Part shown: one piece after another, positions 1 through 64,000 of the stretch | Layout of the letters: each line of letters starts with the position of its first letter | Numbering within the stretch: position 1 is the first letter of the stretch | Virus record (IMG/VR): IMGVR_UViG_3300046171_000185 | Span: 1-64,000 of that record | DNA: 64,000 nucleotides | Origin: a virus | Direction: 5' to 3' (one strand) | Notes under the pieces: generated by a model | The model's input: only the letters and a program-made list of their open reading frames with translations | What the model was told of the DNA's origin: nothing | Database searches by the model: none | Translations under genes and position numbers: made by a program

Positions 1-90
1 AGCGAGCACTCTATCACGACCGCGCAGAAATGTCAAGGGGGCGCTGATAAGAATTCCCACACAGAACCTCGCAAAAACATGAGTCTTTCT

Positions 91-98
91 TATAAATA
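91..98 (+). promoter_or_regulatory. T4-type late promoter TATAAATA
   Basis: This is an exact match to the T4-family late promoter element recognised by the gp55 sigma factor. It lies 70 bases upstream of the first small gene and just upstream of a sigma-70-like promoter, so that gene may be read both early and late. Confidence 0.6.
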
Positions 99-110
99 CT
101 GATTGGAAGA

Positions 111-139
111 TTGACAATATCGCTCCGGCAGTCTATACT
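111..139 (+). promoter_or_regulatory. Strong sigma-70-like promoter (TTGACA-17-TATACT)
   Basis: The -35 box TTGACA (111-116) and the -10 box TATACT (134-139) are separated by exactly 17 bases. Transcription would start near 146, about 20 bases before the Shine-Dalgarno-like AGGA and the ATG at 168. The host RNA polymerase should read it, which suggests early expression. Confidence 0.75.
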
Positions 140-167
140 AGTAAAGTCACACCACCAGGACAAACTC

Positions 168-344
168 ATGTCAGTCGCTATCAGTCAGGCACAAAAGCAA
201 CGTTACAGAATCACCCTGGATATTGAAGTACTAGAAGACTTCAACCCGCATAACATTGATTGGGAGAACCTCTTTGAACTGGAGGGAAATGAGCAGGTGA
301 TTGATAGCTACGTAGAGGACCTGAGTAATCCTGTCAGGTGGTGA
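168..344 (+). CDS. Small acidic hypothetical protein (58 aa)
   Basis: The reading frame can be extended upstream to a TTG at 111, but that codon lies inside the -35 box. The ATG at 168, preceded by AGGA at suitable spacing and downstream of the predicted transcription start, is the better choice. The product starts MSVAISQAQKQRYR and ends with an acidic segment (DWENLFELEG). It has no signal peptide, membrane segment or recognisable domain. It is the first gene of the window and appears to have its own tandem late and early promoters. Small proteins of this kind are common in cyanophage early regions, and I cannot assign a function. Confidence 0.7.
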   Translation: MSVAISQAQKQRYRITLDIEVLEDFNPHNIDWENLFELEGNEQVIDSYVEDLSNPVRW

Positions 345-411
345 TTAATGCAGTTACTGACAGATAGTCTCAGGACAGTTAGTAACACTTAGCAGTCTTA
401 TGGCACGGGGG

Positions 412-440
412 TTGACATCAGTCTCCCTCTGTGTTATGAT
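412..440 (+). promoter_or_regulatory. Strong sigma-70-like promoter (TTGACA-17-TATGAT)
   Basis: TTGACA (412-417) and TATGAT (435-440) are 17 bases apart. The predicted start is near 447. It faces a 170-base stretch with only very short reading frames before the gene at 614, so it drives either that gene with a long leader, a micro-ORF, or a small RNA. Confidence 0.7.
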
Positions 441-471
441 GGAGGAGAGCATCAGTGAATAGACAGTGTTT

Positions 472-540
472 ATGGGGCGTTTGTTGATGCCGCCGGGGGG
501 CGTGATAAAAACGCTTAACTACCCTAACCTACAGAGGTGA
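472..540 (+). CDS. Possible 22-codon micro-ORF or leader peptide
   Basis: The frame begins at ATG 472, has an internal ATG at 487, and ends at TGA 538-540. The predicted peptide contains PPGGVIKTLNYPNL, which is not low complexity. It lies about 25 bases downstream of the predicted start of the promoter at 412-440. There is no good Shine-Dalgarno before either ATG. A second very short frame starts at GTG 455 behind GGAGGAG. It may be a real micropeptide, a leader, or chance inside a small RNA. Confidence 0.3.
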   Translation: MGRLLMPPGGVIKTLNYPNLQR

Positions 541-613
541 CAGATCAGCGAGAGATATATAAAGCGACTTACGAATTCAAAAAGGAAAAAAAAATTCCGC
601 GCAAAAAATTCTT

Positions 614-832
614 ATGGAAAAGGTTTATCACATCTATGCAAAGGAAGAGTGTTTATATAACAATCTAAACGAAGTACAATTTAATAAAACATGGAACGCC
701 CTCAACGGTATGGTTGGTCTAATGAAGACTGATTACACCTTTGAGGATTTATCATATGAGGAAGTAATTCGGCACCATGGAGGTTGTGGTACGGGTTCTT
801 CTACAGAACCTATAGGAGATGAATCATATTGA
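614..832 (+). CDS. Conserved cyanophage hypothetical protein (72 aa)
   Basis: The product begins MEKVYHIYAKEECL and contains the segment LNGMVGLMKTDYT, which I recognise as a recurrent small cyanophage protein. It ends with a Gly/Ser-rich tail (HHGGCGTGSS). No catalytic motif or membrane segment is visible. The leader is purine-rich (AAAGGAAAAAA). It follows the strong promoter at 412-440 and precedes the glycosyltransferase-like gene by 48 bases, so the two may be co-transcribed. Function unknown. Confidence 0.75.
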   Translation: MEKVYHIYAKEECLYNNLNEVQFNKTWNALNGMVGLMKTDYTFEDLSYEEVIRHHGGCGTGSSTEPIGDESY

Positions 833-880
833 CAACCTACATAAACACTGATATAATTGAACTGAAGTAATTTCAAAGAC

Positions 881-1649
881 ATGGCAAAAGGATTTACTGT
901 AAAGGCAAAAGCGCCAGTAGCAAAACAAGCAGAATGGGACATTGATGGTATCAAAGCCCGAATGAAAGGAAAGACGATTGTATTTTGTTTACCAGGGAGA
1001 GGATGTTCATTTACCTTTCTGAAGAACTTTGTACAACTGTGCTTTGATATGGTACAGAATGGAATGAGTATTCAGATTAGTCAAGACTACTCATCTATGG
1101 TTAACTTTGCACGATGTAAGTGTTTAGGTGCTAATGTATTACGTGGACCTAAGCAAGTTCCATGGGATGGTAAGTTACAGTATGATTACCAACTGTGGAT
1201 TGATAGTGACATTGTGTTTAGCACAGAGAAGTTTTGGCAGTTGTGTGATATGGCACTTGCAGAAGATGGAACAGAGAAAGAGATTGTTGGTGGATGGTAT
1301 GCAACAGAGGATGGAGTTACTACATCAGTAGCACATTGGTTAGAGGAAGAAGAGTTCCGTACTAATGGTGGAGTAATGAACCACGAAACAGTGGAATCAA
1401 TCAGTAAGAGGCGTAAGCCCTTCACTGTAGACTACACAGGTTTTGGATGGGTGCTCATTAAGAAGGGAGTATTTGAGAATCTAGAGTATCCATGGTTTGC
1501 TCCTAAGATGCAAGTCTTTGAGAGTGGTAATGTACAGGACATGTGTGGCGAAGATGTGTCGTTCTGTTTAGATGCAAAGGAAGAAGGCTTTTGAGATCTG
1601 GTGCGATCCACGTATCAGAGTTGGTCACGAAAAAACTCGCGTTATTTAA
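881..1649 (+). CDS. Glycosyltransferase-like protein (GT-A type), one frameshift
   Basis: The product of about 255 residues looks like a GT-A fold nucleotide-sugar transferase. It has a DxD-type metal-binding motif in LWIDSDIVF (near residue 108), and later TGFGWVLIKKGVF and GEDVSFC, the last resembling the ED acceptor-activating motif of family 2 enzymes. The frame as sequenced stops at 1594. Dropping one T from the TTTT at 1589-1592 restores WCDPRIRVGHEKTRV up to TAA 1647-1649, so I give the full gene. It may glycosylate a virion protein or modify another substrate. The family resemblance is my reading of motifs, and the substrate is unknown. Confidence 0.7.
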
Positions 1650-1659
1650 GAGGTAAATT

Positions 1660-1794
1660 ATGGCAATTATGAGTGGTGGGAATTATGTTCCTGCAAAACC
1701 GAAAAAGACTCGTCAAGGAAACTCACAAAACACTTTGTTATCCGCGACTTCTCGTAACAGTAAGAAAAAGCGTTATAGAGGACAAGGAAAATAA
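1660..1794 (+). CDS. Small basic conserved cyanophage protein (44 aa)
   Basis: A short gene begins at ATG 1660 behind AGAGG, 10 bases after the restored end of the glycosyltransferase-like gene. The product starts MAIMSGGNYVPAKPKK, contains TRQGNSQNT, and ends in a Lys/Arg-rich tail (KKKRYRGQGK). I recognise this pattern as a widespread small cyanophage protein. The strongly basic tail suggests nucleic-acid or acidic-protein binding, but that is inference. Confidence 0.75.
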   Translation: MAIMSGGNYVPAKPKKTRQGNSQNTLLSATSRNSKKKRYRGQGK

Positions 1795-1825
1795 GTAAAT
1801 ATATACATCAGTTATTAACTTTTGT

Positions 1826-2509
1826 ATGCCTTGTTTGATTGCGAACCTTCCCTCATATGAGGTATGGGTAAGAAAAGAATATCTCACAGACCATCAATCA
1901 GGTCATGGTGAATTTGTAAAGGGCGTCTGGGTATCGGTTAAGTCGATACCTGGGCGTGCTTTTTATTTTGAGACATATTTACCTGAATATGCAGCAATGT
2001 ATGATAAATTACCAATTAGTGCATTTGTTTCATCACCAGAACTACCAACACCTGATATGGAATTACATAATTTGCAGTTTTGGAATTGTATGGACTATGG
2101 AGTTACTGTAGTACAGAAACAATTTGTTGGTAGTATGCACTATGAATGTTATACCCGTGATTATGGCCCACAAACTGGTACATATATTTGTACAATTGAT
2201 AATTATCATCAAGATCCTGATGCAGTTGACTATGCAACAAGTGAAAATCCATCAGAACATAAGTCACATAACCTGATTGAACTAGATAATGGGCAGTTTG
2301 CATTGTATCCTAACAATAGGACACGAATTTATGACAATAGTTTGACACCTGAGGAACCAAAGATTCCAGATTTTAAGGTTTCGACTGTATATTATCAAGT
2401 TGAGAATGGTCATGACCGTGATGGACTTGGAAATGATGAAAATTATTTCTGGAAAACTGCCAAAGAACGTAAAAATATTGAAAATTCACCCGAAATCCCC
2501 GATTTTTAG
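1826..2509 (+). CDS. Conserved hypothetical protein upstream of gp25 (227 aa)
   Basis: The product begins MPCLIANLPSYEVWVRK. It is rich in Tyr, Asn and Asp, without signal peptide or membrane segment. It has an intact frame in an otherwise indel-rich stretch. A similar protein occupies the position before gp25 in cyanophages, so a role linked to the tail or baseplate is possible, but I see no domain that proves it. Inside the gene GGGCGTCTGGGTATCGG and CGATACCTGGGCGTG form a near inverted repeat (about 1921-1960), which is coding and probably incidental. Confidence 0.7.
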   Translation: MPCLIANLPSYEVWVRKEYLTDHQSGHGEFVKGVWVSVKSIPGRAFYFETYLPEYAAMYDKLPISAFVSSPELPTPDMELHNLQFWNCMDYGVTVVQKQFVGSMHYECYTRDYGPQTGTYICTIDNYHQDPDAVDYATSENPSEHKSHNLIELDNGQFALYPNNRTRIYDNSLTPEEPKIPDFKVSTVYYQVENGHDRDGLGNDENYFWKTAKERKNIENSPEIPDF

Positions 2510-2513
2510 AAAA

Positions 2514-2666
2514 ATGAACGATTTTTTAGACAACTTAGCTAATGATCAACATCAAAAGATGCTTCGTGAAATTGCAAATGATGATTTGACACCAAAAAAA
2601 CGTGACAAAAAGCAAGAAACTGAGATTTTTGAAAATCAAACTAAACCTGAACCACTTTACGAATAA
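2514..2666 (+). CDS. Small charged hypothetical protein (50 aa)
   Basis: ATG 2514 lies four bases after the previous stop. The 50-residue product (start MNDFLDNLANDQHQ) is almost entirely charged and probably helical, with a lysine cluster (PKKRDKKQ) in the middle. It is followed by a late promoter-like GATAAATA and by gp25. No function can be assigned. Confidence 0.6.
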   Translation: MNDFLDNLANDQHQKMLREIANDDLTPKKRDKKQETEIFENQTKPEPLYE

Positions 2667-2683
2667 AAAATTATAATATCGTT

Positions 2684-2691
2684 GATAAATA
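2684..2691 (+). promoter_or_regulatory. Late promoter variant GATAAATA before gp25
   Basis: The element sits in the context GTTGATAAATAAT, 22 bases before the GTG start of gp25. The identical context occurs at 34781-34793, before another late gene block. It differs by one base from TATAAATA. Confidence 0.5.
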
Positions 2692-2712
2692 ATACATAAT
2701 TGCCGTATTGTT

Positions 2713-3114
2713 GTGCCTCTAGAAAGGGTAAGTCAAGGATTTAAAGATATTAGTATGAGTTTTCAGACTAATCCTCTGACAAAAGACTTGATTGCCATGA
2801 AAAATGAAAATGCAATTGCAAGATCAGTTAAAAACATAGTATTTACGAATCCTGGAGAGAAATTTTTCAAACCAAAATTCGGATCTAGCATTTCAAACTC
2901 TCTTTTTGAAAATGCAGATGACTTAACTGCAGTTCAGATTCAAACTCAAATAGAAGAATCGGTTCAGAGGTATGAACCGAGGGTTAAATTAAGAACCGTT
3001 GATGCTAATGCCAATATAGATGGCAATTCATTTGATGTCGTTATTGTATATGACATTATAGGAGCGGACATTCCAACACAACAATTAGAATTCGTATTGC
3101 AACCAACAAGGTAA
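2713..3114 (+). CDS. 25: Baseplate wedge protein gp25
   Basis: This is the T4 gp25 / gpW-gp25 family baseplate wedge subunit, which links the wedge to the tail sheath base. The 133-residue length matches T4 gp25 (132). Recognisable segments are PLERVSQGFKDISMSF at the start, NPLTKDLIA, the family motif TNPGEKFF, and the end PTQQLEFVLQPTR. The start is a GTG. It directly precedes gp6, with two bases between stop and start, as in other T4-like cyanophages, which supports wedge assembly in one operon. The family has a lysozyme-like label in some databases, but no lytic residues are evident here. Confidence 0.95.
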   Translation: MPLERVSQGFKDISMSFQTNPLTKDLIAMKNENAIARSVKNIVFTNPGEKFFKPKFGSSISNSLFENADDLTAVQIQTQIEESVQRYEPRVKLRTVDANANIDGNSFDVVIVYDIIGADIPTQQLEFVLQPTR

Positions 3115-3115
3115 G

Positions 3116-5183
3116 ATGCCACTAGTAAATTTTACAAATTTAGACTTTGAAGAAGTCAAATCGACTCTCACAGAATATTTAAAATCAAATTCCAATTTTA
3201 CGGATTATGATTTTGAAGGTTCTAACTTATCATCAATTCTAGATGTATTAGCATATAATACGTACATTACTTCGTATAATGCCAATATGGTGGCGAATGA
3301 AGTTTTTATTGATACTGCAACTCTAAGAGAGAAATGTAATAAGCTCTTGCAAGAAATATTGGATATACACCTAAATCAAGAAAAGCAGCAACATCTTCAA
3401 TAACGTTCTTTGTTGACACAACCAACATAACCCCCGTACCAGCATCTCTAACGCTTCGTAAGGGGACCGTAGTAGCGTCTCAGGGCGTCTTTGGTACGTG
3501 GGTCGGGGTCATTCTGTATCTTAGACGATATAACCGTTCCTGTAGTAGATGGAATTGCATCTTTTAATAATATTTCCATTTTTGAAGGATCAAGTCTAGA
3601 AAAGAATTTTACATATAGTGCTAGAAATCCACAACAAAAATTTATTTTACCAAATGCTGGTATTGATACTGAATTACTCAGAGTAACCGTAAAAAATAAT
3701 CAATCCTCTACTGCATCTGTAACTTATACTCTGCAGGATAATTTATTTTATGTTGGATCGAGTTCTAAAATTTACTACCTTCAGGAAGTAGCAGATGAAA
3801 GATATGAGTTATTTTTTGGTGATGGAGTTTTTGGTCAACAACTTGAGGATCAGAATTACATAACAGTTTCGTATATCGTAACTAATGGTGATTCTGGAAA
3901 TGGAATGAACCAGTTTAGATTTAATGGTAAGATAACCTATTCTAGAAATGGATTAGAATATACAGTTACTAATGGAATATCACTGCTAACTACTGATTAT
4001 AGTTCTAGAGGTGGTGATTCAATCGAGGCAGTTGAGTCTGTTAGAAAATATGCACCAAAAATTTATGCCACTCAGAATCGTGCAGTAACTGCAGATGATT
4101 ATGAAACTCTTATTCCAGCAAGAATATATCCAGATACTGAATCAATTTCAGGTTTTGGTGGAGAAGAATTAAACCCACCACAATATGGAAAAGTTTTCAT
4201 TAGTATAAAACCAAAGTTTGGAGATTTCTTACCAAATCTGATTAAAGAAAATATTAAATTAAAATTAAAGAAGTATGCAGTTGCAGGTGTTGTACCTGAA
4301 ATCTTAGATCTCAAATATCTTTATATTGAAATAAGTTCAAAAGTTTACTACAACACAAATTTAGCACCGTCACCAGCTAGATGTTTCTTCAATAGTTTCT
4401 AATAATGCGTCTAAGTATGCAAATTCTACTGAATTAAATAAGTATGGTGCTCGGTTTAAATATAGTAAATTTTTGAAAATTATTGATGATAGTCATCCAT
4501 CAGTAACATCAAACATTACTATTATGAAGATGAGAAGAGATTTGAGGATTGTTCCAAATACATTTGCGGAATATCAAATTGGATTTGGAAATAGATTCCA
4601 TATTAGAAGTAATGATGGATATAATATAAAATCTAGTGCATTCAGAGTATCTGGAATCCAAGAAAATGTTTATATAAGTGATATTCCAAGTTCTGATGGA
4701 TTAACTGGATCTATATTCCTTTTCACCTTACCTAATGTTGGGTCAGAAAATCCAACGATCTTACGATCCAATGTGGGAAGTGTTGATTATGTAAATGGTA
4801 TAGTAACAATTAATGCTATTAATATCTTAGGTGGAATGGAAAAAGACGGTCAGCAAGTAATCGAAGTACAAGCGACTCCTTCATCAAATGACGTTGTTGG
4901 ATTACAGGATCTTTATTTGCAACTAGATAATAGTAATAGCACATTCGAAATGGTTCCAGATCAAATTGCATCGGGAATTGACCCATCAGCTTCTACTTAC
5001 ACCGTATCATCTTCATACTCAAATGGAAACTTAGTTCGCCTTGGTGGACCAGACAATGTTACACCTACTGTAGTTACTACTGCAGATATTACTACTACTA
5101 ATAATTCTTTTACTGGAACAACTTCGACTTCCGGTGCTTCTGGTGGATCATCAACACCTTCGGGTGCTGGCGGCGGTTACTAA
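3116..5183 (+). CDS. 6: Baseplate wedge protein gp6 (several frameshifts)
   Basis: This is the gp6 ring protein that joins neighbouring baseplate wedges; at about 687 residues it is close to T4 gp6 (660). The N-terminus (MPLVNFTNLDFEEVKS) is typical. The frame is broken near 3340-3350 (two extra A residues), near 3490, and at about 4379 (an extra A in GCTAGAT). The protein continues across each break: ARNIGYTPKSRKAATSS, then DDITVPVVDG, then PADVSSIVSNNASKY. The C-terminal part runs to a Gly/Ser-rich end (STPSGAGGGY). Four breaks in an essential gene argue for sequence errors, not decay. Confidence 0.9.
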
Positions 5184-5203
5184 TTCAGAAATATACAAAA
5201 AAA

Positions 5204-8200
5204 ATGGCAGAAACAAGAATCAAGTTTAGCAACATCGTTAAGAGTCAACTCCCATTATATGTGGAGAATGAGTTCCCTCTTATCTCTGAATTTTTAAAAC
5301 AGTATTATATTGGACAAGAATATAAAAGTGGACCTATTGATTTAATTCAAAATATTGATCAATATGTAAAACTAGATGAACAAACTTCAATAGATCATGA
5401 AGTAATTTTATCTGGTGATACTGATGCGTTTTCAACAACCATTAATATAAACCTTGAAGATTCACCAAAAGGAACTACGGATTTTCCTAGTTCTTATGGA
5501 CTTCTGAAACTAGGTAACGAAGTAATAACATATACAGGAAAAACTGATTCGTCCTTTACTGGATGTATTAGAGGGATTTAACGCAGTAACTTCATATCAA
5601 TCGGATTCAAATCAAGGGGATCTTGTCTTTAGTTCTACTGAAGCAGCTGATCATAAAAAGGGTGATATTGTAGAGAATTTAAGTTGTTTATTTCTTAAAG
5701 AATTTTTAAAGAAAACAAAAATTCAATTTTTACCTGGATTAACTGAAAGACCACTATCTTCTAATTTAAATCAAAATTTATTCATAAAGCAATCAAAAGA
5801 TTTTTATACTAGTAAAGGTACTGATCAGGCACATAAAATTTTATTTAAAACACTTTATGGGGTAAATGTTGAAGTTGTAAAACCAAGAGATCATTTATTC
5901 ACACCATCAAATTCAAACAATTTAGTTACATCTAATTTTTTAGTTGAACAGGTTAGTGGTGATCCAAATTCTTTAGAAAATAAAACCATATTCCAAGGCA
6001 CAAATAGTGAAACATACACCCCATTATACAACGTTGAGGAGATTAATACAGGAACTGGAAAAAATTTCTTTAAACTCTCATATGATGATGGATATAATAG
6101 AGATATTAGAGTTCTTGGATCTACGACAGGTAACTTTAAAGTTGCACCAAAAACTCATATAATTGGAAATGTTTCTGCTGGATCAACGTTTATTGATGTT
6201 GATTCAACAATTGGGTTCCCAAACTCCGGATCTCTTTACGTAGATTATCCCACAGGAGTTGCTAACCAAACTGGTATTGTATCCTATACCTCAAAAACAA
6301 TCACCCAGTTCTTAGATTGTAGTAATATTACCGAAACTTTAATTGATGGTGATACATTAAGTACAGAAGATTTTGCCTTTGTAAAACCAGATGAAAACAA
6401 TTCATCAATTGTAGTTCGCCTCTCTTCAGTTCTATCTGGATTTTCAAAACAAGATGGAATATATGATTATAAACCAGGGGATAGTTTTAATATAAAAACT
6501 CTTGGTGTTGAAGAAGATTCATTTAAATTTAAAAATTGGTTATATAATAATCCAGTAAAATATCTAATTGCAGATATTGAATTAATTGGAAATGTTTCAC
6601 CAAAAACATATAAATTAACTTTAAACAAAGATAATTATTTGCTACTTGGTGATAATGTGACTGTTACTTCAGCATCAGGTATCGAAGTTTATAATGCAGA
6701 AATTTCTGATATTATTTCGTCTAAAGTTGTAACGATCAAGACTTCTGGTAATCTTATTACTGGTACAGAATATTACTTGCAACGAAATATAAGAAAAGCA
6801 ACGTCTACATTTTTTCCACAAATTAATAAGTTTCATGCAAATATTCAGAATGTTTATAAAAAGCAATATGGAGATTCAATTTTAGTTGCATCAAACTCTT
6901 TACCTTCTTATAAAGAAAAACCAATTGTTGCAAATAAATCAACAAAAACTTTTAGTGGTACATTTGTAGGAACAACTTTAAATATAAAAGATCATGGATA
7001 TTATAGTGGAGAATCTATATCATATACCCCACAAAAAATTGTAAGACAGTTGAGATTGGTGATGGAGAAACTGCAGAAGAAACTACAATTTTGTCTTCAT
7101 TATTTGGTGGAGATACTGGTGGTGAGGGAATATATTATATCTTCAGAGTGGATCATGATAAGATAAAATTGGCAAGGTCTTTAGCTAACTTATATACCTC
7201 AAAATTTATAGTTATAGAAAGTACTACTGTTAAAGATAACATTTTAGAAAAATCTGAAACAAAGAATAAAAATACCGAGCCCCAAAAACTCTATAGAGAA
7301 ATTGCTACTCCAATTAATAGTGATGTTGAAGTAAAAACCAAACCAGGTTCTACTGGAATTTTGGTTAATGGAGTTGAAATTTTAAATTATAAATCAAGGG
7401 ATATAATTCACACAGGAAGACTAGAAGAAGTTAAAGTATCTTCACCTGGAATTGACTTTGACGTAATTAATCCACCAGAACTAACTATAACAGATCCGGT
7501 TGGAACTGATGCAACAGGATTTCTTGCGATCAATGGAAGTTTAAGAGAACTTAGAATTATTGATAAGGGATTTGATTTTACAGAAGTTCCTGTTGTCACG
7601 ATAACTGGTGGCAATGGTAAGATGCTAATGCACTAGTTAATCTAAAGTTAATTTCACACTCTCAAGAATTTTTCTCTGATCCTCAATCGAATAGAGTTGG
7701 TTTAGGAGTTACTCTTTCTACTATTGGATTTTCTACTTATCATAAGTTTAGAAATGGAGAACAGTTAGTTTATAAACCAAACTCTCAAAAAGTAGTTGGT
7801 GGACTTTCTACTGATGCAACATATTTTGCAGAAGTTATTGATGCTACTACAATTAAACTCCACAATACTGTTGGAGAGGCCATTAGTGGTATTAATACAG
7901 TTACCTTATCTTTTAATGGTATAGGAAAACATACACTTGAATGTTCTTCTAAAAAAGCAGTTGTAGATTCTATTAACATTGTTAATACTGGATCTGGATA
8001 TCAAAATAAAAAAAGATCTGTTACTTCATCGGGAATTAATACTTCCTCTGATAATATTAATATAGAAAATCATGATTATAAATCTGGAGAGATATTGCGA
8101 TATTCTTCTGGAACTACAAACATTGGCGGATTAAGTAATGGGAATAATTACTATGTTACGGTAGTTGATGATAACAACTTTAAACTATCTGAAATTGGAT

Positions 8201-11200
8201 CTGCAGATGATGAAACTTTCTTCTATAAAACTAAACAATATGTAGATTTTAACACTTCTGGTAGTGGAACACATCACTTCAATTACATTCCCATCTCAGT
8301 ATCAATTAAAGGTCCTGTTGGTATAGAAACTGTTACTGGAATTGAATCTAGTGCATATGAAGTTCAGGTTCAACCAATTTTTAGAGGAGAACTTACATCG
8401 GTACATTTATCCGATAAAGGAACTGGATATGGAACTAATGAGATTATCAACTTTAAAAAACCACCCAATGTATCGATTACTTCTGGAAAAAATGCCCAAG
8501 TTAATCCAATAGTATCTGCTGACGGAAAAATTGTTGAAGTAATTGTAAATAATGTTGGATCAGATTATACGTCTATTCCAGATGTAGACATACTCTCTTC
8601 TTCTGGAATTGGTTGTGTTTTAACTCCAATAATTGAAAATGGAATGCTTCGTGAAGTAAAAGTTATTGAACCTGGATCTGGATATATTTCTGGAGATGTT
8701 GATATTGAAATAGTTGCAACAGAAAGAGATTTTCAATTTATTCCTAGTCTGCAAACTTGGAGAGTCAATTTGTTTGAAAAATTATATAATAATAATTTAA
8801 TCGGATCTGATGATGTAATTGTTAAAGCGGCATTGAATGAAAATTCTGGATTGCAATGTTACTCATTATATGCTCCTAGAGCATTGAGACAAATGATTTA
8901 TTCTGTTAGTGAGTCAGGAAAAACTCTTTACGGAAAATTAGATCTAAAATTAGTAAACTCTCAAGAAACAGATTTTACAGATCACTCACCTATCATTGGT
9001 TGGGCTTTATGATGGAAATCCAATTTATGGTCCATATGGATATTCAAATAAAAATGGGGGAGTAGTAACCCTCATGAATTCGAGTTACAAACTTAATACT
9101 TCACGTATAGGTGGTCCACCGGTATCAGTTTTCCCATTAGGATTTTTTGTTGAAGATTTTACTTATTATGAAAATGATGATGATAAGTATCTTGACAGAA
9201 ATAATGGAAGATTTTGTATAACACCAGATTATCCAAATGGAACATATGCATATTTTGCAACAGTTAATCCAGATTCTGTAGAGTCTTCTGGAGTATTTGA
9301 AAGTTTTAAACTTCCAGTCTTTCCATATACTTTAGGTGACAAATATTATTCAACTCCTAATGAATTTAATTTCAAAAAATCATCAAACCAAGATGATTAT
9401 GACATTGAAGATAATAATTGGTGCAGAAATACAATTTCGTATAATTTAAGAGAGGATGGAGTTGATTACCCTTACATATATTCTCCAAATAATTTATCCC
9501 AAACAGGAAAAATTGTATCTACATCTAGAGGAAAAGTTTCTAGAGTAGATGTAAAAAGTTCTGGAGATAATTATAAAGTTGGAGACACTTTAAATTTTTC
9601 AGACTCAGATAATACTGGATATGGTGCTGCAGGAAAAATTTCTAGATTAAAAGGTAGAGATGTTAATAGTATTAGTGCATCTATAACCGAATTGTCTAAT
9701 GTGGAATTAATTCCTTCGAAAAAGAAAGGAACTTATGTTGTGGAATCTACATCACCGCATAATTTTAATGCATTAGATATTGTTGATGTTAATGGTATTT
9801 CTACTACATCATCAAAAATCGAAGGATTTTATACAATCGGTGTGTCTAGTGAGAGATTTGCATTAGTTGGATTAGGGACTACAGGGGTTGCTGTTGGTAA
9901 CACAAGTATTACTGGATTGGTAACATTCTTTAATGTATCTTCAAATTTAACTGGATCAAATATTGTACCTAATGATATTTTGGGCATTGGAACAGAGAGA
10001 GTAAAAGTTTTAAATATAGACACAAAAAATTCTAGATTTAGAGTTTTAAGATCTGTAGATGGAACTGTTGGTCGGTATTCATACTGTTGGATCTATCATA
10101 ATGAAGATTCTAGAAGATTTACTATTAACTCTGGATTTAAAACAACATTCAATTTAAAAGAAATAAAGAAGTATATTTTGAACCATCAGAAACTGTTGGT
10201 CTTGGAACAACCGCTGTTGGAATTGGATCAGTATTGCAATTTAGTTCTTTTGGATTAAATACTGTTGGTCTTGGAACAACTTTTGGTTCTAGTACTCTTG
10301 CAGTTCCTATTAAATCTCTTTACTTAAGAAATCATAATTTACAAACTGGTGATATATTAACATATTCCTCCAAATGGTGGAGCAGGTATTGTTTATAATG
10401 AATATCAAAGATATTGGAGTTGCGCAACTTTAGCTGATGATCAACAATTGTTTGTTGCTAAAATTTCTAATGATTTAATTGGTATTGCAACTCAAAGAGT
10501 TGGTTTGGGATCTACTGGTGGATTTGATGGTGTAGGTAATTCTTCAAAAACATTTTCTTTCACTGGAGTTGGTACTGGAATCTAATCATAGTTTTACAAC
10601 AAATTACGATAATATTTCTGGAGATGTTTCAAAGAAGAACCGTAACTGTAACTACTGATGTGAATCATGGAATTCATGCAGGACATAAGTTATCGATATT
10701 GATGTTAATCCATCATTTACGACAACTATGCTGTAAAGTACAATATACACACAGAAGAGTGTTAGTTGGTATTGAAACTTTTAGTGCAGTTGGCGTTAAT
10801 AGTTCAACTAATACTATTAATATAGTTAATCATGGATATGAAAGTGGTGATAAAGTAATTCATCACTTCAACTGCCCTGTGAAGGATTAGAAAATGATAA
10901 AATTTATTATATTGTAAAAGTTGATAATGATAATATTAAATTATCAAATACTTATTACGATTCAACTCAACTTAACACCAAGTGTTGTTGGAATTTCTAG
11001 TACATCATTTGGTGAATTTGGATCTGATCAATCCCAAAGATTGATGCATATAGAAGTTCTACCATGAACTTTGATCTGTCAGATGCTACTCTTGCGTATA
11101 CATCTCAAGCTACTCAATATTCTGCATTTAAACTTAACTTCTACCTTGATTCTAGTTGCACCAAACTTTGGGAAACTGACGGATCATCTAATAACTTCTC

Positions 11201-14200
11201 TGTATCCAGATCTGGTAGTGTAGGAATAACCACAGACGCTAAAGTATCAGTTTCTATTGGAAAAACTACTCCAGAAAGACTTTATTATAAGTTTGAACCA
11301 ATTTCTGACGGAACATTACCTAAAGAAAAATTTGAAATAATATCAGATACGGAAGTTTTACAGAACAACTCAATTTTCTGTCAAAATAGTGTTTATAATG
11401 GAAGTAGAAGAATTTCCATCGCAGGAACTAATTTCTTCAACTTTGAGTTAGCAGAAGTTCCAGAAATAGATTCTTATGTATCAACTTCATCTAGTATTAC
11501 ATACACCACAGACTGTACACATACATCTGGCCCAATATCTACAGTAGAAGTTACTAGTTCTGGAAGAAATTACACCACTTTACCTTCAATAGTTTCTATT
11601 AATACTATTGATGGAGAAAAAGGAGACCTTATATCTGTTAGTGATAGTATTGGTACTATTGAAAAGGTAAAAATTAATGATATTGGATTTGATTTTCCAA
11701 CAGATAAAACTTTAAAACCAAGTGCTTCTTTACCACAAATCATTAATGTTGATTCTTTTGCTAAAATTGAAAGTATTACGATAACTTCTGGAGGTAGAGG
11801 ATATTCTTCAGCGCCAGATTTAATATATTTTGACGGAAAAACTGGTAACGAAATAACCGATCTTTCGACTAAGTATTCTCTTGGTGATTCTACTGTAACT
11901 ATTTTAAGTAATACTAGAGGAATTAATAACTCTACTCCATCAGTGTTACCAATAAGAAATACTAATGGAGTTGGTATTAGTACCATTGGATTTAGTACAA
12001 TTACCAAAGATGTATCTGTTGAGATGGCAGTTGGATTTAGTGAGACATTCCCGTTTGAAGTTGGAGATCAAGTTATGATCGAAAACATTAGTATCGGTGG
12101 TACTGAAAAAGGATATAACTCTAAAGATTATGGATACAAACTATTCACTCTCACTTCTGTAACACCTAATATTGGTGGGATTGGAAGTGTTGCATACAAT
12201 TTATCAAACCACTTAAATGAAGGAGAAACCCCAGGAGATATTGATTTAATTAATTCTTCCGGAATGATAATCGCAGAAAAGGATTTCCCAACTTTTAATA
12301 TTCAATTAAGAACTGCAAATTATCTTAGTGGAGAAAGAGCTACTACTAATGGTAAAGAAGGTATTATTCAGAGTTGGGATAGAACAACAAAAACCCTTAG
12401 AGTTCTTTCTAGTGATAACTTTGTAAGTGGAGATATCATAAGAGGACTTACCTCAGAATTATCTGGAGTTGCATCTTCAGTAACTTCATATGAATCTTAT
12501 TTTGAAACAGATGTTTCCTCTCAGATATTCAGTGGAACCCAAACTGGATCAGGATTTTTGAACGACAATTTACAAAGACTGCAAGATAATCTTTACTACC
12601 AAAATTTCTCATATTCTTTAAAGAGTACAGTTCCATTTGATACTTGGAAAGATGCAATATCTTCAATAAATCATACTCTTGGATATAGAAAATTTGGAGA
12701 TTTGCAAATTGAAGCAACAAATACAAATCAACCATTAACTGTTGGTATTACTACACAATTGACCGATGTTACTATTGTCAGCAGTTTGGATGGATTTATA
12801 GATCTTAATTGTGTATTTGATTTTGATATTGCAACAGAAAATAATTTAAATTTCTCTGATGGGAGTAGAATTCTTTCTAACGAAATTGCTTTTAACAATA
12901 AAATTTTAACTGATTTTTCAGAATCATCTGGAAATAGAGTTCTTTCTATTGATGATATAAGTGACAAATTTAATAGCAATCCAAGATCAACTGCTTTTAG
13001 TGTTCTTAACACGTTTAAGTTGAGTGATTCTAGATTTAGAAAATATTTTACTTATCTTAGAGATAAGAGATTTACTCAAGAGAGGCAAGCTTTAATTGTC
13101 GATCTTATTCATGATGATGCAATTGGGTATATTAATCAATATGCAAGATTGGAAACAGTATATGATCAAGGATCTTTTGACTTTTCAATTTCTGGTACAG
13201 AAGGTCAACTTTTATTCTATCCAATTAAATCATCGGTAAATGATTATGATATTACAACAATTTCATATAATTTAAATGATAATTTCTTAAGTACTGGTTC
13301 TACTTCTATCGGGGGAGTTTTAATTGATTCAGAGAGCACAATAGTAAGTGCTGGAACGACTGCAACAATTGTAAGTATTGGTAATACATATCATTCACTG
13401 AAAGTTCTTGTTGAAATTACACCAGATGTTACAAACCCATCGTATGGAAGTACTGCTACATTCAATGGCAATGAATATGAGGCTCAAGAACTTAATATTG
13501 TTCATGATGGATCAGATGTTTCTATTTTAGAATATGGTAAGTTAACTACTTCACCGAGTGGATATAGCGCAATTGGATTTGGAACTTACACGGCACGTCT
13601 CGATGGATCAAACATTAAAGTTGACTTTAATCCATCTGGAATAGGAACTAATGCGATAGTTAATACTATTGTTGTTGGTTTGTCTTCAATATCTTCAGGA
13701 ATTTCAACTGTTGATATTAAACATGCCAGATTACAATCCGTTATGACTGATATTGCATCATCTGGTTCTCCAACTGAAAATGTTGTTGCAGAATATCCAA
13801 GTCACATTTCTACTGAAATTGATAGATATGATGCTGGATATTTTATGATTCAGATTCACGATACAACAAATGATAGATATGAATTTTTAGAATATTTTGT
13901 TGTTGACGATCATATTGAAGGAGAAACATCTTCAGAAACATTCGATACAGAGTTTGCAAATATTCAAACTCACTCTGGGCTTGGAACTTTTGATTCTAGA
14001 GTAATAGCAAATTCTGTTGGACTTGCTGCAACTACTCAAGTTCTCTTTACACCAATAGCAGGAATTGATGCAAGAGTTCATGTTTATACAAATGCTCTTA
14101 GAATTGAGGATGATACAAAAGATATTATTGATTTCACTAATGGTACTATAGAAACGGGATATGGTACGTATACTGGAACTGATAGAGATATAAAGAGAGA

Positions 14201-17200
14201 ATTTGAACTAACTCACAAGAACGATACTATTTTTATAAAAGCCTTTGAAGGAAATAATACTTCAATTGTCAACCTCGATTCAAATACAATTACAATTCCA
14301 AATCACTTCTATGTGACGGGTGAGCAAATTGAATATACTTGCCCTGGTATTGGAATTACTCAATCTATTGGTATTGCTCAGACTACATTCCCTGCAACTG
14401 GTGTTACAACAACATTACTTCCAGAAACTGGAATATTTGCAATTAAAATCAATGACAACACTATTAAACTTGCTAGAAGTGCTGAAGATGCTTTAAACTC
14501 AGTTCCTCAAGTTATTAATTTAACTTCTACTGGTGTAGGTGCTGCTCATACATTTACTGCAACGAATCAGAATGCAAAAGCATTAGTCGCTATTGATAAT
14601 CTTATTCAATCACCTATCGTTTCTACAGCACTTACAACAACACTTGCTGATGAAGTTGTCACTACTGACAATGCTGTTAAATTTACCGGATTAGGTTCAT
14701 TCTTCGGAGGTGATCTGTTTAAGGTCGGTGATGAAATCATGAAGATTGAAGGTGTTGGTATCGGAAGCACAAACAGACTTGTGGTTCGTAGAGGTTGGAT
14801 GGGAACCAACATTCAATCTGGTCTTGCAACTGGTCAACTGGTGACAAAAGTTGTTGGAAACTACAACATTGTTAGAAATACTCTGAACTTTGTTGAAGCA
14901 CCATTTGGAAATACTCCAGTTGGATCTCCGACTAATCCTCCTGATGAAAGAGATTATGTTGGGATAACTACAAGTTCATCCTTCCAAGGAAGATCTTTCT
15001 TGAGAACTGCTGCTCCAAATACAACAAATGAGACCTATTCTAAAAATTATATATTTGATGATCTTTCTGATCAATTTAATGGAGTAGAAAACGAGTTTAC
15101 ATTAAAATCTAATGGATCTAATGTAGATGGAATTAGTAATGAAGGTGCAATCGTATTAGTAAATGACATATTACAAACTCCAGGCGAGTTACGTAATTAT
15201 ACACTCAGTGAAGCTTCTGGTATAACAACGATTTCATTTGTTGGAACTTCTAGAGATTTGACTAATGATGTTGGACTGAGTACCTTCCCAAGAGGAGGAA
15301 TGATTGTTTCTGTTGGTTCTACAGCAGGAATTGGTTATCAACCACTTGTTGCTGCAGGAGGAACCGCAGTTGTATCTTCTGCAGGTACTATTACTTCAGT
15401 ATCGATTGGTAATAGTGGTTCTGGATATAGGTCTGGAATACAAACTACGGTTAATGTTAGCGTCGGAACTTCTAGTGTTACTGGTTCTAATTTAGTTAGA
15501 GTCGGAGTTGCGTCAATCAGCAATGGTAATATTGTTAGTGTTGCTATCACAAATCCAGGAACTGGATATACGACTACAAATCCACCGTTTGTAATCTTTG
15601 ATAATCCACTTTCATATAATAACCTGGCATTAGAATATGTTTCTGGAACAACTGGACTTGGAACAGCTGGTGTAATTGATATTGTTGTTGGTCAAGGATC
15701 CAGTGTTATTGACTTTAGTATTAATAACACTGGATATGGTTATGGTAACGGTCAAAGACTAACGGTTTCTGTTGGAGGAACGACAGGAATTCCAACTACA
15801 TCTAGTTTCTCTCCTCCAAATCAATTTGAAATTGAAATTGAAAAAGTTATTAATGATGAATTTACTGGTTGGTCTGTAGGTGTTATTGAAACATTTGATG
15901 ATGTTAGTAATTATATCGATGGAAGTAGAATTGATTTCCCATTATTAAAGTCTGGTGTTCCAATATCAATCAATAAATCTAAAGGATCTAAGATTGAACT
16001 TGATCAACTACTAATTGTTCTTGTTAATGGAATTCTTCAAGTTCCTGGAATTGCTTACGAATTTAATGGAGGATCTCAGATAACATTCACAGAACCATTG
16101 AAGGTTGAAGATACACTCGTAATCAACTTCTACAAAGGAAGTGGAGATGAGTTGGATGTTATTGAAAGAGAAGTAATCGAGACAATTAAATATGGAGATG
16201 AAGTAACTCTCAATTACAATCCAGATCTTGGACAAAAACCATATCAACAGGAGAATGCAAGAACTATTAGTACTGTCACTAATGTTGATAGGTCTAATAC
16301 TCTTCCATACTTTGGTCCTGGTAACACCAGAGACACTACTTTTGAAAGACCTGTTACATGGTGTAGACAAACTGAAGACAAGATCATTAATGGACAGGGA
16401 GTTGGTAAAGATAGAGAAATCTATGAACCAGTTATTAATCCAGTGGCGAATATAATTAAACCAGTTGGTATTGGTTCCACTGTCATTTATGTCGATAGAA
16501 TTAGACCTCTGTTCAATCTTAACAATGAAAATGCCGATTCTAATTTCAGAGCAAATCTAACAAAAGAAATAACACTGGTCAATCTAGATGAAACTGTAGG
16601 TGCATCTGCAACTGCTATAGTTTCCACTGCTGGAACTATTACATCAATTTCTCTTACCACAGGTGGGGTTGGATATTCTACAATTCCAGATGTAAGTGTT
16701 GGTCTTGGAACAACTACTGCGACTGCTACGGCAACAATCAGTGGCGGAGTTGTTACTGGAATTACGGTTACTAATGGTGGATCTGGATATACTCAGTCAA
16801 ATCCACCATTAGTTCTGATTAGTCCTCCAGCAAAACAAACAGAAACCAACGAAGTTCAGTCTACTGGATATGTAGGAGATTCTGGAATAATTGTTGGACT
16901 TGGAACAACTTCTATTGGTGTTGGATCAACTGGAATGACATTCCACCTGCACATTCCATATGACTCTGAAATGAGAAATACCGACTTAGTTGGAACTGCG
17001 GTAACTCTGAGTAGTATTTCGGCAGGAGATTACTTCATTGTAAGAAATTCCAACTTAGGATCAGCAACAACAAGTATAACTGCTCTTGGAACAGATAACA
17101 CTACAGTTATTGGAATTGGATCAGAGTTTATTGATAATGTGTACGTCGTTAATTCAGTTGGAATAACTACTCAAATTATTTCTGGAATCACTACTAGTGT

Positions 17201-17432
17201 ATCTAAAGTGACCGTGAATACAAATATCAATCCAAGCGGAATATCTGGATTTACAACTGCTCCGTTCTTTGGTGAATATTCTTGGGGTAAAATTACCATG
17301 GATGCAAGAACTAAAGACATTTCCTATCCAGCACATACATTATCTGGAATTGGTACAAATGAATTGACGGGAATATCCACTTCATCTAAGGTCTATAGAA
17401 CCAAATATATTAGATTCAAAAAATTCACATGA
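5204..17432 (+). CDS. Giant YHYH-domain baseplate/virion protein (~4,075 aa), gp7 position
   Basis: One continuous protein is recoverable once indels are repaired: an extra A at 5576, a missing A near 7042 and near 7620, an extra T near 9007, and about six further breaks between 10,150 and 11,060; 11,064-17,432 is intact. The N-terminus (KSQLPLYVENEFPLISEFL) is that of the very large cyanophage structural protein that follows gp6, where T4 has gp7. A YHYH-type domain is visible around 8,970-9,280 (DGNPIYGPYGY, NNGRFCITPDYPNGTYAYFA). Gly-rich repeats of the form GxGYxxxPxV recur throughout. It probably forms the outer baseplate wedge or a fibre-bearing periphery. The length is four times that of T4 gp7. 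The stretch 5577-6638 has no in-frame ATG, GTG or TTG, so the break hides it. Confidence 0.8.
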
Positions 17433-17440
17433 TTTTTTGT

Positions 17441-17448
17441 AATAAATA
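17441..17448 (+). promoter_or_regulatory. Late promoter variant AATAAATA before gp8
   Basis: The element lies in the 36-base gap between the giant gene and the gp8 start at 17469, the usual distance for a T4-type late promoter. Confidence 0.5.
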
Positions 17449-17468
17449 AGTAAAAAAGTCCGTCAAAA

Positions 17469-19022
17469 ATGGCTGCCATTATAACTGATCAAGTTAGAAT
17501 ATTAAACGCGAAAAATTTTGTTGCTGGAATTGCTAACGCAAGCAATTCCTATTATTCTTTTGTCGGACTTCCAAATCCGACAGATTATGATTCGTCATGG
17601 AATGATAATCCCCCCTCACCAAAAGATAATTTTGATGAAGAGAATGATTATTGGGATACCATGATTGCAATGAAGAGGATTAACACTACCGATGTTAGGC
17701 AGGTTATTCCTAGAAGGATCTGGTCTTCGGGTACTACTTATGATATGTACCGTCATGATTACAGTAGATCAAATACTGCCCCTGTTTCAGGATCCACTAA
17801 TTTATATACTTCAAACTTTTACGTTTTAAACAGCGATTATAGAGTTTATATTTGCCTTCAGAATGGCACCAATCCAGAAAACACTCTTGGTAGACCATCA
17901 TTAGACGAACCAACTTTTACTGATTTAGAACCAAAAGCAGCTGGAACCAGTGGTGATGGTTATATTTGGAAATATCTTTATACTATTAAACCAGCAGATA
18001 TCACCAAATTTGATTCTACAGATTTTATGCCAGTCCCTACGGACTGGAGCACTAGCAATGATACATCTTTAGTTAGAGAAAATGCTGTAGATGGATCGAT
18101 TAAAATTGTAAATATAACCAATCGCGGAGTTGGATTAGGAACAGCAAACGTTACTTATACCAGAGTTCCTATCAGAGGAGATGGGACTGGTGCAGAATGC
18201 ACTATTGCGATTGATGGAGACTCTAAGATTGATTCAGTTACTGTATCTGCACAAGGATCTGGGTATACTTTTGCCACTGTTGACTTTGAAGCAGGTGGAG
18301 TTCCTGCAGGAACCACAAGACCAGTTTTTGATGTTATGATCTCCCCACAAGGTGGACATGGAGCAGATATCTATAGAGAACTGGGGGCGTATAGTGTATT
18401 GATGTACTCAAGACTTGAGAGTGATAATGAAAATCCAGATTTTGTCACTGGCAATCAGTTTGCAAGGATTGGCATCGTAGAAAATCCACTTTCTCCTGCT
18501 GGAGGATCAGTTTTAACTTCAGATAAAGCAAGTGCTGTTACTGCTTTAAAATTGACTGGGGTTGGATATAGTGAAGCAACCTTCACTGCAGACTCCTTTG
18601 TTACTCAAACGGTTGGAACTGGTGTTACTGCTGTTGGTAGAGTTGTAAACTATGACCAGAACACTGGAGTTCTCAAACTCTGGCAAGACAGAACTGTAGC
18701 AGGATTTACAACTGCAGGTATTGGAATTACCAATCCAACTTATGGTTATCTTTTAGAGAATTTTACAGGTAATCCAACCGGAGATGGAACAGTTGCTATT
18801 ACACCATCTACAGGATTGCAGTTAAGTATTGACAGTGCGTTTAGCGATAACAAAACGACGATAAATAATCGTACATATTATCTTGGAATGGATTTCACTA
18901 CAGGTGTTGCGTCCCCAGAGGTAAAACAGCATTCTGGTAATATTATATACGTAGATAATAGACCTTCGATTACAAGATCGTCAAACCAAAAAGAAGACAT
19001 AAAAGTTATCTTGCAGTTCTAA
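17469..19022 (+). CDS. 8: Baseplate wedge protein gp8
   Basis: The N-terminal 200 residues are those of cyanophage gp8: MAAIITDQVRILNAKNF, SYYSFVGLPNPT, YDMYRHDYSRSNTA, YRVYICLQNGT and GTSGDGYIWKYLYTIKP. gp8 is a wedge subunit that contacts gp7 and gp10 in T4. The protein is longer than T4 gp8 (517 against 334 residues). Part of the excess is a copy of the Gly-rich repeat (GSGYTFATVDF) found in the neighbouring giants, and the segment TVGTGVTAVGRVVNYDQNTG. The frame is intact. It is preceded by a late promoter-like element and followed seven bases later by the next structural gene. Confidence 0.93.
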   Translation: MAAIITDQVRILNAKNFVAGIANASNSYYSFVGLPNPTDYDSSWNDNPPSPKDNFDEENDYWDTMIAMKRINTTDVRQVIPRRIWSSGTTYDMYRHDYSRSNTAPVSGSTNLYTSNFYVLNSDYRVYICLQNGTNPENTLGRPSLDEPTFTDLEPKAAGTSGDGYIWKYLYTIKPADITKFDSTDFMPVPTDWSTSNDTSLVRENAVDGSIKIVNITNRGVGLGTANVTYTRVPIRGDGTGAECTIAIDGDSKIDSVTVSAQGSGYTFATVDFEAGGVPAGTTRPVFDVMISPQGGHGADIYRELGAYSVLMYSRLESDNENPDFVTGNQFARIGIVENPLSPAGGSVLTSDKASAVTALKLTGVGYSEATFTADSFVTQTVGTGVTAVGRVVNYDQNTGVLKLWQDRTVAGFTTAGIGITNPTYGYLLENFTGNPTGDGTVAITPSTGLQLSIDSAFSDNKTTINNRTYYLGMDFTTGVASPEVKQHSGNIIYVDNRPSITRSSNQKEDIKVILQF

Positions 19023-19028
19023 AGAATT

Positions 19029-22000
19029 ATGCCACAGCAGACGAACCTCAACGTAGCACCATATTTTGACGATTTTGATGCGACGAACGACTATCACAAG
19101 GTGCTTTTTAAGCCTGGATATCCTGTCCAGGCAAGAGAACTAACGACTTTACAGTCTATCCTGCAGAATCAGGTAGAAAAGTTTGGTCAACATTTTTTCA
19201 AAGAAGGTGCTAAAGTAATTCCAGGAAATACTGGATACTCTAGACTTTACTATGCTATTCAACTTGCAAATACTTTTCAGGGTGTTCCTGTTGAGGCATA
19301 TGCAGATCAGTTAGTTGGAACAACTATCACAGGTCAATCTTCAGGTGTTACTGCTGTTGTTGACAATATTCTTCCCTCTGCAGATTCTGAGAGAGGAAAC
19401 TTAACTCTTTATGTTGCATATCAGGGATCTTCTAAATTAGACAATACTACTCAAACATTCACTGATGGTGAACCTTTAACATGTAATCAAACATTATCAT
19501 CTGGATTATTAGGAAATACTACTATTACTGCGGGAACTCCTTTTGCGAATACTTTAGGGGCTAACGCATCTGCTACGGGATCAGTATTCCAAATTGAAAA
19601 TGGCGTATATTTTATTCGTGGATACTTTGTAAACGTAAATAAAGAATCTTTAGTCTTAGATCAATATTCAAATACTCCAAGTTATAGAATTGGACTCTTT
19701 GTTAATGAAGAGATTGTAAATTCAAATTCAGATGAATCCTTAAATGATAATTCTCAAGGATTTAATAATTACGGAGCACCAGGTGCTGACAGACTTAAAA
19801 TTTCCGTAAGTCTGTTCAAAAAACCGCTTGATGACTTCAATGATGATAATTTTATTCTCTTAGCAACCGTTATTAATGGCGTTCTTCAGTCTCCTACTAG
19901 GAGAGGAAGTTCTAGAGGCAATGGTTCAGTCTTCTATGAGGATTTAACTGATGTTTTGGCTAGAAGAACCTATGACGAGAGTGGTCACTATATTGTAAAA
20001 CCATTTAATATTTCTCTAGTTAACTCTTTAAATAATAATCTTGGTAACCAAGGTTTATATGAAGAAGGTCAGTTTACTGCAGGTGGTTCTACTCCTAATC
20101 CAGATTTAGCAGTTCTTAGAATATCTCCTGGTAAGGCATACGTTAAAGGATATGAAGTAGAAACAATCAGTCCAACTTTTATTGATGTACCAAAACCAAG
20201 AACAACTAAAACTATTGAAAATCAGTTCTTTCCTTATAATACTGGACCAACATTAAAATTAAACTCAGTTTATAGATCTCCAACAGTCGGTGTTGGAAAC
20301 ACTTTTATCTTAAGTTTGAGAGATCAAAGGGTTGGAGTAAATTCTGAAACAGCAGCAGGTAAGGAAATTGGACTTGCTAGAGTATTTGATTTCAGACTCG
20401 AATCTGGATCATACAATACATCGTTCCCCCAAGAAAATGAGTGGGGCATGTCAATGTATGATGTGCAACCATATACGGAGTTGACGCTCAATCAGCAAAC
20501 TTCAGTATCAGTTCCTGCGTATATTAAGGGAAATAGTAGTGGTGCAACTGGATTTTTAAGAAGTCCAGTACAAGCTGGGACGGCATTAACAGTATATGAC
20601 AAAAAAGGAAATTTCCTGAATAATGAAGTCCTTGTAATAACTAGTGGCATTTCTACGCAATCGGAATCAATCAATAGAACTGTTACTGATATTCATCAAT
20701 ATGGAATATCTGATGTAAAATCAATTTATTCAAATTCTGGAACTGCTGCTGGAACAAATGGGAATGATGCAGCGACTGGTATTAATACATTTAGTGCAAA
20801 CATAGTACAGACATCTTCCAAAATCATCGGAGTTTCTTCAATTACTGCTGTCGATGCAACTAATGGCATTAGTACTATTACTAGTGCCAATAAGGATTTC
20901 CTGGGTGATTTAAAAATTAATAATTTACTGCAATATTCAGATACATCAGTTTCCAATGATCCTGTCATGGCTAGGGTTACTGGTATTACAACTGCCTCTG
21001 GAAAGATTACTGTAGTTGGTGTAACTACTATAAGTGGTAGTGTTAATGGGGCACTTCCTACCTCTAGTTTTACAACATCTGATCTTGAAATTGTTACAAC
21101 TAAGTTAGATCAATCTTCTGACAATACTTTCTATACAGAATTGCCAAATGAAAATATTTCTACTGTTGATTTAACCGATGCTAGGTTAAATATTAGAAAA
21201 ACATTTACTGTAACTATTGAAAATAATCAGTTAACTTCTACAAGTCTTATTACCGCAACATTACCTGAAGGAGAAACTTATCTTTCGTATAATGATGAAA
21301 GATATTCCTTAATTAGATCGGATGGGACTACAGAACCTCTTTCTGCTGATAAGTTTACTTTCTCAGCAGACCTTAGAGAACTTCAGATTAGAGGATTGGG
21401 GTCAAATAATGAAGATGCTCAACTAGTTGTTACAGTAGAGAAAGCTAGTGTTAAAGCGAAGAAAAAAATTAAGAATAGAGTTAGATCTATTGTTGTTGAT
21501 AAATCAACAAATCCATCATCTGGAATTGGATCAACATCTGTAAACGATGGATTAACTTATGGCAATTATCCATTTGGAACTAGAGTTCAAGATGAAGTCA
21601 TTTCATTGAATGTTCCTGATATTATTGAGATTCATGCAATATATGAAACGTCCGATGTAAATTTAACGGACGCCAGTTTTGGATCTCCAGAAATGACGCT
21701 TACTCAGATGAATGGACCTAGTGCTACAACTGGTGACATGATTATTGGTGAATTAATAGTTGGTCAAACAAGTGGTGCGGTTGCAGTATTTGGAGAAATC
21801 AAAGATACTTCTACCTTGAGATATCTTCCTAAAAACAATTTTAAGTTTGTTGAGGGGGAAACTGTAATATTCCAAGAGTCTTCTATTACAGGAGGAGTTA
21901 GTTCTTTAAATACTACTTCATTTGATATCTCATCAAACTACTCTTTCTCTTGTGGTCAGAAAAATACAATATATGATTATGGTTTCTTACAGAGAACCGC

Positions 22001-25000
22001 TGATTCTAGTGCTCCAAATAATAAAATAAAAATATATTACAAAAGTGCTTCGTTTGATTCTTCAGATACTGGAGATATTGTTACCGTAGAATCGTATAAT
22101 GATTTTAATTATTCAACAGAAGTTAAAGCTATTAATGGTATATTAAATACTGATATCATTCGATTTGCGTCCTAGAGTTAGTGAATATGCAGTAGCAGAA
22201 GGTTCTAGATCCTCCTTTAGAGTTTCTTGGTAGATCATTTAATACTGCAGGAAATTCTGTTCCTAATATCTTAGCATCTAATGAAACTATTTTCTTAGAC
22301 TATGCATACTATCAAGGAAGAATTGATAGGTTATATCTGCATAAAGATGGTAAATTCCAAATGAAGTTTGGAACTCCTTCGGATGATCCGAAGAGATCTA
22401 AACCAGAATCTCCAGATAATGCTATTGAAATTGCAGAAATTCAGTATCCACCATATCTTCATAACGTACAACAATCATCTATTAGATTCTTGAAGTACAA
22501 GAGATATCAAATGAAAGATATCAAGAAATTGGAAGATAGAATTAGAAATTTAGAGTATTATACTCAACTTTCTATGCTGGAGTCATCTACAGCAAATCAA
22601 TTTATTCCTGACGACTAATGGATTGAATAGATTTAAATCTGGATTTTTTGTAGATAATTTTACATCTTTTGCTACTCAGGATTATAGATTGAGTAGAAAA
22701 AATAGTATTGACCAAACAAATCAAATTCTTAGACCAAAGCATAGTACTAATTCGTTTACATTGCAAACTGGACCGGTTGTTGATGAGGATACAACAGCAG
22801 ATCAAAGAAATTCAAACATAGAAGGGACAAATGTTAGAAAACAGAATGATATACTGAGTCTAGATTACTCTGATATTGAATTTATTAAGCAATCCTTTGC
22901 AACTAGAACCGAAAGTGTAACTCCTTTCTTAATTAGTTTCTGGCAAGGAAGTTTAGTATTAACACCTGCTTCAGATAATTGGGTTACCCAGAATAGAATG
23001 GAAGCAAGAACGATTGATACCATTGGCAATTACTCTCAGGTTATGTCTGAGGCTCAAGAAAAGTATGGTGTTGATCCTGAAACTGGATTTGCTTCAGAAA
23101 TATGGAATTCTTGGGAAACAAATTGGTCGGGAACAACCTCTACAGAATCTACTACTCAGACAAGTGAAACTACTTCTAGCGATACATTTGGTCGTGGTGG
23201 ATGGATTAATGGTGGTAGTGGTGGACCTGCTGAATGGGTTGAACAGACTACTACGCAACCAGTCGAACAAGATGTTGTTAACACTAACGAATCTGGTACA
23301 AAGTCAAGAAGTGGAACTCAATATCAGGTCGTTGAAACTTTTGACGAACTTTCTATTGGAGATAAAGTCGTAAGCACGGAAATTATTTCTACCGTAAGGT
23401 CTAGAAATGTTGAATTCTATGCAGCAAACTTAAAACCAAGTACTAGAATCTACGCATTCTTTGATGGAAAAGATGTAAGCAAGTATTGTGTACCTAAAAT
23501 TATTGAAATTACTATGAAATCTGGAACTTTCCAGGTTGGAGAAACTGTACAAGGTAGAGTTCTTGCTACAGGGCTTGGCGAGGAAGGGAAAGATACTGAT
23601 CCTAAAATTAACTTTAGAGTCGCTCAATCTAATCATAGAAAAGGTGATTATGATTCTCCAACTGAGGTTTATCCAGATAATCCCTATAAAGATGGTGAAA
23701 CAATTCCCGAGGTATATTCATCTACTTCAACTATCTTAAATGTAGATACTTACTCTCTTGCAAATCAACCACAAGGAGACTTCTTTGGTCATATTCAAAC
23801 TGGAATGATTTTAACTGGAGAAACTAGTGGTGCAGAGGCAGAAGTATCTAATGTAAGACTCATAACGGACAAATCTTCTGCTTTGGTAGGAAGTTTCTTC
23901 ATTCCAGACCCAGACAATGGTGATAATCCTAATTTCAAAACAGGAACTAATGTCTTTACATTAACAAATGATCCAGATAATGATCAAGATGCTGCAACTA
24001 CTGTTGGTGAAGAAGCATATGTAACTGCTGGTACTCTTGAAACTGTTCAGGATCAAATTCTTTCAATTAGAAATGCTAAAATTGAGCAGAAAAAATTATT
24101 TGAAGATGAAATAGTTAATAGAACTCTTGACACTGAAATTGTTGCCACTAGAAATCTTGGAGAAGCAACGGTAAGTGAATCAATTGTTGGTTATTATGAC
24201 CCTCTTGCACAATCTTTTGAAGTTTCGGCAGCAGAAGATCCTGAAGGAGTATTTGTAACAAAATGTGATGTTTTCTTCCGTACAAAAGATGATGATGATA
24301 CTCCTGTTAGATTCCAAATAAGAACCATGAACAATGGTTTCCCAACTGCCAAGTATTTTGATCTTTCTGAAGTAGTTCTTACTCCAGAAAATGTCAATAC
24401 TTCTACGGATGGTTCTGTAGCAACTACTTTTGAATTTGCTGCACCAGTTTACCTAGAAGGTGGTACTGAATATGCAATATGTTTAATTTCAAACTCAACT
24501 AAGTATAGTGTTTATATTTCTAGAGTTGGTGAAAATGATATCCTTACGGATTCATATATTTCTAACCAACCAACTCTCGGATCACTATTCAAATCCCAGA
24601 ATGCATCTACTTGGGAAGCAAGTCAATGGGAAGATCTTAAATTTACCATGTATAGAGCGGACTTTGTAGAGTCTGGGTCTGTTGATCTTTACAGTCCAGA
24701 ATTGACCCAAGGTAATAAGCAAGTTGCTACTCTTCAAGAAAATCCTTTGAATATTTCTTCAAACGAAATTCGTGTTGGACTTGGAACAACAGTTGCTGAT
24801 GATCGTTATATTCTTGGCAACACTTTCTTCCAAGGAACTTCTATTAATAGAACTGCAGAGGGAGATTTAGTTGGAGTTGCTGCCAGTGCAGTAGGAACAA
24901 TGTCAATAACTAATCCTGGTGTTGGATATACTCCAGCTGATGGACAACTTAGTTATGGAAATGTTAACTTAGTCTCAATTTCTGGTAAGGGATCTGGAGC

Positions 25001-26714
25001 AGTTGCAAATGTTACCATTGAGGATGGTGTCGCTATTGCAGCAACAATTACTGGTAATGGTGGAAATGGTTATCAGGTTGGTGACGTAGTTACTATTAGT
25101 GCTGCATCACCTTCACCATCATCTCCAGATCCAATTGGGTTAAGTGTCGGTACAAATGCAAGATTTACATTAACTGGTATTGGACTTACTTCACAATTAA
25201 TTATTGGTAATGTTCAAGGAGAATTTATTACTGGGGCCGCTGGAACTATTCGTTTCTTTGACAATAGTAATACTGAAAGAGAATTGAATAGTAGCAATGG
25301 TGGAGATGTGACAATTCCTTCAAATGGAATAGAATCTATTACTGATGGTTTGCATATTAAAGTCAACCATGTAAATCATGGAATGAATTTTGATGATAAC
25401 TTTGTAAGAATTTCGGGCATTCTGCCAGATATCAAACCCACAAAACTGACTGCAGAATATAGTAAATCATCTACAGATCCAATACCGGTAAGTAGTGGAA
25501 CTGGAGATAGATTCTCAACATTTGAAAACGCTAGTGTCTCTACGACTAATACTGGATTAATTCTTATTGGTGAAGAAATTATAGAATATACTAATACTAC
25601 TTCATCAACCATTAGTGGTAGTATTTCTAGAGGAGAAATTCCCAAAACATATCCAGTTGATACGCCGGTTTATAAGTATGAATTGGGAGGAGTAAGTCTT
25701 GCTAGAATTAATAAAACTCATGATTTAAGCGAAGTAACTATTACAAATCCAATAACTTTAGATTCTTATTACATAAAACTTGATATGTCCGAAAAATTTG
25801 GAACTATTGGGTCAGTTGATAATGCCGATAGATCCGTTGGAACACCATTACCTAAACTGTTTATCAGTGCATCCAGGTCTACGGGTGGAAGTAATGTGAA
25901 GGCTACTAAAAACATTCCATTCGAAATTATTAAACCATCAATACATAATACTACTGTGGAGGGAACTTCTTTATCTGGTCAGATAAGAACTGTTACCACA
26001 CAAAGTATAAGTGGAAATGAAATTCCTTATGTAAATGCGGGATTTGAAGATGTTGTTTTAAACACTAATAATTATCTTGATACTCCTAGAGCAATTTTCT
26101 CTAAGGTAAATGAAGATCGCAAATTGGATTCTATTGAAGGTAATAAATCTATGCAAATGAGACTTTTCCTTGGAACCACTAATTCTAAACTAAGTCCTCA
26201 AATTGAACTTCAAAGATGTAGTGTATATGCAACATCAAATAGAGTTAATTCTGAAGTTACCAATTATGCTACTGATCCTAGAGTAAATACTTTCTTTAAT
26301 GATCCCAGTGCATGTCAGTACATTTCCAAAGAAATAACTCTAGAGAATCCAGCAACATCATTAAAGATTTTTGCTGATACTCACATTCCAGCAGATTGTG
26401 ACGTTAGAGCATTCTATGCTATTAGTGCTAATCCAGGACTTGAACCAATATTTACTCCATTCCCAGGATATTTAAACCTTGATGTTAATGGATTGGTACT
26501 TAATGAAGAAAATAATGACGGAAGATCTGATTCTTTCGTAACACCCTCAACTAAGAGAGGATTTAGTCTTGAAGATACTGATTTTGTAGAACGTACATTT
26601 ACAGTTGACAATCTACAAACGTTTAGATCTTATAGAATCAAAATTGTAATGACTTCGACAAATCAAACATTAGTACCTCAAATGAAAAATCTTAGAGTAA
26701 TTGCTTTAGCATAA
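19029..26714 (+). CDS. Large DUF4815-type baseplate/fibre protein (~2,560 aa)
   Basis: The start MPQQTNLNVAPYFDDFD followed by PGYPVQARELTTLQSILQ is the N-terminal signature of the cyanophage DUF4815 structural protein. Three single-base insertions near 22,164 (T), 22,212 (C) and 22,614 (A) split the gene. The frames join through RPRVSEYAVAEGSRSPLEFLGRSF and then NGLNRFKSGFFVDNF. Several TGxTSGA-type repeats are present (TTITGQSSGVTAVV, MILTGETSGAEAEV). It follows gp8, where T4 has gp9 and gp10, so a role in attaching or forming fibres at the baseplate is likely. No adhesin tip is identifiable, and the function is inferred from position. Confidence 0.8.
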
Positions 26715-26715
26715 T

Positions 26716-26908
26716 ATGGAAATTTATACAGGTAAAAGGTCATCAGGATCTCGCAAGAGATCCCAAAACTAATACGGTGATTAATGTAAATAAAGTATCA
26801 TATGATCAATATGTTGCTAGTCGTGAGGCTAAGAATATGAAGAATCAAAAGATGCAGACAATTGAAGATGAAGTTGCTACTATTAAAGATGATATCAACG
26901 ATATCTAA
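26716..26908 (+). CDS. Small conserved cyanophage protein, one frameshift
   Basis: As sequenced, the frame from ATG 26716 closes early. Removing one T near 26,723 gives a continuous product of about 63 residues that runs IQVKGHQDLARDPKTNT, SYDQYVASREAK and TIEDEVATIKDDINDI. The C-terminal half is a short coiled coil. I recognise this as a common small cyanophage protein located between the baseplate and neck genes. Its start overlaps the previous stop region, so it is probably translated with that gene. Function unknown. Confidence 0.65.
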
Positions 26909-26931
26909 GTCGTTACTTAAGGAGTTATTAA

Positions 26932-27114
26932 ATGGATCCAGATAGTATAGAACTAAGTAATCTATCAAAGCAATTTGCTTACACTAAATTGGCATCACAG
27001 ATAGATAGTTGTGATGATCGTGACGAACTAAAGAATATTGCAAAATCTTTTTGCAAACTATATTATAAACAGCAAGAAACCATGAAACTCATAGGAATAA
27101 CTAATGGCGTCTAG
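26932..27114 (+). CDS. Small conserved cyanophage protein (60 aa)
   Basis: The ATG is preceded by AAGGAG at good spacing. The product (MDPDSIELSNLSKQFAY) is helical, with two cysteines (DSCDDRDEL, SFCKLYYKQQ). The end overlaps the start of the next gene by 11 bases. Homologues sit just upstream of gp13 in cyanophages. Function unknown. A role in virion assembly is suggested only by position. Confidence 0.75.
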   Translation: MDPDSIELSNLSKQFAYTKLASQIDSCDDRDELKNIAKSFCKLYYKQQETMKLIGITNGV

Positions 27115-27496
27115 TACAATTAATTTTGATCCAGATTCTGGAGTTCCTTATGGCGCAAATTTGACCATTTATAGTGGGACAGATTTTACTCAAACATTTA
27201 ATGTTAAGAGTACTTCAAATAGTGCTTTCAATTTTACAAGTTACTCTGGAGCAGGAAAGTTATCCAAATCTATTGGTATTGGAGCATCAACTGGTAGTGA
27301 TAATTACACTACCTTTACAGTTGGTATAACAAGTGCTTTAGATGGCGTGTTACAGGTTTCTCTAACAGATACTCAAACTAAGGCATTAGATCAAGGTAGA
27401 TATATGTATGATGTTTTGGTTACTGTGGGATCAACAACGTATCCTTTAGTAAATGGTAATGTTTATGTATATAATACTGTCACGCAAAGAACCTAA
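27104..27496 (+). CDS. Probable small virion structural protein (130 aa)
   Basis: The product has an N-terminal beta-rich segment (GANLTIYSGTDFTQTFNV) and ends in VNGNVYVYNTVTQRT. The composition, rich in Ser, Thr and Gly, matches tail or fibre accessory proteins. It overlaps the preceding gene by 11 bases and precedes gp13 by 25 bases, so it is co-translated with the neck genes. I see resemblance to other cyanophage proteins at this location, but no named domain. Confidence 0.65.
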   Translation: MASSTINFDPDSGVPYGANLTIYSGTDFTQTFNVKSTSNSAFNFTSYSGAGKLSKSIGIGASTGSDNYTTFTVGITSALDGVLQVSLTDTQTKALDQGRYMYDVLVTVGSTTYPLVNGNVYVYNTVTQRT

Positions 27497-27521
27497 ATAC
27501 ACATAGGAAACTAGAGAATAA

Positions 27522-28367
27522 ATGGCTCAACCAGCAAGTAGAACAGATCTAGTTAATTACTGTAAGAGGCAACTAGGTGCTCCTGTATTGGAGATTAACG
27601 TTGCCGATGAGCAGATTGATGACTTGGTTGATGATGCCCTCCAGTTGTTCCAGGAACGCGACTATGATGGGACAACTAACACGTTCCTGAAGTATAAGAT
27701 AACCCAGGCAGATATTGATAGGGGAAGAGGTAGAGGTGGAAGCAATCCAATCGGTATTGTAACTACAAGTGCAAGTTCTACAATCGATGGTCAGTCGGTA
27801 TCTTTTTCTTTTGAAGAGAATAGCAACTACTTACAAGTTCCTCCAGAAGTTTTAGGTGTAACAAAGATATATCACTTTAATGGTTCTAATACAACCACCA
27901 ACAACATGTTCAGTATTAAATATCAGTTGTTCTTGAATGATATTTACTACTTTGGTTCAACAGAAATTTTAACCTATGCAATGACAAAAAGATATCTTGA
28001 GGATATCGACTTTGCATTAACAACACAAAAGCAAATTAGATTTAATATTAGATCAGATAGACTTTACTTAGATATTGATTGGGCAAGCGTCAGTGTGGAT
28101 GATTATCTAGTTATTGATTGCTATAGATTACTTAATCCCAATGATTTTCCAAGAGTTTATAATGATAGTTTTCTAAAGCGTTATCTGACAGCATTGATTA
28201 AGAGACAGTGGGGACAAAATCTAATTAAGTTCCAGGGAGTTAAACTTCCAGGTGGTATTGAACTGAATGGCAGACAAATATATGATGATGCAGAAAGAGA
28301 ACTAGATAAGATTAGAGAGGTGATGTCAAACACTTATGAACTTCCACCTCTTGATATGATAGGCTGA
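27522..28367 (+). CDS. 13: Neck protein gp13
   Basis: This is the head-completion/neck protein gp13, which with gp14 closes the portal after packaging and forms the tail attachment site. The 281-residue product (T4 gp13: 309) has the cyanophage landmarks DLVNYCKRQLGAPVLEINV, DLVDDALQLFQERDYDG, and the C-terminal YLTALIKRQWGQNL followed by DDAERELDKIREVM. The frame is intact. The stop overlaps the gp14 start (TGATG at 28365-28369), which implies coupled translation of the two partners. Confidence 0.95.
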   Translation: MAQPASRTDLVNYCKRQLGAPVLEINVADEQIDDLVDDALQLFQERDYDGTTNTFLKYKITQADIDRGRGRGGSNPIGIVTTSASSTIDGQSVSFSFEENSNYLQVPPEVLGVTKIYHFNGSNTTTNNMFSIKYQLFLNDIYYFGSTEILTYAMTKRYLEDIDFALTTQKQIRFNIRSDRLYLDIDWASVSVDDYLVIDCYRLLNPNDFPRVYNDSFLKRYLTALIKRQWGQNLIKFQGVKLPGGIELNGRQIYDDAERELDKIREVMSNTYELPPLDMIG

Positions 28368-30928
28368 TGTTAAATCCGTTTTTTACTCAAGGCACTTCTT
28401 CTGAACAAAATCTTGTTCAGGATCTGATCAACGAACAGTTGAGGATGTATGGTGTTGACATATATTACATCCCAAGAAAATACATGACAGAAAAAACTGT
28501 CATTAGAGAAGTTGTTCAATCTAAATTTGATGAAGCTCTACCTATAGAAGCATATGTAGATAATTACGATGCATATTCTGGAGCAGGAGATGTATTATCT
28601 AAGTTTGGTATTGAGTCAAAAGATGAAGTACGATTAATTATATCGAGAGAAAGATATGAAAACTATATTACTCCATTAATTCAAGGAAAATCAAATATAA
28701 AACTTTCAACTCGACCTAAGGGTGGAGACTTAATTTGGTTTCCTTTAGATGACCGTCTTTATGAAATTAAAGATATTGAGTATGCAAAACCATACTATCA
28801 ATTGCAAAGTCTTTATGTATATGAATTATATTGCGAACTCTTTAGATATCAAGATGAGGTCATTGCAACAGGAGTCGAAGATATTGATAATGAATTACTA
28901 GGTGACGAGTCTGATGGTCTTACCGATGATGGCATTAGTACTATTCAGGGTGTCACTCAAACACTTACCATGGTTGGAGATGCAGTGAGTGCATCTGCAG
29001 TTTCTGGAATTGTACTTGGTGGTGTAAGAAAGTTCACTGTCACTAATAGAGGCGGTGGATATGGAATGATTCCTACTGTTAGCGTATCTTCCGCACCATC
29101 AGGAGGAATAACAGCAGTTGGTATTGCATCAATGATTGGTGGAATAAATGTTTGTAATCTTAATGCAAATCCAAGACTTCAATCAGTTCAGAGAGTTGAT
29201 CTTGTAAACGCTGGAGCAGGGTATACAAATGCACCATCAGTAACCTTCAGAACAACTGATGGAACTGGCACTGGTGCTGCTGCAACTGCGACTCTTACTG
29301 AAATAGGTGGTGTTGGCATAGTAACACTATCAAATGCTGGTGGAGGATTTGTTACACCGCCAACGGTAACATTCTCAAATCCAAAGCATGTTGGAGCAGC
29401 AGCGACTGCAACTTTAGATTTCCCAGTAGTTGGTGGAGGTGTAAGTGTAACTTCTGCAACTATTAGTGTTGGTGCAACTGCATACTTGTTCCCTGGTGGA
29501 ACAACTGGTGGCGTATTCTATAAGGAAGCACCAGCAGTTACCTTCTCCTTACCAACAGGAACTGGAAACGAGGCACAAGCAACAGCAACTCTCGATAATA
29601 TCAACCTAACTGGGGGAACAATAGAAACACTTGGATTAACCACTGAAGGTAAATTCTATACCAGTGTCCCAACAGTAACAATCCCACATCCAGGAACAAG
29701 TTTTGCAGCTGCAACAATAGGTATTGCTGGTTCATCTGTAAATCCAAGTTCTGTCGCATTTAGTACTACTGGTAGAGCATATACTACTGCACCTACTGTT
29801 GCAATCTCTACATCTGGAGTAATGGATGCACCAACTCAAGTTGCTGTTGGTATTGCGACAATTCATCCAATAACTGGTATTATTACGGCAGTATCCTTCA
29901 ATACCTCCGATTCTTGGGCAACAGGAACAGGGGCGACAATTGGTGCTGGATATACAGTGGCACCTAGTATTTCTTTCTCTGGAAGTCCATCACCAGTACA
30001 AGCAACTGCTAGCGTTACTGTGTCCATTGCAGGCACTGTAAGCACCATTAGTATTGGTAATAGTGGATTTGGTTATATCTCTGTTCCAACTGTTTCTATT
30101 GCATCTCCTGGAGGAGCAAATGAAGCGTTTAGAGCACTTGGTATTGCAACAATTAGATTTAATTCCGTTCAAACTCAAGGAACGATTGGTATAGGATCTA
30201 CAACTATTACAGGTATTACTACAACAAATATTCTTGTTGGAGATAGAGTAAGACTTGGTGTTGGATATAGCGATCTGTACAACTTTATACCAACAGATAC
30301 ATTTGTCACATCTATTGGATCAAGCACTGTTTCTATAAATCAAGATCCAACGAATGTAGGAATTGCAACATCAGTATTTGAGTTTGGTATTGATAAGTGT
30401 GGTATTGTTACTGGTATTGCAGTCACCTTTGGTGGTGGCGGATACTTAACACCTCCTGTAGTTTCTATATCTAACACTGTGGGAGATAAGAACTATGTCG
30501 ATCAAGTTGTTGGTGTCGCAAGTGCTACAGCACTATCTGTTATTAGTGCAGCAGGTACAATTACAAGTATCAACATTACCGATAGTGGAAACAAATACAT
30601 ACTTCCACCAGATATCACTATTTCGGAACCATCTTCGACTTCCAGTGGAGACTTTGAATTTAATGAAATCATTACTGGATCTACAACTGGAGTAACTGCA
30701 AGAGTAAGATCATGGAACTCCACAACTAATGTACTTGAAATTTCTTCCGTCTCTGGTTCATTCTCGCTAGGAGAGACTCTTACTGGATCAACTTCAGGTG
30801 CAACCAGAGTTCTGAGATTGATCGATAAGACTGTTAATAATGACCCATATGCAGATAACTTTGATATAGAAACTGAAGCAGATGCTATTCTTGACTTCAC
30901 TGAGCAGAACCCATTTGGGATGCCCTAA
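28367..30928 (+). CDS. 14: Neck protein gp14 with a large Gly-rich insertion
   Basis: The first ~190 residues are gp14 (MLNPFFTQGTSSEQNLVQ, VDIYYIPRKYM, TRPKGGDLIWFPLDDRLYEI, YVYELYCELFRYQDE), and the last 30 residues are the conserved end (IETEADAILDFTEQNPFGM). Between them, about residues 215-760, lies a beta-repeat insertion with many copies of GGGYxxxPTVSV / GAGYTNAPSVTF followed by GxxAxATAT. T4 gp14 has 256 residues, and this one has 853. The frame is intact through the whole insertion. The repeats probably decorate the neck, in place of or together with whiskers. The neighbours are gp13 (coupled start) and gp15. Confidence 0.92.
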   Translation: MLNPFFTQGTSSEQNLVQDLINEQLRMYGVDIYYIPRKYMTEKTVIREVVQSKFDEALPIEAYVDNYDAYSGAGDVLSKFGIESKDEVRLIISRERYENYITPLIQGKSNIKLSTRPKGGDLIWFPLDDRLYEIKDIEYAKPYYQLQSLYVYELYCELFRYQDEVIATGVEDIDNELLGDESDGLTDDGISTIQGVTQTLTMVGDAVSASAVSGIVLGGVRKFTVTNRGGGYGMIPTVSVSSAPSGGITAVGIASMIGGINVCNLNANPRLQSVQRVDLVNAGAGYTNAPSVTFRTTDGTGTGAAATATLTEIGGVGIVTLSNAGGGFVTPPTVTFSNPKHVGAAATATLDFPVVGGGVSVTSATISVGATAYLFPGGTTGGVFYKEAPAVTFSLPTGTGNEAQATATLDNINLTGGTIETLGLTTEGKFYTSVPTVTIPHPGTSFAAATIGIAGSSVNPSSVAFSTTGRAYTTAPTVAISTSGVMDAPTQVAVGIATIHPITGIITAVSFNTSDSWATGTGATIGAGYTVAPSISFSGSPSPVQATASVTVSIAGTVSTISIGNSGFGYISVPTVSIASPGGANEAFRALGIATIRFNSVQTQGTIGIGSTTITGITTTNILVGDRVRLGVGYSDLYNFIPTDTFVTSIGSSTVSINQDPTNVGIATSVFEFGIDKCGIVTGIAVTFGGGGYLTPPVVSISNTVGDKNYVDQVVGVASATALSVISAAGTITSINITDSGNKYILPPDITISEPSSTSSGDFEFNEIITGSTTGVTARVRSWNSTTNVLEISSVSGSFSLGETLTGSTSGATRVLRLIDKTVNNDPYADNFDIETEADAILDFTEQNPFGMP

Positions 30929-30966
30929 ATAATTTTATTGCTGATCAGTAAACTAAGGTTTAAATC

Positions 30967-31986
30967 ATGTTTGAATACTTTTACAACGAGATTCTGAGGA
31001 GAACCATTATTGGTTTTGGAACTCTATTTAATTCAATGGAGATTCAGCAGGAAGGTTCTGTTGTAAGAGTTCCTTTGGCATATGGACCTACCCAAAAATT
31101 CTTAGCAAGAATTGAGCAATCTCCAGATCTCAACAAACCAATGGCAATTACATTGCCAAGGATGTCTTTTGAATTTACTGGATTAACTTATGACCCAAGT
31201 AGGAAAGTAACTACAACTCAGACATTTATAGCAAAAGACAAAGATGATGGAACTGAGACTCGTAAGTCATATATGCCAGTTCCATATAATATGCAATTCG
31301 AATTAAGCATCTTTACTAAGTTAAATGATGATGCTCTTCAACTTGTAGAACAAATTTTACCATATTTTCAACCAGCATATAATCTTTCTATTGAACTAGT
31401 TGATCAAATAAGAGAAAAAAGAGATATACCCATTGTACTAGAAAGTGTTACAATGCAAGATGATTATGAAGGTGATTTTACTACAAGAAGAGCTTTATAT
31501 TATACTTTAAGATTTACTGCAAAGACATATCTATTTGGACCTACTTCTACAGCTTCTAAAGATATTATCAAGAGAGCAACTGTCAGTTACCTTTCAGGTT
31601 CGGATACAACAAATTCAAGAAGGGAACTTACTTATTCTGCAACTGCAAGAGCACTTAAGTCCTATACTGATAATGTTGTTACTACATTAGCACAAGATAT
31701 TACGGCAACGACAAAAACATTTGAAGTTGCCGATGCTGCTGGAATCAAAACCGACAAATATATCTTTATTGGAGATGAAGAATTATTTGTAAGATCTAAA
31801 ACTGGTAATAAAATTACCGTTGATAGGGGAAGAGATAATACAAAAGCAGAAAAACATGTATCTGGAGCAGATGTTAAGGGTATTGATTATACGACAACAA
31901 CCCTACCAAGTATTGGAACTATTGGTGCAGATAGTGCTCTAATTGAAGAAGGTGATGATTTTGGATTTGATGGTGGATTTGTATGA
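30967..31986 (+). CDS. 15: Tail sheath stabiliser and completion protein gp15
   Basis: gp15 caps the assembled tail and joins it to the neck. Landmarks are MFEYFYNEILRRTIIGFG, PYNMQFELSIFTKLNDDALQ, VEQILPYFQPAYNLSI and RALYYTLRFTAKTYLFGP. At 339 residues it is longer than T4 gp15 (272). The extra C-terminal part (about 240-339) contains GIKTDKYIFIGDEELFV and TVDRGRDNTKAEKH, a small domain that also appears in the large baseplate proteins as VRRGWMGT. The frame is intact. The stop overlaps the start of gp16 by four bases. Confidence 0.93.
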   Translation: MFEYFYNEILRRTIIGFGTLFNSMEIQQEGSVVRVPLAYGPTQKFLARIEQSPDLNKPMAITLPRMSFEFTGLTYDPSRKVTTTQTFIAKDKDDGTETRKSYMPVPYNMQFELSIFTKLNDDALQLVEQILPYFQPAYNLSIELVDQIREKRDIPIVLESVTMQDDYEGDFTTRRALYYTLRFTAKTYLFGPTSTASKDIIKRATVSYLSGSDTTNSRRELTYSATARALKSYTDNVVTTLAQDITATTKTFEVADAAGIKTDKYIFIGDEELFVRSKTGNKITVDRGRDNTKAEKHVSGADVKGIDYTTTTLPSIGTIGADSALIEEGDDFGFDGGFV

Positions 31987-32411
31987 AGTCCGCTAGTAAA
32001 TTTGAAGATTTAAACGATACGTTTAATGTAGTTGATGATGTTGTTGAAACGGAAGTTGTTAAGCAATCACCAAAAGAAGTAGTAAAACCAACTATTGATG
32101 ATGTCAAAAAAGACTATGACTATACAAGAGGAAACTTGTATTCTATTATTGAAAAGGGGCAAGAGGCACTCAATGGTGTTTTAGAACTTGCACAGGAAAG
32201 TGAGATGCCAAGAGCATATGAAGTTGCAGGACAATTAATTAAGAACGTTGCGGATGCAACTGATAAATTATTAGATCTTCAGAAAAAACTGAAAGATGTT
32301 GAGGAAGAAAAACAAAAAGGACCATCTACAGTCAATAATGCACTTTTTGTTGGTTCAACTGCGGACTTAGCAAAAATGCTCAAGAGCGGATTAAAAGAGG
32401 ACAATAAATAA
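31983..32411 (+). CDS. 16: Terminase small subunit gp16
   Basis: gp16 recognises the concatemeric DNA and regulates the gp17 motor. The product (142 residues, T4 gp16 164) shows the family core YDYTRGNLYSIIEKGQEAL, ELAQESEMPRAYEVAGQLI and LLDLQKKLKDVEEEK, an antiparallel helical hairpin. The N-terminal 30 residues are acidic and probably disordered. The start overlaps the end of gp15 (ATGA), and the stop overlaps a late promoter-like AATAAATA. Unusually, gp16 is separated from gp17 by three genes. Confidence 0.93.
   Translation: MKSASKFEDLNDTFNVVDDVVETEVVKQSPKEVVKPTIDDVKKDYDYTRGNLYSIIEKGQEALNGVLELAQESEMPRAYEVAGQLIKNVADATDKLLDLQKKLKDVEEEKQKGPSTVNNALFVGSTADLAKMLKSGLKEDNK
32403..32410 (+). promoter_or_regulatory. 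Late promoter variant AATAAATA overlapping the gp16 stop
   Basis: The octamer includes the first bases of the gp16 TAA (32409-32411) and lies 26 bases before the GTG start of the fibre gene. AGGAG follows at 32420-32424. Confidence 0.5.
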
Positions 32412-32435
32412 TAAAATACAGGAGATATATTAAAA

Positions 32436-34785
32436 GTGGCATTAAAGAAGCCTTCAGATTTTTTTGGAAATAATAAAAAGACTCCTCTTGATGAAGTAAA
32501 AGAGGAGTATAGTGCTGCGTCTCCAGAAAAAATTGAACAGGTTTCAGAAGCATTTAATACTTTTAAATCTAATCTAAACCATATTCAATCATTATCTGAT
32601 TTTACTTCTACCTTTGATAGTTTTAAAGAAAACTTAGAGAAAGTAGAAAACGTATCCAGTGAAATTATCACCATTAAAGGTGAAATAAGGAATTTAATCA
32701 AACAAGAAGATTTGGATAGTGCCATGATGGCACAACTTCTTTTTGTAGAAGAATCAATATCAAAGATTGAATCTAAGATCTCCTCTATCAACGGCGAAAC
32801 AGTTGATCAGATCAAAAAAGATTTCAAAGGTCTGTCAACTTCTGTTGAAGGATTTCTTAGTATTGATGTACCAAAGTACAAGAAACTAATCTCAGAGTCT
32901 GAGGTTAGAACTGATGATAGATTTGGACAGTTTAAAGAAAAGGTAGAAGAAAATTTAGATACTATTAGAGCAGATGTAAACCAAGAAGTTACAACTGCGT
33001 TATCGGAGGTTGAGTCTCTTAATCAAAATACAATCAACACTGTCAGGGAGGAGTTTAAAGAAACCGCCAAAGACCTCAACAAAAATGTAAACAATTTAGT
33101 AGAAACTGAGTTTCCAAAATATAAAAAGTTTTTTACTGAAACAGAGTTAAAAACTGAAAAAACAATCAAGAACGCAATAGATTCTTACAAAAGAACTATT
33201 GAAAGTCTTAATGCAAAAGTAAAGGTATTTACAGAAACTGAGATACCCAAGTATAACAATCTTTTAATTGAAACTAAACTCAAATCTGAAGAAGAAGTAA
33301 AGCAACTGGAAGAGGAAGTTCTTTCAAAAGTAAATTCTCTTTCGGAAAAAGTTGATTTTATTTCCGGCGATGTAACTGAGAAGACTGCTGAAAAGATAGA
33401 AGAACTTCAGACAGTAATTGATGAATATAAGGAAGAAATTGATTCTATTTCTAAAACATATCAAAATCTCTATAAAGATTTTAAAAAGAGAGAGATTAGT
33501 GAAAATGAAAAACTAGAGAGTTATTCAAAAGACATTGAAAAGTATTACAAGAGATTTAATTTCTTAGAAGAGACTGTTCATGAAGATCTGAGAGAAATTC
33601 AAAGTGATTTAGTTACATCAAACGAAAATTATCACGCAAGTCTTAGAACTGAAGTACGTAAGTTTAGAGACAAAATTTCTGACCAGATGAAAGGTCTTGA
33701 GGTAGATCTTGTTGTCAATGAAAAGCATGTTAATAAACAGAATGAAACTATTGAGAATATTCGAGAAGAAATAAAGGACGTTTTTGATAAACTTCAGTTA
33801 GATGAATTAGAGAAAAAAAATAAAGAATTAGTTGATAAAATAAACCTTATTGAAGAAAAGATAACAGACTTCAATGAGAAAAAACTTTTAAAAGAGGACA
33901 ATCCAACCCTACCAGGAGATCCGTCTACAAATAATTCGGGAGATCCATTAACTCCCCTAAATCAAAAGTTCGCGACACTTGATGATCTTCAAAATCATTA
34001 CAGAACATTCATTAATAGAATTCAACAACAAATTGCTACCATTGGTGGCGGTGGTGCTGGGTTTATTAAAGATCTTAGACGATGTAACATTTGATCAGAC
34101 TACAGGTCAAGGTAAACTCCTCATTTACAATGGTTCTAAATGGGTAGGTATTGCCAGTACAGCAGTCGGTGGTGGCGCTGCATCCGAATTAGCAGAAGAT
34201 GCGACAGGAACTAATTTAACATTAAGTGGCAACTTAAATGTCACTGGTGATATTGTATATGATGAAGCAAATGCTAGAAATTGGAATGTAAGTGGAGTAG
34301 CAACTGCAACCAAATTACATGTTGGTGTTGATACTGGTTTTTATAATGAAGATCTAGTTGTAAATGGTGATGCCAGAGTAACTGGAATTCTTACTGTTGG
34401 AGAAGGATCAATTACTCTTGATCCAAATGCCAAAAAGATTTCTGGTGTAGATGAGATAATCATTGGAACTGCAACAACCGTAAGAATTCATCAGGATACT
34501 TCAGGAGAGGTTGTATTTAGTGATAGAGATGGTAAACAATCATCTGTTGGAATTGGTACAACAGTTTCTATCAATACAACTGGTATTGTTACTGCTGCTA
34601 CTTTAAAAGCAACAACTGCTTTCTATCCACCAATTTATACAACAACACAAAGAGATGCTGGTTCATTTGATGAGGGTGCGATAATTTTTAATACCACATC
34701 TAAGAAAATGGAGTTCTATGATGGAACTAATTGGCAGTCACTGCCTGGAATGACACTTGGTCTTACTGTGGCACTTGATGGTTGA
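32436..34785 (+). CDS. Coiled-coil fibre-like virion protein (~782 aa), one frameshift
   Basis: The start is GTG 32436 behind AGGAG. About 470 residues are predicted coiled coil, broken by a repeated IPKYKKLI / FPKYKKFF / IPKYNNLL motif at regular spacing. A Gly-rich hinge (GGGGAGFIKDL) follows, then beta-rich fibre repeats (NLNVTGDIVYDE, VNGDARVTGILTVG), and finally a tip-like domain (FNTTSKKMEFYDGTNWQSLPG). An extra A at 34,077 breaks the frame in the hinge; the product continues as LDDVTFDQTTG. The layout resembles a trimeric collar or whisker fibre, but it lies between the two terminase genes. The whisker role is inference. Confidence 0.75.
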
Positions 34786-34791
34786 TAAATA
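34784..34791 (+). promoter_or_regulatory. Late promoter variant GATAAATA
   Basis: It overlaps the stop of the fibre gene (TGATAAATA) in the context GTTGATAAATAA, the same as before gp25. It is followed by the short palindrome GAGTAATTACTC and TTTT (34797-34812), which could be a weak terminator. The next start is at 34815. Confidence 0.45.
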
Positions 34792-34814
34792 ATAACGAGT
34801 AATTACTCTTTTGA

Positions 34815-35465
34815 ATGGCTAAGAACGGTAAATGTAAAGCAGGACATTATTACTGCTATACTGACAAAAAATGTAAACCTATTCCTAAAGGGTTTAAGAT
34901 GGTCGGTCGTGCCGGATATCTTCGTAAGGAGAATGGTCATTCTGTGGACGATGATGAGAATAAGAATGGAAATGGAAATGGTTCCAATGGTAATGGTTCC
35001 AATGGAAATGGAAATGGTGGGGGAGTAAGTGAATCGAAAAGTGGTGATTCTTCTCTGCGTGACTGGTTTGGCAAGAGTAAGTCTAGTGATGGCAAGCCTG
35101 GTTGGGTTCAACTGGGTGGGAAATACGCTGGAAAACCTTGCGCCAAGCAACCAGGACAAACCACAAAACCAAAGTGTGGTTCTAGTAAAATGAAACGCAA
35201 TCTCTCTAAAGATGAGGAGCAAGCAGCGTTTCGTAGAAAGAATGCAAAAGATCCAAATCCAAATAGATCAGGGAAGGCAATTAACGTGAAGACAGAAGAA
35301 ACCATTCTCGAAAAGGATATGCTTGATAAGCAAGGTAATGATAAGTTTGATCGTTATAAGCGCATGATTCGCCATAAGCAGGATAAGCATGGTCGTGCTT
35401 CTGTAATGGATAAGATTAAAACTGGTAAAGATTATGGAAGAAACCGTAATCGAAAAAGCAGGTGA
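34815..35465 (+). CDS. Cys-rich basic conserved cyanophage protein (216 aa)
   Basis: The product has an N-terminal Cys module (KCKAGHYYCYTDKKCKPIPKG), a Gly/Asn linker at residues 51-70, a module SLRDWFGKSKSSDGKPGWVQ with PCAKQPGQTTKPKCGSSK, and a strongly basic C-terminus (YKRMIRHKQDKHGR). The two CxxxxPGQxxKPKCG-type pairs could bind zinc. I recognise it as a frequent cyanophage protein near the terminase, with no established function. The C-terminal 10 codons overlap the next gene in another frame. The basic composition and position hint at a DNA-associated virion or packaging protein, which is inference. Confidence 0.7.
   Translation: MAKNGKCKAGHYYCYTDKKCKPIPKGFKMVGRAGYLRKENGHSVDDDENKNGNGNGSNGNGSNGNGNGGGVSESKSGDSSLRDWFGKSKSSDGKPGWVQLGGKYAGKPCAKQPGQTTKPKCGSSKMKRNLSKDEEQAAFRRKNAKDPNPNRSGKAINVKTEETILEKDMLDKQGNDKFDRYKRMIRHKQDKHGRASVMDKIKTGKDYGRNRNRKSR
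34965..35024 (+). repeat. AATGGA/AATGGT hexanucleotide repeat encoding an Asn-Gly linker
   Basis: Runs of AATGGA and AATGGT, interrupted twice by TCC, encode (NG)n with two Ser residues. It is a low-complexity linker within the Cys-rich protein. Slippage at this repeat would change linker length in units of two residues without breaking the frame. Confidence 0.85.
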
Positions 35466-36372
35466 GAAAGATGCTTGCTATCATAAGGTTAAGTCTCGTT
35501 ACTCTGTATGGCCATCTGCATATGCATCAGGTGCTTTAGTTAAGTGTCGTAAAAAAGGTGCTGCTAATTGGGGCAATAAAACTAAAAAAGAAGAATTCTC
35601 TAATTGGAGAGATGATTTTAAAGCCACTGAATATGAATTTACAGATTTAATTACACCAGAACCTTTACAACCAACTGAGGGAATTGGAAGTAAGATGCTT
35701 GATGAAAAGTGTTGGAAAGGATATACCAAAAAAGGTATGAAGACTATGTTTGGAAAGAGATATCCAAACTGCGTCAAAAAAGAAGAAGAAGAACTCAATC
35801 TAGTATCAAAAACTCCTTTAGATGAAAAGGAAGGATGTATGCATAACCATAAAGGGGAAGAGTGTCCCGTTCATGGTGCTAAAGAATGTCCAGCACTTGA
35901 GAAAGTGGATGAGGCAGTACAAGTTCCCAGAAAAACTGGAAACATGATAATGGTTTACCTCTCGTTTAGAGGTAAAATGTATAGTATTAAAATGTTCTTC
36001 CCTTCGGTAAGAATTCCAAGTAGATCTGATATCCAGGGTCAAATTGAAAAAGTTTATCCTGGTGGCAAAGTAAGATCTTACCAGGTTTCAGACTATGAAC
36101 CAGGAGAACCAGTATTTCATTCAGAGGGTGCTGCATGGACTAAGAAGTCTGGTAAGAATAGTGAAGGTGGTCTCAATGAAAAGGGACGCAAGTCTTATGA
36201 AGCAGAGAATCCTGGTTCTGACCTGAAAGCGCCATCTAAAAAGAAAGGTAACAAAAGAAGAGCATCATTCTGTGCAAGAATGAAAGGTATGAAGAAAAAA
36301 CTGACTTCTGCTAAAACTGCAAGAGATCCTGACAGCAGAATTAATAAATCACTTAGAGCTTGGAACTGTTGA
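35434..36372 (+). CDS. DUF6321-type conserved cyanophage protein (312 aa)
   Basis: The N-terminal module (KDACYHKVKSRYSVWPSAY, SGALVKCRKKGAANWG) is followed by CWKGYTKKGMKTMFGKRYPNC, a central segment KEGCMHNHKGEECPVHG with Cys and His positions suited to metal binding, and the C-terminal module SEGGLNEKGRKSY with RRASFCARMKGMKKKL and RDPDSRINKSLRAWNC. The last module is what I know as DUF6321. All modules are basic. The start overlaps the preceding gene by 32 bases, and the stop lies six bases before gp17. Function unknown. Confidence 0.75.
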   Translation: MEETVIEKAGEKDACYHKVKSRYSVWPSAYASGALVKCRKKGAANWGNKTKKEEFSNWRDDFKATEYEFTDLITPEPLQPTEGIGSKMLDEKCWKGYTKKGMKTMFGKRYPNCVKKEEEELNLVSKTPLDEKEGCMHNHKGEECPVHGAKECPALEKVDEAVQVPRKTGNMIMVYLSFRGKMYSIKMFFPSVRIPSRSDIQGQIEKVYPGGKVRSYQVSDYEPGEPVFHSEGAAWTKKSGKNSEGGLNEKGRKSYEAENPGSDLKAPSKKKGNKRRASFCARMKGMKKKLTSAKTARDPDSRINKSLRAWNC

Positions 36373-36378
36373 TAAATT

Positions 36379-38034
36379 ATGCCTGATAATGTATACCTTG
36401 GTAATCCTAATCTAAAAAAAGCAAACACCGCAATTGAGTTTACTCAAGAACAAATTCTTGAGTTTATGCGGTGTAAAGAAGACCCCGTATATTTTGCTAA
36501 CAAATATATAAAAATTGTCTCTTTGGATGAGGGTCTTACTCAGTTTCATCCGTATCACTTCCAAGAAAAATTAATCAATAATTTCCATGAAAATAGATTT
36601 AACATCTGTAAAATGCCCCGTCAAACTGGCAAAAGTACTACAGTTGTGTCTTATCTTCTTCATTATGCGGTATTCAATGACTCTGTTAACATTGGCATCC
36701 TTGCTAACAAAGCAGCGACTGCTAGAGAACTTTTAGGAAGGTTACAGACTGCATATGAGAACTTGCCCAAATGGATGCAGCAGGGTATTATTGCATGGAA
36801 CAAAGGATCTCTGGAGTTAGAGAATGGCAGTAAGATATTGGCAGCTTCTACGTCTGCAAGTGCTGTCCGAGGCATGTCTTTCAATATCCTCTTCCTCGAC
36901 GAATTTGCATTCGTTCCAAACCATGTTGCAGACTCGTTCTTTGCATCTGTTTATCCTACTATTACTTCTGGTAAAAACACCAAAGTAATTATTGTATCTA
37001 CCCCACACGGTATGAATCATTTCTACCGCATGTGGCATGATGCGGAGAAAGGTAAAAATGAATATATTCCAACAGATGTTCACTGGTCTGAAGTTCCTGG
37101 TAGAGATGAAAAGTGGAGAGAGACTACAATTGCAAACACTTCAGAAGCACAATTTAAAGTTGAGTTTGAGTGTGAATTTTTAGGATCGGTCAATACACTG
37201 ATTGCTCCAAGTAAATTAAGAACTTTAATTTATGATAACCCAATACAAAGAAATGCTGGATTAGATGTATATGAAAATCCAGTAGAGAATCATGACTATG
37301 TAATGACAGTTGACGTTGCTAGAGGAGTTGGAGAAGACTACTCGGCATTCATAGTTGTAGATATTACAGAGTTTCCTCATAAAATAGTATCAAAATATAG
37401 AAACAATGATATCAAACCGATGTTGTTTCCAAATATAATTTACGAAATAGCAAGGAATTATAATAGTGCATATATTCTTTGTGAAGTAAATGATATTGGA
37501 GATCAAGTTGCAAGCATTCTTCAATATGATTTAGAATATCAAAACCTTCTTATGTGCTCTATGAGAGGTAGAGCAGGTCAAATTGTAGGTCAAGGATTTT
37601 CTGGTAAGAAAACTCAATTGGGAGTTAAGATGTCCAAAACTGTAAAAAAAGTTGGATCACTTAATCTTAAAACTCTTATAGAAGAAGATAAAGTTATCTT
37701 CAATGATTATGAAATTATCTCTGAGTTGACAACATTTATCTCAAAGCATAATTCATTTGAGGCTGAAGAAGGATGTAATGACGACCTGGCAATGTGTCTT
37801 GTCATATATGCATGGTTAGTCCAGATGGACTATTTCAAAGAATTGACAGACCAGGATGTTAGGAAAAGATTATATGAGGAACAAAAAAATCAAATTGAAC
37901 AGGATATGGCACCATTTGGATTTTTGAATGATGGATTAGATGAAGATAGTTTTGTTGATGCCCAAGGCGATCGTTGGTCTAATGCTTCGATTGGCGAATA
38001 TGGAGATATGTCTCATATGTGGAATTATAGGTAA
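36379..38034 (+). CDS. 17: Terminase large subunit gp17
   Basis: gp17 is the packaging ATPase and nuclease that docks on the portal and fills the head. The 551-residue product (T4 gp17: 610) has the Walker A motif PRQTGKST near residue 80, Walker B ILFLDEFAF near residue 170, the coupling motif VSTPHGMNHFYRMW near residue 210, and the RNase H-type nuclease acid in MTVDVARGVGEDYSA near residue 310. A further acidic motif DDLAM occurs near 470. The frame is intact. The stop overlaps the start of the next small gene (TAATG). Confidence 0.97.
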   Translation: MPDNVYLGNPNLKKANTAIEFTQEQILEFMRCKEDPVYFANKYIKIVSLDEGLTQFHPYHFQEKLINNFHENRFNICKMPRQTGKSTTVVSYLLHYAVFNDSVNIGILANKAATARELLGRLQTAYENLPKWMQQGIIAWNKGSLELENGSKILAASTSASAVRGMSFNILFLDEFAFVPNHVADSFFASVYPTITSGKNTKVIIVSTPHGMNHFYRMWHDAEKGKNEYIPTDVHWSEVPGRDEKWRETTIANTSEAQFKVEFECEFLGSVNTLIAPSKLRTLIYDNPIQRNAGLDVYENPVENHDYVMTVDVARGVGEDYSAFIVVDITEFPHKIVSKYRNNDIKPMLFPNIIYEIARNYNSAYILCEVNDIGDQVASILQYDLEYQNLLMCSMRGRAGQIVGQGFSGKKTQLGVKMSKTVKKVGSLNLKTLIEEDKVIFNDYEIISELTTFISKHNSFEAEEGCNDDLAMCLVIYAWLVQMDYFKELTDQDVRKRLYEEQKNQIEQDMAPFGFLNDGLDEDSFVDAQGDRWSNASIGEYGDMSHMWNYR

Positions 38035-38255
38035 TGGATTTAGATGGTCAAATAAAACTTGGTCACCTTTTACTGCAAGATAGAAAATGTAGAACTTGTG
38101 GTATTGATAAAAATCTAATTGATGGATTTTATAGAACAAGAAAAGATAGAGGTGCAGTTGCATCTTCATATTCATATGAATGTAAAGATTGTACGATAGA
38201 AAGAATACTTAAAAATAAAAAATGTAAAAATGATTGGACATACCCAGATTGGTAA
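38034..38255 (+). CDS. Small zinc-ribbon-like protein (73 aa)
   Basis: The start codon overlaps the gp17 stop by one base. The product has two Cys pairs: CRTCGIDK and YECKDCTIER, spaced by about 25 residues, a pattern typical of HNH-associated or recombination endonuclease-like zinc ribbons. No HNH or other nuclease residues are visible, and the protein stops soon after the second pair (CKNDWTYPDW). It is either a stand-alone zinc-binding protein or a remnant of a larger enzyme. Confidence 0.65.
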   Translation: MDLDGQIKLGHLLLQDRKCRTCGIDKNLIDGFYRTRKDRGAVASSYSYECKDCTIERILKNKKCKNDWTYPDW

Positions 38256-38291
38256 TTCACGTCGCGTTTCCCCTGTGAAAAGTCAGTTATT

Positions 38292-38299
38292 AATAAATA
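38292..38299 (+). promoter_or_regulatory. Late promoter variant AATAAATA before gp18
   Basis: It lies in the 79-base gap before gp18, 36 bases from its ATG. The gene also has a good ribosome site (CGGAG) upstream of the ATG at 38335. Confidence 0.55.
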
Positions 38300-38334
38300 T
38301 TTGAAGATAAACTGAGACCACGGAGAATCAAAAC

Positions 38335-40553
38335 ATGGCGACTCCTCAATTATCTCCTGGAGTTCTGGTAAGGGAGGTTGACCTAACAGTAGGAAGAGCT
38401 GATAATGTACTAGATAACATTGGTGCCATTTGCGGCCCATTTGAAATTGGACCTGTTGATGAAGTCACAAACATTTCAAACGAACAAGATCTCATCAATA
38501 TATTTGGTGAACCTAAGACTGCCGACGCACAATATGAATACTGGATGAGCGCATCGTCCTATCTTTCATATGGCGGAGTTCTTAAGGTTGTCAGAGCAGA
38601 TGATGACGATTTAAAAAATGCTAATGCTGGTGTAGGTATTGCAAGTACTACCACACTAAAAATTAAAAATTACGACGATTACAGTAATAATTACGATACT
38701 GCAACTGACTTCTATTATGCGGCTAAGAATCCAGGTTCTTGGTCAGAAAGTCTAAAAGTTTGCTATATCGATGATTTTGCTGACCAAACTTTAGGAATTA
38801 CCACCACCAATCTTGCAGGACTTGGTGCAACAGTTGGTATGGGTATTACCGCAGCAGTTACTGGAGTTCTTCCTGGCGCAGGAACAACCGCAGTATTTAC
38901 TGGATATGTAAAAGGTATTATCACTGGAGCAACTAATGATGCTGGTGGTGCTAGTAAACTGGATGTCAAGATTGTTTCTAGAGTTTCCTCTACTGGAACA
39001 GAAACTAGAATTGATTATGCAGAGGGAGATGCATTCTCATCTTTCGATACTGCAGATTCTGTTTTCTTCACCTCTGATGTAGGTAACGTAACTACTGCAC
39101 AAACACCCACAACTGTTGTTGACTGGTATGATCAGCAGACTTTAGGACTTACTAACTCTACGGTATATTGGAGCACACTTGCACCAAAACCTGGAACCAG
39201 CATCTATGTAGATGATAGACAAGGGCACAACGATCAACTTCATATTGCTGTTATTGATGACACTGGAGATGTAACTGGAATCAAAGGTAACATCCTTGAG
39301 AAGCACGTTGATTTATCTAAGGCAAGCGATACAGTTTCTAATGTAAACGCACCTCAGAGAACATACTTTAAAGATTATCTTCGCGATCTTTCTGCTAACA
39401 TTTATGCTGGTAAAGATCCTTTAGCAGCAGCAGATGCTTTCCATGGTACAACACCTGTTGCAACTGGATTTACAGCATATACTGGAGTCAAGGCAGCATC
39501 CTTTACTAAGGACAATTCATCAACAAACCAGTCAGGTACGATTGCACAGGATAAACAGTTCCTTGCTATCGGCAACGTAACTTACAACCTCCTAGGTGGT
39601 AATGATTATGAGAGCACTGGTGGAGATGGATACAAAGCAGACCTTGGAAAACTGATTTCTGGTTACGGACTCTTCTCCAATAAGGATGAAGTAGAAGCAG
39701 ACTTCTTAATTATGGGACCAGGTTGTGCAGATGAATCACAGTCTCAAGCAAAGGCAAATTACATCATCTCTCTTGCAAATGCAAGAAAAGATTGTATGGC
39801 AACTATCGGCGCTCACAGAACTAATTTGGTTGCTGCAGCTGGAAGTACTCTATTAACTTCAGAGCAACAAACAACCAATGTACTTTCATACTTTAGTCCA
39901 CTAACATCATCGTCTTATGCGACGTTTGATTGTGGATACAAGTACACCTTTGACAGATTTAATAATAGATTTGTCTATATTCCAACCAACGCTGATGTTG
40001 CTGGAATGATGGCAAGAACAGGACTTCTCGCTTTCCCTTGGTTCTCACCAGCAGGTCAGCAAAGAGGTGTACTGAACAATGCTGTTAAACTTGCTTTCAA
40101 TCCAAGCAAGTCACAAAGAGACCGTCTCTATCCTAAGAGAATCAACTCTTTCATCACTTCACCTGGTGCAGGAACATTCCTCTTCGGAGATAAGACTGCC
40201 CTTGGTTATCAATCAGCATTTGATAGAATTAACGTTCGCCGCTTGTTCCTTACTGTTGAACAGGCACTAGAGAGAGCAGCACAAGCTCAACTCTTTGAAC
40301 TGAACGACGATTTGACTAGAGCAAACTTTAGAAACATCGTTGATCCATACCTCCGTGATGTTCAAGCGAAAGAGGACTCATTGACTACCTCGTCATTTGT
40401 GACGAGAGTAATAATACTCCTGATGTGATCGATAACAATGAGTTTAGAGCAGACATCTTCCTGAAGCCTGCCAAGTCTATTAACTTTATCACCCTTACTT
40501 TCGTAGCAACGCGAACAGGCGTTTCTTTCTCGGAAGTAGCAGGTAGAGTTTGA
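38335..40553 (+). CDS. 18: Tail sheath protein gp18, one frameshift
   Basis: gp18 forms the contractile sheath. The N-terminus (MATPQLSPGVLVREVDLT) is that of the family. The middle part carries LAPKPGTSIYVDDRQGHND and GGDGYKADLGKLISGYGLF. The C-terminal strands that link subunits include GLLAFPWFSPAGQQRGV and LFLTVEQALERAAQAQLFE. A missing A near 40,370 (AAAA read as AAA) shifts the frame; repaired, the end is KRGLIDYLVICDESNNTPD to FVATRTGVSFSEVAGRV and TGA 40551-40553. The full length is about 739 residues (T4: 659). A late promoter-like site precedes it. Confidence 0.95.
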
Positions 40554-40587
40554 TCATTAATCATAAAATAACGGAGGATTACTAAAA

Positions 40588-41228
40588 ATGTCAACTTTAC
40601 GCACACTTTCAAAATTTCAGAGCAAATTACAGGGCGGTGGTGCAAGACCCAATCTATTTGAGGTCTCAATTCCAGATCTACCTGATGCTGCTAAAAATTC
40701 AAGCCCCAGAAGCAACCTGGGGTTCTGAAGAGCAAGAAGACTTTTACTATTATGTGTAAGGGAGCTCAACTCCCTGCATCAACTATTGCTTCTATCGATG
40801 TTCCCTTCAGAGGTCGTATTCTGAAGGTTGCTGGAGATAGAACTATTGAAAACTGGAACATAACAATTATTAATGATGAAGATTTTGCAATTAGAAATGC
40901 CATGGAAGCATGGATGAATGCAATTGCCAAACTCAGTAATAATACTGGTGCGGTAAATCCATCTTCATACATGACCGATGCTTATGTCTATCAACTTGGA
41001 AGAGGTTACTCATCCGGTAGATTTAGTAAAGCAAATTCTGGTACTGATGATGGAGAATCGATAACTCCTTTGAAATCATTCAAATTCTTGGATATTTTTC
41101 CAGTTTCTGTTTCTGCAATCGACCTTTCTTATGATTCAGGTGATACTATTGAAGAGTTTACTGTAGAATTTGCAGTTCAATCTTTTGAATCTCTTTCTGA
41201 TGACGCAACTGGCGTTGCGCTGAACTAA
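40588..41228 (+). CDS. 19: Tail tube protein gp19, two frameshifts
   Basis: gp19 is the inner tube subunit. ATG 40588 follows GGAGGA. The first segment (MSTLRTLSKFQSKLQGGGAR) is characteristic. The frame breaks in AAAAA at 40,693-40,697 (one extra A) and again near 40,735, then continues as CKGAQLPASTIASIDVPF, GRILKVAGDRTIENW, MTDAYVYQLGRGYSSG and the end FAVQSFESLSDDA. The full product is about 213 residues, against 163 in T4. It follows gp18 by 34 bases, as in other T4-like phages. Confidence 0.93.
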
Positions 41229-41234
41229 TAAATA
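41227..41234 (+). promoter_or_regulatory. Late promoter variant AATAAATA overlapping the gp19 stop
   Basis: The octamer begins within the gp19 TAA (41226-41228) and lies 26 bases before the gp20 ATG. Confidence 0.5.
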
Positions 41235-41259
41235 GAAGAGATAAAGTTCCAATATAATA

Positions 41260-42917
41260 ATGTCAAAATTGTTTGGGTTCTCAATAGAGGACAACGAACC
41301 ACTCTCACCGTCAGCGGTCTCCCCCGTTCCTCCTAATAATGAGGACGGGGTTGATCACTACCTGAGCAGTGGTTTTTTTGGTTCCTATGTAGATATTGAA
41401 GGTGTTTATAAGAATGAAAATGAGTTAATTAGAAGATATCGTGAGATGGCACTCCATCCAGAGTGTGATAGTGCGATTGAAGATATTGTAAATGAAGCAG
41501 TTGTTTCAGACTCTAATGATAGTCCTGTAGAAATTGAACTATCTAATCTAAATGCCAGTGATGGTATTAAAAAACTATTAGAAGCGAATTTAAATATATT
41601 TTAGATTTATTGGATTTTGATAAAAAAGCACATGAGATATATCGTAACTGGTATGTTGATGGTAGATTGTATTACCATAAAATAATTGATTTAAAGAATC
41701 CTCAAGAAGGTATTCAAGAACTTCGTTACATTGACGCTACTAAAATGCGTTATGTAAGAAAACAAAAGAAAAACGAAAAGCAGCAACTGAATAGACTCAA
41801 TCCTCTGAAAAATGATCCGATGGATTATGATTTTCCAGAGTTAGAAGAGTTTTACATCTATAATCCCTAAAGTTAATACAACTTCAGGAAACATGGGATC
41901 TCCTGGTGCAGGAATTAAGATGGCAAAAGATGCTGTCACTTACTGCACTTCGGGTCTTGTAGATAGAAATAAGGGACAGACTCTTTCATATCTTCATAAA
42001 GCAATTAAATCACTCAATCAACTACGTATGATTGAGGATAGTCTTGTAATCTATAGACTATCAAGAGCACCAGAACGTAGAATTTTCTACATTGATGTTG
42101 GTAATCTTCCTAAGCAAAAGGCAGAACAATATCTGCGTGACGTTATGATGCGTTATCGCAACAAACTTGTATATGATGCAAACACTGGAGAGATTCGTGA
42201 TGACAAAAAATACATGTCGATGCTTGAGGACTTCTGGCTTCCCAGGCGTGAAGGTGGAAGAGGAACCGAAATCACCACTCTCCCTGGCGGACAAAACTTG
42301 GGTGAAATCACTGATATTGAATACTTTAAAAAGAAATTATACAGGTCCCTTAATGTTCCACCATCAAGAATGGATGGAGAAGGTGGGTTTAACTTGGGGA
42401 GATCTTCTGAGATCTTAAGAGATGAACTTAAGTTTACTAAGTTTGTTGGTCGTTTAAGAAAGAGATTCTCTAACATGTTTAATGACATGTTGAGGACCCA
42501 ATTACTCCTGAAGAATGTAATTACTCCTGAAGATTGGGAGTCAATGAGTGAGCATATTCAGTATGATTTCCTCTATGATAATCACTTCTCAGAACTGAAA
42601 GAAGCAGAATTGATGAACGAGAGACTTGCTCTTGTTGCAACTGCAGAACCATATGTTGGCAAGTATTACTCACAAGATTATATTAGACGTAAGATCTTGC
42701 GTCAAACTGATATTGAAATTCTTGAGCAGGATAAACTGATTGAAGATGAAATTAAAAAAGGTATAATTCCTGATCCTGCAACTATTGATCCAGCTACTGG
42801 AAACCACTAGATCAGCTGGAGCAGCAAATATGGATCTTGGGTCAACCCCAGATGGAACCTGAAATTGACGCATCTGCTGCAGAACCCATTGAAATGCCCA
42901 AGGGTGGTGAGATATAA
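41260..42917 (+). CDS. 20: Portal vertex protein gp20, three frameshifts
   Basis: gp20 forms the dodecameric portal, initiates head assembly and binds gp17. The N-terminus is MSKLFGFSIEDNE. Conserved blocks include YREMALHPECDSAIEDI, RNWYVDGRLYYHKIID, LSYLHKAIKSLNQLRMIED, YRLSRAPERRIFYIDVG and YFKKKLYRSLNVPPSRM. Breaks are a missing G near 41,586, an extra T at 41,868 and a missing C near 42,804. After the last repair the protein ends PKGGEI at TAA 42915-42917. The full length is about 552 residues (T4: 524). Confidence 0.95.
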
Positions 42918-42920
42918 ATA
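42913..42920 (+). promoter_or_regulatory. Late promoter TATAAATA overlapping the gp20 stop
   Basis: An exact consensus octamer shares bases with the final codons and TAA of gp20, 24 bases before the next ATG. Confidence 0.7.
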
Positions 42921-42936
42921 CAAATAAATTTGTAAC

Positions 42937-43134
42937 ATGGAAAACATGGATGACCTTCTAGATAATATCATCACTGATGAATCGCCTTCGCAAATTAGCG
43001 ATACGATTAAAGATATGCTCTATGCAAAAACAGCATCAAGAGTAGATTCATACAAGCAAACTGCTGCAAATGCACTTTTTAATGCAAGTGATGAAGTCTC
43101 TGATAATGAAGTAGAGACCAGTGATGGTGTTTAA
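42937..43134 (+). CDS. Small acidic prohead-core candidate (65 aa)
   Basis: The product (MENMDDLLDNIITDES) is acidic and helical, with the segment IKDMLYAKTASRVDSYKQTA and a very acidic end (SDNEVETSDGV). It lies between gp20 and gp21, where T4 has prohead core proteins gp67 and gp68, and similar small proteins are present there in cyanophages. I propose a prohead core protein by position and composition; I see no sequence motif that proves it. It has its own consensus late promoter. Confidence 0.6.
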   Translation: MENMDDLLDNIITDESPSQISDTIKDMLYAKTASRVDSYKQTAANALFNASDEVSDNEVETSDGV

Positions 43135-43136
43135 TT

Positions 43137-43144
43137 TATAAATA
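43137..43144 (+). promoter_or_regulatory. Late promoter TATAAATA
   Basis: An exact consensus octamer two bases after the preceding TAA and 24 bases before ATG 43168. The spacing to the start codon is the same as for the promoter at 42913. Confidence 0.7.
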
Positions 43145-43167
43145 ACAAATATAAGTAATATAAAAAA

Positions 43168-43431
43168 ATGACAAGGGTTTTACCATTAGCAGCAAAAGCA
43201 GCATTGTCAGCAGGGGCAAGTAATAAAACCACTGTTGGTAATGCTACTGTTGTGAGAATTGTTGCCACTGCTGGTGTAGTAGTTGTTTTTAGACTTGATT
43301 CAGACGACAATGTTATTGGTTCGTTTACTCAACTCAATAATACGGTTGAATTAGTAGAAAAAAATCCAACTGACAAGATTTATGTTACTGGTGCTGCAGT
43401 TGAAGTTGCAAAAGTAGGTTACACCGCATAA
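43168..43431 (+). CDS. Small probable virion protein (87 aa)
   Basis: The product starts MTRVLPLAAKAALSAG, has a central beta strand (VVVVFRLDSDD), and ends KIYVTGAAVEVAKVGYTA. It is rich in Val, Ala and Thr, like decoration or minor capsid proteins, and occupies a constant place just before gp21 in cyanophages. It has its own late promoter and is followed four bases later by gp21. A capsid-associated role is inference. Confidence 0.7.
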   Translation: MTRVLPLAAKAALSAGASNKTTVGNATVVRIVATAGVVVVFRLDSDDNVIGSFTQLNNTVELVEKNPTDKIYVTGAAVEVAKVGYTA

Positions 43432-43435
43432 AAAA

Positions 43436-44089
43436 ATGAAACTAATCAGAGAAGAGATCGAATCAGTCAAATATCTTGTAGAGACTACTAAGTCTGGCAA
43501 GAAATCATTGTATATTGAGGGTGTTTTCCTCCAGGGCAACATTAAAAACCGTAATGGTCGTATGTACCCTATGGAAACTCTCCGTAAGGAAGTTTCTCGT
43601 TACAATGAATCAAACGTTCAGTCTGGCAGAGCACTCGGTGAACTCGGTCACCCCGATGGTCCTACCGTGAATCTCGACAGAGTTTCTCATAAGATCGTTT
43701 CTCTGAAAGAAAGTGGTTCAAACTTCATTGGTAAAGCAAAGATTTTGAGCACCCCAATGGGTAAAATTGCATCTGCTTTAGTTGAAGACGGCGTAAAACT
43801 CGGCGTTTCTTCTCGCGGTATTGGTTCATTAAAGCAAACCCGTGAGGGTGTTAACATCGTCGGTGACGATTTTATGTTAGCAACTGCTGCTGATATCGTT
43901 GCTGATCCTTCTGCTCCTGATGCATTTGTTGAAGGAATTATGGAAGGAAAAGAGTGGGTTTGGGATGGTGGACTTCTGCGTGAAAAGTATGCAGAGCAAA
44001 CCAAAAAACAAATTAATACACTCGTAGACCAGAGAAGATTAGAAGAACATAAGTTGGAGTTATGGAATAACTTCCTTTCTAATCTTTAG
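43436..44089 (+). CDS. 21: Prohead core protease gp21
   Basis: This serine protease processes the prohead: it degrades the scaffold and trims gp23. The 217-residue product (T4: 212) begins MKLIREEIESVKYLVE. It has the catalytic His in ELGHPD (near residue 71) and the catalytic Ser in LGVSSRGIGS (near residue 125), and KNRNGRMYPMETL before them, as in the herpes-protease-like fold of this family. The frame is intact. The gene lies between the small capsid protein and the gp22 scaffold. Confidence 0.95.
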   Translation: MKLIREEIESVKYLVETTKSGKKSLYIEGVFLQGNIKNRNGRMYPMETLRKEVSRYNESNVQSGRALGELGHPDGPTVNLDRVSHKIVSLKESGSNFIGKAKILSTPMGKIASALVEDGVKLGVSSRGIGSLKQTREGVNIVGDDFMLATAADIVADPSAPDAFVEGIMEGKEWVWDGGLLREKYAEQTKKQINTLVDQRRLEEHKLELWNNFLSNL

Positions 44090-44092
44090 TTT

Positions 44093-44100
44093 TATAAATA
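44093..44100 (+). promoter_or_regulatory. Late promoter TATAAATA before gp22
   Basis: An exact consensus octamer three bases after the gp21 stop and 40 bases before the gp22 ATG, which also has CGGAGAG upstream. Confidence 0.7.
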
Positions 44101-44139
44101 AATATAGTTTTTAATACCCGGCAATAACGGAGAGTTCAA

Positions 44140-45279
44140 ATGTCTCGTGGAGATTTACAAGAAATGGAAGTAAAGACACAGCAATCCAAAACTGCTGTCA
44201 ACGCTGGAGCTGCAGCTGCAGATCCTATGCCTAAGATGGCGGATCCTGGTACTCAACTCGCTAATGTTGAGGACCTCGGAGGTCCTACTCCAGAAAATTA
44301 CAAGCCTGATGATGATTCGGCTAAACTGGCTACACCTGGTGGCACCCTTAAACAAGTTAAGGATGTCGTAACCAAGAAAGCTGGTAAGGCAGACCCTATG
44401 CCAGCAGGCATGAAGGAAGAAGAAGAAATCACTGACGAAGTTGTTGCCGAAGAAGAGACCTCCGAAGAGGAAGTTGTTGCAGAAGCAGAGACCTCCGAAG
44501 AAGAAGTTGTTTCCGAAGAAGAAGTAACCGAGACTGAAGAAATCGTTGCTGAGTATGACATCGAAGAAGATGTCAATGCTCTTCTCCAGGGTGAAGAACT
44601 CTCCGAAGAATTCCAAGAGAAAGCACGCACCATCTTTGAAGCAGCAATCAATGCAAAGATTGCTAGTATCAAAGAAGAGTTGGAAGCAAAGTACGAAGAG
44701 AAGTTCGTAGAAGAAGTTGCTTCCGCTAAAGAGTCACTCGCTGAGCGTGTTGATTCTTATCTTGAGTATGTTGCCGACGAGTGGATGTCTGAAAATCAAC
44801 TCGCCGTTGAATCCGGACTTAAGTCCGAAATGACCGAATCATTCCTCACCGGAATGAAGAGTCTTTTTGAAGAACATTATGTATCAATCCCTGAAGAAAA
44901 ATATGATGTGCTTGAGAGCATGGTAGAAAAACTTGATGACATGGAAACAAAACTCAACGAGCAAATTGAGAAGAATATTTCCCTGAACTCCCGCCTTTCC
45001 GAGTCGGTTGCTGAAGGAGTATTAGATCAAGTCTCTGAAGGTCTTGCACAGACACAGAAAGAGAAACTCGCCTCACTTTCCGAAAGTGTGGAGTTTGAAA
45101 GTGAAGCACAATATCGTGAGAAGTTAGAAACTCTGAAAGAATCTTACTTCAATCAGAAGACAGTTTCTACATCAGCTAAAACTGAAACCCTTTCTGAGGG
45201 TGTAGAGTCTGGATCAGGATCAAATTCTGGTTCTATGGACGCCTACCTCAGAGCATTAGGTTCAACCATTAGCAACTAA
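44140..45279 (+). CDS. 22: Prohead scaffold protein gp22
   Basis: gp22 forms the internal core around which gp23 assembles and is later degraded by gp21. The 379-residue product (T4: 269) starts MSRGDLQEMEVKTQQSK. A Pro/Ala-rich N-terminal third contains DPMPKMADPGTQLANV. A Glu-rich repeat follows (residues ~100-140), then a long helical part (EEFQEKARTIFEAAINAKI, SNLAERVDSYLEYV-like) and a Ser/Gly-rich end (SDAYLRALGSTISN-like, starting at MDAYLRAL). Length, acidity and position between gp21 and gp23 identify it. Codon use is shifted towards C-ending codons compared with the tail genes. Confidence 0.92.
   Translation: MSRGDLQEMEVKTQQSKTAVNAGAAAADPMPKMADPGTQLANVEDLGGPTPENYKPDDDSAKLATPGGTLKQVKDVVTKKAGKADPMPAGMKEEEEITDEVVAEEETSEEEVVAEAETSEEEVVSEEEVTETEEIVAEYDIEEDVNALLQGEELSEEFQEKARTIFEAAINAKIASIKEELEAKYEEKFVEEVASAKESLAERVDSYLEYVADEWMSENQLAVESGLKSEMTESFLTGMKSLFEEHYVSIPEEKYDVLESMVEKLDDMETKLNEQIEKNISLNSRLSESVAEGVLDQVSEGLAQTQKEKLASLSESVEFESEAQYREKLETLKESYFNQKTVSTSAKTETLSEGVESGSGSNSGSMDAYLRALGSTISN
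44437..44520 (+). repeat. 33-bp tandem repeat in gp22 (2.5 copies)
   Basis: Units begin GAAGTTGTTG at 44437, 44470 and 44503 (the third is partial) and encode EVVAEEETSEE-like blocks. Copies differ at a few positions. The 33-base period keeps the frame. The same stretch produces long antisense frames, which are composition artefacts. Confidence 0.85.
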
Positions 45280-45332
45280 ACTGAATTTAATATTAATTCA
45301 AACCGTAAATTAACCACATAGGTAAAAAGCAA

Positions 45333-46721
45333 ATGTTCCAATCAGAACAGTTGCAGGAAAAGTGGGCACCTCTCCTCAACCATGAGGGTCTCGACAAGAT
45401 CGAAGACAACCATAAGAGAGCCGTTACCGCTGTCCTGCTCGAAAACCAAGAGAAGTTCCTTTCCGAACAACAAGCATTTAGTCAGTCAGGATCCTTCCTG
45501 ACTGAGCAACCTACCAACTCTGTTGGTAATGGTGGATACACCTCCTCAGGCGGTCAAACCGTTGCTGGTTTCGACCCCGTACTGATCTCCCTGATCAGAC
45601 GCTCTATGCCTAACTTGGTCGCTTATGACCTCGCAGGCGTTCAGCCAATGTCTGGTCCTACTGGACTCATCTTCGCGATGCGTTCTAAGTACAAGACTCA
45701 GGACGGAAGCGAAACCTTCTTCGACGAAGTAGATTCCGCATTCTCTGGTCAGAACGAAGGATTCGACCTCACCAACGGCATGTCTGGTGTTACCGTTGGT
45801 ATGGGTACTACCGCACAAGGTGGAACCAATCCTGGCGCTCTGAACCCTTCCACCAACGCTACCCAACAGGCATATAGTGCTGGTCAGGGTATGAGAACCG
45901 ATGATGCTGAGGACCTCGGCACCTCCGGTGATAACTTCAACCAGATGGCATTCTCGATCGAGAAAGTCACTGTAACCGCTAAGTCCAGAGCACTCAAAGC
46001 TGAGTACTCCTTGGAACTGGCACAAGACCTCAAGGCGATTCACGGTCTGAACGCTGAGGCTGAGTTGGCAAACATCTTGTCAACTGAGATCCTCGCTGAA
46101 ATCAACCGCGAAGTCATCAGAACCATCTACAAGACTGCTGAGTCTGGTGCTCAAGCAAACGTTGCTACCGCTGGCGAGTTCGACCTCGACATCGACTCCA
46201 ACGGTCGCTGGTCTGTTGAGAAGTTCAAAGGTCTTCTGTTCCAAATCGAGAGAGATGCAAACCGCATCGCCCAAAGAACTCGTAGAGGAAAGGGCAACAT
46301 CATCCTGTGTTCCGCAGACGTTGCTTCCGCTCTGACCATGGCAGGCGTACTCGACTACACCCCTGCACTCAACGCTAACCTGAACGTTGACGACACTGGT
46401 AACACCTTCGCTGGTGTTCTGCAAGGTAAGTATCGCGTATATATCGATCCTTATGCTGCAAACAGTGCTGCTAACCAGTACTACGTTGTTGGTTATAAGG
46501 GTACTTCACCTTATGACGCAGGTCTGTTCTATTGCCCATATGTTCCCCTCCAGATGGTTCGTGCCGTTGGAGAGAACACCTTCCAGCCCAAGATTGGCTT
46601 TAAGACCCGCTACGGCATGGTCGCTAACCCATTCGCTGAAGGCACCAATGTCGGCGCAGGCGCACTCACCGTTAACGCTAACCGTTACTACCAGCGCGTT
46701 ACTGTTAAGAACCTCATGTGA
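45333..46721 (+). CDS. 23: Major capsid protein gp23
   Basis: gp23 builds the hexamers of the head. Landmarks are MFQSEQLQEKWAPLLNHEG, AVTAVLLENQEKFL, GFDPVLISLIRRSMPNLVAYD, QPMSGPTGLIFAMRSKY, and the conserved end MVANPFAEGTNVGAG. The 462-residue length fits the cyanophage form. A likely gp21 cleavage site of the (L/I)xE type is LTE at residues 56-58. The gene uses GAC, AAC, ACC, TCC and CTC far more than the tail genes, as expected for the most abundant product. An intrinsic terminator follows the stop. Confidence 0.97.
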   Translation: MFQSEQLQEKWAPLLNHEGLDKIEDNHKRAVTAVLLENQEKFLSEQQAFSQSGSFLTEQPTNSVGNGGYTSSGGQTVAGFDPVLISLIRRSMPNLVAYDLAGVQPMSGPTGLIFAMRSKYKTQDGSETFFDEVDSAFSGQNEGFDLTNGMSGVTVGMGTTAQGGTNPGALNPSTNATQQAYSAGQGMRTDDAEDLGTSGDNFNQMAFSIEKVTVTAKSRALKAEYSLELAQDLKAIHGLNAEAELANILSTEILAEINREVIRTIYKTAESGAQANVATAGEFDLDIDSNGRWSVEKFKGLLFQIERDANRIAQRTRRGKGNIILCSADVASALTMAGVLDYTPALNANLNVDDTGNTFAGVLQGKYRVYIDPYAANSAANQYYVVGYKGTSPYDAGLFYCPYVPLQMVRAVGENTFQPKIGFKTRYGMVANPFAEGTNVGAGALTVNANRYYQRVTVKNLM

Positions 46722-46741
46722 TCAATCACTGAGATTTTACA

Positions 46742-46767
46742 AGACCTCCTTCGGGGGGTCTTTTTTT
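46742..46767 (+). terminator. Intrinsic terminator after gp23
   Basis: An 8-base-pair stem (AGACCTCC with GGGGGTCT, one T-G pair) closes a TTCG tetraloop and is followed by TTTTTTT. It would end the capsid transcript 20 bases after gp23. Confidence 0.9.
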
Positions 46768-46772
46768 ATGTT

Positions 46773-46780
46773 CATAAATA
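46773..46780 (+). promoter_or_regulatory. Late promoter variant CATAAATA
   Basis: It directly follows the gp23 terminator and lies 23 bases before ATG 46803, so it can restart transcription for the next unit. Confidence 0.6.
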
Positions 46781-46802
46781 GTCAATATTGTCTTTTCAAG
46801 AA

Positions 46803-46988
46803 ATGGCATTTCACATCAAAAAACCAAGCGTATTAAAAGCAGACACAACCGTGTATCATACCGGTGGCACTAATTGGACAGAATCTTTTGCTGACAGAAA
46901 GCAATATGCTGACGATCCAACGGGACTCCTTGCAAATCCTGACGGAAAGAACGGTGGATGGACTGGTGCTACTGTAGTTAGCGAGTGA
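46803..46988 (+). CDS. Small conserved cyanophage protein after gp23 (61 aa)
   Basis: The ATG at 46803 is preferred to an in-frame TTG at 46788. The product begins MAFHIKKPSVLKADTTVY and ends LANPDGKNGGWTGATVV. The last segment is shared by cyanophage proteins at this place. It may be a small virion protein, as it is in the late region with its own late promoter and sits six bases before a tail-tube-family gene. No domain is identified. Confidence 0.7.
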   Translation: MAFHIKKPSVLKADTTVYHTGGTNWTESFADRKQYADDPTGLLANPDGKNGGWTGATVVSE

Positions 46989-46994
46989 TAACTG

Positions 46995-47570
46995 ATGGCA
47001 ACACAAAAATATGATGAGTTGACATCTTCTCGTCAAATTGAAAATAGAAATTTTTTAAGTCCCAACGGGTTTAGATTTGCTTTACGTAGATCACCTCAAG
47101 TTGCATTTTTTTGCAATCAGGCAAACATACCTGATCTATCATTTGGTGTAGCTACACAAGCAACATACTTGAAGGATCTTCCTGTTCCTGGAGATAAAAT
47201 TGAATTTGGAGATTTGAATCTTAGATTCCTAGTCGATGAAGATCTTGGCAACTACATGGAAATTCAAAAATGGATTCGTGGACTTGGATATCCAGATAGA
47301 TTATCGGAGTTTGAGGCACTAGAGGCACAAGCAGAAGTATTTGGAAGATATGCAAAAGATCAGGATAATATTTACTCTGACGGAACTCTTAGTATTCTGT
47401 CTAGTAATTTAATTCCTAAGTTTCAAATTTTCTTTCAAAATCTTTTTCCGTATAGTTTGTCCACAATGACTTTTGATGCCACACAAACGGATCAGGAGTA
47501 CTTTACAGCAGACGTGAGTTTCAAGTATGCTATCTATACAATCACTGATATGAACAACAGACCTTTATGA
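46995..47570 (+). CDS. Tail tube / baseplate tube-initiator-like protein (191 aa)
   Basis: The layout RNFLSPNGFRFALRRSP, CNQANIPDLSFGVATQ, PVPGDKIEFGDLNLRFLVDE, YMEIQKWIRGLGYPDR and a C-terminal beta strand pair (FFQNLFPYSLSTMTFDA, FTADVSFKYAIYTI) is that of the T4 gp19/gp54/gp48 tube-related family. The short loop ahead of the helix and the W-I-R-G-L-G-Y-P segment correspond to the conserved tube helix. It is probably the tube initiator or baseplate-tube junction protein; the exact T4 equivalent is unclear. The stop overlaps the start of uvsY. Confidence 0.6.
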   Translation: MATQKYDELTSSRQIENRNFLSPNGFRFALRRSPQVAFFCNQANIPDLSFGVATQATYLKDLPVPGDKIEFGDLNLRFLVDEDLGNYMEIQKWIRGLGYPDRLSEFEALEAQAEVFGRYAKDQDNIYSDGTLSILSSNLIPKFQIFFQNLFPYSLSTMTFDATQTDQEYFTADVSFKYAIYTITDMNNRPL

Positions 47571-48001
47571 TCGACCTTGACAAACTTCAGGAGACCTGGG
47601 AAAAAGACTCTAAAATTGATATGGACAATCTTCATACTGAGTCAACCAATATTCCCACTCTCCATGCGAAGTACTTTGAAATGTACAACACAATCTTTCT
47701 GATGAGAAAGAAAGCAGAACAGCAAAGAAAAAATATTAGACACGAACGTTATGAATACTTCAGCGGTAAAGCAGACCCTGATGTATATGTGCAGAATCCT
47801 TTTCCAAAAAAGATTCGTGACAAGGACACGATGCAGAAGTATCTTGACGCTGACGAAAAATTGTCTACAGTATGTTTGAAAATAGACTATTACGATACAA
47901 TGTTAGTCTATATTGAAAGTATACTTAAACAGATAACTAATAGAACTTATCAAATCAAAAACGCAATAGAATTCATGAGGTTCAATGCAGGACTAGGATG
48001 A
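47567..48001 (+). CDS. uvsY: Recombination mediator UvsY
   Basis: UvsY loads the UvsX recombinase onto gp32-coated single strands. The product (144 residues, T4 UvsY 137) has the family pattern LDKLQETWEKDSKID at the start, RHERYEYFSGKADPDVY in the middle (T4 has a comparable YYSGRGD), and the end RTYQIKNAIEFMRFNAG. Start ATG overlaps the preceding stop (ATGA), which implies coupled translation, and the stop overlaps the next micro-gene. Its location with UvsW, gp46 and gp47 fits recombination-dependent replication. Confidence 0.88.
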   Translation: MIDLDKLQETWEKDSKIDMDNLHTESTNIPTLHAKYFEMYNTIFLMRKKAEQQRKNIRHERYEYFSGKADPDVYVQNPFPKKIRDKDTMQKYLDADEKLSTVCLKIDYYDTMLVYIESILKQITNRTYQIKNAIEFMRFNAGLG

Positions 48002-48078
48002 AAAAGAAATCCAAGAAGAAGTGCAAGAAATCAAAGTGTTCTCACTATAAGGGAGGCAAGTGTAATTGTGGAAGATGA
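47998..48078 (+). CDS. Tiny Lys/Cys-rich protein (26 aa)
   Basis: ATG 47998 overlaps the uvsY stop, and the frame ends at TGA 48076-48078. The peptide has a run of lysines and four Cys residues arranged C-x4-C-x7-C-x-C (CKKSKC, HYKGGKCNCG), with a His between, consistent with one metal site. The start overlap with uvsY and the 11-base overlap with the following gene give a tight coupled series, which is why I call it in spite of the length. Function unknown. Confidence 0.5.
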   Translation: MKKKSKKKCKKSKCSHYKGGKCNCGR

Positions 48079-48253
48079 GGAAAATTATTACCGCTTAGAA
48101 TTACCAATTGAAGCAGTTCGTATTATCCATACAGGTTTGACACAAGCTTGTCAAAAATGGTCGGGTGGAGATCCTATGGAACAAGAAAACCTTTTGGCTA
48201 TGCGAGATCATTTCTATAGAATAATGTTAGAACATAGGTTTAGCAATATGTAA
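48068..48253 (+). CDS. Small conserved cyanophage protein (61 aa)
   Basis: The start is GTG 48068; the nearby ATG is out of frame. The product contains YRLELPIEAVRIIHTGL and LLAMRDHFYRIMLEHRF, a two-helix pattern I recognise from cyanophages between uvsY and uvsW. It overlaps the preceding micro-gene by 11 bases. No catalytic motif. The stop overlaps a late promoter-like AATAAATA. Confidence 0.7.
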   Translation: MEDEENYYRLELPIEAVRIIHTGLTQACQKWSGGDPMEQENLLAMRDHFYRIMLEHRFSNM

Positions 48254-48259
48254 TAAATA
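48252..48259 (+). promoter_or_regulatory. Late promoter variant AATAAATA before uvsW
   Basis: It shares bases with the preceding TAA and lies 22 bases before the GTG start of uvsW. In T4 uvsW is expressed late, which agrees. Confidence 0.55.
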
Positions 48260-48280
48260 TTCTTAGATGAATGGATCTAC

Positions 48281-49756
48281 GTGATTGACACTAGTGTAAA
48301 TCTTGTTATATCAAAATCTAACGAAGTATTTTTAAAAATTAATACTGAACCTCATATTGAATATGAACTTAGAGACCACTTTAAGTTTGAGGTTCCGAAT
48401 GCAAAATTTATGCCGCAATATCGTGGTAAGAATTGGAATGGAGAGATTCACCTATACGATATGCGGTCTAAGCAGATCTATGTTGGTCTTTTAGATAAGA
48501 TCGTTAATTTCTGCGAGCAATATGGATATAGTTATAAATTTGAGGATAATAAGTTCTATGGAACTCCTTATGAGGAGAATGACGGTATCTCAATGGAGGG
48601 TGTCAAAGATTACATGCACTCCATTTGTTCTCATACTCCTAGGAAGTACCAAGTTGAGGGAGTATACGGAGCTTTAAAGCACAATAGAAAGCTATTGATA
48701 AGCCCCACTGCTTCTGGCAAATCATTGATGATTTATTCTCTAGTGAGATATTATGTAGACCGAGGAGAAAAAATCCTTTTAGTTGTTCCAACGACATCTC
48801 TTGTAGAGCAGATGTACAAGGATTTTCTTGATTATGGTTGGGATGCTGATTCATATTGTCACCGTATCTATTCGGGCAGAGAAAAAAGTAATGATGCTCC
48901 AGTGACAATTACAACCTGGCAGTCTGTATATAAACTAGAACGGTCTTTCTTTGAAGACTATGGTTGTATTATAGGCGATGAAGCACATTTATTCAAGTCT
49001 AAATCTTTAATACAGATTATGACTAAACTTCATCATGCTAAGTATAGATTTGGTTTCACTGGAACTTTAGACGGCACACAGACGCACAAGTGGGTCTTAG
49101 AGGGGTTGTTTGGTCCGTCATATAAAGTCACAAGAACTGATGAGTTAATGAAGCAAGGACACTTATCCCAACTTGATATTCAGTGTCTTGTACTTAAACA
49201 TCCTCCACAAACATTTGATGTGTATGAGGATGAGATACAGTATTTAATAGGGCACGAACAACGCAATAATTTTATTAAGAATCTAGCACTTGATCTTAAA
49301 GGAAATACACTTGTTCTTTTCCAAAGAGTCGAAAGTCATGGAGCAGTACTCTATGAGAAGATAAATAACAACAAGGGTGATAACCGTAAAGTATTTTTTG
49401 TACACGGTGGAGTTGGTGCTGAAGAACGAGAATTAGTAAGAGAGATAACTGAGCGAGAAAACAACGCTATTATTGTTGCTTCTTATGGAACTTTTAGTAC
49501 TGGTATCAACATTAAAAAACTCCATAATGTTATCTTTGCCTCTCCAAGTAAATCAAGAGTCCGTAATCTTCAAAGTATTGGACGAGTTCTTAGAAAAGGA
49601 AAGGGCAAAGTGAAGGCAACTCTATATGATATTTCAGATGATTGCTCAACAAAATCCAGAAGAAATTACACGCTAAACCACTTTATAGAAAGAATTAAAA
49701 TCTATAACGAAGAAAAATTTAATTATGATATAATCTCTATTCAATTAAAGATATGA
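48281..49756 (+). CDS. uvsW: DNA/RNA helicase UvsW
   Basis: UvsW is the T4 superfamily 2 helicase that unwinds R-loops and branched DNA and switches replication from origin to recombination mode. The 491-residue product (T4: 503) begins with GTG. It has the N-terminal DNA-binding part (MPQYRGKNWNGEIHLYD), Walker A SPTASGKS near residue 142, motif Ia VVPTTSLVEQM, motif II GDEAH near residue 233, motif III FTGTLDG, and motif VI QSIGRVLRKGKGK. The frame is intact. Its stop overlaps the start of an Sm-like gene. Confidence 0.95.
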   Translation: MIDTSVNLVISKSNEVFLKINTEPHIEYELRDHFKFEVPNAKFMPQYRGKNWNGEIHLYDMRSKQIYVGLLDKIVNFCEQYGYSYKFEDNKFYGTPYEENDGISMEGVKDYMHSICSHTPRKYQVEGVYGALKHNRKLLISPTASGKSLMIYSLVRYYVDRGEKILLVVPTTSLVEQMYKDFLDYGWDADSYCHRIYSGREKSNDAPVTITTWQSVYKLERSFFEDYGCIIGDEAHLFKSKSLIQIMTKLHHAKYRFGFTGTLDGTQTHKWVLEGLFGPSYKVTRTDELMKQGHLSQLDIQCLVLKHPPQTFDVYEDEIQYLIGHEQRNNFIKNLALDLKGNTLVLFQRVESHGAVLYEKINNNKGDNRKVFFVHGGVGAEERELVREITERENNAIIVASYGTFSTGINIKKLHNVIFASPSKSRVRNLQSIGRVLRKGKGKVKATLYDISDDCSTKSRRNYTLNHFIERIKIYNEEKFNYDIISIQLKI

Positions 49757-50157
49757 TAGAAGACGATTTTTATGCAACGTTAAAATTTAAATCTGGTGAA
49801 GAGATATTTGCCAAAGTAGCTGCTTCTGAAGAAGATAGTAGAACTATGTTAATAATATCTCACCCAATTATAGTTAAAGAATTAAAAAGTAGATCTGGAA
49901 TCGTTGGTTATAAGATCGAACCTTGGTTAAAAACAACTAGTGATGACATGTTTATTGTCAATCTGAGTGATATACTTACATTGTCCGAATCATCCGATAT
50001 CGAGATGATTATGATGTATCAAGATTACTTAAGATCTTCTGATAAAGAAAGTCAAAATCAAGCAAGTCTGAATCGTAAAATGGGATACCTTGGTACAGTC
50101 AATGACACTAAAGAACTTTTAGAAAAAATATTTAAAATCAGTTCTGAAGAACTATAG
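49753..50157 (+). CDS. Sm-like (LSm-fold) protein, copy 1 (134 aa)
   Basis: The pattern LKFKSGEEIFAKV, then SHPIIVKE, then GYKIEPWLKTTSDDMFIV and DILTLSESSDIEMIMMYQDYL fits the small five-stranded Sm-like proteins of cyanophages; I recall a published crystal structure for one of putative cyanophage origin. Three related copies occur at 60233, 63008 and 63321. The conserved points are the K-S-G-E-E turn, an N/H-P-x-I-V strand, a Trp and the C-terminal MYxDYL helix. A role in RNA or ssDNA binding is plausible from the fold. The start overlaps the uvsW stop by four bases. Confidence 0.65.
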   Translation: MIEDDFYATLKFKSGEEIFAKVAASEEDSRTMLIISHPIIVKELKSRSGIVGYKIEPWLKTTSDDMFIVNLSDILTLSESSDIEMIMMYQDYLRSSDKESQNQASLNRKMGYLGTVNDTKELLEKIFKISSEEL

Positions 50158-50225
50158 CTATAGCCTCCTTATCAACCCTAACAGAGTTATTCTACAGAGT
50201 ATTTCATACCTTGTCAAGTGTCACC

Positions 50226-50254
50226 TTGTCACCTGATGTTAAACATGATATAAT
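50226..50254 (+). promoter_or_regulatory. Sigma-70-like promoter for gp55 (TTGTCA-17-TATAAT)
   Basis: TTGTCA (50226-50231) and a perfect TATAAT (50249-50254) are 17 bases apart, 37 bases upstream of the preferred gp55 ATG. The late sigma gene thus has a promoter readable by the host enzyme, as expected for a gene needed before late transcription. Confidence 0.8.
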
Positions 50255-50290
50255 TCATACATATTATGAGATAAACTTATGATAAGACCT

Positions 50291-50771
50291 ATGGCTAAAA
50301 GAAAGAGGTCAGAACACTATGTAAATAACAAAGAGTTTCTGGCAGCACTTATCAAGTATCGTGAAGATAAAGAAATTGCATTGATGAAAGATCTTCCCAA
50401 ACCTCCCATTCCACGCTACATTGGGGAGTGTTTCTTGAAGATCGCAAATCACTTGTCCTTCAAGCCAAACTTTGTGAACTACATGTTTAAGGAGGATATG
50501 ATCTCTGATGGAATCGAAAATTGCGTTCAGTACATACATAATTTTAATCCTGAGAAATCCCAGAATCCTTTTGCTTACTTTCACGCAGATCATTCATTAT
50601 GCGTTTCTCCGCAGGATCCAAAGAGAGAAGCGTCAACTAGAAATCAAGAACAAGATCATTGAACGATCTGGTTACAGTGAGGTGTTTGACGACAACAACA
50701 CCCTTGACGGATCGAACTACTCCGACTACAATCAAATCAAAGACAACGTGCATTCCAAGCTCCGCAGTTAA
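50291..50771 (+). CDS. 55: Late sigma factor gp55, one frameshift
   Basis: gp55 replaces the host sigma and, with the gp45 clamp, recognises TATAAATA late promoters. I prefer ATG 50291 (MAKRKRSEHYVNN) over the in-frame ATG at 50279. Conserved blocks are RYIGECFLKIANHLSFKPN, MISDGIENCVQYIHNF (sigma region 2 helices) and, after removing an extra T at 50,579-50,581, FAYFTQIIHYAFLRRIQ and KRQLEIKNKII. The full length is about 159 residues (T4: 185). The stop overlaps the gp47 start. Confidence 0.92.
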
Positions 50772-51812
50772 TGAAAGTTGCAATCATCACCGATCAGCAC
50801 TTTGGTGCTAGAAAGAACTCCAAGTTATTTCATGATTATTTTCTAAAGTTCTATAATGATATTTTCTTTCCTTATCTAGAGGAAAATGGTATTACTACCG
50901 TTGTAGATATGGGAGATACCTTTGATAGTCGTAAAGGTATTGATTTTTCCTCCCTTGCTTGGGCAAAGAACAATTACTATGACCGTCTTAAGGGTATGGG
51001 AATTCACGTTCACACGATTGTGGGAAATCATACAGCATACTACAAGAATACTAATGATGTAAATGCTGTTGATTTACTGCTTCGTGAATATGATAACGTG
51101 ACGGTTTATTCTGAGGCAACTAAAGCTAAATTGGATAAACTAAACGTATTGTTCATTCCGTGGATTAACAAAGAAAATGAGGAAAGCAGTTTTAAACTTA
51201 TTAAAAGTTCAGTTTGCAAAGGTCGCGCTGGGGCACCTTGAGCTCAGCGGATTTAGAGCTCATCGAGGCTGCATCATGGAAAATGGTCATGCAAGCGAGT
51301 TATATTCAAAGTTCACCAAGGTCTTCAGCGGTCACTACCACACTCGATCGGATGATGGACGGATCTATTACTTGGGAAATCCATACGAAATGTTCTGGAA
51401 CGATGTCGGTGATCGGAGAGGATTCACCATCTTTGATACAGAAACTCTTGAACATTTTCATGTAGACAATCCATACAGATTGTTTTATAATGTGTACTAT
51501 GAGGATACTCCTCATCAACTGTTTGATGCTACCGAGTATGCAAATAAAATTGTCAAGGTAATTGTCCGTCAAAAGACAAGCACCAAAGACTTTGAAAAAT
51601 TTATTGATAAACTTTATGAAGTTGGAGTTGCTGATCTTAAAATTGTAGAAAATTTTGTTCTTCAAGATCCTGAAGAATTTGAAGTCTTTGAATCGGAAGA
51701 TACTCTTTCTATCCTTGATAGGTACATTCAAGAAGCAGAAATTAATCTAGATAAACCTAAATTGCAAAATATTATGCGAATGACCTATCAAGAAGCGTGT
51801 GAATTGATTTGA
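50771..51812 (+). CDS. 47: Recombination nuclease subunit gp47 (Mre11-like), one frameshift
   Basis: gp47 is the Mre11-type nuclease of the gp46/47 complex that resects ends for recombination. Phosphoesterase motifs are present in order: DQHFGAR (residues 8-14), MGDTFDSRKG, VGNHTAYYKN, then GHLELSG and FSGHYHTRSDDG. One inserted base between about 51,190 and 51,230 splits the gene between motif III and motif IV; the two halves otherwise fit. The full length is about 346 residues (T4: 339). It lies between gp55 and a DUF3110 gene that precedes its partner gp46. Confidence 0.93.
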
Positions 51813-51813
51813 G

Positions 51814-52089
51814 ATGTATATTCTAACAATTTATGGCAAAGAAACTGACGGCGCATATTCTGTAACAGATCCTTCCGATGGAGAACAGATACTTTATCTT
51901 TTTGAAGCAGAAGATGATGCAATGAGATTTGCTATGATGTTAGAAGAAGATGGTAGTCCAACTATGCATGTTATAGAAATAGAAGATGATATAATGATAA
52001 AAACATGTGAACTTCATGACTATAGTTACACTATAATCACACCCAACGACATTGTAATTCCACCTAAGACAAATCATGATTTTATTTGA
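51814..52089 (+). CDS. DUF3110-type protein (91 aa)
   Basis: The product (MYILTIYGKETDGAYSV) carries ILYLFEAEDDAMRFAMMLEED, the segment that marks DUF3110, a small family of cyanobacteria and their phages. It has no catalytic residues that I can name. It sits between the two nuclease subunit genes, overlapping the start of gp46 by 14 bases, so it is translated with them. Whether it acts with the complex is unknown. Acidic residues dominate. Confidence 0.8.
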   Translation: MYILTIYGKETDGAYSVTDPSDGEQILYLFEAEDDAMRFAMMLEEDGSPTMHVIEIEDDIMIKTCELHDYSYTIITPNDIVIPPKTNHDFI

Positions 52090-53795
52090 AAAAATTCGTT
52101 GGAAGAACTTTCTTAGTACAGGCAATCAATTCACAGAAGTAGATTTTTTAAAACACTCCACCAATCTTATTATTGGTACAAATGGTGCTGGTAAATCTAC
52201 TATTCTTGATGCTTTAACATTTTCCCTTTTTGGAAAATCTTTTCGTAAGATTAATAAACCTCAACTCATCAATTCTGTAAATGATAAGGACTGTGTGGTT
52301 GAGGTTGAATTTTCTATTGGTGGTGTGAGTTGGAAGATTGAACGTGGAATTAAACCTGCTATATTTAAAGTTTGGAGAGATGATAATCTTTTAGATCAAG
52401 CAGCAGCTGCAGCAGATCAACAAAAATGGTTAGAGCAGAATGTTCTTAAAATGAACTACAAGTCTTTTACTCAGATTGTAATTTTGGGTAGTAGTACTTT
52501 TGTCCCTTTTCATGCAATTAACTTCTACTAATAGAAGAGATGTTATTGAAGACTTATTGGATATTCGTATTTTTTCTTCTATGAATAGTGTGATTAAAGA
52601 TAAGATTCGACTAGCCAGAGAAGATATAAAAGTTTTGGAATTGAAGAAAGAATCACTTAGCGATAAAGTTAGGATGCAAGAAAACTTTATTGATGAACTT
52701 GAGAGTCGTGGAAAAGAAAATATAAAAGACAAGGAAGATCGTATCGGCAATCTTCTTAATGAAGAGAATGAACACATGGGATCTAATGAAGAGTTGGAAA
52801 GATCCCTTATAGATGTTAATGGCAAACTTGAAAAAGTTTTCTGGTGCAACTAGTAAACTTCGTAAACTTGGTGATCTTAAAGGTAAGATTTCTAATAAAG
52901 GTAGCAACTATTACCAAGGAACATAAATTTTTCACAGGAGAATACGGTTTGTCCTACATGTGATCAGGATATTGAAGAGGACCTTCAGAATAAATAGATT
53001 AACGACGCTCAAAATAAAGCAAAAGAGTTGCAATCTGGTTATAAAGAACTAGAGGAAGGCAATTAAAGAGGAAGGAAGAGCGAGAGCGTCAATTCACAAT
53101 TCTATCTAAGGAGATTACTTCACTAACGCATGGCATTTCTCAAAACAATACTAAGATCGCTGGATGTCAAAGACAAGTCAGAGATCTGGAATCGGAAATT
53201 CAAAGAATTACCGACAACCTTGCAAACAGAAATACTGAGCATGAAAAGTTAGCAACCTTCAAAGATAATCTAAAAACTACATACGACGAACTAGCTCAAC
53301 GTAAAGAAACGATTAACTATTACGATTTCTCGTATAGTTTACTAAAGGACGGTGGAGTCAAAACTAAAATCATCAAGAAGTATCTACCGCTGATAAATCA
53401 GCAAGTCAATAAGTATCTACAACTTATGGACTTTTATATTAACTTCTCACTTGATGAGGAATTTAGTGAAACCGTCCAGTCCCCAATTCATGAAGATTTT
53501 TCTTATGCTTCTTTCAGCGAGGGAGAGAAGATGAGAATCGACTTAGCACTCTTGTTTACTTGGAGAGAAGTGGCAAGAATGAAAAATTCTGTCAATACTA
53601 ATCTATTGATTATGGATGAAGTATTTGATAGTTCTCTAGATGGATTTGGTACAGAAGAATTTCTTAAAGATTATTAAATTTGTAATTAAAGATGCAAATA
53701 TTTTTGTTATCTCACATAAAGAATCATTGCATGATAAGTTTGATAGTGTTACGAAATTTGATAAGATAAAGGGGTTTAGTAGAATAGTTGGTTAA
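52076..53795 (+). CDS. 46: Recombination nuclease ATPase gp46 (Rad50-like), many frameshifts
   Basis: gp46 is the SMC/Rad50-type ATPase partner of gp47. Walker A is GTNGAGKST (residue ~36). The coiled-coil arms flank a zinc hook CPTCDQ near 52,957. The ABC signature ASFSEGEKMRIDLAL and Walker B LLIMDEVFDSSLD lie near the end. Breaks occur near 52,515, 52,845, 52,905, 52,940, 53,058, 53,073 and 53,670, mostly extra G or A, plus an in-frame TAG at 52,995-52,997. Repaired, the last frame ends KGFSRIVG at TAA 53793-53795; length ~570 (T4: 560). Because all ATPase motifs survive, I read this as error, not a pseudogene. Confidence 0.85.
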
Positions 53796-53933
53796 GAACT
53801 ATTGCGTGACATCATGAAAAGGTTAAGTATAACAAGAACTTCATTAAGTTAGCATACGCTGACTAAATAATAACAGAATTGGAGAAATGGATGTAGTAAA
53901 CTCCCTTTATTATTTTTTCATGAGGAGGACATC

Positions 53934-54119
53934 ATGCACAATCTAGTATCATTTAATCAATTAGCAGACTGGACTAGGAGTCTTAAAAGACTTAGTAAAA
54001 CTCTGGACACTACAATGGAGGAGAGCGATCAAATCAACGATTACTACGAATGTTTAATCGATTGTAGCGATAACCAGGCAACGTGTAAACGAATTTGCAG
54101 ACCAATTTTAACAACCTGA
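53934..54119 (+). CDS. Small twin-Cys protein (61 aa)
   Basis: The ATG follows GAGGAGGAC, a strong ribosome site. The product is helical (MHNLVSFNQLADWTRSLKRL) and has four Cys residues arranged C-x3-C-x6-C-x3-C (ECLIDCSDNQATCKRIC), a helical-hairpin pattern that can form two disulfides or bind metal. I recognise similar proteins in cyanophages, with no known function. The 138 bases before it (53,796-53,933) contain no gene, only AT-rich leader. Confidence 0.7.
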   Translation: MHNLVSFNQLADWTRSLKRLSKTLDTTMEESDQINDYYECLIDCSDNQATCKRICRPILTT

Positions 54120-54150
54120 CCGAGACCAACCAATTGGAGAACTGTCACCT

Positions 54151-54183
54151 AATACCCCTGCCGCAAGGTGGGGGTTTGGTATT
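54151..54183 (+). promoter_or_regulatory. Hairpin with GCAA tetraloop upstream of the vWA gene
   Basis: AATACC (54151-54156) can pair with GGTATT (54178-54183), enclosing an inner CCCC/GGGG stem and a CC-GCAA-GG tip. There is no T tract, so it is a poor terminator. It may be an mRNA 5' structure. The following start codon is at 54207. Confidence 0.35.
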
Positions 54184-54206
54184 ATAGGTACATACGAGAC
54201 AAACCT

Positions 54207-56354
54207 ATGGCAATCAAACAGGAAATCAAATCTCAACTTGCCAAACTCCTTGCCACTGAAGACCTGGTGGTAGAGCATAAACAGACAGAGACTGCTTGCT
54301 TTAACGTCCATACCCGCGTTCTAACGCTTCCAATGTGGGAAAGGGCAAGCAACACCGTATATGACCTTCTGGTTGGACATGAGGTGGGTCATGCATTGTT
54401 TACCCCAGATGAGAATTGGTTGGAGAAGGTAGCAGTTCCTCCACAATTTGTAAATGTAGTTGAGGATGCACGCATTGAAAAGTTGATGAAGCGTAAATAT
54501 GCTGGCATTTCAAAAACGTTTTTTAAAGGGTATCAAGAACTAAATGACGAAGACTTCTTCTCTATTTCTGACGAGTCTATTTCTGATCTTAATCTTGCTG
54601 ATCGTGCAAATCTATACTTTAAGGTCGGTAATTTTGTAGATATTTCTTTTGACTCCGAAGAAAAGATTCTTATTCAGAAGATTGCAAAAGTAGAGACCTT
54701 TGATGAGGTATTGAAGATTGCTGAAGAACTGTATCTGTTCTGTAAAAAGGAGAAAGAAGAAAAGGTTGATGATATGCCCCCTCCTCCTGAAGTAGGTCAG
54801 GGTGGAGAATCTCAAACTCCATCTTCCCAGACTAGTTCTGGTGAGAGCGAAGGTGATTCTGATGGTGGGTCTGGTGAATCTATGACTCATGAGGAGATGC
54901 TTGAGGAAGCACAACGCCGTGAGTCTGCTGATGCTCCTCTGAATGATGAACCTGAAGTTCAGACTGCCGATTCTTTGGAATCAAATCTGCAGGACCTTGT
55001 GGATTCAAATTCAGCAGAGAATGTATATGTTGAAATTCCTCAAGTAGATCTGAAGAAAATCATTGCGGACAACTCTGAGATTCACGAAGATATTGATTCT
55101 TTCTTCTCTATTCAACAAAAGAGTGTCCCGTCTGTTGATATCTATGAACGTGTAGACACGCGGTTTGTTGAGTTCAAACGATCTGCTCAGAAAGAAGTCA
55201 ATTACCTGGTAAAAGAGTTTGAGTGCCGTAAGGCAGCAGACTCCTATGCTCGCGCTACAACCGCCCGTACAGGCGTCCTGGACACTTCTAAACTGCATAC
55301 CTACAAGTACAATGAAGACTTGTTCAAGAAGGTTTCTGTGATCCCTGATGGCAAGAATCATGGTCTGATCTTTGTCCTTGACTGGAGTGGTTCTATGAGC
55401 CGTGTGATGCTGGATACGATCAAACAACTCTACAATCTAATCTGGTTCTGTAAGAAAGTTTCCATTCCCTTTGAGGTTTATGCTTTCACTAATGAGTGGA
55501 ATCGTCCTAAGATTGACTATGAAACTCAAGAAGTAACTAAACCAATGGATTTCTCTCTTGCATATGAAGCGAAAGAAAATTTGCTTTCTGTTAGTCATGA
55601 GTTTGTAATGATGAATATTCTTACCAGTCGTATTAATGGTAAGCAACTGGAGAATCAGATGATCAATATCTGGCGTGTTGCTAACTACTTCTCTGATCAA
55701 TATATGGTTGGATATGGTATTCCTCCTCGTATGAGTTTGTCGGGTACTCCTCTGAACGAGGCATTTGTTACTCTTCATCAGATTCTTCCGAAGTTTCAAC
55801 GTGAGAACAAACTGCAAAAAGTTCAGTGTATTGTTCTGACTGATGGTGAAGCAAATCATCTCGCCCGCCACGTTGTAGTGAAAAGAGCCTGGGAGAACGA
55901 ACCTTATATGGGTAAGCGTCAACTGACTGGTGGTAATACTTTTCTTCGAGATCGTAAGACTGGTAATACTTATAAGGTTCCTTATGGTTGGCATGGTTTC
56001 TCTGATCTAATGCTTCAAAATCTTCGTGATAATTTTCCTATGGTTAACTTTGTTGGTATCCGTGTTCTTGAGAGTCGCGATGCAAATCACTTTATGAAAT
56101 TGTATTACGATCAGAACTCTAATGAGTTTCGTAAGATTCAAAGTGAGTGGAAGAAGCAGCGCAGTTGTACTATCAAGACTTCTGGTTATCATGCATACTT
56201 TGCTATGTCTGCTGCTTCTCTATCACAAGATGCAGACTTCTCTGTTGATGAAGGTGCAACAAAAGCAAAGATTAAGTCTGCTTTCATTAAGTCTCTTAAG
56301 ACTAAGAAACTAAATAAGAAAGTTCTAGGCGAATTTATCTCTCTGGTAGCATGA
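54207..56354 (+). CDS. vWA protein with HExxH metallopeptidase motif (CobT-like, 715 aa)
   Basis: I choose ATG 54207 (MAIKQEIKSQL). The N-terminal part has HEVGH at residues 58-62 followed by NVVEDARIE, the two-part zinc motif of CobT/vWA metallopeptidase-like proteins. An acidic Ser/Gly/Pro linker follows (residues ~190-260). The C-terminal part is a von Willebrand A domain with MIDAS residues in DWSGSMS (392-398), the Thr of LSGTPLNEAF, and LTDGEANH. The next large gene encodes a MoxR-type AAA+ ATPase. Cyanophage annotations call this CobT, but the HExxH and vWA parts suggest a metal-dependent chaperone or protease. The substrate is unknown. Confidence 0.85.
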   Translation: MAIKQEIKSQLAKLLATEDLVVEHKQTETACFNVHTRVLTLPMWERASNTVYDLLVGHEVGHALFTPDENWLEKVAVPPQFVNVVEDARIEKLMKRKYAGISKTFFKGYQELNDEDFFSISDESISDLNLADRANLYFKVGNFVDISFDSEEKILIQKIAKVETFDEVLKIAEELYLFCKKEKEEKVDDMPPPPEVGQGGESQTPSSQTSSGESEGDSDGGSGESMTHEEMLEEAQRRESADAPLNDEPEVQTADSLESNLQDLVDSNSAENVYVEIPQVDLKKIIADNSEIHEDIDSFFSIQQKSVPSVDIYERVDTRFVEFKRSAQKEVNYLVKEFECRKAADSYARATTARTGVLDTSKLHTYKYNEDLFKKVSVIPDGKNHGLIFVLDWSGSMSRVMLDTIKQLYNLIWFCKKVSIPFEVYAFTNEWNRPKIDYETQEVTKPMDFSLAYEAKENLLSVSHEFVMMNILTSRINGKQLENQMINIWRVANYFSDQYMVGYGIPPRMSLSGTPLNEAFVTLHQILPKFQRENKLQKVQCIVLTDGEANHLARHVVVKRAWENEPYMGKRQLTGGNTFLRDRKTGNTYKVPYGWHGFSDLMLQNLRDNFPMVNFVGIRVLESRDANHFMKLYYDQNSNEFRKIQSEWKKQRSCTIKTSGYHAYFAMSAASLSQDADFSVDEGATKAKIKSAFIKSLKTKKLNKKVLGEFISLVA

Positions 56355-56497
56355 CAAAAGAAAACTGGAAAGAAATTGCCAAAGCATCAGAAAAAGACCC
56401 TAAAGTAATTAAAATCCTTGAAGAGGGTCCTAGGTCGCTTGGTCAGGCATATCTACTTTCGGCCATGCGATATAAGTATGGACGATCTGACAAGTGA
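56351..56497 (+). CDS. Small hypothetical protein between the vWA and AAA+ genes (48 aa)
   Basis: ATG 56351 overlaps the vWA gene stop (ATGA). The product (MTKENWKEIAKASEKDPK) continues with VIKILEEGPRSLGQAYLL and ends YKYGRSDK. It is helical and charged, with no motif. Because its translation is coupled to the vWA gene and a terminator follows three bases after the pair, it may be an accessory of that protein. Confidence 0.6.
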   Translation: MTKENWKEIAKASEKDPKVIKILEEGPRSLGQAYLLSAMRYKYGRSDK

Positions 56498-56502
56498 CAC
56501 AC

Positions 56503-56526
56503 GGGGGGTTTGAGACCCCCCTTTTT
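56503..56526 (+). terminator. Intrinsic terminator after the vWA operon
   Basis: GGGGGGT and ACCCCCC form a perfect 7-base-pair stem around the loop TTGAG, followed by TTTTT. It separates the vWA pair from the AAA+ gene, which has its own promoter overlapping it. Confidence 0.93.
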
Positions 56527-56536
56527 CGTCTATAAT
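56510..56536 (+). promoter_or_regulatory. Promoter for the AAA+ gene, -35 inside the terminator
   Basis: A perfect TATAAT is at 56531-56536. The nearest -35-like sequence is TTGAGA (56510-56515), spacing 15 and so sub-optimal, which lies in the terminator loop and right arm. The AAA+ ATG follows 22 bases after the -10 box. Confidence 0.55.
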
Positions 56537-56557
56537 AACTTCAGTTAAACAAAACAA

Positions 56558-57634
56558 ATGGGTCTGTCCAAAGAAAGCATCATTGAATGTCTCCGCGAGT
56601 CCTACGGCGAGTCTGTGACTTCTGCTGAGATTAAGGCATACTGTCAGATGAATGACTTCAACTACCAGACTATCACCAATAAACTGACTGACTATAAAGT
56701 TGGCCGCGGCAAGTGGAATCTGGAAGTAACAAAGGAGACTGTGGAAGAACTTGAAGTAACTTATAATGGACCTGCAGCACTGCCTGCAGTAGAGCAAAAC
56801 CTTATCCCCACGAAAGATGATACCTTCGTCAGCTTTGGTAATTTCACAGATATTAAAAAAATTATTAAGTCCGGTCTCTTCTACCCTACGTTTATCACGG
56901 GTCTCTCGGGCAATGGCAAAACGTTTTCTGTCGAACAAGCATGTGCCCAACTCGGTCGTGAACTCATCCGAGTCAACATTACGGTAGAGACTGATGAAGA
57001 TGATCTTATTGGCGGTTTCCGTCTTGTTGGTGGAGAAACCGTTTGGCACAACGGACCAGTTATCGAAGCCCTGCAGCGGGGTGCTGTGCTGCTCCTTGAC
57101 GAGATCGACCTCGCCTCAAACAAAATCCTCTGTCTTCAGTCTATTCTCGAAGGAAAAGGAGTTTTCCTCAAGAAGATTGGCAAATGGGTTGCGCCCACAG
57201 AAGGTTTCCAAGTATTCGCCACTGCCAACACCAAAGGCAAAGGTAGCGACGACGGACGATTCATCGGAACTAACGTGCTCAACGAAGCATTCCTTGAGCG
57301 ATTCCCTGTAACCTTTGAGCAGGAGTATCCTTCTACTGCCACCGAACAGAAGATCCTTGGTAAGATCTGTAAGGATGAAGAGTTCTGCAAGCGACTTGCT
57401 GATTGGGCTGACATCATCCGTAAGACCTTCTATGATGGTGGTATCGAAGAGATCATCTCTACCCGCCGTCTGGTTCACATTGTGAAGGCATACAGCATCT
57501 TCAGTGATAAGGCAAAGGCAATTCAGGTTTGTGTAAATCGTTTCGATGATGAAACCAAGCAAGCATTCCTGGAACTGTACGACAAAGTTGATGCAGATTT
57601 CCAGATGCCAATTGACGCAGAGGTACAATCCTGA
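56558..57634 (+). CDS. cobS: MoxR-type AAA+ ATPase (CobS-like, 358 aa)
   Basis: The N-terminal ~75 residues form a small helical domain (SKESIIECLRESYGESVTS). The AAA+ core has Walker A GLSGNGKT (near 114-121), LIGGFRLVGGETVWHNGPV, Walker B AVLLLDEIDLA (near 178), sensor 1 VFATANTKGKG, the arginine-finger region NEAFLERFPVTF, and sensor 2 STRRLVHIVKAYSIF. In cyanophages this gene is called cobS, after the cobalt chelatase subunit. MoxR-type ATPases typically act with a vWA partner, and one is encoded just upstream. I infer a remodelling machine with that partner and doubt a literal role in B12 synthesis. The frame is intact. Confidence 0.88.
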   Translation: MGLSKESIIECLRESYGESVTSAEIKAYCQMNDFNYQTITNKLTDYKVGRGKWNLEVTKETVEELEVTYNGPAALPAVEQNLIPTKDDTFVSFGNFTDIKKIIKSGLFYPTFITGLSGNGKTFSVEQACAQLGRELIRVNITVETDEDDLIGGFRLVGGETVWHNGPVIEALQRGAVLLLDEIDLASNKILCLQSILEGKGVFLKKIGKWVAPTEGFQVFATANTKGKGSDDGRFIGTNVLNEAFLERFPVTFEQEYPSTATEQKILGKICKDEEFCKRLADWADIIRKTFYDGGIEEIISTRRLVHIVKAYSIFSDKAKAIQVCVNRFDDETKQAFLELYDKVDADFQMPIDAEVQS

Positions 57635-57640
57635 TATAAT
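57612..57640 (+). promoter_or_regulatory. Sigma-70-like promoter in the 3' end of the AAA+ gene (TTGACG-17-TATAAT)
   Basis: TTGACG (57612-57617) lies in the AAA+ coding end and TATAAT (57635-57640) starts one base after its stop. Spacing is 17. The predicted start near 57647 is downstream of the first ATG (57641) of the next gene, so this promoter would yield a product starting at ATG 57680. Confidence 0.75.
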
Positions 57641-58204
57641 ATGACTAACTCATGGTCCTTTCTATCCGACGAATTAAATATGTCTAATCAAGATTATTGG
57701 GAAGGTGATGGACTCAGCATTGTGGGTAATCCAGGTGCTGCATCTCCAGATACTATTGTTTTCAGTAGTTCTCATCTTCCAGGTGGTATGGGTAATGATC
57801 ATATCACTTTTACTGGTAACGGAATCAAAGCAGCCGAAACTGTGCCAATTGATTACTTTGGATCGGGAGATAATATCTCTTTTGATCTACCCACTCCCTC
57901 CAAACCCCAAACTAACAGTAAACAGAAGTACAGTGAAGATGTAATCATTAAAGAACTGAAAGATTACATCACTAGAACATATGATCAGCACTATTCTGCT
58001 GGTGATGATAAGATTCAAACTCTTGATCTTATCGAAGCTTGTGGTGATGGTGAGGCATTCTGTCGCAGCAACATCCTCAAGTATGCGTCACGATACGATA
58101 AGAAGGGCACTGCCCGTCGTGACATTATGAAGATTCTGCACTATGCTGTCCTTCTAATGCATTTCAATGATAAAAATGCAAACCGCGAAACCTATCCTCA
58201 GTGA
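57641..58204 (+). CDS. DUF3310-like C-terminal domain protein (187 aa)
   Basis: The C-terminal ~80 residues (IIKELKDYITRTYDQHY, TLDLIEACGDGEAFCRSNIL, KYASRYDKKGTARRDIMKIL) match the DUF3310 pattern (HY-x-LxLIEAxG...NxxKYxxRxxKKG...DxxKAxxY), found in phage nucleotide-metabolism neighbourhoods. The N-terminal half is Gly/Pro/Ser-rich and probably disordered. The start is ATG 57641 on the read-through transcript or ATG 57680 (MSNQDYWEGDG) on the internal promoter. It precedes the replisome genes by 22 bases. The biochemical role is unknown. Confidence 0.7.
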   Translation: MTNSWSFLSDELNMSNQDYWEGDGLSIVGNPGAASPDTIVFSSSHLPGGMGNDHITFTGNGIKAAETVPIDYFGSGDNISFDLPTPSKPQTNSKQKYSEDVIIKELKDYITRTYDQHYSAGDDKIQTLDLIEACGDGEAFCRSNILKYASRYDKKGTARRDIMKILHYAVLLMHFNDKNANRETYPQ

Positions 58205-58226
58205 GATGAAACTGAAACCTACAATT

Positions 58227-58892
58227 ATGAAACTGTCTGACAAAACCATTTCAGTTCTGAAGAACTTCTCTTCAATCAATCAATCAATTCTTTTCAAAGA
58301 AGGGAACAAACTTCGCACCATTAGTGTGATGAAGAACATTCTTGCTGAGGCAACTGTCACAGAAGAATTTATGAAAGATTTTGGGATCTATGATCTCAAT
58401 CAATTCCTTAATGGATTGAGTTTGCATTCAAGTCCTGAACTTGACTTTGCAAATAGTGGATATGTGATGATCCGTGAAGGTAAATCCCGTTCGAAGTATT
58501 TCTTTGCAGATCCTAATGTCATTGTTACTCCTCCTGATAAAGACATTACACTTCCTAGCGAAGATGTGTGCTTTGAGATTAGCACAGAACAACTTGATAA
58601 ACTGCTGAAAGCAGCTGCTGTCTATCAACTTCCTGATATCTCTGCCGTTGGTGAGGGTGGTGTAATTAAGTTGGTTGTTCGAGACAAGAAGAATGATACG
58701 TCTAATGACTTTGCTATTGTTGTTGGAGAGACTACGAATGAATTTTCCTTCAATTTCAAAGTGGAAAATATCAAAGTTCTCCCTGGAACTTATGAAGTTG
58801 TTGTGTCAAAAAAACTTCTGTCTCGATTTGAATCAAAAAATCATGATTTGACTTATTATATTGCTCTAGAACCTGATTCTACTTTCGACTGA
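58227..58892 (+). CDS. 45: Sliding clamp gp45
   Basis: gp45 is the trimeric DNA clamp, needed for processive replication and for late transcription with gp55. The start at ATG 58227 gives MKLSDKTISVLKNFSSINQ, which lines up with T4 MKLSKDTTALLKNF; an upstream ATG at 58206 would add seven residues. Further landmarks are EEFMKDFGIYDLNQFLNGL, YFFADPNVIVTPPDKDI, and the end YYIALEPDSTFD, close to the T4 end. The length of 221 fits T4 (228). gp44 follows by 17 bases. Confidence 0.95.
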   Translation: MKLSDKTISVLKNFSSINQSILFKEGNKLRTISVMKNILAEATVTEEFMKDFGIYDLNQFLNGLSLHSSPELDFANSGYVMIREGKSRSKYFFADPNVIVTPPDKDITLPSEDVCFEISTEQLDKLLKAAAVYQLPDISAVGEGGVIKLVVRDKKNDTSNDFAIVVGETTNEFSFNFKVENIKVLPGTYEVVVSKKLLSRFESKNHDLTYYIALEPDSTFD

Positions 58893-58908
58893 TTTTAACT
58901 AATTTATT

Positions 58909-59851
58909 ATGCGTAATGAGTTTCTTTGGGTGGAAAAATACCGCCCTCAGACAATTGAAGACTGTATTCTCCCTGAAAGCATTAAGAAAACTTTTCAGGG
59001 TTTTTTATCTAAAGGTGAAGTACCTAACATGCTGCTTGCTGGTCCTGCAGGATGTGGTAAAACAACTGTAGCAAAAGCACTGTGTAACGAACTGGGGGTA
59101 GATGTTTATGTCATCAACGGATCCGATGAGGGACGCTTTCTTGATACGGTCAGAAATACTGCAAAAAATTTCGCTTCGACCGTCTCACTTCAAGCAACTG
59201 GCAAACACAAAGTCATCATCATCGATGAGGCTGATAACACAACAAACGACGTACAACTCTTACTTAGGGCGTTTACAGAGGAGTTTTCTGGCAACTGCAG
59301 ATTCATCTTTACCTGCAATTTCAAAAACAAAATTATCGAACCCCTCCATTCTCGTTGTGCCGTCATTGAATTTCAATTGGAGGAAAGCAAAACCTCTCAT
59401 TGCCTCGCAATTCTTCAAACGAGTACAGACCATCCTGGATACGGAGGGTATTAAATATGAGCCGAAAGTTCTTGTTGAACTCATTAACAAACATTTTCCC
59501 GATTGGAGGAGGGTCCTCAACGAATGCCAAAGGTATTCAGCAGGGGGTCAAATTGACTCAGGAATCCTAGCACATTTTTCGGACGTAAAAGTAAATGACT
59601 TGGTTAAAAAACTTAAAGACAAGGACTTCCCCGAAGTACGTAAATGGATCGTTAACAATTTGGATAACGATACTAACGTTCTCCTTCGTCGCATTTACGA
59701 TGCTTGTTATGATGCCTTGGTTCCGAATAGTGTTCCTGCTGCTGTGCTTTGTCTGGCTAAGTATCAATATCAGATGGCGTTCGTGGCGGATCAGGAAATA
59801 AACATGCTCGCTTGTCTTACAGAGATTATGGTGGAGTGTGAGTTCAAATGA
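58909..59851 (+). CDS. 44: Clamp loader large subunit gp44, one frameshift
   Basis: gp44 is the ATPase subunit that opens and loads gp45. The product starts MRNEFLWVEKYRPQTIEDC and has Walker A GPAGCGKTT (residues 45-53), Walker B VIIIDEADN, and the SRC arginine-finger motif in PLHSRCAVIEF. An extra A in AAA near 59,385 breaks the frame; repaired, it reads LEEAKPLIASQFFKRV and continues DWRRVLNECQRYSAGG to the end. The full length is about 313 residues (T4: 319). The stop overlaps the next start (ATGA). Confidence 0.95.
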
Positions 59852-60033
59852 CAGAAGAACAATTAGAGCACGAACGGTGTGTGGATGATGATTATAATGT
59901 AATCAATCATTACTATCGTGCTAAATATTGGCACCCAGATATTCCATTCTTTCTCCAAGATGAAAAAGGAGATACCTATGAATTCGGATGGAGTTTGATT
60001 TATCAGTACATTGAGAAATTGACTAATGGCTAA
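59848..60033 (+). CDS. Small conserved cyanophage protein (61 aa)
   Basis: The start overlaps the gp44 stop. The product (MTEEQLEHERCVDDDYNV) is acidic and aromatic-rich (YYRAKYWHPDIPFFLQ, YEFGWSLIYQYIEKL). I recognise similar small proteins after gp44 in cyanophages. It overlaps the next gene by eight bases. No domain is visible, and the function is unknown. Confidence 0.7.
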   Translation: MTEEQLEHERCVDDDYNVINHYYRAKYWHPDIPFFLQDEKGDTYEFGWSLIYQYIEKLTNG

Positions 60034-60230
60034 AGAAAAAAGTGAAGGCACAAGTAAAGTCTAGATTTTATTATGTGTTTTGGGGCACTGCCACCGTTGC
60101 AGTAGTCCTCGGTCAACTTTATGTTGGCACAGGATATCGAGTTTTACATAGTGGTATCCAAGATCTACTTGGTAAAGTTGATGGAGTGCTTCTCCATGCA
60201 ACACCCGATAATGAACCTAAATTTTATTGA
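60026..60230 (+). CDS. Small single-pass membrane protein, one probable frameshift
   Basis: From ATG 60026 the frame closes early unless one A is added to the run at 60,036-60,041. The restored product begins MAKEKKVKAQVKSRFYYV and has one membrane segment (FWGTATVAVVLGQLYVG), followed by a short soluble end. The basic N-terminus suggests an inside-facing N-terminus. I recognise this FYYVFWGTATVAV pattern from cyanophages at this location. Alternatively, the intact frame starts at GTG 60042. A role at the host membrane is possible. Confidence 0.65.
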
Positions 60231-60232
60231 TT

Positions 60233-60520
60233 ATGAACGTCAAAGTTATTCGTATGTGGTCTGGCGAAGATGTCGTCGCTGACCTTGTAAAAGAGAGTGA
60301 TGAAACTATCACTGTATGCAATCCTATTGTTGCTGTTCCGACTAGAGATGGTCAGATGGGATTTGCACCATGGGCACCCCTTCTCTCTGGAAAGAATGTA
60401 GATCTTGATATTGCCCGAAAGTATGTTGTTTATATTTCGGAAACTCAAGAAGAAATTGAAGAGAATTATACTCAAATGTTCTCCACTATTCAAACTCCAA
60501 GTAAAAAATTGATTGTGTGA
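60233..60520 (+). CDS. Sm-like (LSm-fold) protein, copy 2 (95 aa)
   Basis: ATG 60233 is preferred. The pattern VKVIRMWSGEDVVADLV, then CNPIVAVPTRDGQMGFAPW and ARKYVVYISETQEEIEENY matches the other Sm-like copies in the window: the S-G-E turn, the N-P-I-V strand, the Trp, and a final helix with Tyr. The segment between the halves (PLLSGKNVDLDI) is shorter than in copy 1. The stop overlaps the start of the Dam-type methylase gene. RNA or ssDNA binding is inferred from fold. Confidence 0.7.
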   Translation: MNVKVIRMWSGEDVVADLVKESDETITVCNPIVAVPTRDGQMGFAPWAPLLSGKNVDLDIARKYVVYISETQEEIEENYTQMFSTIQTPSKKLIV

Positions 60521-61371
60521 TGAAGTCTCATAAGACTCCTTTGAGGTATCCTGGTGGCAAGTCGCGTGCTTGCACTAAGATGGATCAATATCTCTTGAAG
60601 GTATCTGACTGTAGAGAATACAGAGAACCATTTCTGGGTGGTGGTAGCGTTGCAATTTATATTACTAAGAAATATCCTAAACTAGATATTTGGGTTAATG
60701 ATTTGTATGAACCTCTTTATAATTTTTGGAGAGTTCTTCAAGATGATGGTAATGCTTTATATGAAACATTATGTGATTTAAAATCTAGACATCCAGAACC
60801 AGAATCTGCAAAAGAACTATTCTTAAAATCAAAGGAGTATTTAAATGACGAATCCAATAATGACTCTTTACAGCGTGCTGTCAGTTTTTATACTATCAAT
60901 AAGTGTTCTTTTTCTGGTCTCACCGAGTCATCCTCCTTCAGCAAACAAGCAAGTGACTCAAACTTCTCAATGCGAGGAATCGAAAAACTCCCAGGATACA
61001 CAAAGATAATTGAGAACTGGAAAATTACTAACTGGTCATATGAATCGCTTCTAACTGATCGTAGAGATGTGTTTACATATCTGGATCCTCCATACGATAT
61101 TAAAGATAATCTTTATGGGAAGAAAGGGAGTATGCACAATGGATTTAACCATGATGATTTTGCTTCCGATTGTGATAGGTACATTGGTGATCAACTTGTA
61201 TCTTACAACTCTTCCAATCTGGTTAAAGAAAGATTTGACGGATGGAATGCAGGCGAGTTTGATTTGACTTACACTATGCGGTCTGTAGGTGAGTATATGC
61301 GAGAGCAAAAAGATCGTAAGGAACTTTTACTTTATAATTATGGAATTGAAGGATTGGCTACATTCAATTAA
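60520..61371 (+). CDS. dam: Dam-type N6-adenine DNA methyltransferase
   Basis: This is a D12-class adenine methylase. Motif X/N-terminal TPLRYPGGKSRA, motif I PFLGGGSVAIY (residue ~38) for AdoMet binding, and the catalytic motif IV DPPY in YLDPPYDIKDN (residue ~188) are in the order of the T4 and E. coli Dam family. The length (283) fits (T4 Dam 259). ATG 60520 overlaps the previous stop; an upstream GTG is two codons earlier only by one. The C-terminus overlaps the gp62 start by 32 bases. The likely target is GATC, by family; GATC is common in this window. Confidence 0.88.
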   Translation: MKSHKTPLRYPGGKSRACTKMDQYLLKVSDCREYREPFLGGGSVAIYITKKYPKLDIWVNDLYEPLYNFWRVLQDDGNALYETLCDLKSRHPEPESAKELFLKSKEYLNDESNNDSLQRAVSFYTINKCSFSGLTESSSFSKQASDSNFSMRGIEKLPGYTKIIENWKITNWSYESLLTDRRDVFTYLDPPYDIKDNLYGKKGSMHNGFNHDDFASDCDRYIGDQLVSYNSSNLVKERFDGWNAGEFDLTYTMRSVGEYMREQKDRKELLLYNYGIEGLATFN

Positions 61372-61708
61372 TTTTAGCAAAGAGGATTTACGTGAGGACA
61401 TTAGGTCTTACCCTCCATATATCGTTAATCGTTGTCTGTCTGGGCACCTTGATTGCGTCATGTTCGCTAATGAAATGAATAAGTATAACTTTCTTGATAA
61501 AGATATGCAATATTCTTTTTATCTAAATAGTCTGAGGAAACGAAAGAGGTTCTCTCCTTGGCTCCGAAAGGATAAAGTCCAGGATTTAGAATGTGTCAAA
61601 CAATACTATGGTTATAGTAATGAGAAGGCATCTCAGGCTCTGAAAATTCTGACAAACGAACAGATTAACTTTATTAAACAACGACTTGATGTTGGAGGAA
61701 TGAAATGA
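61340..61708 (+). CDS. 62: Clamp loader small subunit gp62
   Basis: gp62 is the non-ATPase subunit of the gp44/62 clamp loader. The start at ATG 61340 gives MELKDWLHSINFSKEDL, the cyanophage beginning, and overlaps the end of the methylase gene by 32 bases. Landmarks are YPPYIVNRCLSGHLDCVMFAN, FSPWLRKDKVQDLE and YYGYSNEKASQALKIL. At 122 residues it is shorter than T4 gp62 (187), as in other cyanophages. Four genes separate it from gp44. The stop overlaps the regA start. Confidence 0.93.
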   Translation: MELKDWLHSINFSKEDLREDIRSYPPYIVNRCLSGHLDCVMFANEMNKYNFLDKDMQYSFYLNSLRKRKRFSPWLRKDKVQDLECVKQYYGYSNEKASQALKILTNEQINFIKQRLDVGGMK

Positions 61709-62146
61709 CTACTGTGGAACCTACAGTTGAGTGGTCTCAGGACCAAATGGTGGAAGTACTTCTTAATGAACCTGATGACTTTTTAAAGGTTCGTGAGACA
61801 TTGACAAGAATTGGAGTTGCATCACGCAAGGAAAAGAAACTCTATCAGTCTTGTCACATCCTGCATAAGCAAGGAAGATATTTTATCGTTCACTTTCAAA
61901 GAGTTGTTGCCCTGGATGGTAAGAGAGCAAATCTTACACTGAATGATGTACAACGTCGCAATCGTATCACACGCCTCCTTGCTGACTGGGGACTTATCTC
62001 AGTCGGTAAAGGAAGATACTGTTGCAGACATTGCACCTCTGAATCAAATCAAAGTTCTTGCATATCAGGATAAAGGTGATTGGATTCTTGAGCAGAAGTA
62101 TAATATTGGTAAGAAGACTAAACCCCAAGAAGAAGTCAATAAATAA
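61705..62146 (+). CDS. regA: Translational repressor RegA, one frameshift
   Basis: RegA binds the ribosome sites of early mRNAs and represses their translation. The segment PDDFLKVRETLTRIGVASRK, then YQSCHILHKQGRYFIVHF and NDVQRRNRITRLLADWG is characteristic. An extra G near 62,011 breaks the frame; repaired, it reads KEDTVADIAPLNQIKVLAYQD and ends EEVNK at TAA 62144-62146. The full length is about 146 residues (T4: 122). The start overlaps gp62. Likely targets are the neighbouring replisome messages, by analogy to T4. Confidence 0.93.
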
Positions 62147-62150
62147 GACT

Positions 62151-62178
62151 GAGACCTTTCGTGCGGTCTCTACGAAAG
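62151..62178 (+). promoter_or_regulatory. Two mutually exclusive hairpins after regA
   Basis: GAGACC (62151-62156) can pair with GGTCTC (62165-62170), or CTTTCGT (62156-62162) with ACGAAAG (62172-62178). The pairings use overlapping bases, so only one can form. An intrinsic terminator follows 15 bases later. The arrangement resembles an attenuator, but there is no third strand that would clearly pair with the terminator itself. Confidence 0.5.
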
Positions 62179-62192
62179 TCGGAACACCCTAT

Positions 62193-62226
62193 AAAGAGGT
62201 TCGGTTATTACCGTTCCTCTTTTTTT
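62193..62226 (+). terminator. Intrinsic terminator after regA
   Basis: AAAGAGG pairs with CCTCTTT, and inside it CGGT pairs with ACCG around TATT, with a TT/TT internal loop. A T run follows. It would end the gp45-gp44-dam-gp62-regA transcript; the A run on the other side makes it possibly bidirectional. Confidence 0.9.
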
Positions 62227-62234
62227 GTTTATGT

Positions 62235-62242
62235 TATAAATA
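62235..62242 (+). promoter_or_regulatory. Late promoter TATAAATA before hsp20
   Basis: An exact consensus octamer nine bases after the regA terminator and 59 bases before the hsp20 ATG. It makes hsp20 a late gene. Confidence 0.7.
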
Positions 62243-62300
62243 TATCGGATGCCTTCGGGGTCCACAAAACACAAACTCGCTTTTAAAGGAGCTAAGAATC

Positions 62301-62737
62301 ATGGGAAACCTTACAAGGTATACTGCTGCAGATCTTGCCTGTGCTATTAGATAAAATTTCTAAAAACTAGCATTGGTATGCATGATTACCTAAATAGAGT
62401 GTTCGACCTACATGAGACACAGACAAACTACCCTCCCTATAACTTAATTGAGGTTAGTAATGTAGAGTCGCTACTAGAAATTGCACTTGCAGGATTTAAG
62501 AAGAAAGAAGTAAATGTCTACACACAAGACGGAAAACTCTTCATTGAAGGGCAGAAAGAAGACAAAGAAACAGGAACAAACTACATCCATAGAGGAATGG
62601 CTCAACGATCTTTCACCAGATCTTGGACCCTCAGTGATGAGACGGAAGTTAGATCAGTTGAATTTGAGGATGGGCTCTTAACAGTGGTTCTTGGTAGAAT
62701 TGTTCCAGAATATCACAAGCGTAAGGACTGGTTCTAA
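62301..62737 (+). CDS. hsp20: Small heat shock protein Hsp20, two frameshifts
   Basis: Hsp20 is an alpha-crystallin-type chaperone, common in T4-like cyanophages just before gp43. ATG 62301 follows AAAGGAG. The N-terminus MGNLTRYTAADL is broken by an extra C near 62,338 and an extra A in 62,362-62,366; repaired it reads AVLLDKISKTSIGMHDYL. The crystallin domain is intact: YPPYNLIEVSNVESLLEIAL, AGFKKKEVNVYTQDGKLFI, IHRGMAQRSFTRSWTLSDE and SVEFEDGLLTVVLGR, with the usual GxLxxxL-like motif in the last. Length is about 145 residues. Confidence 0.9.
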
Positions 62738-62760
62738 ATAGAATTGAATATCGTCGCCGC

Positions 62761-62801
62761 GAGGGGCAACTGGCAAAATCCAGTTGACGCCCCTCTTTTT
62801 T
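62761..62801 (+). terminator. Intrinsic terminator after hsp20
   Basis: GAGGGGC pairs with GCCCCTC and AACTGG with CCAGTT, with a GAC bulge and a CAAAAT loop, followed by TTTTTT. It is the strongest hairpin in the window. Confidence 0.93.
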
Positions 62802-62812
62802 CTTGATAGAAT
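62784..62812 (+). promoter_or_regulatory. Sigma-70-like promoter embedded in the terminator (TTGACG-17-TAGAAT)
   Basis: TTGACG (62784-62789) is formed by the right arm and bulge of the hsp20 terminator; TAGAAT (62807-62812) follows the T tract at exactly 17 bases. The next start codon is at 62832. It would begin the transcript that reaches the DNA polymerase gene. Confidence 0.65.
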
Positions 62813-62831
62813 AGAGGAAAATACAAATCTT

Positions 62832-63011
62832 ATGACTAAAAAGCAATTTGTAAGTAATAAGGGTGAGACTTGGGAGTGGGAAGAAACCCCTGAAACAGAA
62901 GCAGCATTGAAAGCGTTGCGTGAAACTGAAAAGAGGAACGCAACCGAACGTCTTCATTCAGATATCCGCGAACTGGAACTGAAAGCACCTGATTATGGAG
63001 TTGGTAAATGA
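62832..63011 (+). CDS. Small conserved cyanophage protein (59 aa)
   Basis: ATG 62832 is 20 bases downstream of the -10 box. The product (MTKKQFVSNKGETWEWEE) is highly charged and helical, ending APDYGVGK. It is the first gene of the transcript leading to gp43, and its stop overlaps the next start (ATGA). No domain is recognisable; similar proteins are found upstream of cyanophage gp43. Confidence 0.7.
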   Translation: MTKKQFVSNKGETWEWEETPETEAALKALRETEKRNATERLHSDIRELELKAPDYGVGK

Positions 63012-63382
63012 CTATTAAATTTATTGTTTTAAAATCTGGAGAACAACTTATCTCTGATATTAAAGAGATGGCTGTCGGGGAAGAAGATGATCAAAAAGTT
63101 GTTGGTTACTTTCTTCACAGACCATGTATTGTTAAGATGAAAAATCCTGGAGTAATTGATCAGGAAAAAAGCAAAACTAAAGCAGGGTTTGAAGTAACTT
63201 TGATTCCTTGGCTTTCTTTAACCCAAGATGAAGTTATTCCTATTCCCTCAGATTGGTTGGTGACTCTAGTAGAACCAGTTCCCCAACTTACACAAATGTA
63301 CACCGAAGATGTTTTAAATTATGGAAAAGACAATCAAAGCGATTCTGCTGACGAACAACCAGGTATTGGTATCACAAATTGA
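63008..63382 (+). CDS. Sm-like (LSm-fold) protein, copy 3 (124 aa)
   Basis: The pattern IKFIVLKSGEQLISDIKEM, then LHRPCIVKMKNPG, AGFEVTLIPWLSLTQDEV, and SDWLVTLVEPVPQLTQMY matches the other Sm-like copies. It is closest in layout to copy 1 (the K-S-G-E turn, the Pro strand, P-W, and the Tyr helix). The C-terminal 20 residues are polar and overlap the next gene for 62 bases in another frame. Sm-like proteins normally form rings; RNA or ssDNA binding is inferred. Confidence 0.7.
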   Translation: MTIKFIVLKSGEQLISDIKEMAVGEEDDQKVVGYFLHRPCIVKMKNPGVIDQEKSKTKAGFEVTLIPWLSLTQDEVIPIPSDWLVTLVEPVPQLTQMYTEDVLNYGKDNQSDSADEQPGIGITN

Positions 63383-63581
63383 TGAGGTTGCTGCTTCAGT
63401 TCCTGGAGAACCAGATTGTAAACTGACCAATCCTTTTCTTCTAGTAGAAGGTGGTATGTTAGAATCTTGGATGATGGATGCAACCAGAGAAGATGTCTTT
63501 ATGATTAGTTCCGACAAGATTCTGACTCTTGTAACGCCCACACCAACACTAGTAGAAAAATACGAGGACCTAACAAAGTAA
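63321..63581 (+). CDS. Sm-like (LSm-fold) protein, copy 4 (86 aa)
   Basis: The start at ATG 63321 is inside copy 3. The product (MEKTIKAILLTNNQVLVSQ) has NPFLLVEGGMLESWMMDAT and DKILTLVTPTPTLVEKYEDL, aligned with the other copies. In place of the S-G-E turn it has T-N-N-Q, so it is the most divergent. The stop overlaps the start of the next gene by one base. Confidence 0.65.
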   Translation: MEKTIKAILLTNNQVLVSQIDEVAASVPGEPDCKLTNPFLLVEGGMLESWMMDATREDVFMISSDKILTLVTPTPTLVEKYEDLTK

Positions 63582-63814
63582 TGGCACTATCTAAAAGCAC
63601 CCTAGATCATTTACTTGAGGCAAAGTCTCATATCAGGGCAGCGATTAAGTCCGCTGCAGTAAATGAAAAACCTATGGTTGTAAAAAATCTTTCTGATATC
63701 CTAATGAATATGGAGCAGACAGAGAAATTTGATGAGATCATGGATATGATTGATAACCGTGACCCTGGTAGTAACGGTATGTTTGGTTCTTTTTTTAATG
63801 ATGATAACGAATGA
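63581..63814 (+). CDS. Small helical protein before DNA polymerase (77 aa)
   Basis: The product (MALSKSTLDHLLEAKSHIR) is all helical, with EKPMVVKNLSDILMNMEQ and an acidic end (GMFGSFFNDDNE). I recognise it as a conserved cyanophage protein just upstream of gp43. The stop overlaps the gp43 start (ATGA), so translation is coupled to the polymerase. Function unknown. Confidence 0.72.
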   Translation: MALSKSTLDHLLEAKSHIRAAIKSAAVNEKPMVVKNLSDILMNMEQTEKFDEIMDMIDNRDPGSNGMFGSFFNDDNE

Positions 63815-64000
63815 AGTTCTACACTAATGTTCAGTTAATTGGCAATCAGTTTTTGGTTCGTGGAGTTGATAATGGTAATAGATTTGAGTTTAGGGATGAG
63901 TTCTTCCCTACACTCTTTGTAAAATCAAAAAAAGATACCCAATATAGAACATTAAATGGAGAAGTAGTAGAGAAGATTCATCCTGGCACCGTTCGCGATT
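63811..64000 (+). CDS. 43: DNA polymerase gp43 (partial, N-terminus only)
   Basis: The frame is open from ATG 63811 to the end of the window. The product starts MKFYTNVQLIGNQFLVRG, followed by FEFRDEFFPTLFVKSKKD and EVVEKIHPGTV, the N-terminal domain of T4-type family B DNA polymerase in cyanophages. Only about 63 residues are present, so exonuclease and polymerase motifs cannot be checked. It is placed at the end of the transcript that starts at 62,784. Confidence 0.9.
   Translation, partial: MKFYTNVQLIGNQFLVRGVDNGNRFEFRDEFFPTLFVKSKKDTQYRTLNGEVVEKIHPGTVRD

Follow-up and report, generated by a model that had tools for sequence, protein, structure and literature searches.

The window analysed here comprises 64,000 nucleotides of the virus record IMGVR_UViG_3300046171_000185. 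The record itself, a genome fragment of ~67 kb (66,997 bases), derives from a T4-like cyanophage, with the T4-like Synechococcus phages S-SM2 and Bellamy as its closest named relatives. At the locus we found the genes for the major head protein, UvsY, a UvsW-type helicase, gp47 and gp46, followed by the gene pair studied here and then by gp45, gp44 and gp62. The first gene of the pair encodes a large protein with a zincin-like N-terminal domain and a vWA domain, and the second encodes an AAA+ ATPase. Table 1 lists the features of both genes and their surroundings. For the vWA gene an alternative GTG start at position 54,168 is possible; its relatives use the ATG. The two genes are tightly linked, with the ATPase gene at most 3 kb downstream of the vWA gene in 148 of 152 loci.

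Table 1. Features of the gene pair and its surroundings (positions in the window)
Feature	Position	Strand	Evidence
Terminator-like hairpin upstream of vWA gene	54154..54175	+	hairpin call
Zincin-vWA protein, CobT-like, 715 aa, phrog_459 'peptidase'	54207..56354	+	ORF, conservation, predicted structure
HEVGH, residues 58-62, in predicted helix 49-65	54378..54392	+	sequence, alignment, model
NVVEDARIE, residues 83-91, in predicted helix 79-97	54453..54479	+	alignment, model
Acidic/Ser/Pro linker, low confidence, about residues 190-250	54774..54956	+	sequence, model
vWA MIDAS motif DWSGSMS, residues 392-398	55380..55400	+	sequence, alignment
MIDAS Thr514 (in LSGTPL)	55746..55748	+	alignment
MIDAS Asp546 (in LTDGE)	55842..55844	+	alignment
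48-codon ORF, phrog_869, optional companion	56351..56497	+	ORF, profile match
Strong terminator-like hairpin and T-run between 48-codon ORF and ATPase gene	56503..56521	+	hairpin call
MoxR (CGN clade) AAA+ ATPase, CobS-like, 358 aa, phrog_249	56558..57634	+	ORF, Pfam, PDB, fold
Walker A GLSGNGKT, residues 115-122	56900..56923	+	sequence, alignment
Walker B LLLDEID, residues 178-184	57089..57109	+	sequence, alignment

The original prediction, made from the sequence of the window, described a 48-codon gene coupled to the vWA gene, and this ORF indeed overlaps the vWA stop codon (ATGA). The proposed check of whether it is conserved together with the pair was negative: a relative follows the vWA gene in 78 of 168 flanks (27 of 91 after removal of redundancy), which rules it out as a conserved third component. 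In S-CAM1 and MED4-213 nothing is annotated between the vWA and ATPase genes, S-ShM2 carries a glutaredoxin gene there and P-SSM2 three other genes. Both a terminator and a promoter had been placed between the two genes. The terminator part agrees with the hairpin in Table 1, and the annotation of S-CRM01 also has a terminator at this place, but promoter prediction gave no call of the sigma-70 type between the vWA and ATPase genes and the promoter part is thus unsupported.

The large protein combines the HEVGH and NVVEDARIE motifs with an intact MIDAS, as had been predicted. Across 86 aligned relatives with identities down to ~28% we observed no variation at H58, E59, H62, N83, E86, D87 and R89, and the MIDAS residues D392, S394, S396, T514 and D546 were likewise invariant. 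The pattern HExxH...NxxEDxR[IV][ED] was kept in all 166 of the 166 retrieved T4-like loci that contain the N domain. When Klebsiella and Rhizobium members were included (n = 15), H58, E59, H62, N83, E86 and D87 were still among the 21 invariant columns. The dN/dS values of 0.08-0.16 for the vWA gene and 0.06-0.11 for the ATPase gene indicate purifying selection. The predicted structure of the large protein has a mean pLDDT of 83 and shows a disordered linker after the N domain, followed by a confident vWA domain. In this model the HEVGH helix and the NVVED helix adopt a zincin layout, in which the second helix would supply the third metal ligand, with E86 or D87 as the candidate residue.

Searches with the large protein returned no Pfam family, and in particular no PF06213 or PF11775, no peptidase and no DUF2201_N (PF13203) at E ≤ 1; a search of the PDB by sequence gave no match either. 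The Foldseek matches, obtained with a query that was not the N domain alone, were mainly vWA proteins; the best solved fold was the vWA domain of NorD in NorQD complexes, and no known peptidase fold was found. The proposed comparison with DUF2201 peptidases was therefore negative, and we rejected a kinship with DUF2201_N, for which the sole match at the phylum level was a different HExxH protein below the cut-off. An identity as a defence system was also discarded, as there was no PADLOC match. Pseudomonas phage nickie, Stenotrophomonas phage ANB28 and one Acinetobacter plasmid no longer have the HExxH motif. Its loss in these three related lineages indicates that catalysis is dispensable across the wider family, and that the AAA+/vWA core is the common feature and the metal site a trait of some clades.

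The ATPase carries all core motifs of the MoxR type, in agreement with the original prediction. Besides the Walker motifs we identified sensor 1 (N224), the arginine finger (R248) and the sensor-2 region (R303/R304), and the core motif residues were nearly all invariant in 60 relatives. The Pfam families AAA_5 (8e-17) and CbbQ_C, the C-terminal domain of CbbQ/NirQ/NorQ (1.6e-4), both scored above the cut-off. Together with the complete set of AAA+ motifs and the fold, these matches place the protein in the CGN clade of the MoxR AAA+ proteins. By sequence it matched Midasin, CobS (9ujv, E 1e-20) and NorQ (9qhd, 4e-14) in the PDB, and by fold CbbQ2 (6l1q) and NorQ (9qh6) with a TMt of 0.83. Its score with the curated CobS model TIGR01650 was below the cut-off (64.3 vs 558.55 bits), yet the two are homologous (1e-17). 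As a vWA protein with an intact MIDAS is encoded next to this ATPase, the predicted two-component MoxR-vWA system, whose fold is nearest to NorQD, is supported.

We then considered how the pair relates to CobS and CobT. The vWA half of the large protein matched CobT (9uka) with a profile E-value of 8.5e-8; with the CobS match of the ATPase, the proposed comparison with CobS/CobT was thus positive. A direct hhalign comparison between the cyanophage alignment and 10 CobTs was too weak for use, and SSU5-like relatives are therefore needed as a bridge. Both CobT Pfam domains (PF06213/PF11775) were found in these relatives: the HExxH-bearing phage-plasmid proteins of E. coli and Klebsiella match the CobT N domain with 9e-27 and 2e-22, respectively, and CobT_C as well. 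Furthermore, 67 of 95 viral N domains outscored every reversed decoy with the CobT-N profile. From these two results the family can be regarded as related to CobT along its entire length. On sequence grounds the homology of both proteins to CobS and CobT is real, connected via the SSU5-like phage-plasmids, and points indirectly to a distant relationship between the N domain of the cyanophage protein and that of CobT. The claim that the genes are misnamed CobT/CobS was thus overstated, although the B12 reading behind these names is weak.

CobT shares with the phage protein the order of N domain, acidic linker and vWA domain, and CobS-CobT (9ujv, 9uka; PF06213/PF11775) likewise consists of homologous AAA+ and vWA proteins encoded by neighbouring genes. 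The acidic linker had been cited against an identity as CobT; since CobT has such a linker too, this argument does not hold. The difference lies in the HExxH and NxxED motifs of the phage N domain, which are absent from CobT. We found no HExxH in 25 verified CobTs, in agreement with the earlier argument that the B12 reading does not explain this motif. It seems that true CobT is a relative with an N domain devoid of the metal motif. The ATPases also differ. In an unrooted tree of 32 sequences, in which ICP2 forms a very long branch, a branch with 99/99 support separates all 15 cellular CobS proteins from all 17 viral proteins. Judging by this tree, the viral pairs are not recent acquisitions from the sampled CobS lineages. 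When the Klebsiella protein was searched against 398 genomes, it yielded only CobT-type matches over the vWA and linker half; because the matches were confined to this half, no set of chromosomes carrying the HExxH form came out of this search.

Among solved machines, NorQD, CbbQ and CobST come closest. NorQ-NorD (9qhd, 9qh6) combines a CGN-type AAA+ protein with a vWA adaptor and provides the best solved fold for the vWA protein and a near-best one for the ATPase; it acts on another client, and the identity is ~11-25%, with NorD compared over its vWA part. The rubisco activase CbbQ-CbbO (6l1q) is a MoxR two-component activase with the nearest AAA+ fold in Foldseek, but its client is rubisco and the comparison covers CbbQ. 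The two-gene arrangement is also found in tailed viruses of haloarchaea and bacteria, where the genes are called 'cobST' (PMC8651126), as well as in SSU5-like phage-plasmids. The HExxH motif is retained in SSU5, Klebsiella, E. coli and Rhizobium members as in the cyanophage protein, although the SSU5 and Rhizobium large proteins share just 17-18% identity overall with the protein of the window.

The pair is real and conserved, and it is already catalogued and not new. The large protein belongs to phrog_459 ('peptidase') and matched 463 phage records (454 with a coverage of at least 80%); the ATPase belongs to phrog_249 ('cobS/porphyrin biosynthesis') and matched 663 (456 with a coverage of at least 80%). 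The pair is present in nearly all ocean cyanophages, and cobS is regarded as a cyanophage core gene (PMC3037559). The genes have been termed viral CobST by Liu et al. (2021), who called the 'peptidase' label mistaken (PMC8651126). In the literature searched no alternative role was proposed for the cyanophage pair.

In the published proposal viral CobST takes the place of the ATPase and vWA subunits of the cobaltochelatase or adds to them, hijacks the CobN of the host and raises the output of cobalamin (PMC8651126); there the genes are interpreted as cobalamin genes, unlike here. The homology of the pair to CobS and CobT speaks for this model, and so do the cyanobacterial hosts. The cyanobacterial genomes examined contain two CobN/ChlH-family genes, and those tested gave no CobT_C match, so that CobN is available there in the absence of CobST and its hijacking is possible in these hosts. 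Against the model stands the occurrence of the pair in phages whose hosts have no CobN or do not synthesise B12 de novo. It is found in phages of SAR11 HTCC1062, a clade reported to be auxotrophic for B12 (PMC9296465), and in a phage of E. coli K-12 MG1655, a strain for which the literature rules out de novo cobalamin synthesis (PMC5269720), as well as in Salmonella phages, Klebsiella phages and one Acinetobacter plasmid. The assembly of a Nonlabens xiamenensis isolate includes a phage contig bearing the pair and contains no CobN-family protein; in total, such a protein is missing from 53 of 60 sampled genomes of this family. The prediction had also stressed that no other cobalamin gene is present; CobN, the one cobalamin gene looked for, was not found within the 67-kb record, which is a fragment of the phage genome. 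HTVC008M carries annotated genes for the large and small subunits of a ribonucleotide reductase, and two-subunit enzymes of this type are not known to use B12. As a control we checked cellular genomes: Caulobacter vibrioides has a CobT and no CobN match, and among the first 40 genomes of the set with a CobT-type match, 31 contain a CobN family member and 9 do not. Absence of CobN alone is therefore no proof of a viral-type role, and the control hints that in cells, too, pairs of the CobST type may serve functions for which CobN is not needed. Considering also the HExxH motif that is invariant in the cyanophage clade, the distance of the ATPase from the CobS cut-off and a gene context of replication rather than metabolism, we regard the hijacking of CobN as unlikely.

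The gene neighbourhood is the sole clue to the client, and as a correlation it is suggestive. DNA-replication genes adjoin the pair in most phage groups examined. In Kyanoviridae these are endonuclease and sliding-clamp genes; in the SSU5-like, Rhizobium, Nickievirus, Stenotrophomonas and Acinetobacter elements the pair is near DnaE and often near a ligase, primase or sigma factor, and in ICP2 near a primase. The Gordonia locus has no annotated replication genes near the pair. This context argues against a chaperone for virion assembly, since the pair lies beside replication genes and not beside tail or head genes. A viral precedent for such a role exists in p618/p892 of the Acidianus two-tailed virus, a MoxR ATPase and a vWA protein for which ATPase stimulation was measured (PMC4124505). 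By analogy the phage pair might act similarly, but p618/p892 belongs to an archaeal virus and functions in tail development, and we consider this role highly improbable here. An AAA+ metalloprotease, in which the ATPase would unfold clients and the HExxH domain cut them, would fit the invariant HExxH, the conserved E/D helix downstream and the intact AAA+ motifs. With no known peptidase matched by Pfam, PDB sequence or DUF2201_N, with fold matches that are mostly vWA and with the HExxH gone in three related lineages, we think that it is quite unlikely, and the proteolytic system as originally stated is not borne out.

Starting from the observed motifs, conservation, homology, linkage, tree, fold match and host distribution, we consider it reasonably probable that the pair is a virus-specific, CobST-like remodelling machine that joins a MoxR/CGN AAA+ protein to a vWA adaptor with a metal-binding, zincin-like domain. 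By comparison with NorQ, CbbQ and CobS, the ATPase would assemble into a hexameric ATP-driven ring, onto which the C-terminal vWA/MIDAS domain would dock the large protein, as in NorD and CobT. The large protein would then serve as the substrate adaptor: its zincin-like N-terminal domain probably binds a metal and may contact the client protein. ATP hydrolysis would lead to a phage or host protein being remodelled, metallated or processed, and this client would most likely be active at the stage of phage replication or transcription. Such a machine would not need CobN and would be no general cobalt chelatase. To this extent the earlier interpretation is partly supported. A broader reading, which we find doubtful, is that the viral HExxH-CobT/CobS pairs are a widespread and so far unrecognised metal-dependent machine driven by ATP, either a protease or a metal inserter, with phage or host replication proteins as its clients, and that cellular CobST is a derived offshoot in which the metal site was lost.

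The presence of cobS as a core cyanophage gene has often been taken to show that vitamin B12 is under viral control. This ecological inference falls if the two proteins form a machine for protein remodelling. In that case a conserved step of cyanophage infection would become directly testable, also in the laboratory with the E. coli phage-plasmid PhiR41_1 (K-12 MG1655).

Three replication genes flank the pair in the window, gp47 and gp46 upstream and gp44 downstream. Compared with the Synechococcus phage S-SM2, each of them is split over at least two reading frames, and these splits are either assembly or sequencing errors or genuine frame breaks.

The pair itself occurs in a split version in Pseudoalteromonas phage vB_Psh_XG4, where the vWA and zincin halves are found on separate ORFs, the vWA ORF coming first, and adjoin an ATPase that is split too. 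For HHTV-2 a split cobT has been described by Liu et al. (PMC8651126). Staphylococcus phage 812 encodes a distant MoxR-like ATPase with the label 'porphyrin biosynthesis'; the protein encoded next to it, on the downstream side, has 281 aa and, judged by eye, may contain a degenerate vWA domain. Phage S-ShM2 carries a gene labelled 'ferrochelatase' three genes downstream of cobS.

Positions of the features (relatives in the coordinates of their own loci)
Sequence	Positions	Feature
Window	50771-51812	gp47
Window	52076-53795	gp46
Window	58909-59851	gp44
vB_Psh_XG4 (L003)	3685-5927	vWA and zincin ORFs
Phage 812 (L006)	5941-7682	ATPase and 281-aa protein
S-ShM2 (L094)	7935-8480	'ferrochelatase' gene
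Bacterial genome G042 (L242)	1471-3663	CobT-like protein

In bacteria, a CobT-like protein that retains the motif as HECGH was observed in a genome (G042) of the same phylum as G001; it matches Pfam CobT at 2e-6. The control genome of Caulobacter vibrioides matched CobT with both PF06213 and PF11775, while a search for the CobN family PF02514 gave no match there, and this hints at a CobN-independent role of CobST in cells.
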